Assembly: GCA_009789175.1 (NCBI GenBank)
Contig: CP046866.1
Coordinates: 2,914,001-2,978,000 of the forward strand
Reading direction: 5' to 3'
Source: Salinibaculum litoreum
GTDB lineage: Archaea > Halobacteriota > Halobacteria > Halobacteriales > Haloarculaceae
DNA length: 64,000 nucleotides
The position numbers and the translations under genes are program-made. The notes beneath the pieces were generated by a model. That model had not been told where the DNA came from, searched no databases, and saw only the letters and a program-made list of their open reading frames with translations. Shown here piece by piece: positions 1 to 64,000 of the stretch. Position 1 is the first letter of the stretch. Each line of letters begins with the position of its first letter.

Positions 1-362
1 TCACTCCGTTCGGAACTGTCGTCGAGGTCGGTATCGGCCACCGCACCGCTGTCGCCGCCGAACTCGTCGCCCGTGAGGTTACCGTCCTCGCCACGGACAT
101 CCGCGAACGGACCGTCCCCGACGGCGTCACCTTCGTCCGCGACGACGTGACCGACCCCGACCGTTCCCTCTATGCCGATGCCGAGGTCATCTATGCGATG
201 AACTTGCCGCCGGAGCTCCATCGCCCGACCGCTGATCTCGCCAACGCTGTCGACGCTGATTTTTACTTTACGACGCTGGGCGGTGACCCACCGATGATTC
301 CCGTCGAGCGGAAGACGCTGCCCGGAGAGACGCTCTTTCGAGCGAAGCCGGAGACCATTTGA
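1..362 (+). CDS. UPF0146 family protein (5' end missing)
   Basis: The reading frame is open from base 3, so the gene starts outside the window; 119 residues are visible. It opens with a motif VEVGIG that resembles SAM-binding motif I of Rossmann methyltransferases, followed by ATDIRE at the end of the second strand. This pattern matches the small archaeal UPF0146 family, whose biochemical role is not established. The C-terminal part has FTTLGGDPPM and ends at a TGA 24 bases before the HAD gene, so the two may be co-transcribed. Family assignment is from memory of the motif pattern. Confidence 0.75.
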   Translation, partial: TPFGTVVEVGIGHRTAVAAELVAREVTVLATDIRERTVPDGVTFVRDDVTDPDRSLYADAEVIYAMNLPPELHRPTADLANAVDADFYFTTLGGDPPMIPVERKTLPGETLFRAKPETI

Positions 363-386
363 GGGTCCAGTGCATCCCCCACCACA

Positions 387-1250
387 ATGAACGTCGACGC
401 GGTGGTACTCGATGTCGACGGCGTCCTTGTCGATGTCGCCGACTCCTACCGTCGGGCGATTATCGAATCACTCGAGACTGTCTACGGGGAGACCATCGAC
501 CGCGAGGGGATCCAGCAGTTCAAGGACGCCGGCGGGTTCAACAACGACTGGGAACTCACGGATGCGGCCGCGCTCTATCTGCTCGCACGCCGCGAGGGCA
601 TGGAGAAGTCCCTCTCACAGTTCACCGATACGATTCTCGGTGTCGGCGGTGGCGTGGATGCCGCTCGCACCGTCATCAGCGAGGAACTCACGCCCGCCGA
701 GCGCGAGCGCGTCTTCGCCGAGTGGGACCCCGACCGCCTCCGTGACGTGTTCCAGCAACTCTATCTCGGGACCGACCTCTACCGGGACATCGAGGGTGGC
801 GACCCCGACATCGACGCGGCGGGGTTCATCCACGACGAACCCATCATCGTCGAGGAAGACACACTCGCCGACCTGCAGGAGCGCTTTCCGGTCGGCATCC
901 TGACCGGCCGACCCGCCGCCGAGGCTGACATCGCCCTCCAGCGGGTCGGGCTCTCGGTGGCCGACCAGCACCGCTTCACCATGGACGACTGGGAGGCCGG
1001 CAAACCGGACCCGCACGCGCTCGTGACCCTGGCCGAGCGCTTCGATGCGGACAGCGTGGCTTTCGCCGGCGACACGCTCGATGACGTTCGGACCGCGAAC
1101 AACGCTGCAGAGGCCGACGACCGTGAGTACCACGGCGTCGGCGTCCTCACGGGCGGACTGACGGGCGCTCACGGACGCAAGAAGTACGAACAGGTCGGTG
1201 CTGCCGCGGTTGTCGATTCTATCAACGACCTGCCCGAACTGCTGGAGTGA
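387..1250 (+). CDS. HAD superfamily hydrolase (TIGR01548-like)
   Basis: A 287-residue phosphatase-like protein. All HAD motifs are visible: the nucleophile pair D9/D11 in LDVDGVL, motif II Thr173 in ILTGRP, motif III Lys206 in GKPDP, and the acidic motif IV near residues 229-233 in AGDTLDD. A helical cap of about 140 residues lies between motifs I and II, as in subclass IA. In haloarchaea such proteins are often grouped as TIGR01548; the substrate is unknown. The ATG at 387 lies 24 bases after the upstream stop, and no better start is seen. Probably a cytosolic phosphatase acting on a small phosphorylated metabolite. Confidence 0.85.
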
Positions 1251-1410
1251 GACGACTCGGCGCGAAGGCTACGGCACGTCTCGTTTTCTTTTCGTGTCAT
1301 CGTCGAAACGACGGCTGTTCTCTCTCGCTGTCCGCTTCGCCGCTGCCGTCGTCACTCCGGAGTTGACCCGAACGCGCAACGCTTACCTGCCGTTCGTCCA
1401 AGCCACGCGT

Positions 1411-2076
1411 ATGCAGATTGCACTCCTCGGCGGTACGGGCGACATCGGCGAAGGGCTGGCGCTTCGCCTGGCACGTGACACCGACCATCAGGTGATTGTC
1501 GGCTCCCGCGAGGCCGGGAAAGCCGAGGCTGCCGCCGACGAGTACGAGGCGGCCCTGGCCGACCGCGGCCACAGCGACGATATCGAGGCCGCCGAGAATG
1601 CCACTGCGGCCGCCGACGCCGACGTAGTCGTCTGCTCGGTGCCCGCCTATTATCTCTCGGACACCATCGAAGCCGTCGCCGACGACCTGGCCGACACCGT
1701 GCTGGTCTCGCCGGCCGTCGGGATGCAACGCGACGAGTCCGGCGTCGGCTACAACCCGCCGGGCGTCGGCAGCGTCACCGCACTCGCTGCGGCGGTCGCT
1801 CCCGACGACGTGCCTGTCGTCGGTGCGTTCCACAACCTCGCGGCGGCGCGACTCTCGACTCTCGACGCCGACCTCGACTGGGACGTGCCCGTCGTCGGTG
1901 ACGACGCCGAAGCGAAGGCGACTGTCTCCGAACTTACCGACGATATCGACGGCTTGCGCGCACTCGATGCCGGTGGTCTCGACAACGCCTCCGAGGTCGA
2001 GGCGGTGACGCCGCTGCTCATCAACCTCGCTGCCAACAACGACGGGATGCACGACTTGGGCGTGAAGTTCTGGTAA
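1411..2076 (+). CDS. npdG: NADPH-dependent F420 reductase
   Basis: A 221-residue Rossmann protein. It starts with ALLGGTGDIGEGLA (residues 4-17), the glycine-rich dinucleotide loop, followed by VGSRE near residue 30, where the Ser-Arg pair suggits NADP preference. The central PAVGMQ and the C-terminal NNDGMHDLGVKFW fit the F420:NADP oxidoreductase family, which passes hydride between reduced F420 and NADP. An in-frame extension reaches base 1198 but is low-complexity and unlike the family. The ATG at 1411 places the glycine loop correctly and has a weak TATA-like CGCTTACC about 28 bases upstream. It is followed directly by structured element A (2078-2160). Confidence 0.88.
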   Translation: MQIALLGGTGDIGEGLALRLARDTDHQVIVGSREAGKAEAAADEYEAALADRGHSDDIEAAENATAAADADVVVCSVPAYYLSDTIEAVADDLADTVLVSPAVGMQRDESGVGYNPPGVGSVTALAAAVAPDDVPVVGAFHNLAAARLSTLDADLDWDVPVVGDDAEAKATVSELTDDIDGLRALDAGGLDNASEVEAVTPLLINLAANNDGMHDLGVKFW

Positions 2077-2077
2077 A

Positions 2078-2160
2078 ACTACTTTTTTCGCCGTCGGGTC
2101 TCGCACACGCGCCTCCGGCGCGTGGCGGACCACTCCGGCGAAAAAACATAGTGAAAAAAG
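2078..2160 (+). repeat. Structured intergenic element A (inverted copy at 3446-3526)
   Basis: Begins two bases after the npdG stop. The outer arms TTTTTTCGCCG and CGGCGAAAAAA are perfect complements (11 bp). An inner hairpin, CACGCGCC / GGCGCGTG with a TCC loop, is also perfect. The reverse complement of 3446-3526 matches along most of its length: same GTCGGGTCTC, GGACCACTCC and CATAGTGAAAAA blocks, but with different paired stem sequences. The position directly after a stop and the T/A-rich outer arms suggest a bidirectional terminator or a structured 3' UTR. Confidence 0.7.
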
Positions 2161-2280
2161 CCGCTCGCGTGCGGTAGCGCGCTCGCGTCTGCTCGGAACG
2201 TGCTCCCGACCGGACCGCTGTCTTAAACCCGCCTCAATTATCTCGCAGCAGCGGCACTGCCCTGTAGCATCTCGTTACTG

Positions 2281-2523
2281 GTGATGGCAACTGAGTCAGC
2301 CACACAGACTCGTCAGTCGACGAAGAGACCGATGCGGACCGCAGTGGTGAGCGTGGCAGTTATCGCGGCGCTGGTCGTGGTGCCGGTACTGGTCATCGGG
2401 GAAATCGAGTTCGGCCTGCTGACGGCACTTGGTCTCACCGGGAATCTGGCCTTTGGCATGCTGGTGATGATTCCCGGGTTTGCACTCGGTGGGCTGGCGC
2501 TGGTGGTGATGCTCGGCTCGTAG
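2281..2523 (+). CDS. Small two-helix membrane protein
   Basis: An 80-residue protein I do not recognise. The N-terminal 20 residues are polar and rich in Ser/Thr. Two hydrophobic segments follow, about residues 23-41 (VVSVAVIAALVVVPVLVIG) and 50-78, joined by a short acidic turn, so it is probably a helical hairpin in the membrane. The start could be GTG 2281 or ATG 2284, giving nearly the same protein. It sits with the HTH gene at 2563 inside the segment bounded by inverted elements A and B. The gap to the HTH gene is 39 bases, so one transcript is possible. No function can be assigned. Confidence 0.6.
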   Translation: MMATESATQTRQSTKRPMRTAVVSVAVIAALVVVPVLVIGEIEFGLLTALGLTGNLAFGMLVMIPGFALGGLALVVMLGS

Positions 2524-2562
2524 CCCCAAACGCCTTTGTGGCCTGTGGCGAACGCTGGGGCG

Positions 2563-3216
2563 ATGAAGCGCGTCCGCATCACGATGGACCCGGGCGACCT
2601 GCCGCTCCCCCCTATCTACGAGCGGATGACACGCGGCAGCGACGCTCTTGCCGAGGTCCATATCGTCAACTGGAACGTCTCCCAGCCGCCGACCGGCTTC
2701 CTGCTGTGGTTCCGGGGCGATTACGAGGCCTTCGAGGCCGACCTGGCCGACGACGATGCGATTGAGGAATCTGCTCTCCTCCCCCGGACAGACGAGGAGT
2801 GTTACTGTTTTCTCTCCGGCGAGGTCGGGCCGGCCTCCCGGGCGCTGTTCGAGAACTTCACTCGCGGCACTCTCCTGACGGTGCCGCCGGTCGTCTGTCA
2901 CGACGACGGCTCCAGCACGTTCACGCTGGTCGGTACGGAGGCTGACATCCAGGCCGCCATCGACGGCGTGCCGCCGGGCGTTGACGTGACCGTCGAGCGC
3001 ATCGGCGGCGAGCGCGTTACCCCCGACAGCGCGGTCGGACAGCTCTCGGCCCGCCAGCGCGAGGCCGTCGAGGCTGCCATCGCCGTCGGCTACTACGCCG
3101 TGCCCCGCGAGGGAACCGTCGAGGACGTTGCCGCCGAACTCGACTGTGCGACGGCGACTGCGGCCGAACACCTCCGGAAGGCCGAAGCTACCGTCTTTCG
3201 AGCGCTGCTTGCCTGA
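2563..3216 (+). CDS. Bacterio-opsin-activator-type HTH regulator (HTH_10)
   Basis: A 217-residue putative transcription regulator of the large haloarchaeal family related to Bat. Residues 1-150 form a variable sensor-like region. The C-terminal part contains LSARQREAVEAAIAVGYYAVPR followed by DVAAELDCATATAAEHLRKAE, the characteristic HTH_10 recognition pattern in which aligned helices bind DNA. There is no N-terminal receiver, PAS or GAF module that I can recognise. The frame extends to a TTG at 2536, but the ATG at 2563 gives the usual MKRVRI-type start. It lies downstream of a small membrane protein and upstream of the minisatellite at 3267-3400. The target genes are unknown. Confidence 0.82.
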   Translation: MKRVRITMDPGDLPLPPIYERMTRGSDALAEVHIVNWNVSQPPTGFLLWFRGDYEAFEADLADDDAIEESALLPRTDEECYCFLSGEVGPASRALFENFTRGTLLTVPPVVCHDDGSSTFTLVGTEADIQAAIDGVPPGVDVTVERIGGERVTPDSAVGQLSARQREAVEAAIAVGYYAVPREGTVEDVAAELDCATATAAEHLRKAEATVFRALLA

Positions 3217-3266
3217 CTACACGCGGGCCGGGAGGCCGTTCTATCGGCCGACCCGGGGAAGGGCAG

Positions 3267-3400
3267 GGCTGCTGTGCGGTGGCGGTTGCTGTGCGGTGGC
3301 GGTTGCTGTGCGGTGACAGTGTTGTGGCGGTGGTGGTTGCTGTGCGGTGGCGGTTGCTGTGCGGTGACAGTGTTGTAGCGGTGGCGGCTGCTGTGCGGTA
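3267..3400 (+). repeat. 17-bp minisatellite with 51-bp higher-order period
   Basis: Units beginning GGTTGCTGTGCGGTGGC start at 3284 and 3335, with near-identical starts at 3267, 3301, 3352 and 3386. The intervening 17-mers at 3318 and 3369 are diverged (ACAGTGTTGT plus GGCGGTG). Every start is a multiple of 17 from the first, and the pattern of variants repeats every 51 bases (3284 to 3335 to 3386; 3301 to 3352). Units abut directly, so this is not a CRISPR. Confidence 0.85.
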
Positions 3401-3445
3401 GACACAGCGATAGCACCTCCGAGCGGCCTACCGGCCGCGAGGAGC

Positions 3446-3526
3446 CTTTTTCACTATGTTTTTGCGAGGAGTGGTCCACCGCGAGCCGTCAGGCTCGCGT
3501 GTGAGACCCGACGACGCAAAAAGTAG
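3446..3526 (-). repeat. Structured intergenic element B (inverted copy of element A)
   Basis: On the minus strand it begins directly after the thioredoxin stop. Read on that strand it shows outer arms TTTTTGCG / CGCAAAAA and an inner hairpin GCGAGCC / GGCTCGC. Conserved blocks GTCGGGTCTC, TGGACCACTCC and ACATAGTGAAAAA match element A, while the stem bases differ yet remain perfectly paired. Confidence 0.7.
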
Positions 3527-3793
3527 TCACGCGCCAGCCTGTTCGAACGCGGCTTCGATGTCGTCGGCCTGTGTGACCCCGACGAACCGCTCGATAATCC
3601 CGTCGTCGTTCTCGACGATGAGTGTCGGCAGCGAGCGGACCTGGTACTCGTTGGCGACATCCTGCTCCTCGTCGACGTTGATTTTCTCGAACTCCACGTC
3701 CTCGTACTCCTCCTCAAGCTCCTCCAGAATCGGGTCCTGGGTTTTGCACGGCCCACACCAGTCGGCGTAGAAGTCCTTGAGCGTCACTGTCAT
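3527..3793 (-). CDS. Thioredoxin-like protein
   Basis: An 88-residue thioredoxin fold protein. The redox-active WCGPC is at residues 12-16 and the cis-proline motif SLPTLIV near residue 56. It is shorter than a typical thioredoxin (about 105 residues) because the first strand and helix are reduced; the protein starts with MTVTLKDFYADW. The frame stays open to 4252, but the extension is out of character and overlaps Sec61-beta, so the ATG at 3793 is preferred. It probably reduces disulphides in cytosolic proteins. Its 3' end runs into element B, which may act as its terminator. Confidence 0.88.
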   Translation of the reverse strand: MTVTLKDFYADWCGPCKTQDPILEELEEEYEDVEFEKINVDEEQDVANEYQVRSLPTLIVENDDGIIERFVGVTQADDIEAAFEQAGA

Positions 3794-3970
3794 AGATTCG
3801 CACGAAAATACACCGGCGGCGCTGATAAGGGTTTTCCACTTGCCGAGCGCCCGCCCACACCGGCGGCACGCGTCCCGTCCCGATTGGTTGCCCTCCCGTG
3901 GTTTTGTTTCGCACGTTGGGCGGCGAACGCTGTCGAAAGGCTTACCCCCGATGCCAGTCGACAGTAAGAT

Positions 3971-4129
3971 ATGAGCAGCAGCGACGGCGGCGGACTGATG
4001 TCCAGTGCAGGACTGGTCCGCTACTTCGACGCCGAGGACAACAACGCTATCCGCATCGACCCGCGGACCATCATCGCCTTCGGTGTCCTGTTTGGGGCAC
4101 TCGTTCTCGTCCTGAACGCGTTCGTATAG
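3971..4129 (+). CDS. secG: Preprotein translocase subunit Sec61-beta
   Basis: A 52-residue single-span membrane protein. The start [20 protein letters not shown] and the following INP-like DPRT segment are diagnostic of archaeal Sec61-beta. A hydrophobic helix, about residues 34-50 ([17 protein letters not shown]), ends the protein two residues before the stop. It is the non-essential small subunit of the SecYE-beta protein channel in the cytoplasmic membrane. A TATA-like GGCTTAC lies about 28 bases upstream of the ATG, which fits leaderless transcription. It is divergent from thioredoxin. Confidence 0.9.
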
Positions 4130-4163
4130 CGCGATTTTTGCCCGCCAGGTCCCAACGGCCGGT

Positions 4164-4550
4164 ATGCACTTCGACCAGCGCGAGCAGACCGCACTCCGCG
4201 AGGCTGGCCTCTCGACAGAGGACATCGAACGCGTGTCTGATGCCGTTGCCACGGCGGCAAGCGAGGAGGCCGACCGACTGCAGGCGTTTTTCGACCGCGA
4301 TACTGTCTACTCCGACATGGACCGCGCCCACAGCAGCAGCGACATCCAGGAACACGCCGTCGACTTTCTGGACCTCTATACGCATGCCGACGAGATTCGG
4401 GGCTACCTCCGCTTTGACTCGTGGGGCGTGTGGGTCGCCGGCGGGCGGACGCTCCGTACTGGCGCTGAGGGGCTGGAACTCGTCGAGTTGACGCTGGGGC
4501 CGACCGTTCACGACCGGGTCCGGTTCGCGACCGACCCGGAGGAGCTTTGA
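4164..4550 (+). CDS. Conserved haloarchaeal hypothetical protein
   Basis: A 128-residue acidic soluble protein I cannot name. The first 60 residues look helical and carry ALREAGLSTEDIERV, followed by a central HAVDFLDLYTHADE. The second half looks like beta strands with two tryptophans (SWGVWVAGG). There are no cysteines, signal peptide or membrane segments. It is 34 bases after secG and 24 bases before the FAU-1-like gene, all on the same strand, so it may be part of that transcript. Function unknown. Confidence 0.7.
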   Translation: MHFDQREQTALREAGLSTEDIERVSDAVATAASEEADRLQAFFDRDTVYSDMDRAHSSSDIQEHAVDFLDLYTHADEIRGYLRFDSWGVWVAGGRTLRTGAEGLELVELTLGPTVHDRVRFATDPEEL

Positions 4551-4574
4551 GCGGCCCGTCCGAGACATCCAACG

Positions 4575-5954
4575 ATGACGGTTCGCATCCGCGGCATCTA
4601 CGCGACCGCGCTGACCGAGGTACTCGATGGGGTCGTCCAGGCGTCGCCGCCGATCAGGGAGCGCTTCGACGAGGAGTTTCCTGTCGGCCCGGCCGACGCG
4701 GTCGTGACGACGACTGAGGACCGACAGGCCGTCGGCGTCGTCGGTGAGCGCGAGCAGGTCGATACAGTCCTCGACCGACTTCGTGACGTGGGGGTCGACA
4801 CGCTGGCGTGGACGGCGGCCCTGCCACGCGGTGGCGTCTACGCCGGCGAGGTGACCGACACACTCGGCAGCGGTGCGGTCATCGATGTCGGCGACGGCGA
4901 GGGCTTTTTGCCCTACTCCAAATCCGAACGCCGCATCGAGGAGGGCGACCGCCTGCGCGTGCAGGTGAAAGAAGCGAGTCCCCCCTGGAGTGACGGCCGG
5001 CCGGTACTGGACACGACGCTGCGCATACAGGGTGGGCTGGTGACACTCGTCCGTGGGCGCTCGTCGGGGACCAGCGGGCCGGAACTGGCCGACCTCATTC
5101 CGACCGACCCGCCGGACGGATGGGGTCTCGACTGGGGGCGAGCGAGCGACGACGCCGACTTCGACGCGCTCGATGAGGCCCTCGCTGCTGCGAGCGAACG
5201 TGCTGCTGCGCTGGATGCAGCCTTCACCGACGCACCGGACCCCGCAGAGGCGGCCCCCCATTGCTACTGGGACGGCGAGGCGACGTGGTGGGTGTGGTTC
5301 GGCCGCAGTTCCCGGTTCGCTCTCGACGAGGCCCGCCGGCGAGTGACCGAGACGATGCCAGGCCATCACCGTGTCAAGGCCGCCACTCGGGAGGCCAGCG
5401 CAGCGGTCGACCTCGTGGAGGCAATCTGCGGGGACAGCACATTCGAGGGCGATGTGGATTTCCCCTTCGACGCCGTGACCCGGCAGTTCGGTCCCGTCGA
5501 GGGTGACCACGTGGCCCTCGTTCACGGCAAACCCGACGGCCGCGCGTTCGACCTGGGGCGAGCGGAGGTCACCAGTCGACGCACCGACGGGGCGATGACC
5601 CTCCAGCGGGAGATGTCCCCCGGCGGGACTTACGATGCACTCGGTGTCGAGCGACAGGCCGGCGATGTCGCCATCACCAAAATCGAGGAGGGGCGGTGGT
5701 GGTATCCGACCGTCTATCGCGGTGACGACGGCACCGAGCGGGGGACTTACGTCAACATCTGTACGCCAGTGGAGGTGTTCCCCGATGGTGTTCGGTACGT
5801 CGACCTCCACGTCGACGTGGTGAAACACGCTGACGGCACAGTCGAGCGCGTCGACGACGACGAACTCGACGAGGCCGTCGCTGCCGGTGACGTCCCCGAA
5901 CCGCTCGCGGAGAAAGCCCGTGACGTGGCCTCGGCCGTCGAGAACGCACTCTAA
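4575..5954 (+). CDS. fau1: FAU-1-type RNA-binding protein / RNase E/G-like with DUF402
   Basis: A 459-residue protein. The N-terminal region starts TVRIRGIYATALTEVL, with an S1-like OB-fold near residues 85-140 (VYAGEVTDTLGSGAVIDV, then FLPYSKSE), as in RNase E/G. The C-terminal 150 residues (GDHVALVH, later WWYPTVYR and GTYVNICTPVEVF) match the DUF402 domain. This arrangement is that of the archaeal AU-binding protein FAU-1, reported to bind AU-rich RNA and to take part in 5S rRNA maturation. An RNA-processing role is inferred from the family. The ATG is 24 bases after the previous stop. Confidence 0.85.
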   Translation: MTVRIRGIYATALTEVLDGVVQASPPIRERFDEEFPVGPADAVVTTTEDRQAVGVVGEREQVDTVLDRLRDVGVDTLAWTAALPRGGVYAGEVTDTLGSGAVIDVGDGEGFLPYSKSERRIEEGDRLRVQVKEASPPWSDGRPVLDTTLRIQGGLVTLVRGRSSGTSGPELADLIPTDPPDGWGLDWGRASDDADFDALDEALAAASERAAALDAAFTDAPDPAEAAPHCYWDGEATWWVWFGRSSRFALDEARRRVTETMPGHHRVKAATREASAAVDLVEAICGDSTFEGDVDFPFDAVTRQFGPVEGDHVALVHGKPDGRAFDLGRAEVTSRRTDGAMTLQREMSPGGTYDALGVERQAGDVAITKIEEGRWWYPTVYRGDDGTERGTYVNICTPVEVFPDGVRYVDLHVDVVKHADGTVERVDDDELDEAVAAGDVPEPLAEKARDVASAVENAL

Positions 5955-5998
5955 GTACCGGCGACATCCATTCCCGTCACAGTGTGGTAGTGGTTGTC

Positions 5999-6409
5999 AT
6001 GGCAGACAGTATGAACAGTGACATGGCCGGTGAACTGACGGAGACCGAACGAGAGGCGTTGCATACGGTCGAACTCGGTGTCGAGTGGCTCCACCGCGCC
6101 CACGGCAATCTCGTCGAGTTTCACCACAAGACCGGGCACGCGATGGACCACCTTGCAGAGGCAGAACAGCAACTGCGCGCGGCCGGGCACACGAACCTGG
6201 CCGACGCTCTCCGTGACCAGTATCTCCCACGAGGGGTTATCGACGAGGGCCGCTGGTCCTACGACGTACTCGAGAGCTATCAGGAGGGTTTTCTCGACGA
6301 CCTCGTTGCCTTCGAGGAACGCGCCCGCGAGGACATCGCGGACGGTCACCGCCACGTCACTGAGCGGACACAGGAGCGGGAGTGGAAGCGACGGGCCGAC
6401 GGGGAGTGA
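5999..6409 (+). CDS. Conserved hypothetical helical protein
   Basis: A 136-residue acidic protein, entirely helical in appearance and rich in histidine (for example FHHKTGHAMDHL). Key segments are ETEREALHTVELGVEWLHRA and LADALRDQYLPRGVIDEGRW. No known domain comes to mind; the spaced His and Glu residues could bind metal, but this is only a guess. A GTG at 5984 adds five valine-rich residues and is less likely than the ATG at 5999. It lies 44 bases after the FAU-1-like gene and 82 bases before the SDR gene on the same strand. Confidence 0.65.
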   Translation: MADSMNSDMAGELTETEREALHTVELGVEWLHRAHGNLVEFHHKTGHAMDHLAEAEQQLRAAGHTNLADALRDQYLPRGVIDEGRWSYDVLESYQEGFLDDLVAFEERAREDIADGHRHVTERTQEREWKRRADGE

Positions 6410-6491
6410 TACTGTCGGCTGCTGGATAGCCGGTCCCGGCCTTGACGGGCCACCCGCTGGCTTGAAACCGCCGCCGGCCGTACGCTCGGGC

Positions 6492-7229
6492 ATGATTTCC
6501 CCAGACCTTTCGGGACGGGTGGCGCTGGTGACCGGGAGCGCGAAAGGCGTCGGCAGGGAACTCCTCTTGTCGCTTGCCGAGGACGGAGCGGACGTGGCCG
6601 TTCACTACCGGTCCAGCGAGGCCGCTGCCGAGGAGGTGGCCGACCGTGCCCGTGAGTACGGTGTCGTGGCGATGACTGCCCCGGCAGACGTCACCGACCC
6701 CGAGGAGGTGGCCGATTGCTTCGACGCTATCGAGGAGGAATTGGGCACTGTCGACATTCTGGTCAACAACGTCGGTGCCTTCGCCCCCCGGCACTGGGAA
6801 GACATCGAGTTCGAGACGTGGCAGACGGTGCTTGATACGAACTTCACCGCGACGTACCTCTGCTGTCGGCGAGCGCTACCGGCGATGCGCGAGCACTCGT
6901 ATGGCCGCATCGTCAACGTCGGCTATGCCTCCAGCGACAAGGCGATGGTCAGCGCGAAGAACTTCCCCTACTTCGTCGCCAAGGCCGGCGTGTTGATGTT
7001 CACGCGGATGCTCGCGGCCGATACGAGCGACGACGGCATCACCGTCAACGCCGTCTCACCCTACGTGGTCGAGAACTCCGACGAGTTCCCCGCGGACCTT
7101 CCGCGTGGTCGTCCTGCTTCTTTCGAGGACATGCAACAGGCGGTGCGGTTCTTCCTGGAGGAGGACAGCGACTACCTCAGCGGGCAGAACGTCGAGGTCA
7201 GCGGCGGCTGGCTCCCCGAGAAGGTCTGA
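6492..7229 (+). CDS. SDR family oxidoreductase (FabG-like)
   Basis: A 245-residue short-chain dehydrogenase/reductase. The cofactor loop TGSAKGVG is at residues 14-21, the structural NNVG replaces the usual NNAG, and the catalytic Tyr-Lys pair is in PYFVAK, preceded by the Ser-containing NVGYASS. The C-terminus ends LSGQNVEVSGGW, as in 3-oxoacyl-ACP reductases. The substrate cannot be told from sequence; a ketone or 3-oxoacyl thioester is usual. The frame stays open far upstream across the preceding gene, but the ATG at 6492 gives the classical N-terminus (DLSGRVALVTG). Confidence 0.88.
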   Translation: MISPDLSGRVALVTGSAKGVGRELLLSLAEDGADVAVHYRSSEAAAEEVADRAREYGVVAMTAPADVTDPEEVADCFDAIEEELGTVDILVNNVGAFAPRHWEDIEFETWQTVLDTNFTATYLCCRRALPAMREHSYGRIVNVGYASSDKAMVSAKNFPYFVAKAGVLMFTRMLAADTSDDGITVNAVSPYVVENSDEFPADLPRGRPASFEDMQQAVRFFLEEDSDYLSGQNVEVSGGWLPEKV

Positions 7230-7230
7230 G

Positions 7231-7809
7231 TCAGTTCCCCTGAATCGCGTCGATGACCATCGCCGCTGCGATGACGACCTCCTTTGGCACGTTGCTCGCG
7301 TCGTCGATACTGATGTCGTACCGGTCTTTCAGCGAGAGTTGGCCGTCGATGTTGCCGACGTGGATGCCCTGCTGGTCGGTAATCTCGTATTTGTGTGGGA
7401 TAATTTCGCCGAACGGAACGAGGTTTCGTACGAGCGTGACTGCCGCGCCTCGTGAGTTGATTTCGGCGAGTTTCGCTTCCGTCTGCCCGTCCCGGATCGT
7501 CCAGGTATCCTGAAAGAGGGAGTAATCGTTGTCGAGGACGGCCACCTGTTCGCCCGTCTGGGCGTCGATGATGGCGTAGTTGCCGGCCACGTCCATGATG
7601 CCACCCGCCTTGACCGTGAACACCTCGTTGCCCTCGGCGTCGACGAACGGGAACTCCTCTTTCATCTTGAACAACTTCTGTTTGGCACGGAGGATGACGT
7701 TTCCGTTCTCGTCGTAGGCTTTGTACTTGTTCCGGATGAGGGACTGCTCGACTGTATACCGGTTCCCACCCAAATCGATTGCTGACAGTTGGCGGTCAGC
7801 TGTTGACAT
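7231..7809 (-). CDS. LURP-one-related (tubby-like barrel) protein, copy 1
   Basis: A 192-residue protein of the LURP-one-related family. Conserved features include YTVEQSLIRNKYKAYD near the start, FVDAEGNEVFTVK and YEITDQQGIHVGNIDG, all strands of a closed beta barrel around a hydrophobic helix at the C-terminus (PKEVVIAAAMVIDAI). The family role is unknown; phospholipid scramblase-like and membrane-binding functions have been proposed for relatives. The frame extends to 7863, but the ATG at 7809 gives a 50-base gap to copy 2 and a TATA-like ATTCAAAATA about 25 bases upstream. It converges on the SDR gene with a one-base gap. Confidence 0.82.
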   Translation of the reverse strand: MSTADRQLSAIDLGGNRYTVEQSLIRNKYKAYDENGNVILRAKQKLFKMKEEFPFVDAEGNEVFTVKAGGIMDVAGNYAIIDAQTGEQVAVLDNDYSLFQDTWTIRDGQTEAKLAEINSRGAAVTLVRNLVPFGEIIPHKYEITDQQGIHVGNIDGQLSLKDRYDISIDDASNVPKEVVIAAAMVIDAIQGN

Positions 7810-7859
7810 ACGTTTCACCTGTAGGCGTTCTATTTTGAATACCTTGTCACGCGGGCTCG

Positions 7860-8426
7860 TCACCGACTGTCGAGGATATCGACGGAGATGGCAGCGGCGA
7901 CGAGTGTCTCACGCGGTAGCCCGTCGACGGGGTCGATACTGAGAACGTACTTCTCGGCGAGACCAAACTGTCGAGAGAGCGTCCCGACTCTGGTGCCGTC
8001 CGCGTCCTCGATAGTGTAGGTGTGGGGAAGGACACCCATCATAGGCACGTAGTAGCGGAAAAACTCCACTGAGGGGCCAGCGGCCTCGACGACAGCGACC
8101 AGGCGCTCGTCGGTCCCCCGGCGGATGTTCCAGCGGTGCTGGAGAAAGGAGAGGTCTTCCTCGACGATGACCTGTGGACTGTCGCTGTCGGCGGGGACGA
8201 CGAAGTAGTCACTGTCGACGTTGCCGGGTTCGAGCCGGAACACCTCGTCTCCAGTCTCGTCCCGGAAGGGCAACTCGCCGCGGTGGTCGAACGACCGTTC
8301 GTCGGCCTCTAACAGTACGTCCCCATCTGTATCACAGACGTGATAGCTGTTGCTGACCAGGCTGTGTTCCACCTGGTAGCGCTCGTCGGTGAATTCTACC
8401 CCCTCGAACCCGTCCGACGTACCCAT
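7860..8426 (-). CDS. LURP-one-related protein, copy 2
   Basis: A 188-residue paralogue of the gene at 7231. It aligns along its length: YQVEHSLVSNSYHVCD, FRDETGDEVFRLE, YTIEDADGTRVGTLSRQ and the terminal PRETLVAAAISVDIL. It is more acidic than copy 1 and has diverged strongly, so the duplication is not recent. It is first of the pair and has a clear TATA-like AATAAATACA on the minus strand (8455-8464), about 30 bases before its ATG. Both genes may come from this promoter. Function unknown. Confidence 0.82.
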   Translation of the reverse strand: MGTSDGFEGVEFTDERYQVEHSLVSNSYHVCDTDGDVLLEADERSFDHRGELPFRDETGDEVFRLEPGNVDSDYFVVPADSDSPQVIVEEDLSFLQHRWNIRRGTDERLVAVVEAAGPSVEFFRYYVPMMGVLPHTYTIEDADGTRVGTLSRQFGLAEKYVLSIDPVDGLPRETLVAAAISVDILDSR

Positions 8427-8454
8427 AGTAGCATCTATGATATGTGTACAGGAC

Positions 8455-8464
8455 TGTATTTATT
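8455..8464 (-). promoter_or_regulatory. TATA-like box of LURP copy 2
   Basis: Minus-strand AATAAATACA centred about 33 bases before the ATG at 8426; spacing fits a short or absent leader. Confidence 0.5.
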
Positions 8465-8507
8465 CCTGTCGCTATCCCGAGAATCAGCCGTCTGTGACGG
8501 CCCCGTG

Positions 8508-8539
8508 GTGGGTTTGAGTGAGCAGTGTACGAAACCCAC
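8508..8539. repeat. 8-bp inverted repeat, possible operator
   Basis: GTGGGTTT at 8508-8515 and AAACCCAC at 8532-8539 are perfect complements separated by 16 bases. It lies midway between the divergent promoters and could be a regulator site or a short hairpin. Confidence 0.4.
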
Positions 8540-8781
8540 ACCCAGAGCAACCGACGTGCAATATTTTGTGATCGATTCTATGACACTTTCTGCCAGTATA
8601 TAAATGAGAATACGGGCGAAATACAGCGCAGTATGGTAATTCTCCGGGCCAGACCTTGTGAATATCAGAGCTGATAAAATCGAACGCGGATTTAAGTACA
8701 ACATCACAAACAATCGTTTCAGATGTTGCGGCGAGCGACGGCCCGCAACTCCGCACCACACACCTGTCAGAGGTCAAAGCC

Positions 8782-11202
8782 ATGAAACTTGAACACTACT
8801 TACCGACGGCAATCCGACGAAGCTACACTCGCAAGTTCGCGATTTCAGCAATACTTATTCTGATAGTTGTTGCTTCAGTTGGATTCTATGCTCAGACACG
8901 CGTGTCTGCGGAGGTGACCCAGCAACAGGAGAGTACCCTGCTGGGCAACGCCCAACTGGAAGCAGATAGTGTCAGACAGTGGATTGATACGCAACGACAG
9001 ACGACGAAGTCCCTGTCTGAACATCGGGGGTTGGCGTCCGGGACTGACGCCGATGCCCGCGAGACGATGACCGCGAAAATGGACGAACTACCGTCCGAGG
9101 TGGTCGCGCTCCACTATGTCAACTACGAGACTGGAGAGATAACGGCCAGCACACAGCAAGCGGCCGAGAACACCCAAATCACCGATACGGAAATCGTGTG
9201 GGCAATGGAACAGCCGTTCAGTGAGTTGACCTTCAACGACTCACAGGAGGTCACCCAGTCCTGGGTGTACTCGTCCGCATCGGGGAAGGCCTCTATCGCC
9301 ATGCTCTCGCCGGTCCCGGAGTCCGACCGTGCGCTGGTGATGGTCATCGAGACGGGCGAGCGCGCCGAGAAGTTCCGGAGTTCCATCAACGGTACGGAAA
9401 CCTCAGTTGTCGGGAGCACGACTGGCACGCTGTTGTTCGACAAAAACGAGGATGCACTCCTGTCACCGTATGATCGGAATGGGGCCAATGCCACACTGAG
9501 CGCCATCGAGGAAGAGACGGAGGGGACGCTGACGACGAACGACTCGCTGGTCGCATTTAGTGCGGTCGGCGGTGACTCGAACTGGGTCGTCGTCAAGACC
9601 GTCCCAAAATCGACGGCACTGAGTACCCAACGGGAAGCCCGGAACATCGTGTTCGCCCTCGTTCTCACGTCGGTTCTGGGGCTACTCGTGCTGGGCGTGA
9701 TGATTCGCCGTGGGCCAGTGCGCTCGCTCAGAGAACTCTCGGGGCAAGCGACTGCCGTGGCCAGTGGCGAGCTGGATGAGGACATTACTGACGAGGGGCG
9801 TATCGACGAAGTCGGCCAGGCCCGGTCCGGGTTTAGAGATATCAAACAGTATCTCACGACTGTCGCCGACCAGGCCGATGCTATCTCGGACCGGCGGTTC
9901 GACGCTGCCGTTCTCGACGAGGACGTGCCGGGCCGACTGGGCCGTTCGCTGGAGCAGATGCGTACCGACCTCGAACAGTTCATCGAGGACGTCGAATCAG
10001 CCCGCGAAGACGCCGAACAGTCCCGCGAGGAAGCCCAGCGGCTGGCCGAGAATCTCGAACGACAGGCCGAGGAGTTCGGGTCCGTCGTCACCCGCGCGGC
10101 GGACGGTGACCTCACCGCGCGATTGGATACGGATATCGACAACGACGCGATGTACGAGATCGCGTCGTCGGTCAACACCATGCTGGACGACATCGAATCG
10201 GCGATGATGGAAATCCAGGCGTTCTCCCAGCAGGTCGCCGCCGGGAGCGAGGAGGCCAGCGCCGGGGCCCGCGAAGCAAAGCGGGCAAGCGAGCAGATCA
10301 GCCAGAGCGTCCAGGAAATCGCGACTGGCTCCGACGACCAGCGGGACCGACTCGAAACGGTCTCCGGTGAGATGAACAACCTCTCGGCGACCATCGAGGA
10401 AGTCGCCTCGACGACTCAGTCTGTCGCTACCACCTCACAGGAGGCCGCAGACATCGCCTCCAACGGCGAACAAACCGCAACGCAGGCGATTACTGGTATC
10501 GAGGACGTTCGCGAGACGATGGCTGCCACCGTCGAGAACGTCGAGACGCTCGATGAGTTGATGACCGAAATAGACGAAATCGTCGAACTCATCGCCGATA
10601 TCGCCGAGCAGACGAACATGCTGGCGCTGAACGCCAATATCGAGGCTGCCCGCGCCGGCGACAGTGGGACCGACGGCGGCGGCTTTGCGGTCGTCGCAGA
10701 CGAGGTCAAGCAACTGGCCAGCGAGACCCAGGAGTCGGCCGAAGACGTGGCCCAGTTGATAGACGAGGTACAACACCAGACTTCCGTCACCGTCGACGAA
10801 ATCCAGACTGCGGACACGCAGGTCCAAGAGACGGTCGACGCCGTCGAGGAGACGGCTGAAGCGTTCACGGAGGTCGTTTCGAACATCGAGACGACGAACA
10901 ACGGCGTGCAGGAAATCAGCGAGGCGATGGACGACCAGGCGGCCAGTTCCGAAGAGGTGCTTACCATGGTCGATGACGTGGCCGAAATCAGCCAGTCGAC
11001 GGCCGCGGAGGCTGAAACCGTCTCCGCGAGCGCCGAAGAACAGGCCTCCTCGATGACCGAGGTCACTGCAAGCGTCGAGTCCCTCGCCGAGCAGGCTGAA
11101 CAGCTACAGGCACGCCTCGATGACTTCGAAGTCAGTAGCGGGGACCGGGCCACAGACAACAGCGCCACCACCGACTCCGGTACCCAAAGCGGCATGTCGT
11201 AG
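8782..11202 (+). CDS. Membrane methyl-accepting taxis transducer (Htr-type)
   Basis: An 806-residue receptor for motility control. A transmembrane helix at about 19-39 and a second at 288-309 flank an extracellular sensor of about 245 residues, probably a Cache-type domain. HAMP segments follow from about 310, with a long coiled coil. The cytoplasmic signalling hairpin carries the conserved tip [20 protein letters not shown] near residues 605-625 that binds CheA and CheW. Glu/Gln-rich heptads on both sides are likely methylation sites. The C-terminal 25 residues are a Ser/Thr-rich tail. The ligand cannot be inferred. No che genes adjoin it, though CheF is encoded at 18355. Confidence 0.92.
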
Positions 11203-11323
11203 GTCCGCCCACGCGTCTTTCTGGTCTGTCTGTGATTTGCGTCCAGTCGCTTCCGGCGGGCCACCGGTCGCCCAGCCGTGAACCGACAGGGTTTCACTGC
11301 CCCAGTCCGTGGCTTTGCCAAAG

Positions 11324-14300
11324 ATGAGTCGGGACACCATCGAGGTACGCGGGGCGGAGGAACACAACCTGAAAGACGTGGACGTGTCCGTTCCTCGCGA
11401 GGAACTCACGGTCGTCACCGGCCTCTCGGGGTCGGGCAAATCGTCACTCGCATTCGAGACCATCTACGCCGAAGGGCAGCGCCGCTACATCGAGTCGCTG
11501 TCGGCCTACGCCCGGAACTTCCTCGGTCAGATGGACAAACCGCAGGTCGAAAACGTCGAGGGACTGTCGCCTGCCATCTCCATCGACCAGAAAAACGCCG
11601 CCAACAACCCACGGTCGACGGTTGGGACCGTCACCGAACTCCACGACTATCTCCGCTTGCTGTATGCCCGCGTGGGCACGCCACACTGTCCGGAGTGTGG
11701 CCGCGAGGTTGGCGAACAGTCCGCCCAGCAGATGGTTCGTCGCCTGCTTGAGGCCCCGGAGGGAACCCGCGCGAAACTCTGTGCGCCGGTCGTCCGCGAC
11801 CAGAAGGGTGCCTTCGAGGACCGCTTTGACGACCTTGTGAGCGAGGGCTACACCCGCGTCGAGGTCGACGGACAGTCCTACGACCTCACCGTCGAGCGAC
11901 CCGACCTCGACGAGAATTACGACCACACTGTCGACGTGGTGGTCGACCGCGTCAAGATTAGCGAGGGTGCCCGCTCCCGCATCACCGACTCCGTCGAGAC
12001 CGCACTCGACGAAGCAGACGGCGTCCTGAAAGTCATCTTCCCGGACCCGCCAGCGGCCCTGGCAATCGGGGGGTCGCGTGCCCGGTCGACGGGCGACCTG
12101 GCTGACGCCGACGAGGACGACGCCGAGGCGACCGCCGACGACAGACTCGTCGTCGAGTTCTCCGAGGACCTCGCTTGCACGCACTGTGGCATCGACATCA
12201 GCGAGGTCGAGACCCGCTCGTTTTCATTCAACAGCCCCCACGGTGCCTGCCCGGAGTGTGAGGGTATCGGCTCGACCAAGGAAGTCAGCGAAGACCTCGT
12301 GATTCAGGACCCCTCGAAGCCGCTGAAACACGTCTTCGAGCCCTGGAGCTACAACCGCACCTACTACTCCCGCCAACTGGACAACGTCGCCGAACACTTC
12401 GGCATCTCGCTTTCGACCCCGTGGGAGGAGGTCGACGAGGACATCAGACGACAGTTCCTCTATGGCACCGACCACCGGGTCCACTTCGAGTGGACGACGA
12501 AAAACGGCACCCGCGAGAAGACCGAACGGTTCGAGGGTGTCATCCCGAACCTCGAACGCCGCCACGTCGAGACCGACAGCGACCGCGCACGCGAACACAT
12601 CGAGGAGTTCATGGCCGTCACCACCTGCCCGGCGTGTGAGGGTACCCGCCTCAAGGCTGAGTCCCGCGCGGTGCTGGTCGACGGGACTGCCATCACCGAG
12701 GTCAACCGGATGTCCATCGGCGACGCGCTGGCACACTTCGAGGAGATGGAGGCGAACCTCGACGAACGCGACACCAAAATCGCCGAGGAGATTCTCAAAG
12801 AGATTCGTGCCCGCCTCGGGTTCATGACCGAAGTCGGACTGGACTACCTGACGCTCGACCGTGAGGCCTCGACGCTCTCGGGCGGCGAGAGCCAGCGTAT
12901 CCGGCTGGCGACCCAGATTGGCTCCGGACTCGTCGGCGTGTTGTACGTGCTGGACGAGCCATCCATCGGACTCCACCAGCGTGACAACGACCGCCTGCTG
13001 AACACGCTGGCGGAGTTGCGTGACATCGGCAACACCCTGCTCGTGGTCGAACACGACACCGAGACGATGCGCCGGGCGGACAACATCATCGACATGGGGC
13101 CCGGCCCCGGCAAGCGCGGCGGCGAAGTCGTCGTCAACGGCTCGCTTTCGGACGTGATGGAGGCCGAAGAGAGCGTTACCGGTGACTACCTCGCCGGGGA
13201 ACGGGCCATCCCGGTGCCCGACTCCCGGCGCGTGCCTGACCAGCGCGAAGGTACGGACGGAGCGAGCGGGGACGACGGAGCCGCGAGCCGTGACGCCGAC
13301 GAATATATCACCATCCGCGGTGCCCGCCAGCACAACCTCAAAGACCTTGATGTGACGCTCCCGGTGGGTGCGTTCACCGCCATCACCGGCGTCTCCGGGT
13401 CCGGAAAATCGACCCTGATGCACGACGTGCTCTACAAGGGCCTCGCGCGGGAGATGAACGACAACACCAGCGTCGACCCCGGCGAGCACGACGGCCTGGA
13501 GGGTCTGGACAACATCGAGACGGTCCGACTCATCGACCAGTCCCCCATCGGCCGGACCCCACGCTCGAATCCGGCGACGTACACCAACGTCTTCGACCAC
13601 GTCCGCGAACTGTTCGCCCAGACCGACCTCGCCCAGCAGCGTGGCTACGACAAGGGCCGTTTCTCCTTCAACGTCAAGGGCGGCCGCTGCGAGGAGTGTG
13701 GCGGGCAGGGCACTGTCACCATCGACATGAACTTCCTCTCGGACGTACAGGTCCCCTGCGAGGAGTGTGACGGGGCCCGCTACAACGACGAGACGCTGGA
13801 AGTCCAGTTCCGCGGGAAGACCATCGCCGACGTACTCGACATGACCGTCGCCGAGGCCTTCGACTTCTTCGAGAACCACAGCCAACTGCGCCGCCGGCTC
13901 AAACTCCTGAAAGACGTGGGACTGGGCTACATGCGCCTGGGCCAGCCCTCGACGACGCTGTCGGGTGGAGAGGCCCAGCGCGTGAAACTCGCCGAGGAAC
14001 TGGGCAAGAAAGACACCGGCGAGACGCTGTATCTACTCGACGAGCCGACCACGGGCCTGCACCCCGAGGACGAGCGCAAACTCATCGACGTGCTCCACCG
14101 GCTGACCGATCAGGGCAACACCGTCGTCGTCATCGAACACGAACTCGACCTGGTGAAAAACGCCGACCATATCGTCGACCTCGGCCCCGAAGGCGGCGAA
14201 AAGGGCGGCGAGGTCGTCGCCAGCGGCACCCCCGAAGCGGTTGCCCGGACCGAGGAGTCACACACCGGACGCTACCTGCGGGACCTCTTGCCGGACGTGG

Positions 14301-14443
14301 ACCTCGAGGGGCCACGGTCGGACCACGATTTGGTCACGGCAGTCGATAGCGACGGCGTCGCCGCGAGCGACGTGAGCGGCGGCTCGTCGGACGAGCAAAG
14401 CGAGTCCGACGGCGACGCGGCTGCTGCCAGCGACGACGACTGA
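11324..14443 (+). CDS. uvrA: Excinuclease ABC subunit A
   Basis: A 1039-residue DNA damage-recognition ATPase of nucleotide excision repair. It has two ABC modules: Walker A GLSGSGKS at 33-40 and GVSGSGKS from 689, with signatures [13 protein letters not shown] and [13 protein letters not shown]. Zinc-finger cysteines are in [32 protein letters not shown] and near 790 ([18 protein letters not shown]). An acidic insert at about 255-275 and the Ser/Asp-rich tail (about 1005-1039) are haloadaptive additions. The frame continues to GTG 11309, but the ATG at 11324 ([17 protein letters not shown]) fits the family start. uvrB and uvrC are not in the window. Confidence 0.96.
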
Positions 14444-14671
14444 CCGGCGCTGCCCTGCTGCGGTCGACTGCCGGTCTTTTGTCCGTACTCACTGCTGCCC
14501 AGCCCTTCGTCGCGGCTGGCCACACTGTCACAGGCCGTGCCGTACCTCACCCCACGGGACTCCTTCCAGCCGGTGGGTATCCCACAGCGGCCGCAGGCAG
14601 GTGTCGCTACGGTCCGTGGGGCTGTGGCTGTGACACAGACGTTTTAGTCCTCGTCGTGTAGAGTGCCTGCC

Positions 14672-15430
14672 ATGGCAGGCGCAACACAGCAGAACACTGG
14701 TGGCATCGGTGGGCTCGCACAGCGAGCAAATCCCGCCTTCGCGGCGGCCGCTGTGGCGGTCCCGATTCTCGCACTCGCTGGCGCTGTCGTCTCGGGTGAC
14801 CCGCGCGTCCTCGTCTACGTCCACGTGATGGCGGGCGTCCTCTGGACGGGCATCGACCTCTTCATGGGGCTGGTGCTTGGCCCCGTCCTCGGTGGTCTCG
14901 ACCCCGAGGAGCGTGGCAGCTTTTTCGCCAACTTCACCCCCAAGATGACGTTCCTGATGCCGGTGTTGGCCGCGGTCACGGTCACCGCCGGCATCCTGCT
15001 GGGGTATCAGCGCGGATTCGCCCACTTCGAGCCGTGGCTGGCGCTGATGACCGCTGCGACGACGATTCCGGTCGTCGTCCTCATCGGCATCCAGTTCGAC
15101 GCGCTGACCGCTCCGAAGACCCTGGTGGCACTGGCTGTCGCAGTCGTGGGGTCGGGCGCGTTCCTCGCGACCACGCTGCCCGACTTCGGCGTCGCGTCGC
15201 CGTGGATTATCGCCACGCTTGCGGTCGTCACACTCCTCTCCGTGCAGGGCTTTGGTATCATCCTCCCCGGCGAGGTTCGCATCTACCGTCAACTCACCTC
15301 CGGTGACCCCGACTACGACCTCATCGGTGCCATCGGCATGCGCAACGCCAAACTCGGCGGCATCCAGGGTCTCCTGCAACTGACCATCGTTGCGCTGATG
15401 GTCGGTCTGCGGTACGGACTCGCTCTGTAG
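14672..15430 (+). CDS. Polytopic membrane protein with heme-export/CopD-like HxxxGxLWTG motif
   Basis: A 252-residue integral membrane protein with about seven hydrophobic helices. The second helix contains VHVMAGVLWTGIDLFMG, which resembles the histidine motif of CopD-like and DUF2269-type proteins. Lys96-region FTPKMTFLMP and the conserved C-terminal IGMRNAKLGGIQGLLQL are also notable. Function unknown; a heme- or copper-related membrane role is only a guess from the His motif. The ATG at 14672 follows a TATA-like GTTTTAGT by about 27 bases; a GTG at 14663 would add three residues. Confidence 0.7.
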   Translation: MAGATQQNTGGIGGLAQRANPAFAAAAVAVPILALAGAVVSGDPRVLVYVHVMAGVLWTGIDLFMGLVLGPVLGGLDPEERGSFFANFTPKMTFLMPVLAAVTVTAGILLGYQRGFAHFEPWLALMTAATTIPVVVLIGIQFDALTAPKTLVALAVAVVGSGAFLATTLPDFGVASPWIIATLAVVTLLSVQGFGIILPGEVRIYRQLTSGDPDYDLIGAIGMRNAKLGGIQGLLQLTIVALMVGLRYGLAL

Positions 15431-15474
15431 TTGCCGCCCGGACATTTAGCATCACCCGGCCCCTAGCGTGAGGT

Positions 15475-16464
15475 ATGGCAACACTGTACGCGGCACTCGA
15501 TGACCGACTGCTGGTGGTCCGGGAGGAGAGTGGGGACTGGACTGCCACCGAGACGCTGGTCGGCCACGAGTTCGAGAGCGTCGCCGCCGCGTCCGCCGCT
15601 CCCGAGCGGGTTTTTGCCGGGACTGTCGACGCCGGCCTGCAACGCTCCACTGACGGTGGGGCGACGTGGGAGCAGGTCGCCGCGCTCGGTGACCGCGTGA
15701 CCGCCATCACGGTCAGCCCCCACGACCCGGCGGACGTGTGGGTCGGCACCGAACCCAGTGCCGTCTATCGGTCGACCGACGGCGGCGAGCAGTTCGGGCA
15801 GTGTCCCGGACTGACCGACCTGTCCGGGGCCGAGGACTGGTCGTTTCCGCCGCGTCCGGCGACTCATCACGTTCGCTGGCTAGCGGTCAACCCCCACGAC
15901 CCCGCCCACGTCTACGTCGCCATCGAGGCTGGCGCTTTCGTCCGCTCGGTCGACGGCGGCGAGACGTGGCAACCCCATCCCGAGGGCGCTCGCCGGGACA
16001 ACCACACGCTTGCCACCCATCCCGACGACCCCTGTCGGGTTTACGCCGCTGCCGGCGACGGCTACGCCGAGTCACCGGACTGTGGGGACACCTGGCGGTA
16101 TCCACAGGCCGGACTGGACCACCGCTACGTCTGGGGGCTGGCTGTCGACCCCGGTGACCCCGAGACAGTCGTCGTCTCCGCCGCCGACGGTGCCTACCGA
16201 GCCCACAGCCCCGACACCGCTGCGGCGTCGCTCTACCGACGCGATGCTACCACCGATGGCTGGAGTCGCATGATGGATGGGCTCCCAGAGTCCGAGGGAA
16301 CCGTCCGGGCAGTCCTCGCGACCGGCGGCGACGGGGAGTTCTACGCGTTGACCAACCGCGGCATCCACCGCAGTACGGACGCCGGTCGCTCCTGGGAGGC
16401 GCTGCCCATCGAGTGGCCCGAGGCGTACCGCGACCAGGTGGGGCGAGGGCTGGCGGTGGTGTGA
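15475..16464 (+). CDS. BNR/Asp-box repeat beta-propeller protein
   Basis: A 329-residue protein with at least five Asp-box motifs (S-x-D-x-G-x-T/S-W-like): STDGGATWEQV, STDGGEQF, SVDGGETWQP, SPDCGDTW and STDAGRSWEA. These mark blades of a sialidase- or Vps10-type propeller. Catalytic sialidase arginines are not evident, so it is more likely a binding or scaffold propeller. No signal peptide or membrane anchor is seen; the protein begins MATLYAALDDRLLVV, so it is probably cytosolic. It starts 44 bases after the membrane protein gene. Ligand unknown. Confidence 0.8.
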   Translation: MATLYAALDDRLLVVREESGDWTATETLVGHEFESVAAASAAPERVFAGTVDAGLQRSTDGGATWEQVAALGDRVTAITVSPHDPADVWVGTEPSAVYRSTDGGEQFGQCPGLTDLSGAEDWSFPPRPATHHVRWLAVNPHDPAHVYVAIEAGAFVRSVDGGETWQPHPEGARRDNHTLATHPDDPCRVYAAAGDGYAESPDCGDTWRYPQAGLDHRYVWGLAVDPGDPETVVVSAADGAYRAHSPDTAAASLYRRDATTDGWSRMMDGLPESEGTVRAVLATGGDGEFYALTNRGIHRSTDAGRSWEALPIEWPEAYRDQVGRGLAVV

Positions 16465-16532
16465 GAGCTGCACCTCAGTAGTCGTCACACAGACAGGCTC
16501 TCACTGCTCGGCTGCCGTCAGCCTGTCCCACT

Positions 16533-16544
16533 GAGGCATTTATG
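16533..16544 (+). promoter_or_regulatory. TATA-like box before 16568
   Basis: GAGGCATTTATG centred about 28 bases before the ATG, typical of leaderless haloarchaeal genes. Confidence 0.45.
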
Positions 16545-16567
16545 ACAGCGCCCCTCCAATTGAAGAT

Positions 16568-16771
16568 ATGCAGCAGGTCCGTCGACTGTATCGCCGCTTC
16601 GAGGCGTGGGCGAACGACCTGCCCCGACTGCAGTTCGCTCTCACGGTTGGCTGTGCGACTGCCCTCGTTATGTTCGCAGTGAGTCTCCTGCTGGAGGGAA
16701 TAACGGCGCTCAACGCAGTGACTCTGGGGGTCACGATGGCACTCGTGTATTATGTGATGGACCCTCGATAG
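16568..16771 (+). CDS. Small membrane protein
   Basis: A 67-residue protein with a basic N-terminus (QQVRRLYRRFEAWAND) and two hydrophobic stretches, about 21-41 (FALTVGCATALVMFAVSLLLE) and 46-64, ending VYYVMDPR. Likely a helical hairpin in the cytoplasmic membrane with both ends inside. Small proteins of this kind are common and uncharacterised in haloarchaea. It has its own promoter-like site and no operon partner on its strand. Function unknown. Confidence 0.65.
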   Translation: MQQVRRLYRRFEAWANDLPRLQFALTVGCATALVMFAVSLLLEGITALNAVTLGVTMALVYYVMDPR

Positions 16772-16879
16772 CTCTCCAGCACTGCCACCGCTGTAGCCAA
16801 CCTGTCACAGAGTTGGACCCTGTATTGACCGGACAGTCGCATGCCTCGAAACCGTGGGGTGGGCTGGGCACACGAACAT

Positions 16880-16900
16880 CCGCGCGCCACCGGCGCGCGG
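16880..16900. terminator. Perfect GC hairpin 3' of PAC2 gene
   Basis: CCGCGCGCC / GGCGCGCGG with an ACC loop, a 9-bp perfect stem, about 55 bases beyond the stop of the minus-strand PAC2 gene. On that strand the sequence before it includes TTTTGCGCTACG, reminiscent of the start of elements A and B. A terminator or 3' processing hairpin shared with the converging small gene is plausible. Confidence 0.4.
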
Positions 16901-16955
16901 TTCCCCGCAGCGAGCGAAGCGAGCGCGGAAACCCGTAGCGCAAAACGGTACTCCC

Positions 16956-17690
16956 CTACTGGTACATCCCGACCGGCTGGGCCCGCGTCGACTCCTCCTC
17001 GGCCTGTTGCATCTGCTTGGCGAGTTGCTCGCGGGCGGCGGCCACGCGGTCGGCCTGCTCGACGAGGCGGTCGGTGTCGATGTCGATGCCGGCGATGGGG
17101 CCGATGCCGTCCGTGAGCAACACCCGGGCGGCCTCGGGGTCCGGGAAGTTCGCGTTTGCCTGGACGACGAGTCCGACGCTGTCCAGCCCCTGTTTGTCGG
17201 CCTCGGCCAGCAACGCGCCGGTCGGGCCGCTCACGAGGCCGCTCTCACGCGGGGTGTCGATGTCGAACTCGTCGAGTAGCCTCCCGCCGCTGTTGGTCCC
17301 GATGCCATACATCGCCGGAATGTCGTCTTTCTCTTCGGGGAGCCCGCTGAGATAGATTGGTAACGCGTCCTGCTCGGCCAGCCAGCCGGTGACACAGGTC
17401 GAGAACTCCTCTGCGGCCTCCGGCGAGACCGGTACGTCGGCCTGTAACACGAGCAGGTCGTTGTCCTCGTCAGCGTAGATGCGTACCGGCGGGCGGACCT
17501 CCCGGCCACCCTCCTCGTAGACGGCCACGTCCGGCAACCCCTCGCAGTGACAGGCAGCGTAGTAGGTCAACTCCAGTTCGTCGACGAGGTGGTCGGCGGC
17601 CAGCTTCCCGACGAGGCCGACGCCGGGGAGTCCCTCGACGAGAACCGGCTCGGACAGCGATAGCGACTGCTGTTCCTCGATGTGTGCCAT
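16956..17690 (-). CDS. PAC2 family proteasome-assembly-chaperone-like protein
   Basis: A 244-residue PAC2 family protein. The N-terminal PVLVEGLPGVGLVGKLAADHL is diagnostic, and DIPAMYGIGTNSGG plus GPTGALLAEADKQG follow in the order expected. The last 40 residues form a helical tail (LVEQADRVAAAREQLAKQM) ending QPVGMYQ. Eukaryotic relatives help assemble the proteasome 20S ring; archaeal homologues are ATP-grasp-independent and poorly characterised, so a proteasome role here is inferred. Start ATG 17690. It is preceded by a gene for an unknown protein on the same strand, 39 bases away. Confidence 0.87.
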   Translation of the reverse strand: MAHIEEQQSLSLSEPVLVEGLPGVGLVGKLAADHLVDELELTYYAACHCEGLPDVAVYEEGGREVRPPVRIYADEDNDLLVLQADVPVSPEAAEEFSTCVTGWLAEQDALPIYLSGLPEEKDDIPAMYGIGTNSGGRLLDEFDIDTPRESGLVSGPTGALLAEADKQGLDSVGLVVQANANFPDPEAARVLLTDGIGPIAGIDIDTDRLVEQADRVAAAREQLAKQMQQAEEESTRAQPVGMYQ

Positions 17691-17729
17691 ATCGGAGCAT
17701 GACGGCCCGGGGACTTAGCTTTAGTCCGA

Positions 17730-18107
17730 CTACTCCGTCGAGTGTCCGCCGGTGTCGCTGTCGTCGGACTCGACGGAGATCTCGACGGGCTCTCCCGTCC
17801 CGCTGTGACTCTCTTCGCGCTGTGTTCGCCCCGGGAGCTTCGAGCGGAGGTCGCTTGCCAGCGACTCCACCTGGTCTTTGACCGTCTTCACCTCCTCCTC
17901 GAAGGCCTCGACGGACCGGTCGACGTAGTAGACCCGTTGGGCGGGGATACGCCGGACCAGGTCGTTGCCCGACTCGTCCTCGTCGCGTTTCAGCATCCAG
18001 TGGTCCTGAAAGTAGGCAATATCCTTGTTTTCGACTTCCTCTTCGACGGTCCCCTCCTCGGGGTGTTCGTACACGATCGTTGCCGTACCGAGGTCTGTGT
18101 CAGTCAT
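17730..18107 (-). CDS. Conserved haloarchaeal hypothetical protein with coiled coil
   Basis: A 125-residue acidic protein, not recognised. The first half looks like beta strands (TATIVYEHPEEGTVEEEVENK, IAYFQDHWMLKR) followed by RIPAQRVYYVDRSVE. A short coiled coil, VEAFEEEVKTVKDQVESLASDL, spans about residues 70-92. The tail is Ser/Asp/Glu-rich and probably disordered. The ATG at 18107 (MTDTDLG) is preferred over the longer frame. It probably shares a transcript with the PAC2 gene downstream. Function unknown. Confidence 0.7.
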   Translation of the reverse strand: MTDTDLGTATIVYEHPEEGTVEEEVENKDIAYFQDHWMLKRDEDESGNDLVRRIPAQRVYYVDRSVEAFEEEVKTVKDQVESLASDLRSKLPGRTQREESHSGTGEPVEISVESDDSDTGGHSTE

Positions 18108-18188
18108 AGCTGACTGTCGGGCCCCGACGGGTATGGGCTTTCTGCTGGCTCCCGACGGTGTCGCTATCGTTGTTTCACCGCCGCCTCG

Positions 18189-18220
18189 CACATATTATAT
18201 CTAATACTTATATTACCCCG
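18189..18220. promoter_or_regulatory. AT-rich promoter-like segment between divergent genes
   Basis: A run containing ATATTATATCTAATACTTAT sits in a 247-base gap between the 18107 gene (-) and cheF (+). It is the only AT-rich block here and holds TATA-like matches for both strands. If used for cheF, it implies a leader of about 100 bases or more. Confidence 0.4.
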
Positions 18221-18354
18221 GGTACAACTCGCCGTGTGGCCGTCGCATCTGTTGGACCGCAGCTAGATTCGGACAATTCCCAGGCTGTGTTCTCCCCCGA
18301 CCGACCCGTTACCGTGCGGTCGGCGAGCAGCCGTCGTTTGGAACGGGACCGACC

Positions 18355-19233
18355 GTGACACAGGGGGTTGAACTCTCGACGACCGTGCTTTGCCCAGCCG
18401 TCTCGACGGACCCCACAGATGCGACAGTCCGGTTCGACGAGACGGGCGTGTCGGTCAGAGGGACGGGACTGGCCGAAGACGCCGCACTGGCGGAGATTTT
18501 CGACGTTCGGCTCGGCCAGCCACCGCAGGCCGCAGGGCAGGCGTTCTCTGGCACGGTTCTCACCATCGGGTTCGAGCGTGGTGGGCAGCGGGTCGTGCTG
18601 TTCGTCGACGGTGAGGACTCGACTCTGGAGCGGGTCAGCGCGCTGTTGTTCCGCCGATTGCTCGATGGGACCCAGGTGGCGATGAGCCACCCGGCGACAG
18701 TCGGGGGGCGTATCACCGACCAGCGCTTCGACATCGGGCAGCTTCGCGTTGCCCCCGGAAAAATCGGCTGTACCGGCATCACGGAGCCGCTCAATATCGA
18801 CCTCGACTCAATCGTGAGTGTCACCCGTTCGGAGAAGGAACTGCTCGGACGGCTGGAACCGACTGTCGAATTCAAATACGTCAAACGTGGGGTCGTCGTC
18901 GGTGTCTACCTCTCGCTCAATCCACCGCGAAAGCTCAACCTGCTCGGGCGATATCTCCGTCGCGAGTACCGCCGGACAAAACGCCGACTGCGGACCATCG
19001 ACCCGCCACCTCCCGTGCTCCGTGTCCTGACGCGACTCTACGCACAGCGGGGGCGGACGAAGTCCCGGACAATCCTGGCGACGGAGTCGACGGACCCCGA
19101 GGCACTCCTCCAGACGCTTCTCGACCACGAGTTGGTCGAACTCTCCGACGGCGAGATAACGCTCACGATGCTGGGGTGGGTGCTGGTCGCCGAACGGGTC
19201 AGTACGACTCGCGTCCCCTCCGAGCAAGCGTAG
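18355..19233 (+). CDS. cheF: Taxis protein CheF
   Basis: A 292-residue protein of the archaeal CheF family (DUF439). In Halobacterium, CheF links the Che phosphorelay (CheY, CheD, CheC) to the archaellum motor. Matching features are the basic middle segment (LNLLGRYLRREYRRTKRRL), the following TIDPPPPVLR, and a C-terminal winged-helix-like module (LLQTLLDHELVELSDGEITL). The GTG start is used because no in-frame ATG precedes it. It is isolated from other che and arl genes here, but two transducer genes (8782 and 41358) lie in the same window. Confidence 0.85.
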   Translation: MTQGVELSTTVLCPAVSTDPTDATVRFDETGVSVRGTGLAEDAALAEIFDVRLGQPPQAAGQAFSGTVLTIGFERGGQRVVLFVDGEDSTLERVSALLFRRLLDGTQVAMSHPATVGGRITDQRFDIGQLRVAPGKIGCTGITEPLNIDLDSIVSVTRSEKELLGRLEPTVEFKYVKRGVVVGVYLSLNPPRKLNLLGRYLRREYRRTKRRLRTIDPPPPVLRVLTRLYAQRGRTKSRTILATESTDPEALLQTLLDHELVELSDGEITLTMLGWVLVAERVSTTRVPSEQA

Positions 19234-19308
19234 CGTCCGCCGCGTCGTACGACCCGTTCTCGCCCGTAGTCGAAACCCACAAGCGCCGCCCCGCGAAACC
19301 GGTGGGCA

Positions 19309-20217
19309 ATGAGCGTACTTGAGCGGTATGAACCGCTCGTCGACGACTTCGAGGCCTTCCGCGCCGCCTGTGAGCGCCCGCTGCCATCAGTCGTCCGGGT
19401 CAACACCATCAGGACGACGCCAGAGCGTGCGAGTGCGGCACTGGAGGCGGAGGGTATCCCCGTCGAGCGGGTCGGCTGGCACGACGCCCTCCTGCGATTG
19501 CCCGAGGACCAGCCAGGTGCGAACTGGCCGTACGTCCACGGCTGGCTCCACGGCCAGGAGGAAGTGTCTGCGGTCCCCGCAGCGGTACTCGACCCCGACC
19601 CCGGCGAGCGCGTCTGGGACTCCTGTGCAGCCCCGGGAAGCAAGACAACCCAGCTTGCGGCGCTGCTGGATGATACCGGCCGCGTCGTCGCTACCGACGA
19701 CAACATCGGGCGCATCTCCGCGCTGCGCTCGAACGCCGAACGGCTCGGTGTCACCAACACCGCCATCACCCACGAGGACGCCCGCAACCACTCGCTGAAA
19801 CCCTTCGGTGGCGAGGGATACGACCGTGCGCTCGTGGACGTGCCCTGCTCGTGTGAGGGGACCATCCGGAAAAACCCGGATACGCTGGAGGACTGGAGTC
19901 TGGAACACGTCCACGGTATCGCCGGCGCACAGAAAGGCATCCTCCGGCGTGCGGTGCAGGTCACCCGCGAGGGGGGCACCATCGTCTACTCCACCTGTAC
20001 CTTCGCGCCCGAGGAAAACGAGGCCGTGCTGGATTACGTCCTCGACGAGGAGGACTGTCGCGTCGTCGACTACGAGTTGTCACTCGACCATGCCGATGGC
20101 GTCACCGCGTGGGACGACGAGGAGTACGACCCACAGGTCGCACGCGCAAAGCGCATCTACCCGCATCACAACGACACGGGCGGCTTCTTCTGTGCGAAAC
20201 TGGAGGTGACGGGATGA
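19309..20217 (+). CDS. RsmB/NOP (NSUN) family RNA m5C methyltransferase
   Basis: A 302-residue SAM-dependent RNA cytosine-5 methyltransferase. The SAM motif WDSCAAPGSKTTQLAALL is at about 103-120. The two family cysteines are present: motif IV VPCSCEG (about 177-183) and motif VI STCTFAPEENE (about 227). The N-terminal part has VRVNTIR, the usual RNA-binding start. Targets in archaea include tRNA and rRNA; which one cannot be told. Its stop overlaps the start of the next gene (ATGA at 20214-20217), which encodes the PUA-like C-terminal domain usually fused to such enzymes. Confidence 0.9.
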   Translation: MSVLERYEPLVDDFEAFRAACERPLPSVVRVNTIRTTPERASAALEAEGIPVERVGWHDALLRLPEDQPGANWPYVHGWLHGQEEVSAVPAAVLDPDPGERVWDSCAAPGSKTTQLAALLDDTGRVVATDDNIGRISALRSNAERLGVTNTAITHEDARNHSLKPFGGEGYDRALVDVPCSCEGTIRKNPDTLEDWSLEHVHGIAGAQKGILRRAVQVTREGGTIVYSTCTFAPEENEAVLDYVLDEEDCRVVDYELSLDHADGVTAWDDEEYDPQVARAKRIYPHHNDTGGFFCAKLEVTG

Positions 20218-20729
20218 GCGACGACGCGCCGACGAACGACGGACAGCGCTTCGACCGCTTGCCGGCGACTGCCGAAGAGCGTGCTGTCGAGGGCCGAGCG
20301 ACGCGGGCCGAAGTGCTTGAGTGGTGGGACGAGCGCTTCGGCGTCGACCCCGCCGTCTTCGACGAGTACTCCTTCTGGGAGCGTGGCAGCGGGAAAGTGT
20401 GGGCACTGCGTGGCGAGGAACCCACCCCGGTCGAAGTCGAGGGGCTTGGCATCACGTTTCTCCGGACGCGACAGGAACACTGGAAACCGACGCTGTCTGC
20501 GGTCCAGCGCTTTGGCCACCACGCCAGCGAGAACGTCATCGCACTCGATGACGACCAGGCGGCCACGTTCGTCGCCGGCGAGGACCAGGACCTCGCGTGG
20601 GACGGTGACTGGGGATACCTCATCGTCACCCGCGAGATTGCCGGCGAACACGAACCGCTGGGCGTCGGGCTGTACGTCTACGACGAGTTGCGGTCGGTCG
20701 TGCCGAAAGGCCGGCGGCGGGACCTGTAG
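20214..20729 (+). CDS. PUA-like partner of NSUN methyltransferase
   Basis: A 171-residue protein resembling the stand-alone C-terminal RNA-binding portion of NOL1/NOP2/Sun enzymes. A helical N-terminus (RAEVLEWWDERFGVDPAVFDEY) is followed by a beta-rich part with SGKVWALRGEE, GLGITFLRTRQEHWKPTL and the terminal PLGVGLYVYDELRSVVPKGRRRDL, typical of PUA domains. Translational coupling through the ATGA overlap suggests that the two subunits form one methyltransferase. No catalytic motifs are present in this subunit. Confidence 0.8.
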   Translation: MSDDAPTNDGQRFDRLPATAEERAVEGRATRAEVLEWWDERFGVDPAVFDEYSFWERGSGKVWALRGEEPTPVEVEGLGITFLRTRQEHWKPTLSAVQRFGHHASENVIALDDDQAATFVAGEDQDLAWDGDWGYLIVTREIAGEHEPLGVGLYVYDELRSVVPKGRRRDL

Positions 20730-20734
20730 TCCCC

Positions 20735-22222
20735 TCAGACCGTCGGGAGTTCCACGATGAACACGGCTCCATCCGCTGTCGACTGGCCGTCGGTGGGTCG
20801 CCGGGACCCGCCGTCAGCAGCCTGTTTTATGCCCTCAGTGGACTGGTCCTGGAGCCTGTCCTCGACCCAGACGCGGCCGCCGTAGTCCTCGACCAGCCGC
20901 TGGACGAGATAGAGGCCGATGCCGGTCCCGTCGCTTTCGAGACCCTTCTCACCCTTTCCGAAAATCTCCTCTTTCTGTCCGTCCGGAACGCCCGGACCGT
21001 TGTCCACGACTCGAACTTCGAGAGTGCCATCGCGGTCGGTCGCCGACACCGCCACCTCGGGCTCGTTGCTGTCGTTGTGTTCGACGGCGTTGGTAAGCAG
21101 GTTCCAGAACACCGAGTCGAGCATCTCGTTTGCCTGGACCTCGACTGCGGGAATGGCTCCGTCGACGGTAACCGTCGCGTGGTCGTGTGTCGAGCGCACT
21201 TCCTCTATCTGGGAGGAGACTGCCTCCCGTACCGGCGTCGGCTCACGGTCACCGTCGGCGTTGAGCATCATCTCGGCGAGGTCACGCGCGCTTTTGGTCA
21301 GTCCGATGGCGTTTGTCGCACTCTCGCGGGCCATCTCCAGATACTGCCTGCCGTCCTCGTCGATGTGGTCTTCGAGGATGCCGAGATACGTCGAGACCAC
21401 CTGCAGGTCGTTGCGGATGTCGTGGCGAACCATCTGGTTGAGGACGTCCAGTCCATCGCGCTGTCTCTCGACGCGGCGCTGGCTTTCCGAACGTGCTGTC
21501 ACGTCGCGGTTGATGGCGACGAATCGCTCTATCTCTCCCCGCTCGTCGTGTATCGGTGCGATGGTCTGGTCGACCACGACACGCTCGCCGTCGGCACACT
21601 CGTTGACCACGTTGCCCTGCCACACCTCGCCGTCGAGAATCGTTCCCCACAGGTCCTGGTAGAACGCCGTGTCGTGTTCGCCAGACTGCAGGACACTCGG
21701 TGTCCGCCCGATAATCTCCTCGCGGCTGTAGCCGGTCAACTCCTCGAAGGCGGGGTTGACGTACTCGACGGTCCCGTCGGTGTCGGTGATGAGAATCGCG
21801 TGACCCGAACTCTCGACGGCCCGCCTGAAACTCCGCAGGTCGCGCCCGCCTGCCGTCTCGCCGGTCGTTCCGCCGTCCTCAATCGCGCGCTCGATACCGG
21901 AGGCGAGGCGGTCCCTGGCTGCTGACTGTGAGACGTAGTCAGTGGCACCCGCAGCCAGTGCGTCGCTTGCGAGTGTCTCACTGCCCGAGGCGGGATAGAA
22001 CACGACCGGTACCGACGGGTGGTCGCGGTCGAGTTCGGCACAGAACGTGAGTCCGTCCGTCTCCGGCAACTCACGGGCGGTCACGACGGTGCTGACCGTC
22101 CCCGTCCGGAGTTGCTCGCGGGCCTCGGCTGCCGTCTCGACGGACTGCAAAGTGTATGGCGTCGTTTCGCCGTCGAGCGTTTCGCTCAGGCCGACGCCGA
22201 CCCCGAGGACCCGTTTGCGCAT
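20735..22222 (-). CDS. PAS sensor histidine kinase with degenerate receiver
   Basis: A 495-residue cytosolic kinase. Residues 1-115 look like a receiver fold, but the phosphoacceptor Asp is replaced (TARELPETDG has Ala four before Pro) and the Lys is Gln (YVSQS). A PAS domain at about 130-245 (ILITDTDGTVEYVNPAFEEL) follows. The H-box is QMVRHDIRNDLQ with His267; the N-box NLLTNAVEHND, G1 VVDNGPGVP and G2 GTGIGLYLVQRL form the ATPase. There are no membrane helices. No response regulator is adjacent. It probably senses a small molecule or redox state through PAS. Confidence 0.9.
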   Translation of the reverse strand: MRKRVLGVGVGLSETLDGETTPYTLQSVETAAEAREQLRTGTVSTVVTARELPETDGLTFCAELDRDHPSVPVVFYPASGSETLASDALAAGATDYVSQSAARDRLASGIERAIEDGGTTGETAGGRDLRSFRRAVESSGHAILITDTDGTVEYVNPAFEELTGYSREEIIGRTPSVLQSGEHDTAFYQDLWGTILDGEVWQGNVVNECADGERVVVDQTIAPIHDERGEIERFVAINRDVTARSESQRRVERQRDGLDVLNQMVRHDIRNDLQVVSTYLGILEDHIDEDGRQYLEMARESATNAIGLTKSARDLAEMMLNADGDREPTPVREAVSSQIEEVRSTHDHATVTVDGAIPAVEVQANEMLDSVFWNLLTNAVEHNDSNEPEVAVSATDRDGTLEVRVVDNGPGVPDGQKEEIFGKGEKGLESDGTGIGLYLVQRLVEDYGGRVWVEDRLQDQSTEGIKQAADGGSRRPTDGQSTADGAVFIVELPTV

Positions 22223-22313
22223 ACCAATATATCCGGTATCTGTCGTTCAGCCCAATCAATGTTTCTATCTCCCGACAGCTGGTGGCCTTTGACAGCGCCG
22301 CCCCCGTGGTGGG

Positions 22314-23840
22314 CTAGATCGACTCGACGGTCCCACCGTCTAATCCCTCCCACGCGACTCGATACCCGAGTGCCGACAGCACCGCGCTCGCATCGTCGAT
22401 ACCGTACTCTTCGAGTACTGTCTCAATCTCCCCGAGTGTCATCCCCGTCTCGATGTGGTCGTCGACCGCTGTCAGCACGCTCGGGCGGACGAGCGTCCGT
22501 CCCACCTGCTCGTGGGCAGGGAACTGCTTGTCCTCGATGGTGGCCTCGCTGACGCCGTGTTCCTCGGCGAGGGAAGCGAGTGTCACAACGTCGGCTTCGG
22601 GCGATAACTCGTCGGGCAGGTCGGCGGCTGCAGCGGTCGTTAACTTCTCCTCGTAGGTCCGCAGGGCCTGACGCACATCCCTGAGACGGACGCTGCCAGC
22701 GTATGGAATCGCGCGGTGGTCCCGCGCTTCGAGGTCCTCGGCGACGCCAAGGGACTCGTCGACCGCGACCAGCAGTTCCACGTCCTCGACATCGGCCAGT
22801 CGAGAGAGTTTCTTCTCGACGTACTCGGGCGTCCAAAAGCCCATAATCTCGAAGTACACCCGAAAGTCACGGTGTCGCCAGTCGAAAGCGAAGTCCGGGA
22901 TGACGACGTGTTCGCCCGCGGCGACGGGGTCCGGTTCGCGTACGAGGTCCCAGTCGAGGTCGAGTGACTGAAACCGGCGGGCGAACTCGGCCTCGACACT
23001 GCTGTCGAAGGTGACCTCAGTGACGGGGTCGACGCCCGGCACCGACACGTCCGTATCCGAGAGCGTTAGCTCGCGTTCGGTGCCGCGGTCGTCGATGGTC
23101 GCGGTCAGTTCCCACGCGGCGGTCCCGGCGACCGTCCGCAGCAGGCGCGCGAAGCGGGTGCCATAGCGGCGACTCTTCGAGAAGAGGGCATCCGGCCCTG
23201 TCACGACCACCTCGCGGTCGGTGTCCGCGACCCGGCCCCGTTCCTCGGCCGGCAGGCGACGCACTTCGTACATGAGTCGCAACCGCTTGACCGCCGAGAC
23301 GACGGCCTTGGGGTCGGCCGAGCGTACGCGAACCTCCGTGGCGTCGAACAGCGCTGTCTGAGCGAGTGAGAGGTTGTACTGCTCGACGAGCGTCGCCGGG
23401 TCCCAGCGCTCGGGCGCGTCGGCGAGTATCTGCCGGCGCTCTAGGTCGGCGTAGAGCGCGCTGTCGAGCGTCTCGGGCGTGGCCCCAAGCCGGTCGGCGG
23501 CCTCCCTGAGCGCACGTGCCCGTTCGTCCTCGGCGACGACGCCGACGGTCTCGGCGGCCTCGAATGTCACCTCGCGTGCGCGTTGCGGGTCGACGGTCGC
23601 CCGGGTCTCGAAGATAGCGTCCCGTTCCAGTAGCTTGGCGAACCCGCGAACCAGTTTGAAATCGTCGCTCTCGCGTTCGATGTCGGTCAGCGCCGCCGTC
23701 AAGTCGCTACGCTGCTCGCCGACGTGGCCCTGATAACAGCCGAGTACGCGGGCCGCGACCTGCCGGTCGTCGTCGCCGGCGAACTGCGGGTGATAGCCGC
23801 CGCCGGCCCGCGAGACACGCAGCAACTCTTTGGTCAGCAC
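22314..23840 (-). CDS. bax1: Bax1 nuclease (DUF790), partner of XPB helicase
   Basis: A 508-residue DUF790 protein. It starts MLTKELLRVSRAGGGYHPQF, typical of the family, and contains a PD-(D/E)xK-like core, VIPDFAFDWRHRDFRVYFEI, then MGFWTPEYVEKKLS. Biochemically studied archaeal Bax1 is a structure-specific endonuclease that binds XPB and cuts the 3' side of damage bubbles. The C-terminal 130 residues include a helical domain. It lies on the same strand as the XPB gene at 24970, but two small genes intervene, whereas the two are adjacent in many archaea. An XPB interaction is inferred. Confidence 0.88.
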   Translation of the reverse strand: MLTKELLRVSRAGGGYHPQFAGDDDRQVAARVLGCYQGHVGEQRSDLTAALTDIERESDDFKLVRGFAKLLERDAIFETRATVDPQRAREVTFEAAETVGVVAEDERARALREAADRLGATPETLDSALYADLERRQILADAPERWDPATLVEQYNLSLAQTALFDATEVRVRSADPKAVVSAVKRLRLMYEVRRLPAEERGRVADTDREVVVTGPDALFSKSRRYGTRFARLLRTVAGTAAWELTATIDDRGTERELTLSDTDVSVPGVDPVTEVTFDSSVEAEFARRFQSLDLDWDLVREPDPVAAGEHVVIPDFAFDWRHRDFRVYFEIMGFWTPEYVEKKLSRLADVEDVELLVAVDESLGVAEDLEARDHRAIPYAGSVRLRDVRQALRTYEEKLTTAAAADLPDELSPEADVVTLASLAEEHGVSEATIEDKQFPAHEQVGRTLVRPSVLTAVDDHIETGMTLGEIETVLEEYGIDDASAVLSALGYRVAWEGLDGGTVESI

Positions 23841-23886
23841 TGTCCGGTGGTGTGGTCGCCAGCGGCAAAAGTGTCACTCGCGGCGC

Positions 23887-24300
23887 TCAGTTTTTGCGGG
23901 TTCCCTGGGCCTGCTCGGGTGGCTGTGCGTCCACCCAGTTGGCTTCGTCTAGCACGAGCGAGGAGATGACGGCGGCGACCCGGCGGGCGCTGTCCTCGCG
24001 CTGGAAAAAGGAAATATTGCCAAGTGAGGCCGACACTGACCGGCTTACTTCCGCCGTCGGGAGCGACTGGTCGCCGACGATATCCTCGATTTCGCGTGTG
24101 ATGCGCTCGTCCACTTCCGAGGCCGCGGGCGGAGCGAGTTGGTGGCCGGCCGGCAGCAGGTCGTACGTGACGGCGTAGCCGTCCTCGTAGACCTCGACGG
24201 CGAAGAAGGGGTCGCTCTCGCGCTCGGAACTGCGGTACTGGCGTTCGACGGTCTCTCTGTCCTCGTAGAGGGGGACCTCGCTGGGCTCGTATCCGGGCAC
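23887..24300 (-). CDS. Conserved haloarchaeal hypothetical protein
   Basis: A 137-residue soluble acidic protein, function unknown. Recognisable segments are FFAVEVYEDGYAVTYDLLP, a helical middle SEVDERITREIEDIVGDQ and a conserved SLGNISFFQREDSARRVAAV, ending VDAQPPEQAQGTRKN. The frame continues upstream to 24807, but the residues there look like antisense translation of the neighbouring gene. A GTG at 24300 begins the coherent part (PGYEPSEVPLYED). It stands between bax1 and the lipoprotein gene, so a link with repair is possible but unsupported. Confidence 0.65.
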   Translation of the reverse strand: MPGYEPSEVPLYEDRETVERQYRSSERESDPFFAVEVYEDGYAVTYDLLPAGHQLAPPAASEVDERITREIEDIVGDQSLPTAEVSRSVSASLGNISFFQREDSARRVAAVISSLVLDEANWVDAQPPEQAQGTRKN

Positions 24301-24421
24301 ACACCATCGTACGGGCCGAGCGGATATGTACCTATCCCACGGTCTGTTACTGTCTCGCACGCGCTGTCCGCGTGAGTCGTGTGACAGAAGATTCTTGCCG
24401 GCGCTGACACCACACTTCTGC

Positions 24422-24889
24422 ATGCGCCGTCGTACCGTGGTCCGCTTGCTCGCCCTCTCGGTCGCCGGAGTGGCCGGCTGTGCCAGTGCCGACGACGACC
24501 GCGGCCCGCCCCCGACGCGTCCCCCGACCGCGACGGAGACGCCGCGTCCGACGACCGCGGAGCCGACCGAACCGCCGCCGACGACGCCGACGCCCAGCCC
24601 GTTCGTCGAGGACCTCCAGTACGACATCACGGCCGTCTCCCTCGGCGAGGGCGAGGGTGGCCTCCTCGCGGCGACGGTTCCCGTCGAGAACACCGCCGAC
24701 CGCACGCTCTCTGCCGACCTCATCGTCACCGTCGAGAGCGACGCCACCCACAGAACCCGCGAGCGCATCTCCGTCTCTCCGGGAACGACCGAACAGGTCA
24801 CGGTCACCTTCGACGCCTACTGGGCCGACGTTGCCGAGCAGGCAGCGGTCCGGAAACTCCTGCTGTTGAAACCCGACGCGTCGGTATAG
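24422..24889 (+). CDS. Secreted lipoprotein with Pro/Thr-rich linker
   Basis: A 155-residue protein. The N-terminus MRRRTVVRLLALSVAGVAGC is a signal with twin arginines and a lipobox (VAGC, Cys20), so export and lipid anchoring at the outer face of the membrane are expected. Residues 21-60 are Pro/Thr/Asp-rich, a typical haloarchaeal stalk. The remaining 95 residues form a beta-rich domain (YDITAVSLGEGEGGLLAATVPVEN) like FxLYD or CARDB-type extracellular domains. It is convergent with the XPB gene and opposite to its neighbours. Ligand unknown. Confidence 0.75.
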   Translation: MRRRTVVRLLALSVAGVAGCASADDDRGPPPTRPPTATETPRPTTAEPTEPPPTTPTPSPFVEDLQYDITAVSLGEGEGGLLAATVPVENTADRTLSADLIVTVESDATHRTRERISVSPGTTEQVTVTFDAYWADVAEQAAVRKLLLLKPDASV

Positions 24890-24969
24890 CTCCCTGAGCA
24901 GGTGACGTTTGCAGCCGGCACTCACCGTTGCAATTCCTTCCCTCGGCGCTGTCCCTGTCCGGCCGACGC

Positions 24970-26352
24970 TCACCGCCGCCGTCGGGCCACCCGCTGTTCG
25001 GCGGTGTCCTCGGTGACGAGTTCGTACAACAGCGCCCGGCCGGCGGGTGTATCCGTGTCCTCTCCGGGTTTCGGGCGAAGAATCCGGCCGAGTCGCTGGG
25101 TAAACTCGCGTTCGCTCCCGCTGCCCGCGAGCAGGACGCCGACGTTGGCGTCGGGTACGTCGACTCCCTCGTCGAGAACGTTCGCGGTGACGACGCGGCT
25201 GTAGGTCCCCTCGCGGAATCGCTGGAGAATCGTCTCGCGCTCGGCCGTCGGCGTCTCGTGGGTGATAGCTGGCAGGAGAAACCGCTCGGAGAGCCGGTAG
25301 ACCAGCTCCGTCGAGGCGGTGAAGACGATGACTCGGTCTTCGCGGTGTCGGTCCAGAATCGTCGCCAGTCGGTCGACCTTCCGCTCGGCGTTCATCGTTA
25401 TCTCGCGGGCGCGCTGTTTCGCCAGCAGCGCCTCGCGTGCCCGCGGGTCCGTCCCCGAGCGCTTGACGAGTTCCTGATAGTCGCTTCCGCTTCGCAGTTG
25501 CAGGCTCGACTGCGCGAGATAGTCAGTAAAGGTCGACTGGTGGCGCTCGTAGGCCGCGCGTTCCTCGTCGGTCAACTCGACTCCGATGCGCTTGATATCG
25601 TACTCGGCGAGGTGTTCGCCCGCCAGGTCATCGACGCTGACGCGGTGCAACAGTGGCCCGAGCAGGTCGGCGACCACTTCGTGTGCCCCGTCGGGCCGCT
25701 CGAAGGTCGCAGTCAGGCCCAGTCGGGCCGGTGCGGCAAGCAGGCGCGCGATGTCGCGGTACCCCTCCCCGCCGAGGTGATGCACTTCGTCGAAGACAAC
25801 CAGCCCGAAGCGGTCGCCGAGTTCGTCGGCGCGCAGGTACGCCGAGTCGTAGGTCCCCACGGTCACCGCCTCGACGCGTTGCTCGCCGCCGCCGAGTTGT
25901 CCGACCGGGCAGTCGAACTCCGCCGACAGTTCCGCGCGCCACTGGGTCAGCAGGTCGATGGTGGGGACGACCACGAGCGTCGGCGTCGCCAGTGCCTCGA
26001 TGGCGGCGATGCCGATGACGGTTTTGCCAGAGCCCGTCGGGAGTTCGAGGACGCCACGCTCGGGCCGGCCGGTCCCGGCGTTGCCCTCGCCTGCGAGCCA
26101 TGCGTCGAGTGCCGTCTGCTGGTACTCCCGCAGCCGGTACGTCGAGGAGACCGACAGCTCTGGCAGCGAGAGCACGTTGTCCTCGACGGTTTCGTCGGCC
26201 TCGGAAAGTGCGTCACGGAGGGCGGCGTAGTCGGCGGCGGGCGCTCGGCCGGTCTCCGAGCGGGGGTCGTACTCGACGCCCGGCAGGTCGAGGGCCGCGT
26301 CGCTCTCGACGCGAATCGTTCCCTCTTCGAAGGTCAGCGTCACGTCGGCCAC
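24970..26352 (-). CDS. rad25: XPB/Rad25-type DNA helicase
   Basis: A 460-residue superfamily 2 helicase. Motifs are visible in order: Q-like LREYQQTALDAWL, Walker A LPTGSGKTVIG, DExH box VVFDEVHHLGG, TATF (motif III), ThM-like EMN region, motif V ANVLDEGVDVP and motif VI QRLGRILRPKPGEDTD. The archaeal XPB unwinds damaged DNA together with Bax1. A GTG at 26352 is preferred because the sequence upstream (to 26634) is low-complexity and overlaps the divergent neighbour promoter. Stop 24970. Transcribed towards the lipoprotein gene. Confidence 0.9.
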   Translation of the reverse strand: MADVTLTFEEGTIRVESDAALDLPGVEYDPRSETGRAPAADYAALRDALSEADETVEDNVLSLPELSVSSTYRLREYQQTALDAWLAGEGNAGTGRPERGVLELPTGSGKTVIGIAAIEALATPTLVVVPTIDLLTQWRAELSAEFDCPVGQLGGGEQRVEAVTVGTYDSAYLRADELGDRFGLVVFDEVHHLGGEGYRDIARLLAAPARLGLTATFERPDGAHEVVADLLGPLLHRVSVDDLAGEHLAEYDIKRIGVELTDEERAAYERHQSTFTDYLAQSSLQLRSGSDYQELVKRSGTDPRAREALLAKQRAREITMNAERKVDRLATILDRHREDRVIVFTASTELVYRLSERFLLPAITHETPTAERETILQRFREGTYSRVVTANVLDEGVDVPDANVGVLLAGSGSEREFTQRLGRILRPKPGEDTDTPAGRALLYELVTEDTAEQRVARRRR

Positions 26353-26432
26353 AGCGGGGGTGGGGCGTCGATGGGCATAACGGCTGTGGGCAATCGTCAC
26401 CCTAACGGGGGCTGCGTCCGTAGGGCGATGTG

Positions 26433-27368
26433 ATGAGCGACGCCTCGGACGACGCTGTCCGCGAGTCTGAGTCGGCAGACGCCGACTCGCCGGCCGAAGA
26501 GGCTGCCAGTGACACTGCTGACGGACAGGCCGGTGGCGCGCCCGAGTCGGACCCGGCGGGTGCCACTGACGAGGACCTTGAGGCGCTTCGTGCCGAAGTC
26601 GAACAGAAGTACGACTTCGAGAACTTCGGGCCACAGGAGATGGCCGAGATGGACGCCGAGGAGTGGGAGGCCGCCTTCGACGCCGAGACCTGGATTACCG
26701 GCGAGGAACTGCTGGACCGGGTCGAGGCCGACGTGAAAAACCGGGTCCTGACCCGTGACGTGTTCGCCCGTGTCGAGCGGTTCGACGACATGCTGATTGC
26801 CTACTCGGACTCGGGATATGCGGCCGTCTATCCCGACGGGTCTATCGAAGGGTCGGGCACTGTCCTCCGGGACGTGAAACCGACCGTGGCGCTGTGTTCG
26901 ATGGACTCCTACGACGTGCCGGAGATGCCCGAGGGTGAAGTCCTCCCCGAGCCACAGGAGATACCCGACAGCAGCGACGCGCTGGGCAACACCGTGTTGC
27001 AGGTCGTCGCCGGCGTCCAGTTGCTCGCGGGCGTGGTCCTGCTGGGCGCGTGGGTGCTGTACTTGCTGGAGGTCGTCACCCCGCCCGGTGGCGGGTCCGG
27101 CGCGAACCTCTGGCTCATCTTCGTCATCGGCCTTGGATTCGTCGTCATTGGACTGTTCCTCTTTTTGATGGTGGCAAACGCCCGGCTGTCGGACCGGTAT
27201 CGCTCCGAGGAGTTCCGCAACCGGTTGCGTGCGGTCGGTCTGGCCGAGGGTGACCGCCCGGACTTCCTGGAGGAACTGGACGGCGACGTGCCCGACCGCC
27301 TGGCCGCTGCACTCGAGGAGAGCCAGCCCGAACGCGACCCCGCTGGTGAGGACGGGCAGGCCGAGTAG
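26433..27368 (+). CDS. Acidic two-helix membrane protein preceding the halocyanin gene
   Basis: A 311-residue protein. The first 65 residues are very acidic and disordered (many Ser/Asp/Glu). A soluble region follows (LRAEVEQKYDFENFGPQEMAEMD), then a domain with YSDSGYAAVYPDGS. Two transmembrane helices occur at about 187-210 (LQVVAGVQLLAGVVLLGAWVLYL) and 222-245. The C-terminal 60 residues face the cytosol. It lies 95 bases before the halocyanin gene. A GTG at 26430 would add one residue. I believe such proteins accompany the cytochrome bc cluster in related genomes; function unknown. Confidence 0.7.
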   Translation: MSDASDDAVRESESADADSPAEEAASDTADGQAGGAPESDPAGATDEDLEALRAEVEQKYDFENFGPQEMAEMDAEEWEAAFDAETWITGEELLDRVEADVKNRVLTRDVFARVERFDDMLIAYSDSGYAAVYPDGSIEGSGTVLRDVKPTVALCSMDSYDVPEMPEGEVLPEPQEIPDSSDALGNTVLQVVAGVQLLAGVVLLGAWVLYLLEVVTPPGGGSGANLWLIFVIGLGFVVIGLFLFLMVANARLSDRYRSEEFRNRLRAVGLAEGDRPDFLEELDGDVPDRLAAALEESQPERDPAGEDGQAE

Positions 27369-27429
27369 CCCCGTTGACGGACGTGTGGTATGCCCGTCGA
27401 AACATCCGAACGGCGGTGTATTCGGTGGG

Positions 27430-27437
27430 TTTATACA
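27430..27437 (+). promoter_or_regulatory. TATA-like box of the respiratory operon
   Basis: TTTATACA 27 bases before the halocyanin ATG, the strongest promoter-like site in this stretch. Confidence 0.6.
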
Positions 27438-27463
27438 AAGCCAGTACTGAGATTTGAACGAAC

Positions 27464-28105
27464 ATGAACAGGCGGACGTTTCTACAGACAGCCGGTGGCG
27501 CTGCCGGCGGCGCCGCCGCGTTGAGTGCGGGTGCCAGTCCCGCGGCTGCCTCCGAGGAAGGTGGCGGCGGCGGGGGCGGCGGAACCGTCCCGGACTTCGG
27601 TGGCTACCTCGACGATGCAAACAACTTCGACGAGACAGCCGACCAGACCGGGAACGACGAAGTGACCGTCGATGTCGGTGCTGGTGGTGACGGGCTCGCG
27701 TTCGGTCCCGCTGCGGTCCACGTCGACAACGGTGCGACTGTCGTCTGGGAGTGGACCGGCGAGGGCGGTGCACACAACGTCGTCTCCGAGGACGGAGTCT
27801 TCGAGTCGGGTTCGCCGGTCGAGGAGGGCACCTACGAGTACACCTTCGAGGAGGACGGCATCTACAACTACTACTGCCAGCCCCACAAGGGGCAAGGCAT
27901 GAAAGGGTCCATCGTCGTCGGTGAGGAGTACGCGACGAAAAGTGCCAACGCGTCGACGCCGCTGGATGTCCAGCACATGGGGTCGAACATCCGCGAACAC
28001 TACGTTGGCATCTCGGTCATCCTCGCCATTTCGATGTCGCTGGTGTTCACCTTCTTCACGCTGAAGTACGGTGAATCCGCACACACCTCAGGAGGGAACA
28101 ACTAA
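27464..28105 (+). CDS. Membrane-anchored halocyanin (blue copper protein)
   Basis: A 213-residue electron carrier. The N-terminus has a twin-arginine signal (MNRRTFLQTAGGAAGGAAAL). The cupredoxin domain carries Cu ligands His in GAHNVVSEDG and Cys, His and Met in YYCQPHKGQGMKG. A C-terminal helix (about 183-203, YVGISVILAISMSLVFTFF) is unusual for halocyanin and would fix it in the membrane with its domain outside. It probably takes electrons from the adjacent cytochrome bc-like complex. The stop TAA overlaps the next start by one base. Confidence 0.9.
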   Translation: MNRRTFLQTAGGAAGGAAALSAGASPAAASEEGGGGGGGGTVPDFGGYLDDANNFDETADQTGNDEVTVDVGAGGDGLAFGPAAVHVDNGATVVWEWTGEGGAHNVVSEDGVFESGSPVEEGTYEYTFEEDGIYNYYCQPHKGQGMKGSIVVGEEYATKSANASTPLDVQHMGSNIREHYVGISVILAISMSLVFTFFTLKYGESAHTSGGNN

Positions 28106-28503
28106 TGCCGTCGGAAGGCTCCACGTACGGTGACATCCACCGCTACGAACCGCCCCGCGAGAGTACGGCCGCAGCCATCTCCATCGTGTTGCTGACGCTG
28201 GTCGAGGTTATCCTCGTCGGCCTGTTTACCTACGGGCTTATCAGCGGCTGGGGCTATCCGAAGCAGTTTGCCGCACTCGGGAATATGTTCCTCGGTGGCG
28301 TCCTTGCGGCAATCTTCCTCAATCTCTCTTTCATTCTCCTGCTGTACCGCAAGGAGTTCCTGCCCGATGTGATGATCGTCAAAAAGCGCCGCCGGAAGTG
28401 GGAAGACCTCTACATCCGCGAAGACGATGTCGACGGTGAGACCATCACGGACGGCGTCGGTGACACACTCAAACGCGCCATTTACCCATACTACAAACGC
28501 TAA
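28105..28503 (+). CDS. Small membrane protein of the cytochrome bc operon
   Basis: A 132-residue protein with two membrane helices at about 21-45 (AISIVLLTLVEVILVGLFTYGL) and 52-79, followed by a basic cytosolic tail (KKRRRKWEDLYIREDD). It starts by TAATG overlap with the halocyanin stop and ends two bases before the Rieske start, so it is part of the same transcript and likely a subunit or assembly factor of the complex. I do not know an established function. Confidence 0.72.
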   Translation: MPSEGSTYGDIHRYEPPRESTAAAISIVLLTLVEVILVGLFTYGLISGWGYPKQFAALGNMFLGGVLAAIFLNLSFILLLYRKEFLPDVMIVKKRRRKWEDLYIREDDVDGETITDGVGDTLKRAIYPYYKR

Positions 28504-28505
28504 CT

Positions 28506-29357
28506 ATGCCAGCAGACGAAGACAAATACCCAGAGGAAAGCGGCCGACGCCGGTTCGTCAAGGGCGTTGTCGGAAGCGCGACGCTCGGCGCCGTTGCAGC
28601 CGGCACGGCCGCCAGTATCGACACTGCCACGTCCGCGCCCGGTGCAGGCGGGGGGACAGTCGAGTTCGTCGGCATCGAACTGACCGACGGCCCGGCACCC
28701 CGCGGCATGCCAATTATCCCGATTCAAATCGACGGCGGGACGCTGAAAGGCTACTGGCCCGAAGTCGAGGAAATCGAACAGCAGGGTCGGACAGTGAAGG
28801 TTTCCGAGGCCGATGTCGGTGGCATCACCTACTCCTCGACGTGGTTCCAGTACTGTGGCGTCCAGAAGTACGCGGGAACAGCTCCCGACGCCGATGCGGA
28901 CAACACGTTCCTCGCAAAGCCGGACGGCACCTACGAGTGGATGTCGGAACTGTCCTCGGGCGACCCGCTGACAGTCGATGACTTCACGGATTACAAAGAG
29001 TGGGGCAACGGCATCGGGAAAAGCGGACTGGGCAAGCCCGCGATGGCCAACTGGCGGAACACCTCCGACGGTCGTCCGATGCCGATTCAGGTTCTCCGTA
29101 GTCCCGAGGTGAGCAAGATGGCAAACGGTGAGGGGAAATACAGCAGCCTGCCCGGTGATGTCCAGAGCTTCCTGTCCGAAGCGACCCAGGACGGCTTCAT
29201 GGCCTGGCTGGACAAGTGTACACACTTCTGTTGTGTGCCTGGGTTCAAGACATCGGACTACCCCGGTGCAGAGGACAAGGTCTACTGCCAGTGCCACCAG
29301 TCCATCTACGACCCGTTCACTCCGGTGAAAGGGCAGTTCGTCGCACTCCCACGGTGA
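28506..29357 (+). CDS. Rieske iron-sulfur protein
   Basis: A 283-residue Rieske subunit. The twin-arginine region RRRFVKGVVGSATLGAVAAG serves as signal or anchor. The cluster-binding boxes are at the C-terminus: CTHFCC (Cys, His and the disulphide Cys) and CQCHQSIYDP (Cys, His). The 2Fe-2S cluster accepts electrons from quinol and passes them towards halocyanin or cytochrome c. A long domain of about 170 residues separates the anchor from the boxes, larger than in typical bc1 Rieske proteins. It directly precedes the cytochrome b gene by four bases. Confidence 0.92.
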   Translation: MPADEDKYPEESGRRRFVKGVVGSATLGAVAAGTAASIDTATSAPGAGGGTVEFVGIELTDGPAPRGMPIIPIQIDGGTLKGYWPEVEEIEQQGRTVKVSEADVGGITYSSTWFQYCGVQKYAGTAPDADADNTFLAKPDGTYEWMSELSSGDPLTVDDFTDYKEWGNGIGKSGLGKPAMANWRNTSDGRPMPIQVLRSPEVSKMANGEGKYSSLPGDVQSFLSEATQDGFMAWLDKCTHFCCVPGFKTSDYPGAEDKVYCQCHQSIYDPFTPVKGQFVALPR

Positions 29358-29361
29358 TACA

Positions 29362-30165
29362 ATGAGTCTCGAACGCAAAGACGAATACGACCACGACGCC
29401 TGGATGCAAAAGCGCGACCTGACCGCGGTCGAATCAATCTACCTCACGGTCCTCATCTACCTGGACAAGCGGCTGCGTATCGTCGACTATCTCGAGCTGC
29501 TGGAAGACCTTTACTACAAGGTCAACATGCAGATGCCGAAGAGCCACACCGAGCAATACAACCTGGACAACAAGTTCTGGTACTGGTATCCGTTGTATGC
29601 GCTTGGCTCCTTTTCGACGATAGCCTACGTCGTCGCGGCGATAAGCGGCGCGTTACTCGGGTTCTACTATGCCCCTGCGGCGGCCGCTGCAAACGGTGAA
29701 CCATCGGTCGCGTACAACTCCATCCTGTTCATCATGGGTGATTTGAACCTGGGCTTTTTCCTGCGGAGTCTCCACCGCTGGTCGGCCCAGATTATGGTCG
29801 CGGCCGTGTTCCTGCACATGCTGCGGGTCTACTTCACGGGCGCGTACAAGGAGCCGCGTGAGCTCAACTGGATTCTGGGTATCGTGCTCATCTCGCTGAC
29901 GATGGTCTTCGGGTACACGGGCTACCTGCTGCCCTGGAGTCAGCTTTCGTTCTGGGCAGGTCAGATTGGCGTCGAGATGAGCCTCTCCGTCCCGCTGGTC
30001 GGCGAGTACGTCGCCCAGTTGCTCTTTGGCGGGTACACGCTGACGCAGGCGACGCTCCAGCGGATGTACATCCTGCACGTGTTCTTCCTGCCCTTTATCG
30101 TGACGCTGCTGATTGCCGTCCACATCGGCATCGTCTGGATGCAGGGCATCGCGGAACCACACTAA
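29362..30165 (+). CDS. Cytochrome b (b6-like N-terminal subunit)
   Basis: A 267-residue membrane protein with four core helices. Heme-ligand histidines are in helix II, LHRWSAQIMVAAVFLHML (His spaced by 14), and helix IV, LHVFFLPFIVTLLIAVH (His spaced by 15). The 15-residue spacing in helix IV is that of cytochrome b6 rather than mitochondrial cytochrome b (14). The glycine pattern GYTGYLLPW is the Qo-site region. No Cys equivalent to the covalent heme c(n) of b6 is seen. It pairs with the next gene as a split cytochrome b. Confidence 0.93.
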   Translation: MSLERKDEYDHDAWMQKRDLTAVESIYLTVLIYLDKRLRIVDYLELLEDLYYKVNMQMPKSHTEQYNLDNKFWYWYPLYALGSFSTIAYVVAAISGALLGFYYAPAAAAANGEPSVAYNSILFIMGDLNLGFFLRSLHRWSAQIMVAAVFLHMLRVYFTGAYKEPRELNWILGIVLISLTMVFGYTGYLLPWSQLSFWAGQIGVEMSLSVPLVGEYVAQLLFGGYTLTQATLQRMYILHVFFLPFIVTLLIAVHIGIVWMQGIAEPH

Positions 30166-30169
30166 TACC

Positions 30170-30991
30170 ATGACCGAGGACACCAACACTACCACGGACG
30201 CATCGCACGACCCCGCCGACGAGCGCGAGGTTCGGACTGACGGTGGCGACGAGGAGGTTTCGGCGGACGGAAGCGGTATCGTCCCGCCGGACGACGAAAC
30301 GCCGACCTGGAGCGAGCGCAAGACGCGCACGCAGGGTCTCTCGCGGGTCACCTACGAGTACTTCGAGCGGGCCCGCCGCGAGGACCAGGACCTGCGCCAG
30401 CAGTCCAGTTACGTCGAGCGTGACGTGCTGGCGTTCCCGGCCTGGCCCCACGAGATGATTCGAAATCTCGCCCTGACGAGTTTCTTCGTCGGTCTGATCG
30501 TCATGCTGGCAGCGCTGGTCCCGCCCCACCTGCCCAACCCGGCAGACTCCGGGACGACGCCGGCAGTCATCCTGCCGGACTGGTATCTCTACTGGTCGTT
30601 TGGCCTGCTGAAACTCGGCCCGCTCAACCCCGAGTTGAGCCTGCTGGGCGGACAGGTGCTGCTGGCCGACCGGACCTACGGTGTGCTCGCTAACGTCGTG
30701 GTCGTCGGCGCGATCGCCATCGTCCCCTTCATCAACAAGGGTAGCGCCCGGCGGCCGGTCGAGCAGCCCTTCTGGGCTGCCGTCGGCGTCGGCGGTGTGA
30801 TGTTCGCGTTCACCATCGCGGTGCTGGCAGTCAAGAACATCGTCACCATCTACGAGCCGCTGCTCTTCGACCTGACCTTCCTCTCGCCGCTGGTGGTCGC
30901 GACGATCACATACGCGATCCTTCGGTCGATGCGGGAAGGCTACATGTTCGACCTGAACCGCCGGTACTACCGGCTGCGGCCACCGAAATAG
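30170..30991 (+). CDS. Cytochrome b C-terminal (subunit IV-like) protein
   Basis: A 273-residue protein that completes the split cytochrome b. After an acidic N-terminal 85 residues it has helices at about 103-125 (LALTSFFVGLIVMLAAL), and 3 more in the C-terminal half. The Qo motif is PDWY in VILPDWYLYWSFG, in place of PEWY; PDWY also occurs in actinobacterial complexes. The gene starts four bases after cytochrome b. An upstream extension to 30113 is ignored because it overlaps the neighbour. It should bind quinol at the Qo site together with the b6-like subunit. Confidence 0.9.
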   Translation: MTEDTNTTTDASHDPADEREVRTDGGDEEVSADGSGIVPPDDETPTWSERKTRTQGLSRVTYEYFERARREDQDLRQQSSYVERDVLAFPAWPHEMIRNLALTSFFVGLIVMLAALVPPHLPNPADSGTTPAVILPDWYLYWSFGLLKLGPLNPELSLLGGQVLLADRTYGVLANVVVVGAIAIVPFINKGSARRPVEQPFWAAVGVGGVMFAFTIAVLAVKNIVTIYEPLLFDLTFLSPLVVATITYAILRSMREGYMFDLNRRYYRLRPPK

Positions 30992-31318
30992 ATGGCCGAC
31001 GCGTCCGGTGATGACCCGTCGGACGCACCCGGGGGCAGTGGCTCCCGTGAAGTCACTGTCCCGCTTCGACTGTACAAGACGGTGACGGTGTTTTCGACGC
31101 TGTTTGCGGTCGTGTTCGTGCTTGCTGGGTTTGTCCTGCTGGATTCCGCAACCAACCGCGCAACTGCCGAGGCCAGCGAGATCGACCCCCTGCTTGCTAT
31201 CGTCGGCATCGGGTTGCTCGTCGGCGGTGCGGCCGTCTATGCGTTCTCGACCCGCTTTCGGACCGAGGAAATGGGAAAGTCTAAAGACGAATCCGACGAA
31301 AATTCAGATAATGGCTGA
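30992..31318 (+). CDS. Small membrane protein of the cytochrome operon
   Basis: A 108-residue protein with an N-terminal disordered acidic stretch, then two membrane helices at about 35-53 (TVFSTLFAVVFVLAGFVLL) and 67-83, and a charged tail. It begins at the base after the preceding stop and overlaps the next gene by 8 bases, so it is in the operon. Probable accessory subunit; no recognised domain. Confidence 0.7.
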   Translation: MADASGDDPSDAPGGSGSREVTVPLRLYKTVTVFSTLFAVVFVLAGFVLLDSATNRATAEASEIDPLLAIVGIGLLVGGAAVYAFSTRFRTEEMGKSKDESDENSDNG

Positions 31319-31568
31319 CGAATTCATCAAGGGCTTCGGTATCTTCGTGACCTCGATGCTGGGCTGGCTCGTCATCGCAGCGACGTTCAACACGCCTAGC
31401 TTCGAAGGGACCCAACTGACCGCGCCGAATCCCGAGACCAGTGATGTCTACATTCAGCTCGCGCTGATGCTCAAGGACGCGCTGTTCTGGGTCGGTATCC
31501 TCGGCGCGCTGACGTTCTGGGTCGTCGTCCCGGCCATCGAGGAAGCCCGCAAGGCGCTCGCCGAGTAG
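31311..31568 (+). CDS. Small membrane protein of the cytochrome operon
   Basis: An 85-residue protein with helices at about 7-25 (GFGIFVTSMLGWLVIAATF) and 52-72 (MLKDALFWVGILGALTFWVV), with an acidic loop between. It overlaps the end of the preceding gene by 8 bases in another frame, indicating translational coupling. The last gene of the respiratory operon as read here. Function unknown, probably an accessory subunit. Confidence 0.7.
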   Translation: MADEFIKGFGIFVTSMLGWLVIAATFNTPSFEGTQLTAPNPETSDVYIQLALMLKDALFWVGILGALTFWVVVPAIEEARKALAE

Positions 31569-31611
31569 GCCAAGCACAATCCCTTTGCGGGACCCACCCA
31601 TAGGTCCGACA

Positions 31612-32562
31612 ATGTCGAAGTGTGACGTGTGCGGCAAAGACGAGAGCATGCCGTACCACTGCCGGCACTGCGGTGGGAACTTCTGTGCGGAACACCGCCT
31701 CCCGGAAGCTCACGACTGCCCGGGTCTGGACGACTGGGGCAACGACGGCGCTGTTTTCGATAGCGGATTCGAGGCGACAGTCGAGGACGACTCATCCGGT
31801 GGTGGCTTCGCCGACCGCGTCGGCGTGAATACCGGCCCCGGAAGCTGGGTCGGCTACTTCCGGAACAACATGACGTTCGTCTTCCTGGGAGCGATGTGGA
31901 TTACGTTCCTGCTGCAGTACGTCGTCGGCTTCCTGGTGGCTGACACGCTGAACCCGGCAATCTTCCAGCGACATCCGACGTGGGTCTCGATTTTCGTCCT
32001 TCACCCTGCCAATCCCGAGTACGTCTGGACGTGGGTTACCTCGGTTTTCTCCCACGGGGGATTTTATCATATTGCCGTCAACAGCATCGTCATCTACTTC
32101 TTCGGCCGACTGGTCGAGGACTACATCGGCTCGAAGCAGTTCGCGCTTCTGTTCTTCGCCAGTGGCATCGCCGCTGGCCTCGGTCAGATTGCTCTGCAGG
32201 CTGTCCAGGGCATCGGGGCCGGTGTTCTCGGTGCCAGTGGTGCTGGATTGGCTATCATGGGCGTGCTCACGGTACTCAACCCCGGACTACGCGTGTACCT
32301 GTATTTCATCATCCCGGTGCCAATCTGGGTGCTGACCGGCGGCTACGCGGTTATCTCTGCGCTTGGCATCGTCGGGCCGAGCCTCGCCGGGGGTAACGTC
32401 GCCAATGCTGCCCACCTCATCGGCCTGCTCATCGGCCTGGGCTATGGCCAGCGCGTCAAGGACCGCATCCGGGCACCCAACCGCGTCCAGTTTGGCTCCG
32501 GTCCCGGTGGGCCAGGTGGTCCCGGCGGTCCGGGTGGCGGCCGCCGCCGCGGTCCCTTCTAA
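31612..32562 (+). CDS. Rhomboid protease with N-terminal AN1-type zinc finger
   Basis: A 316-residue membrane serine protease. Residues 3-38 form an AN1-like finger (KCDVCGK, HCRHCGGNFCAEHRLPEAHDC) predicted to bind two zinc ions. Six or seven helices follow. The catalytic dyad is Ser in LGASGAGLAIMG and His in AHLIGLLIGLGYG; the HIAVNSIVIYFFG helix carries the rhomboid HxxxN. A Gly/Pro-rich tail (GPGGPGGPGGPGG) ends in basic residues. It cuts membrane-spanning substrates inside the bilayer. Its stop overlaps the endonuclease V start by one base. The ATG 31612 is preferred over 31585 because it puts the finger at the N-terminus. Confidence 0.88.
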   Translation: MSKCDVCGKDESMPYHCRHCGGNFCAEHRLPEAHDCPGLDDWGNDGAVFDSGFEATVEDDSSGGGFADRVGVNTGPGSWVGYFRNNMTFVFLGAMWITFLLQYVVGFLVADTLNPAIFQRHPTWVSIFVLHPANPEYVWTWVTSVFSHGGFYHIAVNSIVIYFFGRLVEDYIGSKQFALLFFASGIAAGLGQIALQAVQGIGAGVLGASGAGLAIMGVLTVLNPGLRVYLYFIIPVPIWVLTGGYAVISALGIVGPSLAGGNVANAAHLIGLLIGLGYGQRVKDRIRAPNRVQFGSGPGGPGGPGGPGGGRRRGPF

Positions 32563-33359
32563 TGGAGGTCGTCCGTCCCGACTTCGTCCCCGACCCGTCG
32601 CTGTCCCGTGAGGCGATGGAGCAATGCCAGCGCGAGATTGCCGACGCCGCTACCTTCCGTGACGATCTCGATTTCGACCCCGAACTGGTCACCGTCGATG
32701 GCGGGTCGGCGACCGACAGCGAGCAGACACGACTGGACGGGCGCACGGACCCGCCGCTCGTCGCGGGCGTCGACCAGGCCTTCGCCGGCGACGACGCGGT
32801 CAGTGCTGTCGTCGTCAGCCGCGGCAGCGAGGTCGTCGAGCGCGCCCACGCCGTCGAACCGACCGAGATACCCTACATCCCTGGCCTGCTGAGCTTCCGG
32901 GAGGGTGGCGCGATTCTCGCTGCGCTGGCGAACCTGGAGACCGACCCGGACCTTCTGGTGGTCGACGGAAGCGGGCGCATCCACTTCCGGGAGGCCGGCC
33001 TCGCGACCCACATCGGCGTCACCGTGGACTGTCCGGCAGTCGGCGTGGCAAAGAACCTGCTGTGTGGCCACCCCCGTGAGTCACTTGCTGACCCACTGCC
33101 CGAAGGAACACGCGTCCCTATCGAGGCCGACAGCGATGTGACGGCCCCTGCTGGCGATGTTATCGGCTATGCTTACCAGAGCCGGCAGTACGAGTCGCCG
33201 AACCGCCATATCAATCCGCTGTATGTCAGTCCGGGCCATCGCGTGAGTGCGGAGACGGCTGTCGACCTCGTCGAACGCTGCTGTGGTGGCTACAAACTCC
33301 CCGAGCCGACGCGGCTGGCAGATAGCTACGCCGCCGACCTCAAACAGGGGCTGGACTGA
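32562..33359 (+). CDS. nfi: Endonuclease V (deoxyinosine repair)
   Basis: A 265-residue enzyme. Hallmarks are GVDQAFAGDD (first catalytic Asp), PYIPGLLSFRE (the PYIPG wedge and catalytic Glu), VVDGSGRIHFREAGLATHIGV (second Asp) and VGVAKNLL. It nicks DNA at the second phosphodiester 3' to deoxyinosine, starting removal of deaminated adenine. An insert of roughly 20 acidic residues before GVDQAF is haloadaptive. The start ATG overlaps the rhomboid stop (TAATG), so translation is probably coupled, even though the functions differ. Confidence 0.9.
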   Translation: MEVVRPDFVPDPSLSREAMEQCQREIADAATFRDDLDFDPELVTVDGGSATDSEQTRLDGRTDPPLVAGVDQAFAGDDAVSAVVVSRGSEVVERAHAVEPTEIPYIPGLLSFREGGAILAALANLETDPDLLVVDGSGRIHFREAGLATHIGVTVDCPAVGVAKNLLCGHPRESLADPLPEGTRVPIEADSDVTAPAGDVIGYAYQSRQYESPNRHINPLYVSPGHRVSAETAVDLVERCCGGYKLPEPTRLADSYAADLKQGLD

Positions 33360-33373
33360 CCGTATCGGCGGGG

Positions 33374-33381
33374 CTTATGTG
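33374..33381 (+). promoter_or_regulatory. TATA-like box before SDR gene
   Basis: CTTATGTG 27 bases before the ATG at 33404. It supports that start over the in-frame ATG at 33377, which lies inside the box. Confidence 0.5.
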
Positions 33382-33403
33382 TGGGGCGGCCGACAGCCCG
33401 CTC

Positions 33404-34228
33404 ATGACAACGGAGACGGCACTTATCACCGGGTGCTCGTCCGGCATCGGTGCGGCGACGGCCCGGTATCTCGCTGAGGACGGCTGGACGGTCTACGCCA
33501 CCAGCCGTGACACTGAGGCCCTGACTGCACTCGGGGAGCTGGGCTGTCGGACCGACGAACTCGATGTCACGAGCGGCGAGGACATCGACCGCGTGGTCGA
33601 CCGCATCATCGAAGAGGAAGGGAGCGTCGACGTACTGGTCAACAACGCCGGGTTCGGCCAGTACGGCCCCGTCGAGGACGTTCCCGCCGACCGCATGCAC
33701 GCCCAGTTCGACGTGAACGTCTACGGGCCACACCGGCTGACACGCGCGGTGCTCCCGCACATGCGCGACGCCGACTCGGGTACCATCGTCAACGTCTCCA
33801 GCGTCGCCGGTCGCGTCGTCACGCCCGGCGGTGGGGTCTACAGCGCCTCGAAGTACGCTCTGGAGGCGATGAGTGACGCGCTCCGGGCGGAAGTCGAGGG
33901 CTTTGGCGTCGACGTGGTACTTGTCGAACCCGGTCCTGTCGACACCGAGTTCAACGGGCGGGTCCGTGACGAACTGGAACACACTGAGTACCGCAGCGAG
34001 TACGACTGGGTCTACGACATGGTCGAGGACGGCTCGCTCGTCGCCGGCGGCGCTCCCATCGCAGTCTCGCCGGAGGACGTGGCCGAAGTGATTCACGACG
34101 CTGTCAGCGTCTCGGACCCGAAGGCTCGCTACCCGGTCGGCCGCGTCGGCAAGTACCTGCTGTACAGCCGCTTTCTCCCCGATAGGCTACGTGACTTCGG
34201 CTATCGTATCCTTCGGAAACTGCCTTAG
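33404..34228 (+). CDS. SDR family oxidoreductase
   Basis: A 274-residue short-chain dehydrogenase. It begins MTTETALITGCSSGIGAATA, the cofactor loop TGCSSGIG; NNAGFGQYG follows, then SSVAGR with the catalytic Ser and YSASKYALEA with Tyr and Lys. The subfamily looks like classical SDRs with an extended C-terminus (YSRFLPDRLRDFGYRIL). Substrate unknown. The start at 33404 is chosen because a TATA-like CTTATGTG sits 27 bases before it; the in-frame ATG 33377 is within that box. It overlaps the ArsA gene end by four bases, tail to tail. Confidence 0.87.
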   Translation: MTTETALITGCSSGIGAATARYLAEDGWTVYATSRDTEALTALGELGCRTDELDVTSGEDIDRVVDRIIEEEGSVDVLVNNAGFGQYGPVEDVPADRMHAQFDVNVYGPHRLTRAVLPHMRDADSGTIVNVSSVAGRVVTPGGGVYSASKYALEAMSDALRAEVEGFGVDVVLVEPGPVDTEFNGRVRDELEHTEYRSEYDWVYDMVEDGSLVAGGAPIAVSPEDVAEVIHDAVSVSDPKARYPVGRVGKYLLYSRFLPDRLRDFGYRILRKLP

Positions 34229-35256
34229 TCCTCGATACAGGCCGCAACCACCCGCAGCAGGCGCTCGCCCTGTACCTCCTCTGCAAAGAGTGGCACTCGC
34301 CGTACGTCGTGGCCCCGGAAGATGTCCTGTGAGTGGTCAAGCGCCTCGCGCTGGACCGCCCAGCGACGCTCACAGAACTCACAGTCGGTGTGGTTCGGGG
34401 CAACGAAATCACCAGCCACGTCTGACACCTCGCCGGGGTCTTGCATGACGCGGTTCACGACGACAGTCCCGACGGGGACGCCAAACTCCGCGAGTCTGTC
34501 CAGCAGGCGCTCGGACTCCCGGACGGACAGCTCTTCGGGAACCATCACGACACGGAAATCCGTCCTGGCGGGGTCCCGCAGGACCGAGCGGAACTGCTCG
34601 ATACGGTCGGAAAACTCACGGAGGCTGTCGATACCCTCCTCGGGGTCGTCGTCGCCAAAGAGGTTGCCCATCCCCTCCAGCATGCCGCTCATGCGTTCGC
34701 GCATGGTCAGTATCTTGCCGACCATGCTGTCTAGCATCTCCGGGAGTTCCAGCAGACGGAGCGTGTGACCGGTCGGCGCGGTGTCGACGACGACTCGCTC
34801 GAAGCGGGGGTCGTCCATGTACTCGAGCAGGAGACGCATCGCGGCAGCCTCGTCCGAGCCGGGCATCGACCCACCGAGCGGGTTGGCGGCGTCACCGCCG
34901 AGCAAGCCCGCGAGCGGACTCTCGCCGGCCCCGCCCTCCCCAGCGCCGCCGAATGGCCCCTCCGCGAGAGCATCTTCGGGGTCGATTTCCGCGGCATAGA
35001 GCGGCATCTCCTCGCGTATCTGTGCGGGGTCTGCCGGTACGTCGGTCTCCAGTGTGTCCGACAGGGAGTGGGCCGGGTCCGTCGAGACGACCAGCGTCGC
35101 CGTCCCGTCGCGGGCGCTCGCGAGCGCTGTCGCTGCAGCCATCGTCGTCTTCCCGACACCGCCTTTCCCTCCGTAGAGAACATACTCCGGGGCGTCGATG
35201 CCTTCGGGGACTGCTGACTCGCCGACATCCTCGACGGCTTCGACTTCGATATCCAT
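34225..35256 (-). CDS. ArsA/Get3-like ATPase
   Basis: A 343-residue single-domain member of the ArsA/Get3 family. Features: deviant Walker A YGGKGGVGKTTMAA near residue 28, switch I STDPAHSLSDTLE, switch II DTAPTGHTLRLLELPE, and a zinc-type CEFCERRW (CxxC) as in Get3. The Gly-rich insert (AGEGGAGESPLAGLLGG) lies in the helical client-binding region. The CxxC and lack of arsenite Cys argue for a tail-anchored-protein targeting role (Get3/TRC40) rather than arsenite export. The ATG 35256 is preferred over the long frame. It ends at 34225 with a four-base tail overlap. Confidence 0.85.
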   Translation of the reverse strand: MDIEVEAVEDVGESAVPEGIDAPEYVLYGGKGGVGKTTMAAATALASARDGTATLVVSTDPAHSLSDTLETDVPADPAQIREEMPLYAAEIDPEDALAEGPFGGAGEGGAGESPLAGLLGGDAANPLGGSMPGSDEAAAMRLLLEYMDDPRFERVVVDTAPTGHTLRLLELPEMLDSMVGKILTMRERMSGMLEGMGNLFGDDDPEEGIDSLREFSDRIEQFRSVLRDPARTDFRVVMVPEELSVRESERLLDRLAEFGVPVGTVVVNRVMQDPGEVSDVAGDFVAPNHTDCEFCERRWAVQREALDHSQDIFRGHDVRRVPLFAEEVQGERLLRVVAACIED

Positions 35257-35302
35257 ACCTGCGGGTAGTGAGTCCGTGGTTGAGTACCCGTCGAAAACGA
35301 GG

Positions 35303-35458
35303 CTACGACCGCGAGGAGCGCGCCTCGCGGATGTCGGCACCGTCCCGTAGCTTGTCCTCACAGTTCGGACACACCCGCGGTCCCTCGTACCCCTCCGGTG
35401 TGAACACCCTGACGTACCGTTCGGTCACGAATCCGCCACAGTTGTTGCAAGCCGGCAT
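35303..35458 (-). CDS. Tiny zinc-ribbon protein (DUF7563-like)
   Basis: A 51-residue protein with two Cys pairs, CNNC (residues 4-7) and CPNC (30-33), predicted to form a zinc ribbon, followed by ADIREARSSRS. It starts MPACNNCGGFVTERYV and matches small haloarchaeal proteins that I remember as DUF7563. No domain beyond the ribbon. It is 46 bases before the ArsA-like gene on the same strand. Role unknown; nucleic acid or protein contacts are typical of zinc ribbons. Confidence 0.78.
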   Translation of the reverse strand: MPACNNCGGFVTERYVRVFTPEGYEGPRVCPNCEDKLRDGADIREARSSRS

Positions 35459-35530
35459 CGATTAAACGGCTTCGCTCCCGTTGTATAGTCCTTATGATAT
35501 GCCCGACTGCTTGCCGGCTGCATACCCGCC

Positions 35531-37936
35531 TCAGGGGCGCTCGTGGCCGTCCCAGAACCGCTCGAGTTGGCCCGGGAGAAACTCGCCGGTGAGGCGGACG
35601 AACTCCTCGCGCTCGCCGGGCGAGAGATAGGTGTGGACGCTGTGGCGCGCGTCCGGTGTGAACCGACTGCCAACGAGTGCGCGGACGCCGACTTCCTCGC
35701 GGCCGCGGATGACCCGGCCCATGGCCTGTCGTGCCCGCCGGACCGCCGGGACCGTCAGTGCGTACTCGAAGGCCTTCTCCTCGCCGAAGGCGTCCGCATA
35801 GGCGCGCTGGACTGCCCGCACTCGCGGGGAGCCGATGTTCACAAGCGGGACGCCCACGACAGCAGCACAGTGGAGCTTGTCGCCGTCGTAGTCGACACCT
35901 TCGGTGAGCGTGCCGCGGGTACTGGTAACGAGCACTTTCCTTTCTCCGCGGAAGAACTGGCGTTTCAGCTGTTCGGTCTCCTCGTTGCTGGAGCTTTCAT
36001 CGACCAGTACCGGCTTCTCGACAACCTCATCGAGATACCTCCCGGCCCAGCCAGCCTCCCGGTAGTTCGGCATCGCAATCAGGACGTTGCCGGGCGAGCG
36101 CGCGAGCGTGCGCAGCACGTGTGCGTACTCGTCACGGGTCCGGTTCCAGGTGTCGGGGTCGCTGTTCTCCTCGGGGTCACCCCTGTTGCGTGCGGTGAAG
36201 GCTTTCGCATCGACCAGCCAGCTTGCCCGGTTTGCCTCCGGGAACGGGAGTTTGTACGAGCGCTCGACCACTGGGCGGTCGGCCTGCCGTAGCGCTTCCA
36301 GTCCCGCGACCTCGCTGAAGACATCGAGCGGTTCGAGCGTCGCGCTCATCAGGACGCCCCCGCCCAGTCCCTCGAAGACATCACGGAGCGCGTCGCCGGG
36401 CATGCACTCGAAACAGACCAGGCCGGCGGTGTACTGCTTCTCCCAGGGGACATCCGCGCCGCGTTCGTCGGCCGGGGAGTGTTCGAGTTCGATTTCCCGG
36501 AGGAAGCTGGCGTGGTCTGCCTCCCACCAGTGTGCCATGATGGCACCGACGGCGGTACAGACCGGCGTTCTGGTCAGGCCGAGTTCGTCGATAGCCTCCT
36601 CGACAGCCAGTCCGACCGTCGACAGCGCTCGCCAGGTATCACCGGTGTAGCCCTCCTGTTCGGCCCATTTCGTCAGTTCGTCCTGCTCGACGGTCTCGGG
36701 GTCCCGGAGCGGCACCTCCAGTGTCCTGTCGGGCAGTCTGTCGGTGTTGCCGGCGCGCCACTCCGGGCCGAACTCCCCTGTGAGGTAGTCGGCGACCCGC
36801 TCGTCGAGCCACGTGAGTACGTCGTCGTAGAAGTCCCGTGCCCGCTCGACGGCCTCGAGTGGTACCTCGTGACTGGCTAGCTGGTCACGGACCTGCTGTT
36901 TGTGTTCCGTGCTCTGGTGGGCACGAGTGAGCAACTGCCCACAGTCGTTTCGCGCCCGCTTGAGCGTCGCCCGCCCCACTCGCTTCGAGAGCAGGTCACG
37001 GACCCGCTCCTCCAGTCGGTGGGCCTCGTCGACGACGAGAAACGTGTCCTCGTCCAGAATCGATTCCAGTAGCGGCCGCGAGTCGGGGTCAAAGAGGTGA
37101 TTGTAGTTGCCCACCACCACGTCTGCCGCCTCCAGCATGGTACTCATCACGCGATGGGGACAGGTGCCCCGCTCGGTCGCCGCCGGGAGGTACTCCTCGG
37201 CAGTGACGACGTGGTTTTCGCCGGCGTCGAACCCGACCGGCGAGCCCTTGTTGCGGGCGAACCAGTCGGCCTCGAACGGGCAGTACAGCGGTTCGTCGTC
37301 GCTTTCGGTCATCGACTGGGGGGCACTCGGCTGACTGCGCCGGTAGGGGCTGGTCGCTCCTCCCGTGCTGAGTGCGTCCTCGAAGGTCTGCTGGCCGGGA
37401 CCGTCGGGGCGGGCGTGTTTGGCGAGGTCGCTCCCGCGCTGTGGGTCCCACCAGATTTCCTCGCTCTCGCCGCCGACGGCGGCGCTGGCGACCGCACGGT
37501 CGTCGCTGTTTCGGTCGCTTTCGACCAGCCGAGCGGTGTTCTCCCGGAGGTCCTCACAGCGGTCGTGGGTGCCCGCGTCGTCGGGAAAGACGCCCTCGCG
37601 CCCGTACGGGCAGAGGTCGCGTTTCCCCACGAGCGAGATGCCGGCGAGTGGCTTCTCCAGCCCGGCGTTCATCGTCCGCAAATCGTCGACGAACTGCTGG
37701 AGTTGCTGTTTGACGGGCGTGACGGCGACGATGCGCTCGTACTCGCCTTCCCGAATCAGGGTGGCACCGGCAGTCAGCGCAGCCATCGTTTTCCCGGTTC
37801 CGCACGGGCCTTCCATGGCGAGATAGCCGTTTGCCCGCCCGACCTGGATTGCCGATTCGATAGCGTCGGCCTGGTTGTCGTAGGGCTGGCCGAAGCCGAA
37901 AAACGCCTGCCAGTCGACGCTGTCGGTGTCGGGCAT
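35531..37936 (-). CDS. XPD/DinG-type DNA helicase with Fe-S cysteines
   Basis: An 801-residue superfamily 2 helicase. Walker A is GPCGTGKTMA, DEAH box is VVDEAHRLEE, and motif VI is RQAMGRVIRGREEVG. Four cysteines between motifs Ia and II (DLCPYG, DRCEDL, LYCPFE, TCPHRV) are placed like the 4Fe-4S cluster of XPD and DinG. It unwinds DNA 5' to 3' in repair or transcription. The cysteine region contains an acidic insert of about 95 residues between the second and third Cys, which is longer than in the archetype. Start ATG 37936; stop 35531. No archaeal XPB gene adjoins it. Confidence 0.88.
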   Translation of the reverse strand: MPDTDSVDWQAFFGFGQPYDNQADAIESAIQVGRANGYLAMEGPCGTGKTMAALTAGATLIREGEYERIVAVTPVKQQLQQFVDDLRTMNAGLEKPLAGISLVGKRDLCPYGREGVFPDDAGTHDRCEDLRENTARLVESDRNSDDRAVASAAVGGESEEIWWDPQRGSDLAKHARPDGPGQQTFEDALSTGGATSPYRRSQPSAPQSMTESDDEPLYCPFEADWFARNKGSPVGFDAGENHVVTAEEYLPAATERGTCPHRVMSTMLEAADVVVGNYNHLFDPDSRPLLESILDEDTFLVVDEAHRLEERVRDLLSKRVGRATLKRARNDCGQLLTRAHQSTEHKQQVRDQLASHEVPLEAVERARDFYDDVLTWLDERVADYLTGEFGPEWRAGNTDRLPDRTLEVPLRDPETVEQDELTKWAEQEGYTGDTWRALSTVGLAVEEAIDELGLTRTPVCTAVGAIMAHWWEADHASFLREIELEHSPADERGADVPWEKQYTAGLVCFECMPGDALRDVFEGLGGGVLMSATLEPLDVFSEVAGLEALRQADRPVVERSYKLPFPEANRASWLVDAKAFTARNRGDPEENSDPDTWNRTRDEYAHVLRTLARSPGNVLIAMPNYREAGWAGRYLDEVVEKPVLVDESSSNEETEQLKRQFFRGERKVLVTSTRGTLTEGVDYDGDKLHCAAVVGVPLVNIGSPRVRAVQRAYADAFGEEKAFEYALTVPAVRRARQAMGRVIRGREEVGVRALVGSRFTPDARHSVHTYLSPGEREEFVRLTGEFLPGQLERFWDGHERP

Positions 37937-37975
37937 TCAGGGGTACTGGGTCGTGCTCACGTTTAGGGATACGGA

Positions 37976-39094
37976 TTATCCGAAGAACTCGACGAGCCGG
38001 TCGGCGGCCGTCTCCACGCGGTCGGTCGTCAGCGAGAAACGTATCCAGTCCGCACGCGCTTCGCCGAAGGCTTCCCCGGGCATTCCTGCGACGCCGGCCT
38101 CGTCGATGAGGCGCTCGACGCTCTCGAAGGTCCCCGAGAACCCGGGGAAGCGAGCCATCACGTAGAAGGCTCCTTCTGGCTCGGTGTACTCCGCGTCGAC
38201 GGCATCGAGTGCGTCGGTAAACGCGGCGATGCGCTCGCGTAGCAGGTCCCGAACCCCCTCGTAGTAGTCCGGATCGGTGTGTCGCAGCGCGTGCAGGACG
38301 GCAGCCTGTGGCGGCCGAGAGCCGGTGACGTTTGTCAGCATATGCCGGGTACGTGCCTCGTCGAGGAGGTTCCCGTTCGGACCGTCGGGGTCGGGAAAGA
38401 CGGCGTAGCCGACCCGCCAGCCGGTGATTGCCATCGACTTCGAGAAGGCGTTGGTGACGATGCGGTGGTCGGAGTCGACTGCCAGCGCGGACTCGAAGCG
38501 CCCGGCGTAATCGAAGTGGTCGTACACCTCGTCGCTGACCAGCAACGCATCGTTGTTCTCCGCAACCCTGACGAGGCGTTCGATAGTGTCGGCACTGTAG
38601 GTGACACCCATCGGATTGTTTGGGGAGTTGACGACGATGACAGCGGTGTCCTCACTGGCCGCCTCAGTGATTGCATCGGGGTCGGCGTGACCGTCTTCGG
38701 TCACCGGGACGAACGTCGTCTCTGCGCCGAGGTGGTTCGCACGGCCGGCGTAGTAGGGGTAGACGGGGTCCGTGAGGATGATTTCCTCGCCGGGCATGGC
38801 GTCGAGGCCGCCGGCCATGGCGAGGTGATTTGCTTCGCCGGTCCCGTTGGTGACGATAATCTGCTGGGGGTCGACGCCACGTCTTGTTGCGAGTTCCTCC
38901 CGCAACTCGCGGAGGCCGACGCTCGGGGGATACTGGAAGTCACCGGGGTCGGCGTCGGCGTACTCGTGCAGGCCCTCACGAAGTGAGTCCGGTGGGTTCC
39001 AGTCCGGACTGCCGCTGACCATGTCTACCACGTCACGGTCGGCGCTGGCCGCGTACTGGATGACGCGGAAGAACTGCGGCGTCTCGTATTCCAT
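37976..39094 (-). CDS. PLP-dependent class I/II aminotransferase
   Basis: A 372-residue aminotransferase of the aspartate aminotransferase-like group. The catalytic PLP lysine is in NAFSKSMAITGWRVGYAV. Other conserved points are TNGTGEANHLAM, NSPNNPMGVTY and SDEVYDHFDY (with the Asp and Tyr that contact PLP). The C-terminal Arg region is FYVMARFPGF and WIRFSLTTD. The amino donor is not clear; aspartate or aromatic amino acids are usual. The ATG 39094 gives the normal N-terminus. It converges with nothing on the right but leads into a long gene-free stretch. Confidence 0.9.
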   Translation of the reverse strand: MEYETPQFFRVIQYAASADRDVVDMVSGSPDWNPPDSLREGLHEYADADPGDFQYPPSVGLRELREELATRRGVDPQQIIVTNGTGEANHLAMAGGLDAMPGEEIILTDPVYPYYAGRANHLGAETTFVPVTEDGHADPDAITEAASEDTAVIVVNSPNNPMGVTYSADTIERLVRVAENNDALLVSDEVYDHFDYAGRFESALAVDSDHRIVTNAFSKSMAITGWRVGYAVFPDPDGPNGNLLDEARTRHMLTNVTGSRPPQAAVLHALRHTDPDYYEGVRDLLRERIAAFTDALDAVDAEYTEPEGAFYVMARFPGFSGTFESVERLIDEAGVAGMPGEAFGEARADWIRFSLTTDRVETAADRLVEFFG

Positions 39095-39601
39095 ACCTGC
39101 CGGTGTGGGCGGCGGCTACCTGTCTCTTTTCGTCTCTGTCGTTGGTCTCCGGGAGTGGGGGCAAGCAGGCGACACGGCGGTGTCCACGACGCGGTGTGTC
39201 GCACAACCGCGAGCCGCGCCGTGGCGAGCCTCAGAGCATGTGCCGGACTGGTCGCGGGTTCCCATTTGAAGGTTCGGCTGTCAGTCACCGTGGCGGAGGC
39301 AGCGACCGGTGGACTCCTCGGGGTGTTGCGACTGGGGCCGTCGGGGGACTGGGTGGCGGTACCGAGGAGTTACCCGTTGGGACGGCATTTATCGGTGTCG
39401 CCGAGACTGCCCCGTGGGAGAGCGGCGACTCCGGTGCGAGTGTCTCCCAGTACGAGTTTGACGGCGACTGACCGACGGTCCGTGAGCGGGTCGCCCAGCA
39501 AGCGCCGCGTGACCTCTCTGACATGGTGTGTGCGGACTGTCCTGCCACGTGCCGGCGACGAAAGACAAGGTTTGTCCCCGTTGCCTGCGAGGTACGTTCC
39601 G
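39095..39601. other. 507-base gene-poor stretch with possible gene remnant
   Basis: Between the aminotransferase (-) and the YdjM-like gene (+). Most of it reads as low-quality sequence. One plus-strand frame ending at a TGA (39469-39471) has a coherent piece, VGTAFIGVAETAPWESGD followed by SVSQYEFDGD, that lacks a credible start, so it may be the remnant of a decayed gene. A TATA-like CATTTATC lies near 39385. No RNA gene seen. Confidence 0.4.
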
Positions 39602-40084
39602 ATGAACAAACGCGGACACGTACTCAACGCGGTGTTGCTCTCTTTCGGGTTGGGCTACGTTCTCGAACCGGCCGGCGACGTGGAGACGTTCGTGACAATT
39701 GCCGAGGTGTTCGTCCCGGTCGTCCTCGGTGCGCTGTTCCCGGATGTCGACACCGCCTTCGGCAAGCACCGCAAGACGCTGCACAATCTCCCCGTGTTGC
39801 TCGTCGTCGGAGCCTATCCCTTCTACTTCGGGAACCTCCAGTGGGTCTGGTTGGGTGTGTTGACCCACTACGTGCTGGACGTGTTGGGGACGACCCGCGG
39901 GATTGCACTGTTTTACCCGCTGTGGAGCAAGGAGTTCGACGTTCCCTTCGGCATCCCCGTCGACAGCCAGTACTCTGATTTGATGACTGTCACGGTCACT
40001 GCCGTCGAAATCGCGGGTATCTTCCTCCTGGTGAAGTATGCCGCGCCGGTTATCGTCGACGCACAGCAGGCTATTGGCATCTGA
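39602..40084 (+). CDS. YdjM/LexA-binding-type membrane metal-dependent hydrolase
   Basis: A 160-residue membrane protein. It begins MNKRGHVLNAVLLSFGLGYV, with the early His and the PDVDTAFGKHRKTLHNL motif (Asp, His) typical of the metal-binding YdjM family. A further conserved THYVLDVLGTTRG follows. Four hydrophobic segments are seen. The family is annotated as metal-dependent hydrolase, although activity is rarely shown. Upstream extension has no start and is poor in quality. The location in the membrane is clear; function inferred from the motif only. Confidence 0.8.
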   Translation: MNKRGHVLNAVLLSFGLGYVLEPAGDVETFVTIAEVFVPVVLGALFPDVDTAFGKHRKTLHNLPVLLVVGAYPFYFGNLQWVWLGVLTHYVLDVLGTTRGIALFYPLWSKEFDVPFGIPVDSQYSDLMTVTVTAVEIAGIFLLVKYAAPVIVDAQQAIGI

Positions 40085-40108
40085 GGGCTGGATGGCTTGG
40101 CTTGCCGG

Positions 40109-40864
40109 TCAGTACACTGCGATGTCGTCGAAGGCCCCGTCGTAGGCGACGTGGTGAGGATGCGTCGGCTCGGTCCCCGAGAGATACACCCGGTCGAGTT
40201 TCTTCCAGGTGTTCTCGTAGCCGATGTGTGAGAATTCGAGGACGCGTCGGGCCAGATGCCCCAGTCCTTCGCGGTGGTCGGCGGTGCGCGGCGCTCCATC
40301 ACGGAGTGCTTTGTGGAGGTCGGCCGGCGTGTCTATCTCACGTTCGAAGGTGGTCCACGCTTCCCCCGTACTGCCGGGCAGGTGGGCATACGAGGAGGTA
40401 AACGGCGGCAGGTCGAACTGACGAGCCAATCGGCGGGCACGGCGGTTATCCCAGGGGAGATGCTTGGGATTGTACACCTCGATGGCGTCGATTTGCTCGC
40501 GGTACTGTGCGATGTGGTCGCGTTCGAGGCTGAAGGTGAAAAACCCCGGATGGGGGACGAGGACGACGGCATCCTGGTCGGCGAGTTCGGCCATCGTCCC
40601 TTCGAGCGTGAGAAAGTCCGGAATCGGGTGGTCGAGGTCCAGCGCGAGGACGTGCCGGCGGGTTCGCCAGTCGCCGGTGAACAGTTCGCGGCCGGGAACC
40701 ACGAGCAAGTCCTCGTCGCTGAAGGAGTGTGCGCGCTCGCGGATAGTCGGCCACCGGGTGAAATGTGGCGCGTAGACGAGTGCGTCCATGCCGTGTCGCT
40801 TGGCCTGCTGGACGACCTGGTCGTTGAGGACCTTCACGTGCATGTCGACGCGCGTCGCTGTCAC
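40109..40864 (-). CDS. PHP domain phosphoesterase-like protein
   Basis: A 251-residue PHP-fold protein. Metal-ligand residues are in MHVKVLND (His8-type), YAPHFTRWP, VPGRELFTGDWR, VLVPHPGFF and FTSSYAHLPGS. PHP proteins hydrolyse phosphates, for example histidinol phosphate or DNA polymerase proofreading substrates; here the substrate is unknown. The start codon is GTG at 40864; no ATG upstream is plausible. It follows the YdjM-like gene tail to tail, with 24 bases between stops. Confidence 0.8.
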   Translation of the reverse strand: MTATRVDMHVKVLNDQVVQQAKRHGMDALVYAPHFTRWPTIRERAHSFSDEDLLVVPGRELFTGDWRTRRHVLALDLDHPIPDFLTLEGTMAELADQDAVVLVPHPGFFTFSLERDHIAQYREQIDAIEVYNPKHLPWDNRRARRLARQFDLPPFTSSYAHLPGSTGEAWTTFEREIDTPADLHKALRDGAPRTADHREGLGHLARRVLEFSHIGYENTWKKLDRVYLSGTEPTHPHHVAYDGAFDDIAVY

Positions 40865-40971
40865 TGCCTCGCGAATTCGCCACTCTCGCGCTTAGAGGTT
40901 TTCATCTCCCGGGCGTCGGTACCGACCATCTGGAGGAACGTTTTTATCGCCGGGGTGACTCCCAACGCACA

Positions 40972-41262
40972 ATGGCACGCTGGGAGTGCGCTATCGAGGG
41001 AGACGAGGCCACCTTCGACCGGGTGGAGGACCTCATCGTTCACCAGGCGACTGAACACGACCGCATCGAGTGCAAGGTCTGTGGTGCTGTCGTCCCCGAC
41101 GGCTACTTCGCTATCCGCCACGCCTTCGATGAGCACTCCCGCGCCGAGTACGTCCGCGCCTACGACGCCAGCGCCGCCGACGTTCGTCGCCGCGAAAACA
41201 TCAAAGAGGACATCGAGGACGCGGCCGACATCCGCGAAGTCGTCGACCGTATCGAAGGGTGA
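40972..41262 (+). CDS. Small C2H2-like zinc finger protein
   Basis: A 96-residue soluble protein. A CKVCG pair and an HAFDEH pair give a Cx2Cx12Hx4H finger at about residues 36-57, followed by a helical, charged tail (RRENIKEDIEDAADIREVVD). It begins MARWECAIEGDEATF. The finger could bind nucleic acid or a protein; no family function is known to me. It is on the plus strand, divergent from the PHP gene and 95 bases before the transducer. Confidence 0.72.
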   Translation: MARWECAIEGDEATFDRVEDLIVHQATEHDRIECKVCGAVVPDGYFAIRHAFDEHSRAEYVRAYDASAADVRRRENIKEDIEDAADIREVVDRIEG

Positions 41263-41324
41263 CGCTGCCGGCCACCCCAGCATTCGCCCTTTTCTGGATG
41301 TTAATTTGGTATAATTAGAGGGGG

Positions 41325-41334
41325 TTCTTATAGT
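41325..41334 (+). promoter_or_regulatory. TATA-like box of soluble transducer
   Basis: TTCTTATAGT centred about 28 bases before the ATG at 41358. A second AT-rich site, GGTATAATTAG, lies at 41308-41318. Confidence 0.5.
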
Positions 41335-41357
41335 CGTCTATCGTCGTGGTAGTGGTA

Positions 41358-42932
41358 ATGACACGGCATGACCCCGACGACCACTCCGCAGGGAAGTCAC
41401 AGTCGGCCGGTGACGAAGGAATGGGGACGGTCCCTCATCCCGACGGTGGGACACTCAGCCGCTCCGACCAGTCCTCGCCCGCGGAGGTTCCATTCGACTA
41501 CCACGCTCTTCTCAACCACATCGACACGCCGATTTTCGTCGTCAACGCTGACGGCGAAATCACGAACTGGAACCGGTCGCTGGCGACACTCACCGGCGAA
41601 GACGAGGAGGGGGCACGGCGGCTTCAGCAGGAACACGGTGTTATCGGGCCGGCCTTCTATCACGACGGTCGACGCTCGATGACACTCGCCGAGAAGGTGC
41701 TTGAAGCACCCGAAAACGCCGACGAGGAATACGGTGTTCCACGCGTCAACGACGTCGATTACACGCTGTATGCCGACGAGAGCGTCATGAAAGACGCTCG
41801 CGGCGAGGACCGACACATCGAGTTCAGCGCCGCGCCCATCTACGAAGACGGCGAACTGGCGGGCGTCGTGGAGATGATTCACGACCGAACCGAGGACGCT
41901 CGCCAGCAACAGGAACTTCGCGAGATGGTAGAGGAACTACAGGATACGATGGCCGAAATCGAGGCCGGCAACCTGAAAGCCCGCGCCTCTGTCGAGGGGA
42001 CCGAGTACGTCGACGACGAACTGCTGGCAGTCGTCGATTCGCTCAACCAGATGGCCGACCGCCTTCAGGCAATCGTCTCGGACGTTGCTGACCAGACCGG
42101 CGATTTGCATGACTCCGTCGAGTCGGTGGCGACCACCAGCCAGCGCATCTCTGACCTCGCCGACGACCAGTCCGAGACTCTGGAGACCGTCAGCCAGGAA
42201 GTGAGTAACCTCTCGGCGACAATCGAGGAAATCGCCTCGACCAGTGACGAGGTGGCCTCGACTGCCCGCAATGCCGACGATGCCGCCGAAGCCGTCCACC
42301 AGACTGCACAGGAGACACAGGCGGTCATGGAGGACGTGGCGGACTCCGCCGACGCCGTCGCTGGCGATGTCGACACGCTCCGGGAGCGGGTCGACGAAGT
42401 CGACGAAATCGTCGATGTCATCGACGACATCGCAGAGCAGACGAATATGCTCGCACTCAACGCCTCCATCGAGGCCGCTCGGGCGGGTGAGGCCGGCGAG
42501 GGCTTTGCCGTCGTCGCAGAGGAAGTCAAAAGCCTCGCCGAGGAGTCACAGCAACGCGCCGGCGAAATCGAGGAGATGGTCGCCCGAATCAAAACTGACA
42601 CCCGCGACACCGTCGACAATCTCCAGAAGACAAACGAGCAGGTCGAGCGTGGCCTCCAGCAGGTCGAGGAATCCACAGAGGCGCTGACCGACATCGTCGA
42701 CGCCGTCGAGGAGGCCGCCGAGGGCATCGAACAGGTCTCCGCTGCCACCGACGACCAGGCCACAAGCACCGAGCAAATCGCGAGCATGCTCGACGAGGTG
42801 GTCAACCGCGCCGAACGTGTCTCCGAGGAGGTCCAGACCGCCGCCGCCACCAGCGAGGAACAGGCCGAAAAGGTCGACGAGGTCCGCGAAACCGTCGAAC
42901 GCCTCGCGAGCGAGGCCCACGTCCAGCGATAG
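41358..42932 (+). CDS. Soluble PAS-domain taxis transducer
   Basis: A 524-residue cytosolic receptor without membrane helices. Residues 1-45 are charged and disordered. A PAS domain occupies about 45-170 (DTPIFVVNADGEITNWNRSL), followed by a linker (LQDTMAEIEAGNLKAR). The signalling hairpin has the tip [20 protein letters not shown] near 365-385 and Glu/Gln heptads for methylation. Intracellular transducers of this type sense redox, light or metabolites. A GTG at 41346 would add four residues (MVVV); the ATG at 41358 sits at the correct distance from a TATA-like box. Followed after 52 bases by a coiled-coil gene. Confidence 0.9.
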   Translation: MTRHDPDDHSAGKSQSAGDEGMGTVPHPDGGTLSRSDQSSPAEVPFDYHALLNHIDTPIFVVNADGEITNWNRSLATLTGEDEEGARRLQQEHGVIGPAFYHDGRRSMTLAEKVLEAPENADEEYGVPRVNDVDYTLYADESVMKDARGEDRHIEFSAAPIYEDGELAGVVEMIHDRTEDARQQQELREMVEELQDTMAEIEAGNLKARASVEGTEYVDDELLAVVDSLNQMADRLQAIVSDVADQTGDLHDSVESVATTSQRISDLADDQSETLETVSQEVSNLSATIEEIASTSDEVASTARNADDAAEAVHQTAQETQAVMEDVADSADAVAGDVDTLRERVDEVDEIVDVIDDIAEQTNMLALNASIEAARAGEAGEGFAVVAEEVKSLAEESQQRAGEIEEMVARIKTDTRDTVDNLQKTNEQVERGLQQVEESTEALTDIVDAVEEAAEGIEQVSAATDDQATSTEQIASMLDEVVNRAERVSEEVQTAAATSEEQAEKVDEVRETVERLASEAHVQR

Positions 42933-42984
42933 TCCTAACACGTTTGGTGGTGGTCATACACGGATAGGGGTATAATGTCGTTAT

Positions 42985-43248
42985 ATGAAGAAAACGAGTG
43001 CGGACGACACCGACCTGGGCGATGCGCTCTCGATGCTTGGCGATTCGATGGCCGACCTGAGCACCGACCTGACTGGCTTGCAGAGTGCTGTCGACGACCT
43101 CGAATCGTCGGCCCAATCGCTGAGCGACCAGCAAGAAACCGTCGCCGCACAGATGGACAAGACGGCCGCGTCGCTGTCTGGGCAAACCGAGTCCCCCGCA
43201 CCCCAGACCGATGCAATGAGTGGCTTTTCCGCCGCCGCCGACGACTGA
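42985..43248 (+). CDS. Small coiled-coil protein next to the transducer
   Basis: An 87-residue protein I cannot assign. After MKKTSADD a heptad coiled coil spans about 9-63 (LGDALSMLGDSMADLSTDLTG, then SAVDDLESSAQSLSDQQE). The tail is Ala/Ser/Pro-rich. Heptad composition resembles the transducer helices of the upstream gene. Its ATG lies 52 bases after that stop; a TATA-like GGGTATAATG sits only 15 bases upstream, too close for a leaderless start, so the transcript may begin further back. Could be an accessory partner of the receptor. Low confidence in function. Confidence 0.6.
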   Translation: MKKTSADDTDLGDALSMLGDSMADLSTDLTGLQSAVDDLESSAQSLSDQQETVAAQMDKTAASLSGQTESPAPQTDAMSGFSAAADD

Positions 43249-43310
43249 GGCGAACTGTTCGCACGCTCTCTCCGCTCAGCTCTGTTGTTCGCACCGGTCG
43301 ACGTTTAGCT

Positions 43311-43434
43311 CTAAATTTTACTGCGTCGGGGACGCCCGCTGCGCTCGCATCCCACTCCTTGCAAAATTTAGGACAAAACACCTCGCCGCTCACACTGCTC
43401 GCGGCGAGTGAACCGCCTCGCTACTGCTCGGCGG
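43311..43434. repeat. Dispersed-type structured repeat 3' of the coiled-coil gene
   Basis: Three nested inverted repeats: CTAAATTTT (43311-43319) with AAAATTTAG (43363-43371), CTCGCCGC (43382-43389) with GCGGCGAG (43401-43408), and CCGCC (43413-43417) with GGCGG (43430-43434). The minus-strand frame reads EWDASAAGVPDAVKF, a string I recall as a recurrent spurious translation in haloarchaeal genomes. Probably a dispersed intergenic element and bidirectional terminator between converging genes. Confidence 0.55.
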
Positions 43435-43443
43435 ATGCTTGCG

Positions 43444-44079
43444 TTACCGCTCTTCTGAATCCAGGACGCGAATCTGGTCACCACGCACGGTAACCGGAAT
43501 CGGGACCGTTGCCTCGTACAGTTCGACGGTGACCTGGTCTTTGCCCTCGTCGATGCGCTGGACCTGTGCCTTCTCGCCTTTGAAGGGGCCAGCGATGAGT
43601 TCGACGATGTCCCCCTCGGCGATACCCTCGACATCGGGTTTCGGCGAGAGGAAGTGTTCGACTTCCGACAGCGAGGACTGGCCGGGGACCACGCCGTTGG
43701 CGTGGGGAATCTCGTCGAGGATGCGCTCGAAGACGGCCTCGTCGTCGGCCTCGACCATCACGTAGGAGGTCAGCGAATCCGGCGCGAGTGCCGCGTGGAT
43801 GGAACTTTCCTCGCGGTTCATAATCATGTCCGCGACAGTCCGCTCCTGACTGGCGGTGGTCTTGACCGCGAAGATGCCCGTATCGAATCGCTCCTCGACG
43901 GGTATCTGCTCCTCTTCGGGTTCCTCTTCGTCGGGCTGGTCCTCGGGGTCGAGTAGTCCCTCGCTGTCGTCGGGTTCGGGCTCGGCGTCGAGCGGGCTCT
44001 CGCCCGGCCCGGCGCTCAGGGGGTCCTGCGGGCTGCTTTCCAGTTCCTCCTCGTACTGGTCGAACTCGTCTTCGTCCAT
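43444..44079 (-). CDS. spt5: Transcription elongation factor Spt5 with acidic N-terminal extension
   Basis: A 211-residue protein. From about 69 on it is a standard archaeal Spt5: NGN domain ([36 protein letters not shown]) and KOW domain ([19 protein letters not shown]). It binds RNA polymerase and keeps it processive. Usual length is about 145 residues; here 65 extra residues are added in front, almost all Asp, Glu, Pro and Ser. The ATG is the only start seen, and it overlaps the SecE stop (TAATG at 44077-44081 on the minus strand), so the extension is real unless the start is an internal rare codon. Confidence 0.9.
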
Positions 44080-44252
44080 TAGGGACCACCCGGGACGAAG
44101 AACATGACAGTGTAAATCAGAAAGCCGAGGATGCCGACGAGCAGAATCCCGGCCCCCGCAATCTTGGCCACCTGCGAGAACTCGTCCCAGGACGGCGTAC
44201 TCGCTAATTTGAGTACGCGGACGTATGAACTCAGGTCCGTGGGTGTCTTCAT
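44079..44252 (-). CDS. secE: Preprotein translocase subunit SecE
   Basis: A 57-residue single-span membrane protein. [30 protein letters not shown] is followed by a helix at about 33-51 ([19 protein letters not shown]) and FVPGGP at the end. The amphipathic helix before the span and the size match archaeal SecE/Sec61-gamma, the clamp of the SecYE channel. Its stop overlaps the Spt5 start by one base; it lies downstream of ftsZ1 in the conserved ftsZ-secE-spt5 order. Confidence 0.93.
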
Positions 44253-44352
44253 GGCCCGAGATTGCCACTCGGTGCTTTTCTATCTTCCGACAGCGAGAGC
44301 GTCATGGGGAACCGTTCCCAGTGGGTGACCTCCCCTGTCTGCGGTGTCGCGG

Positions 44353-45513
44353 TCAGTCGACGTAATCGATGTCTTCGCCGAGTTGCTGGGCGGCTTTCTC
44401 GCGTTCGGCCTCGCTTTTCCCGTAAATCTGTGGGGACTCGACACCGGTGACGACAATCATCGTCTCCATCTTGCCCTCGAACTCCTCGTTGACCGAGGCA
44501 CCCCAGATGATGCGTGCGTCGGGGTCGATACGGTCGTAGATCTCCTCGACGACACCTTCGGCTTCCTCGATGGACATGTCCGACCCACCGACGACGTTGA
44601 CGAGCGCGGAGTTGGCCCCGTCGAACTCCACGTCCAGAAGCGGCGAGCGCAACGCGGAACGGATGGAGTCCTGTGCCTTGTTCTCGGAATCGCTCTCGCC
44701 GAGTCCGATCATGGCGACGCCGCCGTTTTCCATGATGGTGCGAACGTCGGCGAAGTCCACGTTGACCAGCCCGGGCTTGGTGATGAGTTCGGTCATCCCC
44801 TTGACGCTGCGCATCAGGACGCGGTCACAGATTTTGAAGGCGTCCTGCAGTGGCATCGACGGCGCGTAATCGAGCAGGCGGTCGTTGGGGACGACGATGA
44901 CGGTGTCCGATACCGCACGCAGTCGTTCGAGGCCGGCGTCGGCGTTGGCACGCCGGCGCTCACCCTCCGCGGTGAAGGGGATGGTGACGATGGAGATGGT
45001 CAGCGAGCCCGCCTCCTGTGCGGCCTGTGCGACGACCGGTGCCGCACCGGTACCGGTCCCGCCCCCGAGGCCGGCCGTGACGAACACCATGTCCGAACCG
45101 TCGATGGACTGCTGGATGTCCTCGATGTTTTCCTGTGCGGCCTCCTCGCCGATTTTGGGGACCGACCCCGCACCGCGTCCACCGGTGCGTTTCTTCCCGA
45201 TGAGAATCTTGGTGTCGGCTTCGACCTCGTCCGCGAGGTGCTGGGCGTCCGTGTTGGCGGCGACAAGCTTCGCGCCGTGGATGCCCTCTTCCATCATCCG
45301 GGTGACGGTGTTGCCGCCGGCTCCCCCACAGCCGACGACGGTGATTTTCGTTTCGAGGTCTTCGACGACCGAGGCCAGTTCCTCGTCGGTCATCTGCCCC
45401 GTCGTTGACGGACTCTCCGTGGATGTCGTCTCGGTCTCCGTCTCCCGCGGAGTATCCCCGTCCTCCCGTTCCTCCTCGGCCTCGTCGATGGCGTCGTCGA
45501 TAATCGAATCCAT
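44353..45513 (-). CDS. ftsZ1: Cell division protein FtsZ1
   Basis: A 386-residue tubulin-like GTPase. Motifs: GCGGAGGNT (residues 61-69, tubulin-like G1), the GTP signature GGGTGTG (150-156), and the T7-loop region NVDFADV. The first 50 residues are an acidic tail ([16 protein letters not shown]). Linkage to secE and spt5 is the conserved position of FtsZ1 in haloarchaea. FtsZ1 assembles the division ring and guides FtsZ2; here paralogue choice is by context. A promoter-like AACATATTAG is on the minus strand about 30 bases upstream. Confidence 0.93.
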
Positions 45514-45540
45514 ATTTAAATGCCCGTTAACAGGGGGACA

Positions 45541-45550
45541 CTAATATGTT
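45541..45550 (-). promoter_or_regulatory. TATA-like box of ftsZ1 operon
   Basis: AACATATTAG on the minus strand centred about 32 bases before the ftsZ1 ATG; drives the ftsZ1-secE-spt5 transcript. Confidence 0.5.
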
Positions 45551-45622
45551 TTCCCCTGTGTCTGACGGGCGGCTGACACGCAGTAACGGGCCATTTCTAT
45601 CTCCAGTCGAAACGGTAGGTGG

Positions 45623-46993
45623 CTATTTATCCAGTGGGAACCGCCGTTCGCGCTGCTCGCGGACGGCCGCTGGCGGGATGGTCTCGCCGTCGACTTCGAC
45701 GGCCTGGCCGGCCGAGAGTCGACCGAACTTCGGCCCCTCCGGGACCCCCAGTGTCCGTGCTTTCTCGGCGGAGAATGTCTCTTTGCGTGCAACGACGGTA
45801 TTTTCCTCGCGCTCGATACTGTCATAGCGCTCCCGGAGCAGGTCCACCAGTCCGTCGACGATTGCCTCCCGCTCGCCTTCGGCGGCGAGGACGACCGGAT
45901 TCGTCGGCCGGGTCCCACCCTGGTCCGTACAGTACGCTAGCGTCTCCGCCGCGAGGCGGTCGGCCGTCTTCTCGCGGTCGATACCACGGGCTTCGTCGAG
46001 TAGGTCCTCGGGAAGCTCCACCGCGGTGAACGCACCGTCGTATCCGCGGGCTCGCTCTCCGAAGCGAAGTCCTTCTTCGACCGGCACCACCGCCCGCTCG
46101 ACCCGCTCGACGAGCCCGAGCGGGACGCCGTCGGTCTCCCGGACCCACGTTTCGCCGACGACCTCACCGCCGGCGGCCTCGACGGCAGCGGCCACACCGT
46201 GTCGGTTCCCATCGACCAGCGCGTAGGCCGCACGGCTCTCGGACAGGGCCGCTGCCAGCACGTCGTGGCTCGTCTCGCTTTCGATGTCCCCGAGCGCATC
46301 CAGTCCCCAGTCGGCGATGACGTGGCCGACCGTCCAGTCCGTCTCCTCGAGGACTCGCTCGAACCGGGGCGCATAGTGGCCGCCGCCGACACCGACGAGG
46401 TGGCGGCGATGGCGATTGTCGGCCGCCCCGTCTTCCGGTTCGCGGTCGGGGCTGACCCCACGGAGGTCGAGTATCGCCCGTGCGACTGCCCGCGCCGCCT
46501 CGGGGTCGTCCCACTGGTTCTGGTCGCTGCCGAGTTCGACGAACATCGATGGCGCACCCACGTTCGTCGGGCCGTGATGGGAACACTCCATGCCAACCTC
46601 GTAGCCCGCTGGCGCGTATGCACGGAGCGCATCGTAGACGCGGGCGTGGGCGTTCGGACAGGCCCGCGCGAAGCTGTCTGGCTCGCCGCCGTGGTCCGCG
46701 GGGCCGGCGTTGCCAGTGTGGTGTGCGGTCAGCAGCGGCCCCGTCTCGCCGGCGTGTTTCGAGGCGACCGCAAGCAGGTCCACGTCCCCGAAGGCCGCGG
46801 CCGGCCGCTCCAGGTCGATGTGGAGCCCCTCGAACTCCCGGAGTTCGACCCCTTCGGCCCGATAGACGGTCCCACCGCCGTCGGCATCGGGACGCGTCCC
46901 GTCCTCGCGGGTCTCCCAGTCGAGTAGTTCCCGGAGGTGTTCGCCGATGTGGACCGAGGCGTCGTCCGCACGCGAGATGAGAATTCCCAGCAT
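45623..46993 (-). CDS. dtdA: D-aminoacyl-tRNA deacylase
   Basis: A 456-residue DtdA/GEK1-type deacylase. It starts [20 protein letters not shown], and contains LAVASKHAGE, LTAHHTGN and MECSHHGPTNVGAPSMFVELGS, all diagnostic, with a HRRHLVGVGGGHYAPRFE near the middle. It removes D-amino acids wrongly attached to tRNA. The archaeal form is unrelated to bacterial DTD. The C-terminal half (about 300-456), with ARKETFSAEKARTLGVPEG, is the extension found in haloarchaea. Its start overlaps the exchanger stop by one base (46993). Confidence 0.9.
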   Translation of the reverse strand: MLGILISRADDASVHIGEHLRELLDWETREDGTRPDADGGGTVYRAEGVELREFEGLHIDLERPAAAFGDVDLLAVASKHAGETGPLLTAHHTGNAGPADHGGEPDSFARACPNAHARVYDALRAYAPAGYEVGMECSHHGPTNVGAPSMFVELGSDQNQWDDPEAARAVARAILDLRGVSPDREPEDGAADNRHRRHLVGVGGGHYAPRFERVLEETDWTVGHVIADWGLDALGDIESETSHDVLAAALSESRAAYALVDGNRHGVAAAVEAAGGEVVGETWVRETDGVPLGLVERVERAVVPVEEGLRFGERARGYDGAFTAVELPEDLLDEARGIDREKTADRLAAETLAYCTDQGGTRPTNPVVLAAEGEREAIVDGLVDLLRERYDSIEREENTVVARKETFSAEKARTLGVPEGPKFGRLSAGQAVEVDGETIPPAAVREQRERRFPLDK

Positions 46994-48378
46994 CAGTCTG
47001 CGTGTTCCGGGTGGACCGGGTCGCGGCCGAACGCTGTCCGGACGGCATCACCCGCCAGTCCGAACAGCAGGCGCAACGACCGGCGACGTTTGACAAACAG
47101 TGCGAGCCCGAGACAGATGTAGACGGCGGTGTACAGCAACAACAGGTCGTGACTCGAAATCGGGAGCGCGAGCAGGTCCCTGATGAGCGCGAACTCGACT
47201 ATGACCTGTGAGATAAAGAGACCGAAGAGGACGAGTGCCTCACGGATGCTAATCTCGAAGTTACAGAGAATCGCCAGCGCGAAAAACGACTGGGCGGCGG
47301 TAATCCAGATTTCCGCGCCCTGCCGGGCGTCGAAGGGCAACGTCCCGTAGGCGCCCAGCCCCAGCGAGTAGACGACCGCGATGGTCCCGATGAGCAGCGT
47401 CCACTGGTTGAGCTTCGAGGAGATAAGGGCGTTAAAGCCCGCCGTCGAGCGGGCCTTGTTGACCAGCACGGCGACGACGATGAGCTCCGGCGACTCGCTT
47501 GCAAGCGGTGCGACCCACTGAATCATGAAGAACTCGGGGATGCCGTTCTCGACGCCGATGACCTCCAGCCCGTGTGCGAAGGGCTCGACGGCGATGAAAA
47601 TCATCGCACCGGAGTACAGAAAGAGGGTCACGACCGCCAGCGGCCGCCACGGCCGGGGCCACGATTGGAGGTAATGTGGCACCCCGACGGTGTGCTCGGA
47701 GGCTTCGATGTCGGATTTCAGGACCAGCCCGATGTAGGCGACGTACAGGCCGACGAGAAACAGAGTGTCGATGGCATCGATACCGCCACCAAGCGGGACG
47801 AGAAACGCCCACAGCGTCGCGAGATAGAGGAAGGTAATCTCGGTGGCGATGTCCTTGTCCAGACTCACTGCGTCGTTGAGGATACCCTCGCGGTTCTGGA
47901 CCGCCTGGTCGCGGGTCTTGGTGGCCCGCCAGACGGTGAACGCGGCGATGCCGGCCCACCCGATGCCGATGAGGATGCGGTTGGCGCCGGTCATATTCGC
48001 CACCGCGAGGTTGGCGTCGTGACAGGCCGCCGCTATCTGGCTGCCCTGGGCCTCGATTTGCTGGCTGGTCAGTTGGCTACACTCGGCGGCCGTCGCGCCG
48101 CCGGAGCCGGCGTTCCAGGCGTACAGCGCGTCGACGGCGTACTCCGGAGCGACCGCGAGCACCGCAAGCACCGCGATGGCGAACGCTCGTGGTACGTCCT
48201 TCTCGGCGGTTTCGGCAGCCCACGCAAGCAAAAACGAGGCTCCGAGAATCGCGGTGCCCGCGACCGCGACGGTACTGACCGTTCCGAGTTCGGTACCGGT
48301 CAGGAAGACTCCGACCCACCCTGCGGTCAGGGCGACAGCGACGGCCACCTGGACCAGCGGATGACCAAGACGACTCAC
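46993..48378 (-). CDS. Sodium/calcium exchanger family membrane protein
   Basis: A 461-residue CaCA superfamily antiporter. About eleven hydrophobic helices. The two alpha repeats have [12 protein letters not shown] and [15 protein letters not shown], with the acidic residues needed for ion binding in inverted topology. The loop between them contains an unusual soluble segment ([31 protein letters not shown]). A role in exporting Ca2+ or another cation is inferred; sodium coupling is the family norm. The gene overlaps dtdA by one base. Confidence 0.85.
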
Positions 48379-48530
48379 TACCGAACTCTACTCGGGTCCC
48401 GCCGAAAAGGTTGCGGAACGCCCACTCCGAGGAACGCAGTGCCTGGCCGGACACCGGTTCGTTCGACCCGGTTGTGACAGCGACCGCCGGAGCCGTGGCG
48501 TTCATGTCCCGGGCGCTCGCCGGTGCGTGT

Positions 48531-49340
48531 ATGGATGTCTACGCGCTCATCGGCAACCCCGTCGAACACTCGTTGTCGCCGCCGATGCACGAGGCCGCCT
48601 ACGATGCACTCGACATCGATGCCCGGTATGTCACCTTCGAACCGCCCGAAGATGGTGGCGCTGCGGCAATCGAGAGCGCGGCCACGCTCGGCGTCGCTGG
48701 CCTGAACGTCACCATCCCGTTCAAACAGCAGGTCATCGAAGCCGTCGACCCTGCGCCGCTTGCGGCCCGTATCGGTGCGGTCAACACCGTCGATTTCAGT
48801 ACGTCCCCGCCGACCGGCTACAACACCGACGCCACTGGCGTCGTCCGCTCGTTTGCACACCACGGCGTCTCGCTGTCGGGGACGGCCGTCGTCGTCGGTG
48901 CCGGCGGTGCCGGCCGGGCCACTGCCTTCGCACTCGCCGACGAGGGACTGACCGTCCACGTCGTCAACCGGACCGAATCGAAAGCTCGGGACCTCGCGAC
49001 GGCGGTGGCCGACACCGGTGGCGACGCTGAGGGCCACGGCCTCGATGCGCTCCCGGACCTGTTGCCCGGTGCTGACCTGCTTGTCAACGCCACGAGCGTC
49101 GGGATGGAAGAGGATGCGTCGCCGGTGCCTGCCGACGCCTTGCACGCCGACCTCGCAGTGTTAGACGCGGTCTACTCGCCCATCGAGACGCGCTTGTTGC
49201 AGGACGCGGCGGCCGTGGGCGCGACCACTATCGACGGCGCGTGGATGCTGCTGTTCCAGGGTGTCGAGGCCTTCGAGCGATGGACTGGCGAGGACGCACC
49301 GGTCGATGAAATGAACGACGCCCTCCGCAAGCGACTTTAA
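48531..49340 (+). CDS. aroE: Shikimate dehydrogenase
   Basis: A 269-residue NADPH-dependent shikimate pathway enzyme (3-dehydroshikimate to shikimate). Substrate residues Ser14/Ser16 in EHSLSPPMH, catalytic Lys65 in VTIPFKQQ, Asn98/Asp100 in YNTDATG; the NADP loop is GAGGAGRA with NRTESKA for the 2'-phosphate. Start ATG 48531; the frame extends upstream but only the ATG gives the normal N-terminus ([14 protein letters not shown]). It feeds chorismate to the adjacent pab genes. Confidence 0.93.
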
Positions 49341-49344
49341 GTAG
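49335..49344 (+). promoter_or_regulatory. TATA-like box inside the end of aroE
   Basis: CTTTAAGTAG, overlapping the aroE stop, centred about 27 bases before the ATG at 49366; the next gene probably has its own leaderless promoter. Confidence 0.5.
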
Positions 49345-49365
49345 ACCGCGGTACAACGCTCACAT

Positions 49366-49809
49366 ATGGGGTTGCTGCAGAAACTCAAATCTCTTTTCGG
49401 TTCCGACCAGAGCGGTCAGTCTGCCGGCTCGGGGAGCGAGCCGGATGTCACTGTCGAGCGCGAGCCTGCCGCCGAGTCCGAACACGCCGTCAAGGGTACT
49501 GACGGTGCGGATGCAGCTATCAGTCAGCAGTCACAGGACACGGGCGGCCAGCAGGTCGCCGGGTCAGCGCCGACAGACGGTGACGGAACCGATTCGACAG
49601 GTGCACAAACTGGGGACAACGACGCCGAGGAGGGGCTGTCGCTGGAGGAAATCAAAGGCATCGGCCCGACCTATGCCGACCGCCTGGGGAAGGCCGGCTA
49701 CGAGACAGTCGCCGACCTGGCGGTGGCAGATGCCGAGGCGGTCGCCGAGGCAGCGGAGACCGGTGAGGGGCGCGCGAGCGACTGGATAGAGCGCGCTCAG
49801 GACTTCTGA
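49366..49809 (+). CDS. Helix-hairpin-helix domain protein
   Basis: A 147-residue protein. It starts MGLLQKLKSLFGSDQSG, then has about 75 disordered acidic residues. The C-terminal 55 residues form a helix-hairpin-helix unit: LEEIKGIGPTYADRLGKAG, then VADLAVADAEAVAEAAE, the DNA-binding motif of many repair and replication proteins. Such stand-alone haloarchaeal proteins are uncharacterised. It sits between aroE and pabB with its own TATA-like site. DNA binding is inferred. Confidence 0.8.
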   Translation: MGLLQKLKSLFGSDQSGQSAGSGSEPDVTVEREPAAESEHAVKGTDGADAAISQQSQDTGGQQVAGSAPTDGDGTDSTGAQTGDNDAEEGLSLEEIKGIGPTYADRLGKAGYETVADLAVADAEAVAEAAETGEGRASDWIERAQDF

Positions 49810-49850
49810 AACCGCAAGACGGTTAGGCGCGCCGCCCGTTTTCGGCTGTA

Positions 49851-51371
49851 ATGGCCGAGGTCGTCACCGACCGGGAGACGTTTCTGGCGACTGCCCGCGG
49901 AGCCCCCTCGGGGGCCCGCGTTCCGGTCGAGGTCCGCGTGACAGTCCCCGACCCTTTCGAGGCGTACCGTCGGGCCCGCGACGGCCCCGGCGGCGTCTAC
50001 CTCGATACCACTGGGGGGCAATCCGGCTGGGGCTACTTCGGCGTCACGCCCGCCGACTTCACCGAGGTCGACCTCGGTGATAGCGAGGTGCGACGGACCT
50101 CGGACAGCAAGACCCGACGCACCTCGGACACACTCGAGACGCTCGCGGCCGTCCTCGACGGGGAGACCCTCGTCCGGGGCGGCTGCGACGTGCCCTATCC
50201 ATGCGGTGCCGTCGGCTGGCTCTCCTACGACGTGGCCCGTGAACTGGAGGACCTGCCCGCGAGCGCGGTTCGTGACCGCGAACTCCCCCGGCTCCAGCTT
50301 GCGACCTACGACCGGCTGGCCGCCTGGGAGCGCCCCGCTGACGGCGAGGACGTGACGCTGCGAATCACCGCGTGTCTACCCGTCGACTCCGATGACGAGG
50401 ACTCGCTTCTGGAAACGTACCGGCTGGCCCGCGAACACGCCCGCGAACTCGCTCGTCGGGCGACGGAGGGCGACCCCGGCGTGGCCGACCCGCCAGTGGC
50501 AACCGACACCGCACACTTCCAGAGTGACTGCACGCGGGCTGACTTCGCCGACCGTGTCCGCCGCGTCAAGGAGTACATTCGGGACGGTGACACCTTTCAG
50601 GCCAACATTTCCCAGCGGCTGGTCGCCCCCGCGGCGGTCCACCCCGTCGAGGCGTTCGATGCCCTACGAGAGGTGAACCCCGCACCCTACTCCGCGCTGC
50701 TTGAGTTCCCGGGCGTCGACCTCGTCTCTGCCAGTCCGGAACTCCTCTTGCACCGCGAGGATGACCGTCTGGTGACCGAACCCATCGCGGGGACCCGGCC
50801 ACGCGGTGCGACGCCCGAGAAAGACGACGAGCTCGAAGCCGCCCTCACGAGCGACGAGAAAGAGCGGGCCGAACACGCGATGTTAGTCGACTTAGAGCGC
50901 AACGACCTCGGGAAGGTCAGCGCGTACGGCAGCGTCGACGTGACCGAGTATCGCCGGGTGGACCGCTACTCCGAGGTGATGCATCTCGTCTCGGAAGTCG
51001 AGGGCCGACTGCGCGAGGATGCAGACCTCACGGACGCGATTGCGGCGGTCTTCCCCGGCGGGACCATCACCGGTGCACCCAAACCCCGGACGATGGAGAT
51101 TATCGACGAACTCGAAGCAACCCGTCGCGGTCCCTACACCGGCTCTATCGGTATCTTCGGGTTCGACGGCCGGGCGACGCTGAATATCGTAATCCGGACG
51201 CTGGTTCGCTACGCAGAGGCGTATCACCTCCGCGTGGGCGCGGGCATCGTCCACGACTCCGAACCCGACCGCGAGTACGCGGAGACGCTGGACAAGGCTC
51301 GGGCGCTGGTCACTGCAATCGACGAGGCACTCGGCACGCAGACCGAGTTGCGCGTCGAGCGGTCCGACTAG
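49851..51371 (+). CDS. pabB: Chorismate-using synthase component I (PabB-like)
   Basis: A 506-residue TrpE/PabB family protein. The C-terminal chorismate domain has [15 protein letters not shown] (311-325), [22 protein letters not shown] and [14 protein letters not shown]. The residue at the PIKGT Lys position of E. coli PabB is Ala313, as in anthranilate synthase. Context with pabA and a class IV aminotransferase gene favours aminodeoxychorismate synthase making p-aminobenzoate, since Lys-independent PabB forms are known. A TrpE2 function cannot be excluded. It overlaps the lipoprotein gene tail to tail by four bases. Confidence 0.8.
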
Positions 51372-51973
51372 TCGGCCGCGGTGACGCTGACTTGGTAGGT
51401 CGGGTAGTCCCCGACGATGCGAGTGAGCCGGTACGTCTCTCCCCGATATTCGACGACATCGCCGGTGCCGACGGAGACATCGAAGCTCGCCTCGCCCCCC
51501 GGTGGAACCGCATACCGTCCATCTCTGAGCGCCTGCTGGAGGATGGCTACGTCCTCACCGGTGACGTTCTCGAAGGCGACGACGGTCTCACTGTCGCCGG
51601 GCTCTGTGAGTTCCGCGTCGAGTGCGTACGAGCCGACGAACCCCCTGTCGGCGACGGACACCTCGTAGTAGGTCCCGTTTCGTTTCACGTGGTCGTGTTC
51701 CTGAAACGGCGTCGCCGCGCTGGACGGCAGTTCGTAGTCCAGTTCCGGCGAGTCCGGCCCGAGTCCGACGCTGCCGTTTGCCCTCGCGCGGTCGAAGACT
51801 ACCTGCTCAGTCGACGTGAGCGAACTGTACGCGACGACGCTCCCGTCCGGTGGCGACGGTGTGGATGTCGGTGTTGGTGTCTCTGTCGCCGGTTCACTCT
51901 GTGTCGAGCCACTACACCCGGCGAGGACGAGACAGAGGGCGACGGCCAGCGCGAGGACGATGCGGGAACGCAT
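51368..51973 (-). CDS. Secreted lipoprotein inserted between pabB and pabA
   Basis: A 201-residue exported lipoprotein on the opposite strand. Signal [20 protein letters not shown] with the lipobox LAGC (Cys20), then a Pro/Thr-rich linker ([17 protein letters not shown]). The rest is a beta-rich domain ([36 protein letters not shown]). The frame extends much further upstream, but only the ATG at 51973 gives a signal. It interrupts the otherwise collinear pab genes. Function unknown. Confidence 0.78.
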
Positions 51974-52030
51974 GTCGATGACTCCTGTACTGTCTAGCAA
52001 GTGTCTTGTGGTGACTGGTATTGACCAGCA

Positions 52031-52040
52031 GATATTAGCC
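52031..52040 (+). promoter_or_regulatory. TATA-like box of pabA-pabC
   Basis: GATATTAGCC, about 29 bases before the pabA ATG; suggests an independent promoter because pabB is separated by the lipoprotein. Confidence 0.45.
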
Positions 52041-52063
52041 CGCGAGGACCCGACTGCACGGTA

Positions 52064-52720
52064 ATGCGGGTCCTCGTCGTCGACAACTACGACTCCTTCG
52101 CCTACAATCTCGTCCAATACGTGGGCGAGGTCGTCACCAGCGACGAGTGGGTCGGCGACGCCGACGGCACCGACTCGCCGGCGGAAGTCCTCGTCCGCCG
52201 CAACGACGAAATCACCCTCGACGGCATCGACGACCTCGACCCCGACGCAATCGTCGTCTCGCCGGGTCCGGGCACGCCGGCGGATGCGGGTGTCTCCCTG
52301 CCCGTCTTCGCCGAGCGGTCGTACCCGACGCTGGGCGTCTGTCTCGGCCACCAGGCGCTGTGTGCAGCCAGCGGTGCCGACGTAGGCCACGCCGAGGCCG
52401 TCGTCCACGGGAAACCCTCGTCGGTCTCCCACGACGACGAGGGCATCTTCGCGGGGCTGCCCGACCCTATCGAGGTGGGCCGGTATCATTCGCTCGCGGT
52501 CGAACGCGCTGACCTGCCCGACGAACTGGTCGAGACGGCCCACACCGTCGACGATGGGGACGAACCCGCTGTGGTGATGGGCGTACGCCACCGCGACCTG
52601 CCACACGTCGGCGTCCAGTTCCACCCCGAGAGCATCCTGACCGACGCGGGCAAGCGACTCGTTGCGAACTTCTTGCAGGCCTACGCAACCGACGACGCGA
52701 GGACACAAACTGAGCCATGA
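52064..52720 (+). CDS. pabA: Glutamine amidotransferase subunit (PabA/TrpG-like)
   Basis: A 218-residue class I glutamine amidotransferase. It begins RVLVVDNYDSFAYNLVQYV, contains VSPGPGTPADAG and the catalytic Cys93 in GVCLGHQALC; the catalytic His and Glu are in VQFHPESIL. It supplies ammonia to PabB. An acidic loop of about 20 residues after residue 22 is longer than in bacterial enzymes. The stop overlaps the pabC start by four bases (ATGA), so the two are translationally coupled. Confidence 0.9.
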   Translation: MRVLVVDNYDSFAYNLVQYVGEVVTSDEWVGDADGTDSPAEVLVRRNDEITLDGIDDLDPDAIVVSPGPGTPADAGVSLPVFAERSYPTLGVCLGHQALCAASGADVGHAEAVVHGKPSSVSHDDEGIFAGLPDPIEVGRYHSLAVERADLPDELVETAHTVDDGDEPAVVMGVRHRDLPHVGVQFHPESILTDAGKRLVANFLQAYATDDARTQTEP

Positions 52721-53589
52721 CAGAACGCACCTTCCACGTCGACGGCCGACTGGTCCCGGAATCGGAGGCAACCGTCAACATTCGCGACCGCGGCTTTCTG
52801 TACGGCGACGGCGTCTTCGAGACGCTGCGGGTCTACGACGGCGAGATATTCGAGTGGGAGGCCCACGCCGACCGGCTGGCCCGCTCGCTGGCGACACTCG
52901 ACTTCGAGGAGACGATGCCGCCGGTCACGGACCTCCGCCAGCGAGTGCTCGACACCGTCGCGGCCAACGAGTTCGCGGACGCCTACGCCCGACTCTCGAT
53001 GACCCGTGGCGTCCAGCCCGGCAAACTCACACCCGAGTCACGCGTCGACCCCACTATCACCGTCATCGTCTCGGAGTTGCCACGCGGTGGCACCGACGGC
53101 GACGATGTCTGGGACGGCCCGGCGACCCTTCGCACTGTCGAGACCCGCCGCATCCCATCGGAAGCCCTCCCGGCCGATGCGAAGACGCATAACTACCTCA
53201 ACGGCACCCTCGCGCGGCTGGATTTGCAAGAATCCGACGCCGACGAGGCCATCATGCTCGATACCGACGGCAACGTCACGGAGGGTGCGACGAGCAACCT
53301 CTTTTTCGTCGACGCCGGACAGCTCAAGACCCCCTCGACGGACCTCGATGTCCTCCCTGGTATTACCCGTGATGTGGTGCTAGATTTGGCCCGCGAGGAG
53401 GGATTTCCCGTCGAGACCGGACAGTACTCGCTTGCGGAGGTGCGCGAGGCGGACGAGGCGTTCGTCACCAACACGACGTGGGAGGTTCGTCCCGTGACGG
53501 CGGTGGATGGCCACGATGTCGAGGCCGGGCCGATGACGAAACTGCTGGCGAAACTGTTCGACGAGTACGTCGAACGGACCCACTATTGA
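52717..53589 (+). CDS. pabC: Class IV aminotransferase (aminodeoxychorismate lyase-like)
   Basis: A 290-residue fold-type IV PLP enzyme. It starts MTERTFHVDGRLVPESEATV and has RDRGFLYGDGVFETLRVYDG, the PLP lysine in DAKTHNYLNGTLAR, and GNVTEGATSNLFFVD. Members include branched-chain aminotransferases, D-amino acid aminotransferases and aminodeoxychorismate lyase. The position after pabA makes the lyase (PabC) function likely. The coupling by ATGA supports this. Confidence 0.85.
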   Translation: MTERTFHVDGRLVPESEATVNIRDRGFLYGDGVFETLRVYDGEIFEWEAHADRLARSLATLDFEETMPPVTDLRQRVLDTVAANEFADAYARLSMTRGVQPGKLTPESRVDPTITVIVSELPRGGTDGDDVWDGPATLRTVETRRIPSEALPADAKTHNYLNGTLARLDLQESDADEAIMLDTDGNVTEGATSNLFFVDAGQLKTPSTDLDVLPGITRDVVLDLAREEGFPVETGQYSLAEVREADEAFVTNTTWEVRPVTAVDGHDVEAGPMTKLLAKLFDEYVERTHY

Positions 53590-53667
53590 GGTGGGGATAG
53601 CACACCCAGTGGCGGGTTCCGCGGGAACCGCATCGTTGAAACCGCTGTCGCGCTAACCGACGGGTAC

Positions 53668-54084
53668 ATGGACGAGGCGAGTCGCATCACGACCGTCGAC
53701 GAGATTCCCGAAGACAGCTCTTTCCTGTTTACCGTCCGCGACGGGTTCGACCTCGAAGAGGCGATTCTGGTCCGACTCGCCGACGGCGTGGTCGCCTTCG
53801 AGAACTACTGCCCTCACTGGACGGACGTACGTCTGGACACGGGCAGCGGCGCGGAGATGCGCAACGACGAACTCGTCTGTACGAAACACGGCGCGACCTT
53901 CGAGCGCGACACCGGTTACTGTACCTACGGTCCCTGTGAGGGCGCGACCGTGGACGAAATCGACGTGACTGTCGCCGAGGGCGTCGTCTACCTCACCGAT
54001 GACGACTACGAGTTCGAGCAGACCGGCCCCTCCGGCGACCACGACCTCTCCTCGCGGGGCCGCATCGGCTTCTCCGGGAACTAG
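53668..54084 (+). CDS. Rieske-type 2Fe-2S protein
   Basis: A 138-residue soluble Rieske ferredoxin-like protein. Box I is CPHWTD (Cys, His) and box II is CTKHGATFE (Cys, His), spaced as in dioxygenase-type ferredoxins. No disulphide Cys pair as in bc1 Rieske. It begins MDEASRITTVDEIPEDSSFL. It is likely an electron donor in a catabolic or assimilatory reaction; the partner enzyme is not adjacent. Isolated between pabC and a small membrane gene. Confidence 0.85.
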   Translation: MDEASRITTVDEIPEDSSFLFTVRDGFDLEEAILVRLADGVVAFENYCPHWTDVRLDTGSGAEMRNDELVCTKHGATFERDTGYCTYGPCEGATVDEIDVTVAEGVVYLTDDDYEFEQTGPSGDHDLSSRGRIGFSGN

Positions 54085-54124
54085 CCGCTCACGTCGATGT
54101 TCGCAGCCAGCAACGCGGCGTCTG

Positions 54125-54134
54125 GATTTAAGTA
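54125..54134 (+). promoter_or_regulatory. TATA-like box before 54157
   Basis: GATTTAAGTA centred about 27 bases before the ATG; fits a leaderless transcript. Confidence 0.5.
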
Positions 54135-54156
54135 GGGTCTCCTGCTCTTTCCGACT

Positions 54157-54417
54157 ATGACCGACCGGTCCCCTGAAACCAAACCCTTCGGCAGGCGACT
54201 GCTGGAACTGGCCGTCTCAATCTGCGTGTTGACGCTCGTCTCGGTCGTCGTGGGCTACGGTGGCGGTCTGTTGCTGTATCTCAGCGCCGCCCTCGGGGGT
54301 CCCGACCCGGAGACGGCCGACGGCGACCTGCTCCGTGACCGCCTGCTCGACTGGCCCGAGCGCAACCGCGAGTTCATGCGTGCAAACGGCTACGGCGAGT
54401 TGCCGCTTCGCCCCTGA
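54157..54417 (+). CDS. Small membrane protein
   Basis: An 86-residue protein with one or two hydrophobic spans at about 16-46 (LAVSICVLTLVSVVVGYGGG, then LLLYLSAALGG) and an acidic C-terminal part (DGDLLRDRLLDWPERNREFM). It starts MTDRSPETKPFGRR and ends GELPLRP. Not recognised. TATA-like box 54125-54134 lies upstream. The C-terminal soluble part could face the cytosol. Function unknown. Confidence 0.6.
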   Translation: MTDRSPETKPFGRRLLELAVSICVLTLVSVVVGYGGGLLLYLSAALGGPDPETADGDLLRDRLLDWPERNREFMRANGYGELPLRP

Positions 54418-54448
54418 GGCTCGATGTCCGTCCGCTGTGGTCCCGAAC

Positions 54449-54739
54449 TCACTCGACCCGGAAGACCGGCTCGGCGACGCCCTCGTTTTTGCACTTCGGA
54501 CACCGGCTGGGCCGGTTGATGAGGTCATCGAAGTCGCTGAAGCCACACTCCTCGCATTCGGGTGGGGCGACGAGCAGTTGCTCGTCGGTCTCCTCGAGTG
54601 ACTGTGCGATGTGCTCGACGTGGTCGAGTACTGTCGCTGTCCGGATATCGAACTCCCCGGCGAGCGTGCCGGCAGGAAGCGCAGTTTCGCGCAGACGGTC
54701 CGTGATTCGCTCCCGCGTGGTCCGACTCGCCTCGCGCAT
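54449..54739 (-). CDS. HTH plus zinc-ribbon regulator
   Basis: A 96-residue predicted regulator, COG3357-like. An N-terminal helix-turn-helix (TRERITDRLRETALPAGTLA, then TVLDHVEHIAQSL) is followed by a zinc ribbon CEECGFSDFDDLINRPSRCPKC. Such proteins are predicted DNA-binding transcription regulators in archaea. The start is the ATG at 54739; the longer frame is an artefact. TATA-like box 54759-54768 serves it. Target genes unknown. Confidence 0.85.
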   Translation of the reverse strand: MREASRTTRERITDRLRETALPAGTLAGEFDIRTATVLDHVEHIAQSLEETDEQLLVAPPECEECGFSDFDDLINRPSRCPKCKNEGVAEPVFRVE

Positions 54740-54758
54740 AGTGAGTGTTGGCGTGGTG

Positions 54759-54768
54759 TCTATATAGG
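54759..54768 (-). promoter_or_regulatory. TATA-like box of the HTH-ribbon regulator
   Basis: TCTATATAGG, palindromic, centred about 24 bases before the ATG at 54739 on the minus strand. Confidence 0.5.
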
Positions 54769-54792
54769 CGTTGCCGACTGTGGGATGAAAAG

Positions 54793-54800
54793 GGATATAC
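54793..54800 (+). promoter_or_regulatory. TATA-like box of the nucleotidyltransferase gene
   Basis: GGATATAC centred 28 bases before the ATG at 54824. Confidence 0.5.
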
Positions 54801-54823
54801 ACACAGAATCTGACGATTACATC

Positions 54824-55792
54824 ATGAAAGCAGTCGTGCTGGCCGGCGGCTACGCGACGCGATTGTGGCCCGTCACGCGACACCGGCCGAAGATGCTCCT
54901 CCCGGTCGGTGAGACGACCGTCATCGACACGATTCTCTCCCAGCTTGAGGCCGACGACCGCATCGACGATGTCTACGTTTCCACCAACGAACGCTTCGCT
55001 GCGGACTTTCGCGACCACGTTGCCGACACTGGGTTCGAGAAACCCCGCCTCTCCATCGAGGACACCACCGACGAGGACGAGAAGTTCGGTGTCGTCGGCG
55101 CGCTCGCCCAACTGGTCGAACGCGAGGGCATCGCCGACGAGGACCTGCTGGTCATCGCTGGCGACAACCTCATCAGCTTCGACGTGGCCGACTTCATCGA
55201 CTTCTTCGAGGACTGTGAGAGCCCGACGCTTGCGGCCTATGACGTTGGCTCCCGCGAGAAGGCCAAATCCTACGGGCTGATCGACATCGATGGCGACCGC
55301 GTCGTCGATTTCCAGGAGAAGCCGTCGGACCCGCCGAGTACGCTCGTCTCCATCGCCTGTTATGCCTTCCCCGCAGAGAGTGTGCGCTTCGAGGAGTATC
55401 TCGCCGGCGGGAACAACCCCGACGAACCCGGCTGGTTCATCCAGTGGCTCGTCGACCAGGAGGCGGTCAACGCCTTCACCTTCGACGGCGCGTGGTTCGA
55501 TATCGGCACCCCACAGAGCTACCTCGAAGCCGTCGCGTGGGCACTCGACGGCGCGACCGTCGTCGCCGACTCCGCGGCCGTCGAGGGGACCGACCTCGGC
55601 GAGAACGTTCACGTCATGGCCGACGCCACCGTCTGCAACGCCGACCTCGACCGCTCGCTGGTCTTCCCCGGCGCGACCGTCGAGGACTCCACCGTCCGGG
55701 AGTCCATCATCGACAGCGAGGCGACAGTCCGGGACCTGGACCTCTCGGGGGCATTGATTGGCTCTCACAGCAGGATTTCGAACGGCGAGTGA
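54824..55792 (+). CDS. Sugar nucleotidyltransferase
   Basis: A 322-residue nucleotidyltransferase. N-terminal MKAVVLAGGYATRLWPVTRHRPKMLLPVG has the signature GxGTRL-type loop and Lys of the NTP-transferase family. It is related to glucose-1-phosphate thymidylyl/uridylyltransferases. Metal Asp pairs occur in VIAGDNLIS and WFDIGTPQSYLEA. The C-terminal 75 residues show hexapeptide-like repeats (TDLGENVHVMADATV, SLVFPGATVEDSTV) of a short left-handed beta helix. It may start sugar-nucleotide synthesis for glycans or S-layer glycosylation. Substrate not resolved. Confidence 0.88.
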   Translation: MKAVVLAGGYATRLWPVTRHRPKMLLPVGETTVIDTILSQLEADDRIDDVYVSTNERFAADFRDHVADTGFEKPRLSIEDTTDEDEKFGVVGALAQLVEREGIADEDLLVIAGDNLISFDVADFIDFFEDCESPTLAAYDVGSREKAKSYGLIDIDGDRVVDFQEKPSDPPSTLVSIACYAFPAESVRFEEYLAGGNNPDEPGWFIQWLVDQEAVNAFTFDGAWFDIGTPQSYLEAVAWALDGATVVADSAAVEGTDLGENVHVMADATVCNADLDRSLVFPGATVEDSTVRESIIDSEATVRDLDLSGALIGSHSRISNGE

Positions 55793-55865
55793 GCGGTCTG
55801 CTCGCGCTCGGGACGACTGTTGCACTGTTCCAAACGGTTTAGTTCCCACGCGCGAAGTGGCTCCC

Positions 55866-56240
55866 ATGACGGAGGCGACGCTGTACGACCGACTCGGCGA
55901 ACGCGAGGGCATCCGGGCTGTCGTCGACGACTTCTACGACCGACTGGCGGCCGACGACGACCTCGGCCCCTTCTTCGAGACGGCGGATATGGAACTGCTC
56001 CGAAAGACACAGACGGATTTCCTCTGTGAGGCCGCGGGCGGTCCCGAGACATACGATGCAACACCCGTCCGCGAAGCCCATCTCGATGTCCCGTTTACTC
56101 CCGAGGATATCCAGCGAGCGGTGACCCTTCTCTACGAGAGTCTGGACGCGTTCGATGTCCCCGACGAGGACGCCGACACGGTCGTCCAGGCAGTCGCAGC
56201 CTACGAAGAGGAACTGCTGGCGACGCCCGAAGACGACTGA
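55866..56240 (+). CDS. Group I truncated haemoglobin
   Basis: A 124-residue 2-on-2 globin. It starts MTEATLYDRLGEREGIRAVVDDFYDRL, has FFETADMELLRKTQTDFL and a proximal His72 in REAHLDVPFT, followed by DIQRAVTLLYESLDAF. These match trHb family patterns. Truncated haemoglobins bind O2 or NO and often detoxify NO. The start at 55866 is preferred because upstream sequence lacks globin character. It is convergent with gnd. Confidence 0.87.
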   Translation: MTEATLYDRLGEREGIRAVVDDFYDRLAADDDLGPFFETADMELLRKTQTDFLCEAAGGPETYDATPVREAHLDVPFTPEDIQRAVTLLYESLDAFDVPDEDADTVVQAVAAYEEELLATPEDD

Positions 56241-56261
56241 CTCTGGTCGACTGACTCCGGA

Positions 56262-57167
56262 TTACTGCCGTTTGACTTCGTGGCGACCGAAACCGTAGCG
56301 CAGGCGGTTGGCGAGTCGCCGCGAGAACCGCCCTTCGCCGTCGCCGGTCGCCCGCGAGTTGAACCGCTCGGCGAGTGCCTGATAGATGAGCGGCAGCGGC
56401 ACTTCCTGTTCCAGGCTCTCCTGGACGGTCCAGGTGCCCGTCGACCCGCCGGCGACGTGGTCGGCTACGTCTCCCAGGTCGGAGCCTTCCTCCCGGAACG
56501 CCTCTTCACAGAGTTCCAGCAGCCACGAGCGGATGACTGCGCCGTTGTTCCAGGTGCGTGCGACCCCTTCCAGATCGAGGTCGTATCGGCCCTCGTGCAG
56601 TAGCTCGAAGCCCTCACCGTAGGCCTGCATCAGGGCGTATTCGACCCCGTTGTGGACCATCTTCACGTAGTGGCCCGACCCGGCCGGTCCCATCCGGTCG
56701 TGGCCGTCGGGGCCGGTGGCGACGGCATCGAAGACCGGCACCAGTGCCTCGTAGGCCCATTCCGGGCCGCCGACCATCAGCGAGAAGCCCAGTTCCGCGC
56801 CGGCGGGTCCGCCGGAGGTGCCACAGTCCAGATAGGCGGCCGCGGTCGACTCCGCGCGGCGGGTGGAGTCCTCGAAGTAGGAGTTGCCGCCGTCGACGAT
56901 GACATCGTCGCCGTCGACGTGTCCCTCCAGTTCATCCAGCGCGGCGTCGACGGGGTCGCCGGCTGGGACCATCAGCCAGATGCGTTTCTCTTCGCCCAGT
57001 TTCTCGGCCACGTCCGGAATCGACTCTGCGGGAGTCGCCCCGGCATCGGCCATCGCCGCCACCGCGTCGTCGTCGATGTCGAAGGCGACCACGTCGTGGC
57101 CGGCGTCCATGACGCGCTCGGCGACTATCTGTCCCATGCGTCCGAGTCCGATGACGCCCAGTTCCAT
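56262..57167 (-). CDS. gndA: 6-phosphogluconate dehydrogenase (decarboxylating)
   Basis: A 301-residue short 6PGDH. Nucleotide loop GLGRMGQIVAERV, then FDIDDDAV with acidic residues that suggest NAD rather than NADP. Conserved VDGGNSYFEDS, CGTSGGPAG and the catalytic Lys in HYVKMVHNGVEYALMQAYGEG. It converts 6-phosphogluconate to ribulose-5-phosphate in the oxidative pentose phosphate pathway that haloarchaea use. ATG 57167 (MELGVIGLGRMG) is chosen. It is divergent from the first citrate synthase-like gene. Confidence 0.9.
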   Translation of the reverse strand: MELGVIGLGRMGQIVAERVMDAGHDVVAFDIDDDAVAAMADAGATPAESIPDVAEKLGEEKRIWLMVPAGDPVDAALDELEGHVDGDDVIVDGGNSYFEDSTRRAESTAAAYLDCGTSGGPAGAELGFSLMVGGPEWAYEALVPVFDAVATGPDGHDRMGPAGSGHYVKMVHNGVEYALMQAYGEGFELLHEGRYDLDLEGVARTWNNGAVIRSWLLELCEEAFREEGSDLGDVADHVAGGSTGTWTVQESLEQEVPLPLIYQALAERFNSRATGDGEGRFSRRLANRLRYGFGRHEVKRQ

Positions 57168-57254
57168 ACCGGCCGCTCGCGTGGCTGGCAGGTAGGGGTT
57201 GCGGTCCCGGGACAGCACAAACCACTACTGGCCCACGCGGCGTAGCCGAAGTCA

Positions 57255-58691
57255 GTGACACCCCCGGCTTTCGACCCGGCGCTTTCCTCCGTCGCGGCCG
57301 CCCGGACGACGCTCAGCGACCTCGACGGCGAGCGCGGCGAACTGGTCGTCGTCGGCTACCCTATCGAGGAACTGGCCGCCAATGCCGGGTACGAGGAAGC
57401 GCTTTTCTTGCTGTTCGAGGACCGCCTGCCGACGGACGAGGAACTCGATGCCTTCCGTGGAGACCTCGCTGCCCGCCGCGATATCGACGACAGCGTTCGC
57501 TCGCTGTGTCGAACCGCCGCCGATGGCGACGCTGCCCCGATGGACGCACTGGAGGCGGGACTGGCTGCCACCGGCCTGGCGCTGGAGACCGCCGACCCCG
57601 CCGAGACTGCCCGACACGTCGTCGCCGTCGCACCGACTATCGTCGCAACCTACTGGCGCTACCGGCAGGGCAAACAGCCGGCGCCCCCCCGCGAAGACCT
57701 CGGCCACGTCGCGAACTATCTCTGGATGCTGACCAGGGCGGAACCGGACGAAGACGCGGTCCGCGGGCTGGAGACGTTTTTCGTCACTGTCGCCGAACAC
57801 GGGCTGAACACCCCGACCTTCGCCGCGCGGACAGTCGTCTCGACGGAGTCTGACCTCGTCTCCGCGGCGACGGCCGCCGTGGGAACGCTCAAAGGTGACC
57901 GACACAGCGGCGACTTCGCTGCCATCCTGGACATTCTCCGTACTGTCGAGGAGGCCGACGACCCCGACGCGTGCCTTCGCGAGTATCTGACCGAGGGCGA
58001 GCGGTTCCCCGGCTTCGGCCATCCGGTCTATCGCACTCGGGACCCGCGGGCGGCGGTGCTTGCGACGGCGACCGAGCGCTACGTCGAGGCTGGCACCGAC
58101 CGCACGGCGACGGTCCGAACCGTCGAGGACGCCGCGACCGACCTGTTGCGGGCCGAGCGACCGGACTCGACGGCCCGTCCCACGCTTGAGCTGTATATTG
58201 CCCCCTTGCTCTCGGGCGTCGGCATCCCGCGGGACCTCTTTGCCGCGACCTTCGCCGTTGCCCGTATGGGTGGCATCGTGGCCCACGCGCTGGAACAGCT
58301 CGATTCGGGTCGTCTCGTCCGCCCGAGCGCCCGCTACGTCGGGTCCCAGGCCGATTCGTGGCTCCCGGTCGACGAACGCGCTGCTGTCGGTGACGAACTT
58401 TTCCGCCAGCCCGGGGACTCGCTCGAAGCGGTCTCGGAGACGCTCGCCACCCTCTCCGAGCCGAGTCGGCTGGAGATGCTGTTGGCGCTGTTCGACGCCG
58501 ACGCCCCGGTCGCGTACTCGACGCTCCGAGCGGCGACTTCCATCGAGGACAAGGGCCGGTTCAACTACCACCTCCGCCAGCTACAGGACTACTTCGTCGC
58601 CGACCGCGAGGACGGCTACGCACTGACCGACGCCGGCCGGCGCGTCGTCGAAACCGTCGTCACCGATGACCAGCTGCTGGACGTAGAGTGA
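57255..58691 (+). CDS. Citrate synthase-like protein fused to a C-terminal winged helix
   Basis: A 478-residue fusion. Residues 1-375 align with citrate synthase, closest to the next gene in order and many blocks (LDGERGEL, FEDRLPTDEELDAF, RTVVSTESDLVSAATAAVG). His182 of EHGLN and His256 are kept, but the oxaloacetate-binding Arg of GFGHRVY is Pro257, and the Asp position reads Glu312 in PTLELY. Residues 395-478 form an ArsR-like winged helix (LSEPSRLEMLLALFDAD, RFNYHLRQLQDYF, LTDAGRRVVETV). This could be a metabolite-binding transcription regulator rather than an enzyme. The start is a GTG at 57255. Confidence 0.85.
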   Translation: MTPPAFDPALSSVAAARTTLSDLDGERGELVVVGYPIEELAANAGYEEALFLLFEDRLPTDEELDAFRGDLAARRDIDDSVRSLCRTAADGDAAPMDALEAGLAATGLALETADPAETARHVVAVAPTIVATYWRYRQGKQPAPPREDLGHVANYLWMLTRAEPDEDAVRGLETFFVTVAEHGLNTPTFAARTVVSTESDLVSAATAAVGTLKGDRHSGDFAAILDILRTVEEADDPDACLREYLTEGERFPGFGHPVYRTRDPRAAVLATATERYVEAGTDRTATVRTVEDAATDLLRAERPDSTARPTLELYIAPLLSGVGIPRDLFAATFAVARMGGIVAHALEQLDSGRLVRPSARYVGSQADSWLPVDERAAVGDELFRQPGDSLEAVSETLATLSEPSRLEMLLALFDADAPVAYSTLRAATSIEDKGRFNYHLRQLQDYFVADREDGYALTDAGRRVVETVVTDDQLLDVE

Positions 58692-58891
58692 CAGACGACT
58701 GGGAGAAATGCTGTTCTCCACCGCGTGCTCGGGTCTGTCTCACCTGGCAGGCTCTTCTCGTCCTGGCGGGATTCTCCCGGTGAAAATACCAGCAGGAGGT
58801 TCTTTCCGGCAGTTCCCTGGCTCGCTCGCGCTGTCCCCGTACTCCGCGGCGATACCTGTCGTGAAATTTGGAGAAGCGAATCTCTCCGATA

Positions 58892-58899
58892 GCTTATGA
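58892..58899 (+). promoter_or_regulatory. TATA-like box before 58923
   Basis: GCTTATGA centred 27 bases before the ATG at 58923; the second paralogue probably has its own promoter. Confidence 0.5.
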
Positions 58900-58922
58900 T
58901 TCCGGTCGGCGTAGTCCGGTGT

Positions 58923-60053
58923 ATGAGTGGAACCGAACTCCACCGCGGACTGGACGGTATCACGGTCGCGGAGACGCGGCTGAGCGACATCGACGGCGAG
59001 GCCGGCACGCTGCACATCGGCGGTTTTCCCGTCGACGAACTGGCGACCAGCGCCACGTTCGAGGAAACGGTCTTCCTGCTGTTCGAGGACCGCCTGCCGT
59101 CTGCTGACGAACTCGATGCCTTCCGTGCGGACCTCGCCGCCCGCCGCGAGATAGGCGAAGACGTCCACGCAATTCTCCGGCAGGCCGCCAGCGAGGAGGT
59201 CCCAGCGATGGACGCACTCCGGATGGGTGTTGCCGCGGCCTCGCTCGATGCCGGGGACACCGAGCGTCCCCGGGAGGCCGCCCGCCGGGTCGTCGCCGTC
59301 TTCCCGACTATCGTCGCCGCCTACTGGCGCTACCGGCAAAACGAGGAGCCGGTCGCTCCCCGCGAGGATCTCCGTCACGCCGCGAACTATCTCTGGATGG
59401 TGTCTGGTACGGAGCCGACCGACGCCGCCGTCCGCGGCGTCGAGACCTACCTCAACACCGTCGTCGACCACGGGCTGAACGCCTCGACCTTTACCGCGCG
59501 GACGGTCGTCTCGACGGAGTCGGACCTCGTCTCCGCGGCGACGGCCGCGGTCGGCACGCTGAAAGGGCCGCTCCACGGTGGCGCGCCCGGGCCGGTGCTG
59601 GAGATGCTCGAAGCGGTCCACGAGTCGGGCGACCCCGAAGAGTTCGTCCGCGAACGTCTCGATGCGGGCGAGCGCCTGATGGGTTTTGGCCACCGCGTCT
59701 ACAGCGTTCGGGACCCGCGGGCGGCGGTGCTCGCGACGGCTGCCGAGCAGTTCTACGACGACGGGGACGACTTCTTCGAGACTGTCCGGCGCTTCGAGGA
59801 GGTTGCCGTCGACCTGCTTTCCGAGCACAAGCCCGACCACCGGTTGGACACCAACGTCGAGTTCTACACCGCCGCCTTGCTCTCGGGGGTTGGCATCCCC
59901 AAAGAGCTGTTCACGCCCACGTTCGCAATCGCCCGCAGCGCCGGCTGGATGGCCCACGCCTTGGAGCAGCGCTCGGACAACAGACTCGTGCGTCCCGTCT
60001 CGCGGTACGTCGGTGAGACCGACTGCTCGTGGACGCCGCTTTCCGAGCGGTAG
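58923..60053 (+). CDS. Citrate synthase family protein (second paralogue)
   Basis: A 376-residue enzyme-like citrate synthase. Active-site His183 (DHGLNAST), GPLHGGA, GFGHRVY with His257/Arg258 and NRLVRPVSRYVG are present. The catalytic Asp of the usual NVDFYS reads Glu313 in NVEFYT. It may make citrate or a methyl/alkyl-citrate analogue. It lacks the C-terminal winged helix of the preceding gene. A 231-base spacer with its own TATA-like box separates the two. Start ATG 58923; upstream in-frame ATG 58896 overlaps the box. Confidence 0.85.
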   Translation: MSGTELHRGLDGITVAETRLSDIDGEAGTLHIGGFPVDELATSATFEETVFLLFEDRLPSADELDAFRADLAARREIGEDVHAILRQAASEEVPAMDALRMGVAAASLDAGDTERPREAARRVVAVFPTIVAAYWRYRQNEEPVAPREDLRHAANYLWMVSGTEPTDAAVRGVETYLNTVVDHGLNASTFTARTVVSTESDLVSAATAAVGTLKGPLHGGAPGPVLEMLEAVHESGDPEEFVRERLDAGERLMGFGHRVYSVRDPRAAVLATAAEQFYDDGDDFFETVRRFEEVAVDLLSEHKPDHRLDTNVEFYTAALLSGVGIPKELFTPTFAIARSAGWMAHALEQRSDNRLVRPVSRYVGETDCSWTPLSER

Positions 60054-60089
60054 TCGGCCGACGAACAGTCCCCGCCGCGGCAAAACGGG

Positions 60090-60587
60090 CTATAGCTCTG
60101 CCCGGTAGACGTTCGCGTCGAACTCCTGGTCGCCCATCTCGACGGTCGTCTCCTTGGCCTGTTCGAAGTGTTTGCGGTAGAAGGCGTTGCCCACGTCGTT
60201 GCTCGCCAGCACCACGTCCTGCAAGGCGTCGGCGTCTTTCGTTGCCAGATACTCCCGGGCGCGGTCGAGCAACTGCGACCCGATGCCTTCTCCCCAGTAG
60301 TCCGGGGCGACGTAGATGCTCACCTGTCCGACGAAGCCCCCGGCGGGTGGCTCACAGGAGACGTAGCCGATGACGCTGTACTCGTCCTCCGCGACGAAAA
60401 ACGCCGTCCCGGAGGTAGACAGCGCCCTGTCGAGATACTCCTCGGAGTAGCCCTCGTCGAGCAGTTCCACCAGCGTCTCCTCCGGTATGAAACTGCCGTA
60501 GGTCTCGTGCCAGGACTGCCGGGCGACACGCTGGATACCCGCCACGTCGTCCCGCCGGGCACGTCGAATCGTGATGTCTGATACCAT
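60090..60587 (-). CDS. GNAT family N-acetyltransferase
   Basis: A 165-residue GNAT enzyme. It starts MVSDITIRRARRDDVAGIQRV, has FFVAEDEYSVIGYVSCEP, the core VSIYVAPDYWGEGIGSQLL (acetyl-CoA R/Q-x-x-G-x-G/A loop), then VVLASNDVGNAFYRKHFEQA. It transfers an acetyl group from acetyl-CoA to an amine, but the target is unknown. It is convergent with the citrate synthase-like gene, 36 bases apart. Confidence 0.88.
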   Translation of the reverse strand: MVSDITIRRARRDDVAGIQRVARQSWHETYGSFIPEETLVELLDEGYSEEYLDRALSTSGTAFFVAEDEYSVIGYVSCEPPAGGFVGQVSIYVAPDYWGEGIGSQLLDRAREYLATKDADALQDVVLASNDVGNAFYRKHFEQAKETTVEMGDQEFDANVYRAEL

Positions 60588-60645
60588 GGCTCATGGTTGT
60601 TCGTTTCGAGTGAAAAGTGTCGGGGTGGAACACGGGCTGGTCCCC

Positions 60646-62265
60646 TCAGGGATTCAGCCCGTAGATTGCCGAGCGGAAGAAGACGAGCACGGGGATAATT
60701 TCGAGTCGACCCACCCACATGCTGAGAACGAACATTCCTTCGGCGATGGGGTTCATGGTCGGGCCGGCGATGCCGACCGAGAGGCCGACGTTGCCCTGTG
60801 CGCTTGCGACCTCGAAGAGCGCATCGGCGTAGCCGAAGTCAGCGCCGACGGTGTTGACGAGGACGAGACTGCTGATTGCCAGCAGGATGAGCCACAGCAT
60901 CGAGACGATGGCGGCTTCGCTGAACTCCGCTTCCATCTCGTCGCGGTCCAGCACGCGGTCGCCGAGCCTGCCCGTGACGACGGTGTTCCGTGGCAGGAAC
61001 ACCCGGCGGAACTGCCAGCGGATGCCCCGGGAGATAGTGTAGCCGCGGATAATCTTGATGCCGCCGACGGTCGACCCGGCCGCGCCACCCATCACCATCG
61101 CACTGGAGACGATGAGCTTCCCGCCGTCGCCCCAGTCACCGATTGGCGCGGACTGAAAACCCGTACAGGACAGCGCGCTGATGAACTGGAACGTGGAGTC
61201 ACGGACAGCGTCGACCTGCTGGGCCGAGAGGCCAAGCGCTGACACCTCGACCCACGCGGGTTCGAACCCCTCGGTGAGGGCCGTGAGATTCTGTATCGAC
61301 AGCCCGACCACCCCGACGACAAAGAGGATGAGCAGCCACTTGGTCTGGGTGTCCCGGATGAGTTCCCCCAGGTCTCGGTCCCGGAGTACGACGTAGTGGA
61401 CGGGGAAGGCGATGGCACCAAGCGCCATGATGGGGAGCAAAACGGTCTCGATAAGCGGCGACTGGTAGGTGGCGATGGAGTTGTCGGTGACGCTGAATCC
61501 GCCGGTGGTGAGACCGGTCATCGCGTGGTTGAGCGCCTGCCAGCCAACCTCCCACAGCGGCAACTCGGGGGCGCTGACGTAGATAGCTCCGAACAAAAGC
61601 AGGATGGAGACGGCGGTGTACAACAGGAGAATCTTCCAGACCGTTCGAACGGTCGAGATGATGCTGGGATGAATCTTCTCCTCGCGGGCCTCGCTGCGAT
61701 AGAGGGCGTAGCTCCCGCTGCCGGGGCGGGCGAGAATCGATACCGTGAGGACGATGACGCCGACGCCGCCGACGTACTGGATGAGTGAGCGCCACCACTG
61801 GATGCCCCGGGGGAGCGAGGGCTCGTGGATGGCCATCGTCAGGCCGCTGCCGGTCCACCCCGACATGGATTCGAACATCGCGTGCAGTGGATTCCGGAAG
61901 TACGCGAGACTGGACCCGTAGTCGGCCCCGGCCGGGACGTACGAGGCCGCCACCGACGTGGGGGTGAGATATGCTGCCAGCAGGAACGGCAGCGCTCCGA
62001 AGACGGCGACGGTGAACCATCCCCCGGCGGCGATGACCATCCCGTGTTTCATTTTCGGCGGCGGTGCCTCCGAGAACCGACGGCGCGCACCCAGCCCGAT
62101 AGCACCGGTCACGAGCGCGGCGACGACGAACGCCCCCGCCACGTACAACTCCATGAAGACGCCGGCGACCAGCACCGACAGTGCCATCAGTCCCGACTCC
62201 ATCACGAGCAGCGAGCCCACGTCCCGCGCGATGGTCGCCAGGTCGGCTCTGGAACCCCGTCTCAT
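60646..62265 (-). CDS. trkH: TrkH family potassium transporter
   Basis: A 539-residue (from ATG 62265) K+ uptake channel subunit. Selectivity-filter segments with glycines, for example FESMSGWTGSGLTM, LTTGGFSVTDNS, ALSCTGFQSAP and GAAGSTVGGIKI, are spread over the four pore regions. About ten hydrophobic helices. A GTG at 62271 would give a four-base overlap with the trkA stop (GTGA). It is next to trkA on the same strand, so the regulator and pore form one operon. It supplies cytosolic K+ needed in high salt. Confidence 0.9.
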   Translation of the reverse strand: MRRGSRADLATIARDVGSLLVMESGLMALSVLVAGVFMELYVAGAFVVAALVTGAIGLGARRRFSEAPPPKMKHGMVIAAGGWFTVAVFGALPFLLAAYLTPTSVAASYVPAGADYGSSLAYFRNPLHAMFESMSGWTGSGLTMAIHEPSLPRGIQWWRSLIQYVGGVGVIVLTVSILARPGSGSYALYRSEAREEKIHPSIISTVRTVWKILLLYTAVSILLLFGAIYVSAPELPLWEVGWQALNHAMTGLTTGGFSVTDNSIATYQSPLIETVLLPIMALGAIAFPVHYVVLRDRDLGELIRDTQTKWLLILFVVGVVGLSIQNLTALTEGFEPAWVEVSALGLSAQQVDAVRDSTFQFISALSCTGFQSAPIGDWGDGGKLIVSSAMVMGGAAGSTVGGIKIIRGYTISRGIRWQFRRVFLPRNTVVTGRLGDRVLDRDEMEAEFSEAAIVSMLWLILLAISSLVLVNTVGADFGYADALFEVASAQGNVGLSVGIAGPTMNPIAEGMFVLSMWVGRLEIIPVLVFFRSAIYGLNP

Positions 62266-62267
62266 CG

Positions 62268-62954
62268 TCACGGATTGTGGTCCTCTGTGTGGCCAAACAC
62301 GTCGGTCACATCCGGCGTCGCACCGACTGCGGAGTACACTGTCAGGAGGTCACCGGTCTCGATGCGGGTTCCCCCTTTTGGGGTAATCGGCTCCCCCTGC
62401 CCGTTGCGCTCGATTGCGACGATGAGCATGTCGTCGGTGACCAATCCGTCCGCGGCCGCCTCCTGGAGCGTCTTGTCGGCAATGGGTGCACCCTCGTCGA
62501 CGGTAATCTCGAAGACTTCGGCGGTGTCGCCGATACGCATGTAGTCGACGATAGCCGGACGCTTGATGGCGCGGTACATGTGTTCGGCGATGAGTCGTTC
62601 GGGGTTCTCCATGGAGTGGACGCCGATGCGCTCGAACAGCGCGAGGTGTTCGGGGTTGTGGACCACGGAGACCACGTCCGGAATCTCCAGTTCCTGTGCC
62701 AGCAGACAGACCATGACGTTGGTCGCGTCCTGGTTGGTCGTCGAGATGAGCGCGTCCGCCCGGTCGGCCCCCGCGTCTTCGAGGACATCCTGTGTCGTCG
62801 CATCGTCGTTGATGACCAGGCAGTCGAACCGCCTGGCCGCCTCCTCGGCGCGTTGCTCGTTTTTCTCGATGACAACCACCTCGTTGCCCTCCCTGGTGGC
62901 GACCTCGATGAGCGGCGTTCCGATGTCTCCCGCCCCGACGATGATGACGTACAT
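62268..62954 (-). CDS. trkA: TrkA potassium uptake regulator
   Basis: A 228-residue RCK-type protein. TrkA-N domain: MYVIIVGAGDIGTPLIEVA (NAD loop), DGDATTQDVLEDAG-like region INDDATTQDV, and TNVMVCLLAQ. TrkA-C follows after about residue 140 (VFEITVDEGAPIADKTLQEA). It binds nucleotides and gates the TrkH channel. ATG at 62954; the longer frame runs through the divergent promoter region and is rejected. It precedes trkH in the same operon and diverges from another trkH gene. Confidence 0.92.
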   Translation of the reverse strand: MYVIIVGAGDIGTPLIEVATREGNEVVVIEKNEQRAEEAARRFDCLVINDDATTQDVLEDAGADRADALISTTNQDATNVMVCLLAQELEIPDVVSVVHNPEHLALFERIGVHSMENPERLIAEHMYRAIKRPAIVDYMRIGDTAEVFEITVDEGAPIADKTLQEAAADGLVTDDMLIVAIERNGQGEPITPKGGTRIETGDLLTVYSAVGATPDVTDVFGHTEDHNP

Positions 62955-63059
62955 TGCCCACGGATTCTCCGGCACTTGTGGAAAATGTTCTGTCTGCGCC
63001 GTCGCCGGGACAGCCGTCACGTGAAAACTGCTTTGTGGTGGACTCGCCAGTTGTAGGAC

Positions 63060-64000
63060 ATGTCGCAGGTAGTCGACTGGCGGGTAAGTCTCGGGCTGGT
63101 GGGGACCGTCTACCGGTATCTGACCGTCCCGCTGTTCCTGCCGATTCTGGTCGCCGTCTACTACAGGGAGAGTCCGGTCCCCTTTATCGCGGCTATTGTC
63201 GTCGCAGCCATCGTCGGGACGCTTCTGGAGTGGCAGGCACCCGACGACGAGTTGGGCCACCGCGAGGCGTTCTTACTGGTGAGTCTCACCTGGCTTGCGG
63301 TCCCGCTGCTGGGGATGATTCCGTATCTCGTCGCCGGCGACGGGACGGTCGCACAGCCGGCAAACGCGTTTTTCGAGAGCATGAGCGGGTTCACGACGAC
63401 CGGGTCCACAGTGCTGGGAAGCATCTCCTTCGAGGTCCATTCACGGTCGATGCTCATGTGGCGGCAACTCACCCAGTGGCTGGGTGGCATGGGTATCATC
63501 GTCCTCATGGTGGCCATCCTTCCCGAACTCTCGGTCGGCGGCGCACGCCTCATCCGCGAGGAGGCACCGGGCTTTGATCTGACGAAGCTCCGGCCGAAGA
63601 TTCGGGAGACGGCACGCATCCTCTGGCTCATCTATATCGGGCTGACCGTTGCCGCGGTGGCCGTCTACTACGGGCTGCATCTTCTCGGGGCCGCTCCGAA
63701 CATGGACTTCTACAACGCGGTCGCACACGCGCTGACGAGCCTCCCGACCGGTGGGTTCTCGCCGGAGGCTCGTAGCGTCGAGGCCTTCTCGCCGGCCGTC
63801 CAGTGGGCCGTGACGCTGTTTATGGTCGTCGCGGGGACGAACTTCGCGCTGTTCTGGTATGTCATCATCGGGCAACCGGAGAAGCTGGTCGACAACAGGG
63901 AGTTTCGGTCCTATCTCCTCGCGATGAGTATTGTAACGGCCGTCCTCACGGTCCTCCTGTTCACCGGTGTCGGACTGTCGTGGACCCCGACCGGCGTCGG
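63060..64000 (+). CDS. Second TrkH family transporter (3' end missing)
   Basis: 313 residues are visible; the gene runs off the window. It begins MSQVVDWRVSLGLVGTVYRY and has pore-loop signatures FFESMSGFTTTGSTVL and TSLPTGGFSPEA, typical of TrkH. It is divergent from trkA with a 105-base gap and differs from the copy at 60646, so this locus carries two distinct K+ pores. A shared TrkA is possible. Confidence 0.9.
   Translation, partial: MSQVVDWRVSLGLVGTVYRYLTVPLFLPILVAVYYRESPVPFIAAIVVAAIVGTLLEWQAPDDELGHREAFLLVSLTWLAVPLLGMIPYLVAGDGTVAQPANAFFESMSGFTTTGSTVLGSISFEVHSRSMLMWRQLTQWLGGMGIIVLMVAILPELSVGGARLIREEAPGFDLTKLRPKIRETARILWLIYIGLTVAAVAVYYGLHLLGAAPNMDFYNAVAHALTSLPTGGFSPEARSVEAFSPAVQWAVTLFMVVAGTNFALFWYVIIGQPEKLVDNREFRSYLLAMSIVTAVLTVLLFTGVGLSWTPTGV

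Follow-up and report, generated by a model that had tools for sequence, protein, structure and literature searches.

We propose that a gene in a 64,000-nucleotide stretch of the Salinibaculum litoreum genome (contig CP046866.1, referred to as the window) probably encodes a one-component regulator, in which a citrate synthase dimer would sense a carboxylate, C-terminal winged helices would bind a palindrome and the neighbouring gene would be controlled. As judged from sequence and predicted structure, an enzyme of central metabolism seems to have been turned into a dedicated switch of its sister gene. The protein and its two domains are located as follows.

57255–58691, + strand: fused protein of 478 aa, citrate synthase domain plus winged helix, GTG start (ORF and 16 full-length relatives)
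57282–58328, + strand: citrate synthase domain, aa 10–358 (Pfam Citrate_synt, E=2.6e-91; matches of the full-length model include citrate synthases such as 1ixe)
58437–58658, + strand: winged helix, aa 395–468 (PF24038/DUF7347, Pfam E=1.6e-22; AF2 and Foldseek), with the conserved SIEDKGRFNYHLRQL around the recognition helix in the alignment

In the translated window the ORF is unbroken and without internal stop. The protein displays both the fold and the profile of a citrate synthase, with 306.8 bits against Pfam Citrate_synt and an E-value of 1.5e-73 against PDB entry 2c6x, and Citrate_synt and DUF7347 were also recovered when each half was scanned separately. A DNA-binding domain and a ligand-type domain are thus carried by one chain, as in one-component regulators. 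The score against the NCBIfam model for haloarchaeal CitZ (NF041301) was 298.7 bits, below the curated cut-off of 550. The fusion of a citrate synthase with a C-terminal winged helix, as described in an earlier reading made from the letters alone (the sequence-only reading), is borne out by Pfam, AF2 and Foldseek. A frameshift joining two genes, a concern raised in the same reading, was not found, as start codon and domain boundary are the same at 16 other loci. A frameshift, an assembly artefact or a decaying pseudogene is accordingly ruled out to within a negligible probability, since the same continuous ORF is present at 17 loci and dN is lower than dS in 11/11 pairs, indicating purifying selection. 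Long antisense frames lie opposite both citrate synthase genes of the window (57252–58571 and 58740–60083, − strand), as G+C-rich haloarchaeal DNA would produce by chance.

The C-terminal region, which had been read as a winged helix, matches PF24038 at 79.9 bits (gathering cut-off 27.6), and the score of HTH_20 fell under its own cut-off. Modelling of the full-length protein by AF2 gave a mean pLDDT of 65, and values under 50 for the winged helix, which is too weak to define the geometry of the domains; modelled alone, the C-terminal 107 aa adopt a winged helix with a core pLDDT above 90. The top PDB neighbours of this C-terminal model in Foldseek are winged helices of the ArsR, MarR and CggR kinds, including SqrR, YodB, SmtB and CzrA, with modest E-values (best 1.4e-3, none <1e-3) and a TM to target of 0.6–0.8 for small ArsR-type domains. 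A search of the winged-helix profile against PDB sequences returned zero matches. Alignment of the fused winged helices identified the recognition-helix segment DKGRFNYHLR as the best-conserved part of the domain.

Full-length fusions are present in 10 of the 392 genomes of the class, that of the window included; with six relatives and Halomontanus, 17 fused loci were available, about 14 of them distinct, as three have domains identical to others in the set. Beyond the window, such fusions occur in Natrinema gari, Halorientalis marina, Natrialba, Halovivax, Halogranum rubrum, YIM A00010 and Halomontanus rarus, and the full-length relatives show 45–60% identity. In all fused proteins the start codon is the GTG of the V[TS]P motif. 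At 17/17 fused loci, the fused gene is followed on its own strand by an unfused paralogue, which adjoins it in 16 and is 3.6 kb away in the remaining one (G071). In the window, this partner and the intervening regulatory DNA are as follows.

58702–58719, no strand: distal operator candidate GGAGAA-ATGCTG-TTCTCC, a perfect inverted repeat 10 bp past the stop codon of the fused gene (the genome has two exact matches, this one included)
58870–58887, no strand: proximal operator candidate GGAGAA-GCGAAT-CTCTCC (11/12), spanning −53 to −36 relative to the ATG of the partner (equivalent site at other fused loci)
58892–58897, + strand: TATA-like GCTTAT, at −31 to −26 relative to the ATG of the partner, of a putative leaderless promoter (sequence; spacing as in archaeal promoters, PMC4158304)
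58923–60053, + strand: partner, an unfused CitA-like citrate synthase (active-site positions all as in its family; above the PRK12350 cut-off)

The partner is about 56% identical to the fused protein and scored 337.2 bits against NCBIfam PRK12350 (cut-off 332) and 375.4 bits against NF041301 (cut-off 550); position 58896 is merely its mechanical ORF start. At the 11 fused loci with wide flanks, the fused gene and its paralogue constitute the sole conserved block, and a larger conserved operon was rejected as no third gene is common to them. Paralogues without a fusion are common, which indicates that dependence is one-way, of the fusion on the paralogue. The genome of the window carries three citrate synthases, namely the strongest match, which is located far away, the paralogue and the fusion.

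In a tree of 90 citrate synthase domains (IQ-TREE), the 17 fused proteins constitute a single clade (98/99) nested in the haloarchaeal CitA-like paralogues. This clade tends to evolve faster than the partners, with an end branch of 0.62 for the window protein versus 0.21 for its partner, and comparison with the G055 locus yielded dN values of 0.40 for the citrate synthase domain of the window, 0.21 for the partner and 0.16 for the winged helix. One paralogue lacking the winged helix (G399:C1:699568-700704) combines a fused-type N-terminus (SPSVFDPGLE) with the enzyme-type motifs PLHGG and GHRVY, and is perhaps a relic from before the fusion or a gene that has shed its former tail.

Citrate synthases are obligate dimers whose subunits share active sites, and the two genes are always found together; the fused protein might on these grounds be a regulatory subunit that forms a heterodimer with its partner, with the winged helix as a protein-protein module and the palindrome belonging to another factor. 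This explanation is nevertheless highly improbable, as the most conserved part of the winged helix is the recognition-helix segment and the palindromic site tracks the fused gene.

Active-site residues were numbered with E. coli GltA aligned as a ruler for 17 fused proteins and 50 paralogues. The catalytic H264 and H305 are retained in 17/17 fused proteins and position 362 is D or E, the residues of the window protein being H, H and E. R314, R387 and R407', the oxaloacetate-binding arginines of GltA, are likewise kept in 17/17, including the one in the DPR motif. The sequence-only reading had correctly placed proline at residue 257, after the active-site histidine (GFGHPVY), but its interpretation of this residue as the loss of an oxaloacetate contact was rejected. 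The corresponding R306 of E. coli does not itself bind oxaloacetate; the ligands are the arginines retained throughout. Since glycine occupies this position in the canonical CitZ encoded by the same genome (GWGHGVY), absence of R306 is uninformative on oxaloacetate. This position is P, I, S, V, A or R among the fused proteins, the arginine being gone in 16/17 and retained only in Halorientalis.

Other positions have departed from the family. A/L263 is replaced by R and N/P268 by L or F in all 17 fused proteins, while the paralogues have L263 in 49/50 and P268 in 50/50; the positions altered in the fused proteins are invariant in the 50 paralogues with one exception, L263R in G239. This exception, the partner at L057:3111-4238, carries PRHGG, a motif otherwise characteristic of the fused protein, and sits on a long branch. 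Scattered changes were also observed, namely H229 to R in 2/17 (Halogranum and G410), N232 to T in 4/17 and W391 to I in the window protein only.

The retained residues could be taken to mean that the protein is a bifunctional enzyme-regulator similar to PutA or BirA, making citrate or a related acid as well as binding DNA, and purifying selection on the genes would agree with this. We regard such bifunctionality as unlikely in view of the substitutions at 263 and 268 and the loss of R306 against fixed paralogues, the sporadic changes listed above and the faster evolution of the citrate synthase domain relative to the partner. The earlier suggestion of a pseudoenzyme stands as a possibility, yet it has to accommodate a full set of catalytic residues, and because these are retained some residual enzyme activity is possible. 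The residue pattern suggests that the carboxylate pocket was kept and that drift has affected the residues around it, probably those on the acyl-CoA side, as would fit the sensor proposed here.

The spacers between fused gene and partner have a common motif, GGRGAA-N6-TTCTCC, in which the arms are conserved and the spacer varies. When scored out of 12 within 320 bp upstream of the paralogue start, the palindrome reached 11–12 in 17/17 linked paralogue promoters versus 1/41 unlinked ones (the remainder ≤10), an association that appears strong and is formally non-significant once relatedness is counted, since there are only 2–4 independent contrasts and a sign test cannot reach 0.05. This shared palindrome at the neighbour's promoter, which the sequence-only reading did not include, strongly suggests that its proposal of a regulator acting on the neighbour is right. 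Shuffled upstream sequences reached 11 in 3/3,400 cases, similar to the unlinked promoters. Most fused loci carry two copies approximately 140–188 bp apart, the proximal copy starting 52–61 bp before the partner start at most loci, directly upstream of a TATA-like box.

The motif is nearly restricted to this locus. A pattern search of the 3.73-Mb genome of the window returned two exact palindromes, at 58702–58719 and at C1:2440711, the latter of which reads like coding sequence. An exact match was found in the spacer of the pair in 8/9 other fused genomes, with few elsewhere, and the spacer copy in G031 has a single departure; of six unlinked control genomes, three contained no exact match and three contained one elsewhere. 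In G071, with 3.6 kb between the two genes, the palindrome sits at the partner promoter. The single unlinked promoter with a high score belongs to Haloprofundus (G092; L045:8740-8927), a natural regulator-less case that keeps both sites and a partner that nests among the linked partners in the tree, and no fused gene was found there, probably reflecting its recent loss.

Autoregulation through an operator copy upstream of the fused gene was rejected, as the best score there was merely 9/12. The palindrome is also not a generic DUF7347 site, as 29 other DUF7347 loci scored like shuffled DNA. Separately, a perfect GGAGAA-ATATTA-TTCTCC was observed 23 bp past an unrelated DUF7347+DUF7351 gene and before a cupin gene (L113:354-1518; G205:C1:1735465), and this regulator may likewise use the operator.

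In the mechanism that we infer, the regulator would derive from a duplicated CitA-like citrate synthase whose citrate synthase part would dimerise in the usual two-fold manner. Given retention of the carboxylate pocket, the most likely ligand would be citrate, oxaloacetate or a closely related compound handled by the partner. The two winged helices of the dimer would bind the inverted repeat that occurs once or twice between the fused and partner genes, and such a two-fold arrangement would fit a palindrome whose half-sites are centred 12 bp from each other. From its position abutting the upstream edge of the BRE/TATA region, the proximal copy would allow activation of the partner gene. The module would be self-contained, consisting of a sensor-regulator, its operators and one regulated enzyme gene.

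In archaea, regulators usually activate from sites upstream of BRE/TATA and repress from sites downstream of it (PMC4158304). The location of the proximal site at the upstream edge of the BRE therefore inclines us somewhat towards activation, with repression through exclusion of TFB as the lesser possibility; a site upstream of the BRE does not in itself prove activation. The same regulator acting on the same target as a repressor, with a site that overlaps the upstream BRE edge, blocks TFB and is vacated upon ligand binding, is a tentative but credible alternative: the proximal site ends inside the putative BRE (58886–58891) and the two sites could support looping, while the typically activating role of sites so placed speaks against it.

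The combination of a DNA-binding domain with a citrate synthase is not unique to haloarchaea. The pAt replicon of Agrobacterium fabrum encodes a 425-aa protein consisting of MerR/HTH_17 and citrate synthase domains, divergent from a citrate/methylcitrate synthase gene, and Ensifer and Chelatococcus have a similar HTH-citrate synthase gene with a CitA-like neighbour. In Thioclava, Comamonas, Pseudoroseomonas, Deinococcus and Azospirillum, the HTH-citrate synthase genes are divergent from transporter, dehydrogenase, CoA transferase or other genes; divergent placement is typical of regulators. The spacers of the paired bacterial genes contain inverted repeats of the TTGAT/ATCAA type, and ATTGAC/ATTGAT inverted repeats in the divergent spacers of L078, L080, L085 and L093 are candidate operators of the bacterial proteins. 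In the tree, 13 bacterial proteins constitute a clade of their own (100/100), far from the fused haloarchaeal clade.

We give an even chance to the broader view that citrate synthase has become a DNA-binding metabolite sensor at least twice, with a C-terminal DUF7347 in haloarchaea and an N-terminal MerR-like HTH in bacteria, that both kept the oxaloacetate/citrate pocket, loosened its surroundings (probably the acyl-CoA side) and can control a CitA-like gene, and that they represent an uncharacterised class of TCA-metabolite sensors annotated as enzymes. The haloarchaeal regulator proposed here would provide archaea with a candidate direct sensor of a TCA intermediate, with a defined operator and target. 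The database annotation 'citrate/2-methylcitrate synthase' conceals among enzymes both the fusion and the bacterial analogue that evolved independently.

Enzyme-derived one-component regulators are already known, and use of the citrate synthase fold in this way is new as far as the literature was searched. The search found no description of a regulator with this fold and no published characterisation of the bacterial proteins; a survey of archaeal fusions mentions citrate synthase only for ATP-citrate lyase (PMC11237513). The earlier statement that no regulator of such architecture had been described thus agrees with the literature searched, although databases do hold the independent bacterial HTH-citrate synthase proteins. 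In Streptomyces coelicolor, the two citrate synthase genes SCO5831 and SCO5832 share one common intergenic region (PMC12323332).

Among known systems, the bacterial proteins (annotated 'citrate synthase family protein', e.g. ATU_RS25370) resemble the fusion in uniting DNA-binding and citrate synthase domains, in the retained active-site core and in overlapping loosened positions. The fusion does not belong to their family, as they carry an N-terminal MerR/HTH_17 instead of a C-terminal DUF7347 and form a separate clade. The CitA-type (type II, PRK12350-like) citrate synthase/2-methylcitrate synthase of Bacillus subtilis has in common with the fusion its fold, catalytic His/His/acid and oxaloacetate arginines, and with the partner the HGGAP and NVEFY motifs; the fusion differs from CitA in its winged helix, in xRHxG for PLHGG and in variability at residues that are invariant in the enzyme family. 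GfcR (PyrE-like; gene pyrE1) is likewise a haloarchaeal enzyme-like regulator, an activator of sugar degradation and central metabolism, with another fold and a broader regulon (PMC11519228). Finally, archaeal regulators of the TrmB family are similarly one-component proteins that use palindromic sites and activate or repress depending on where these lie relative to BRE/TATA (PMC4158304), but their sugar-binding domain and operator are unrelated to those of the fusion.
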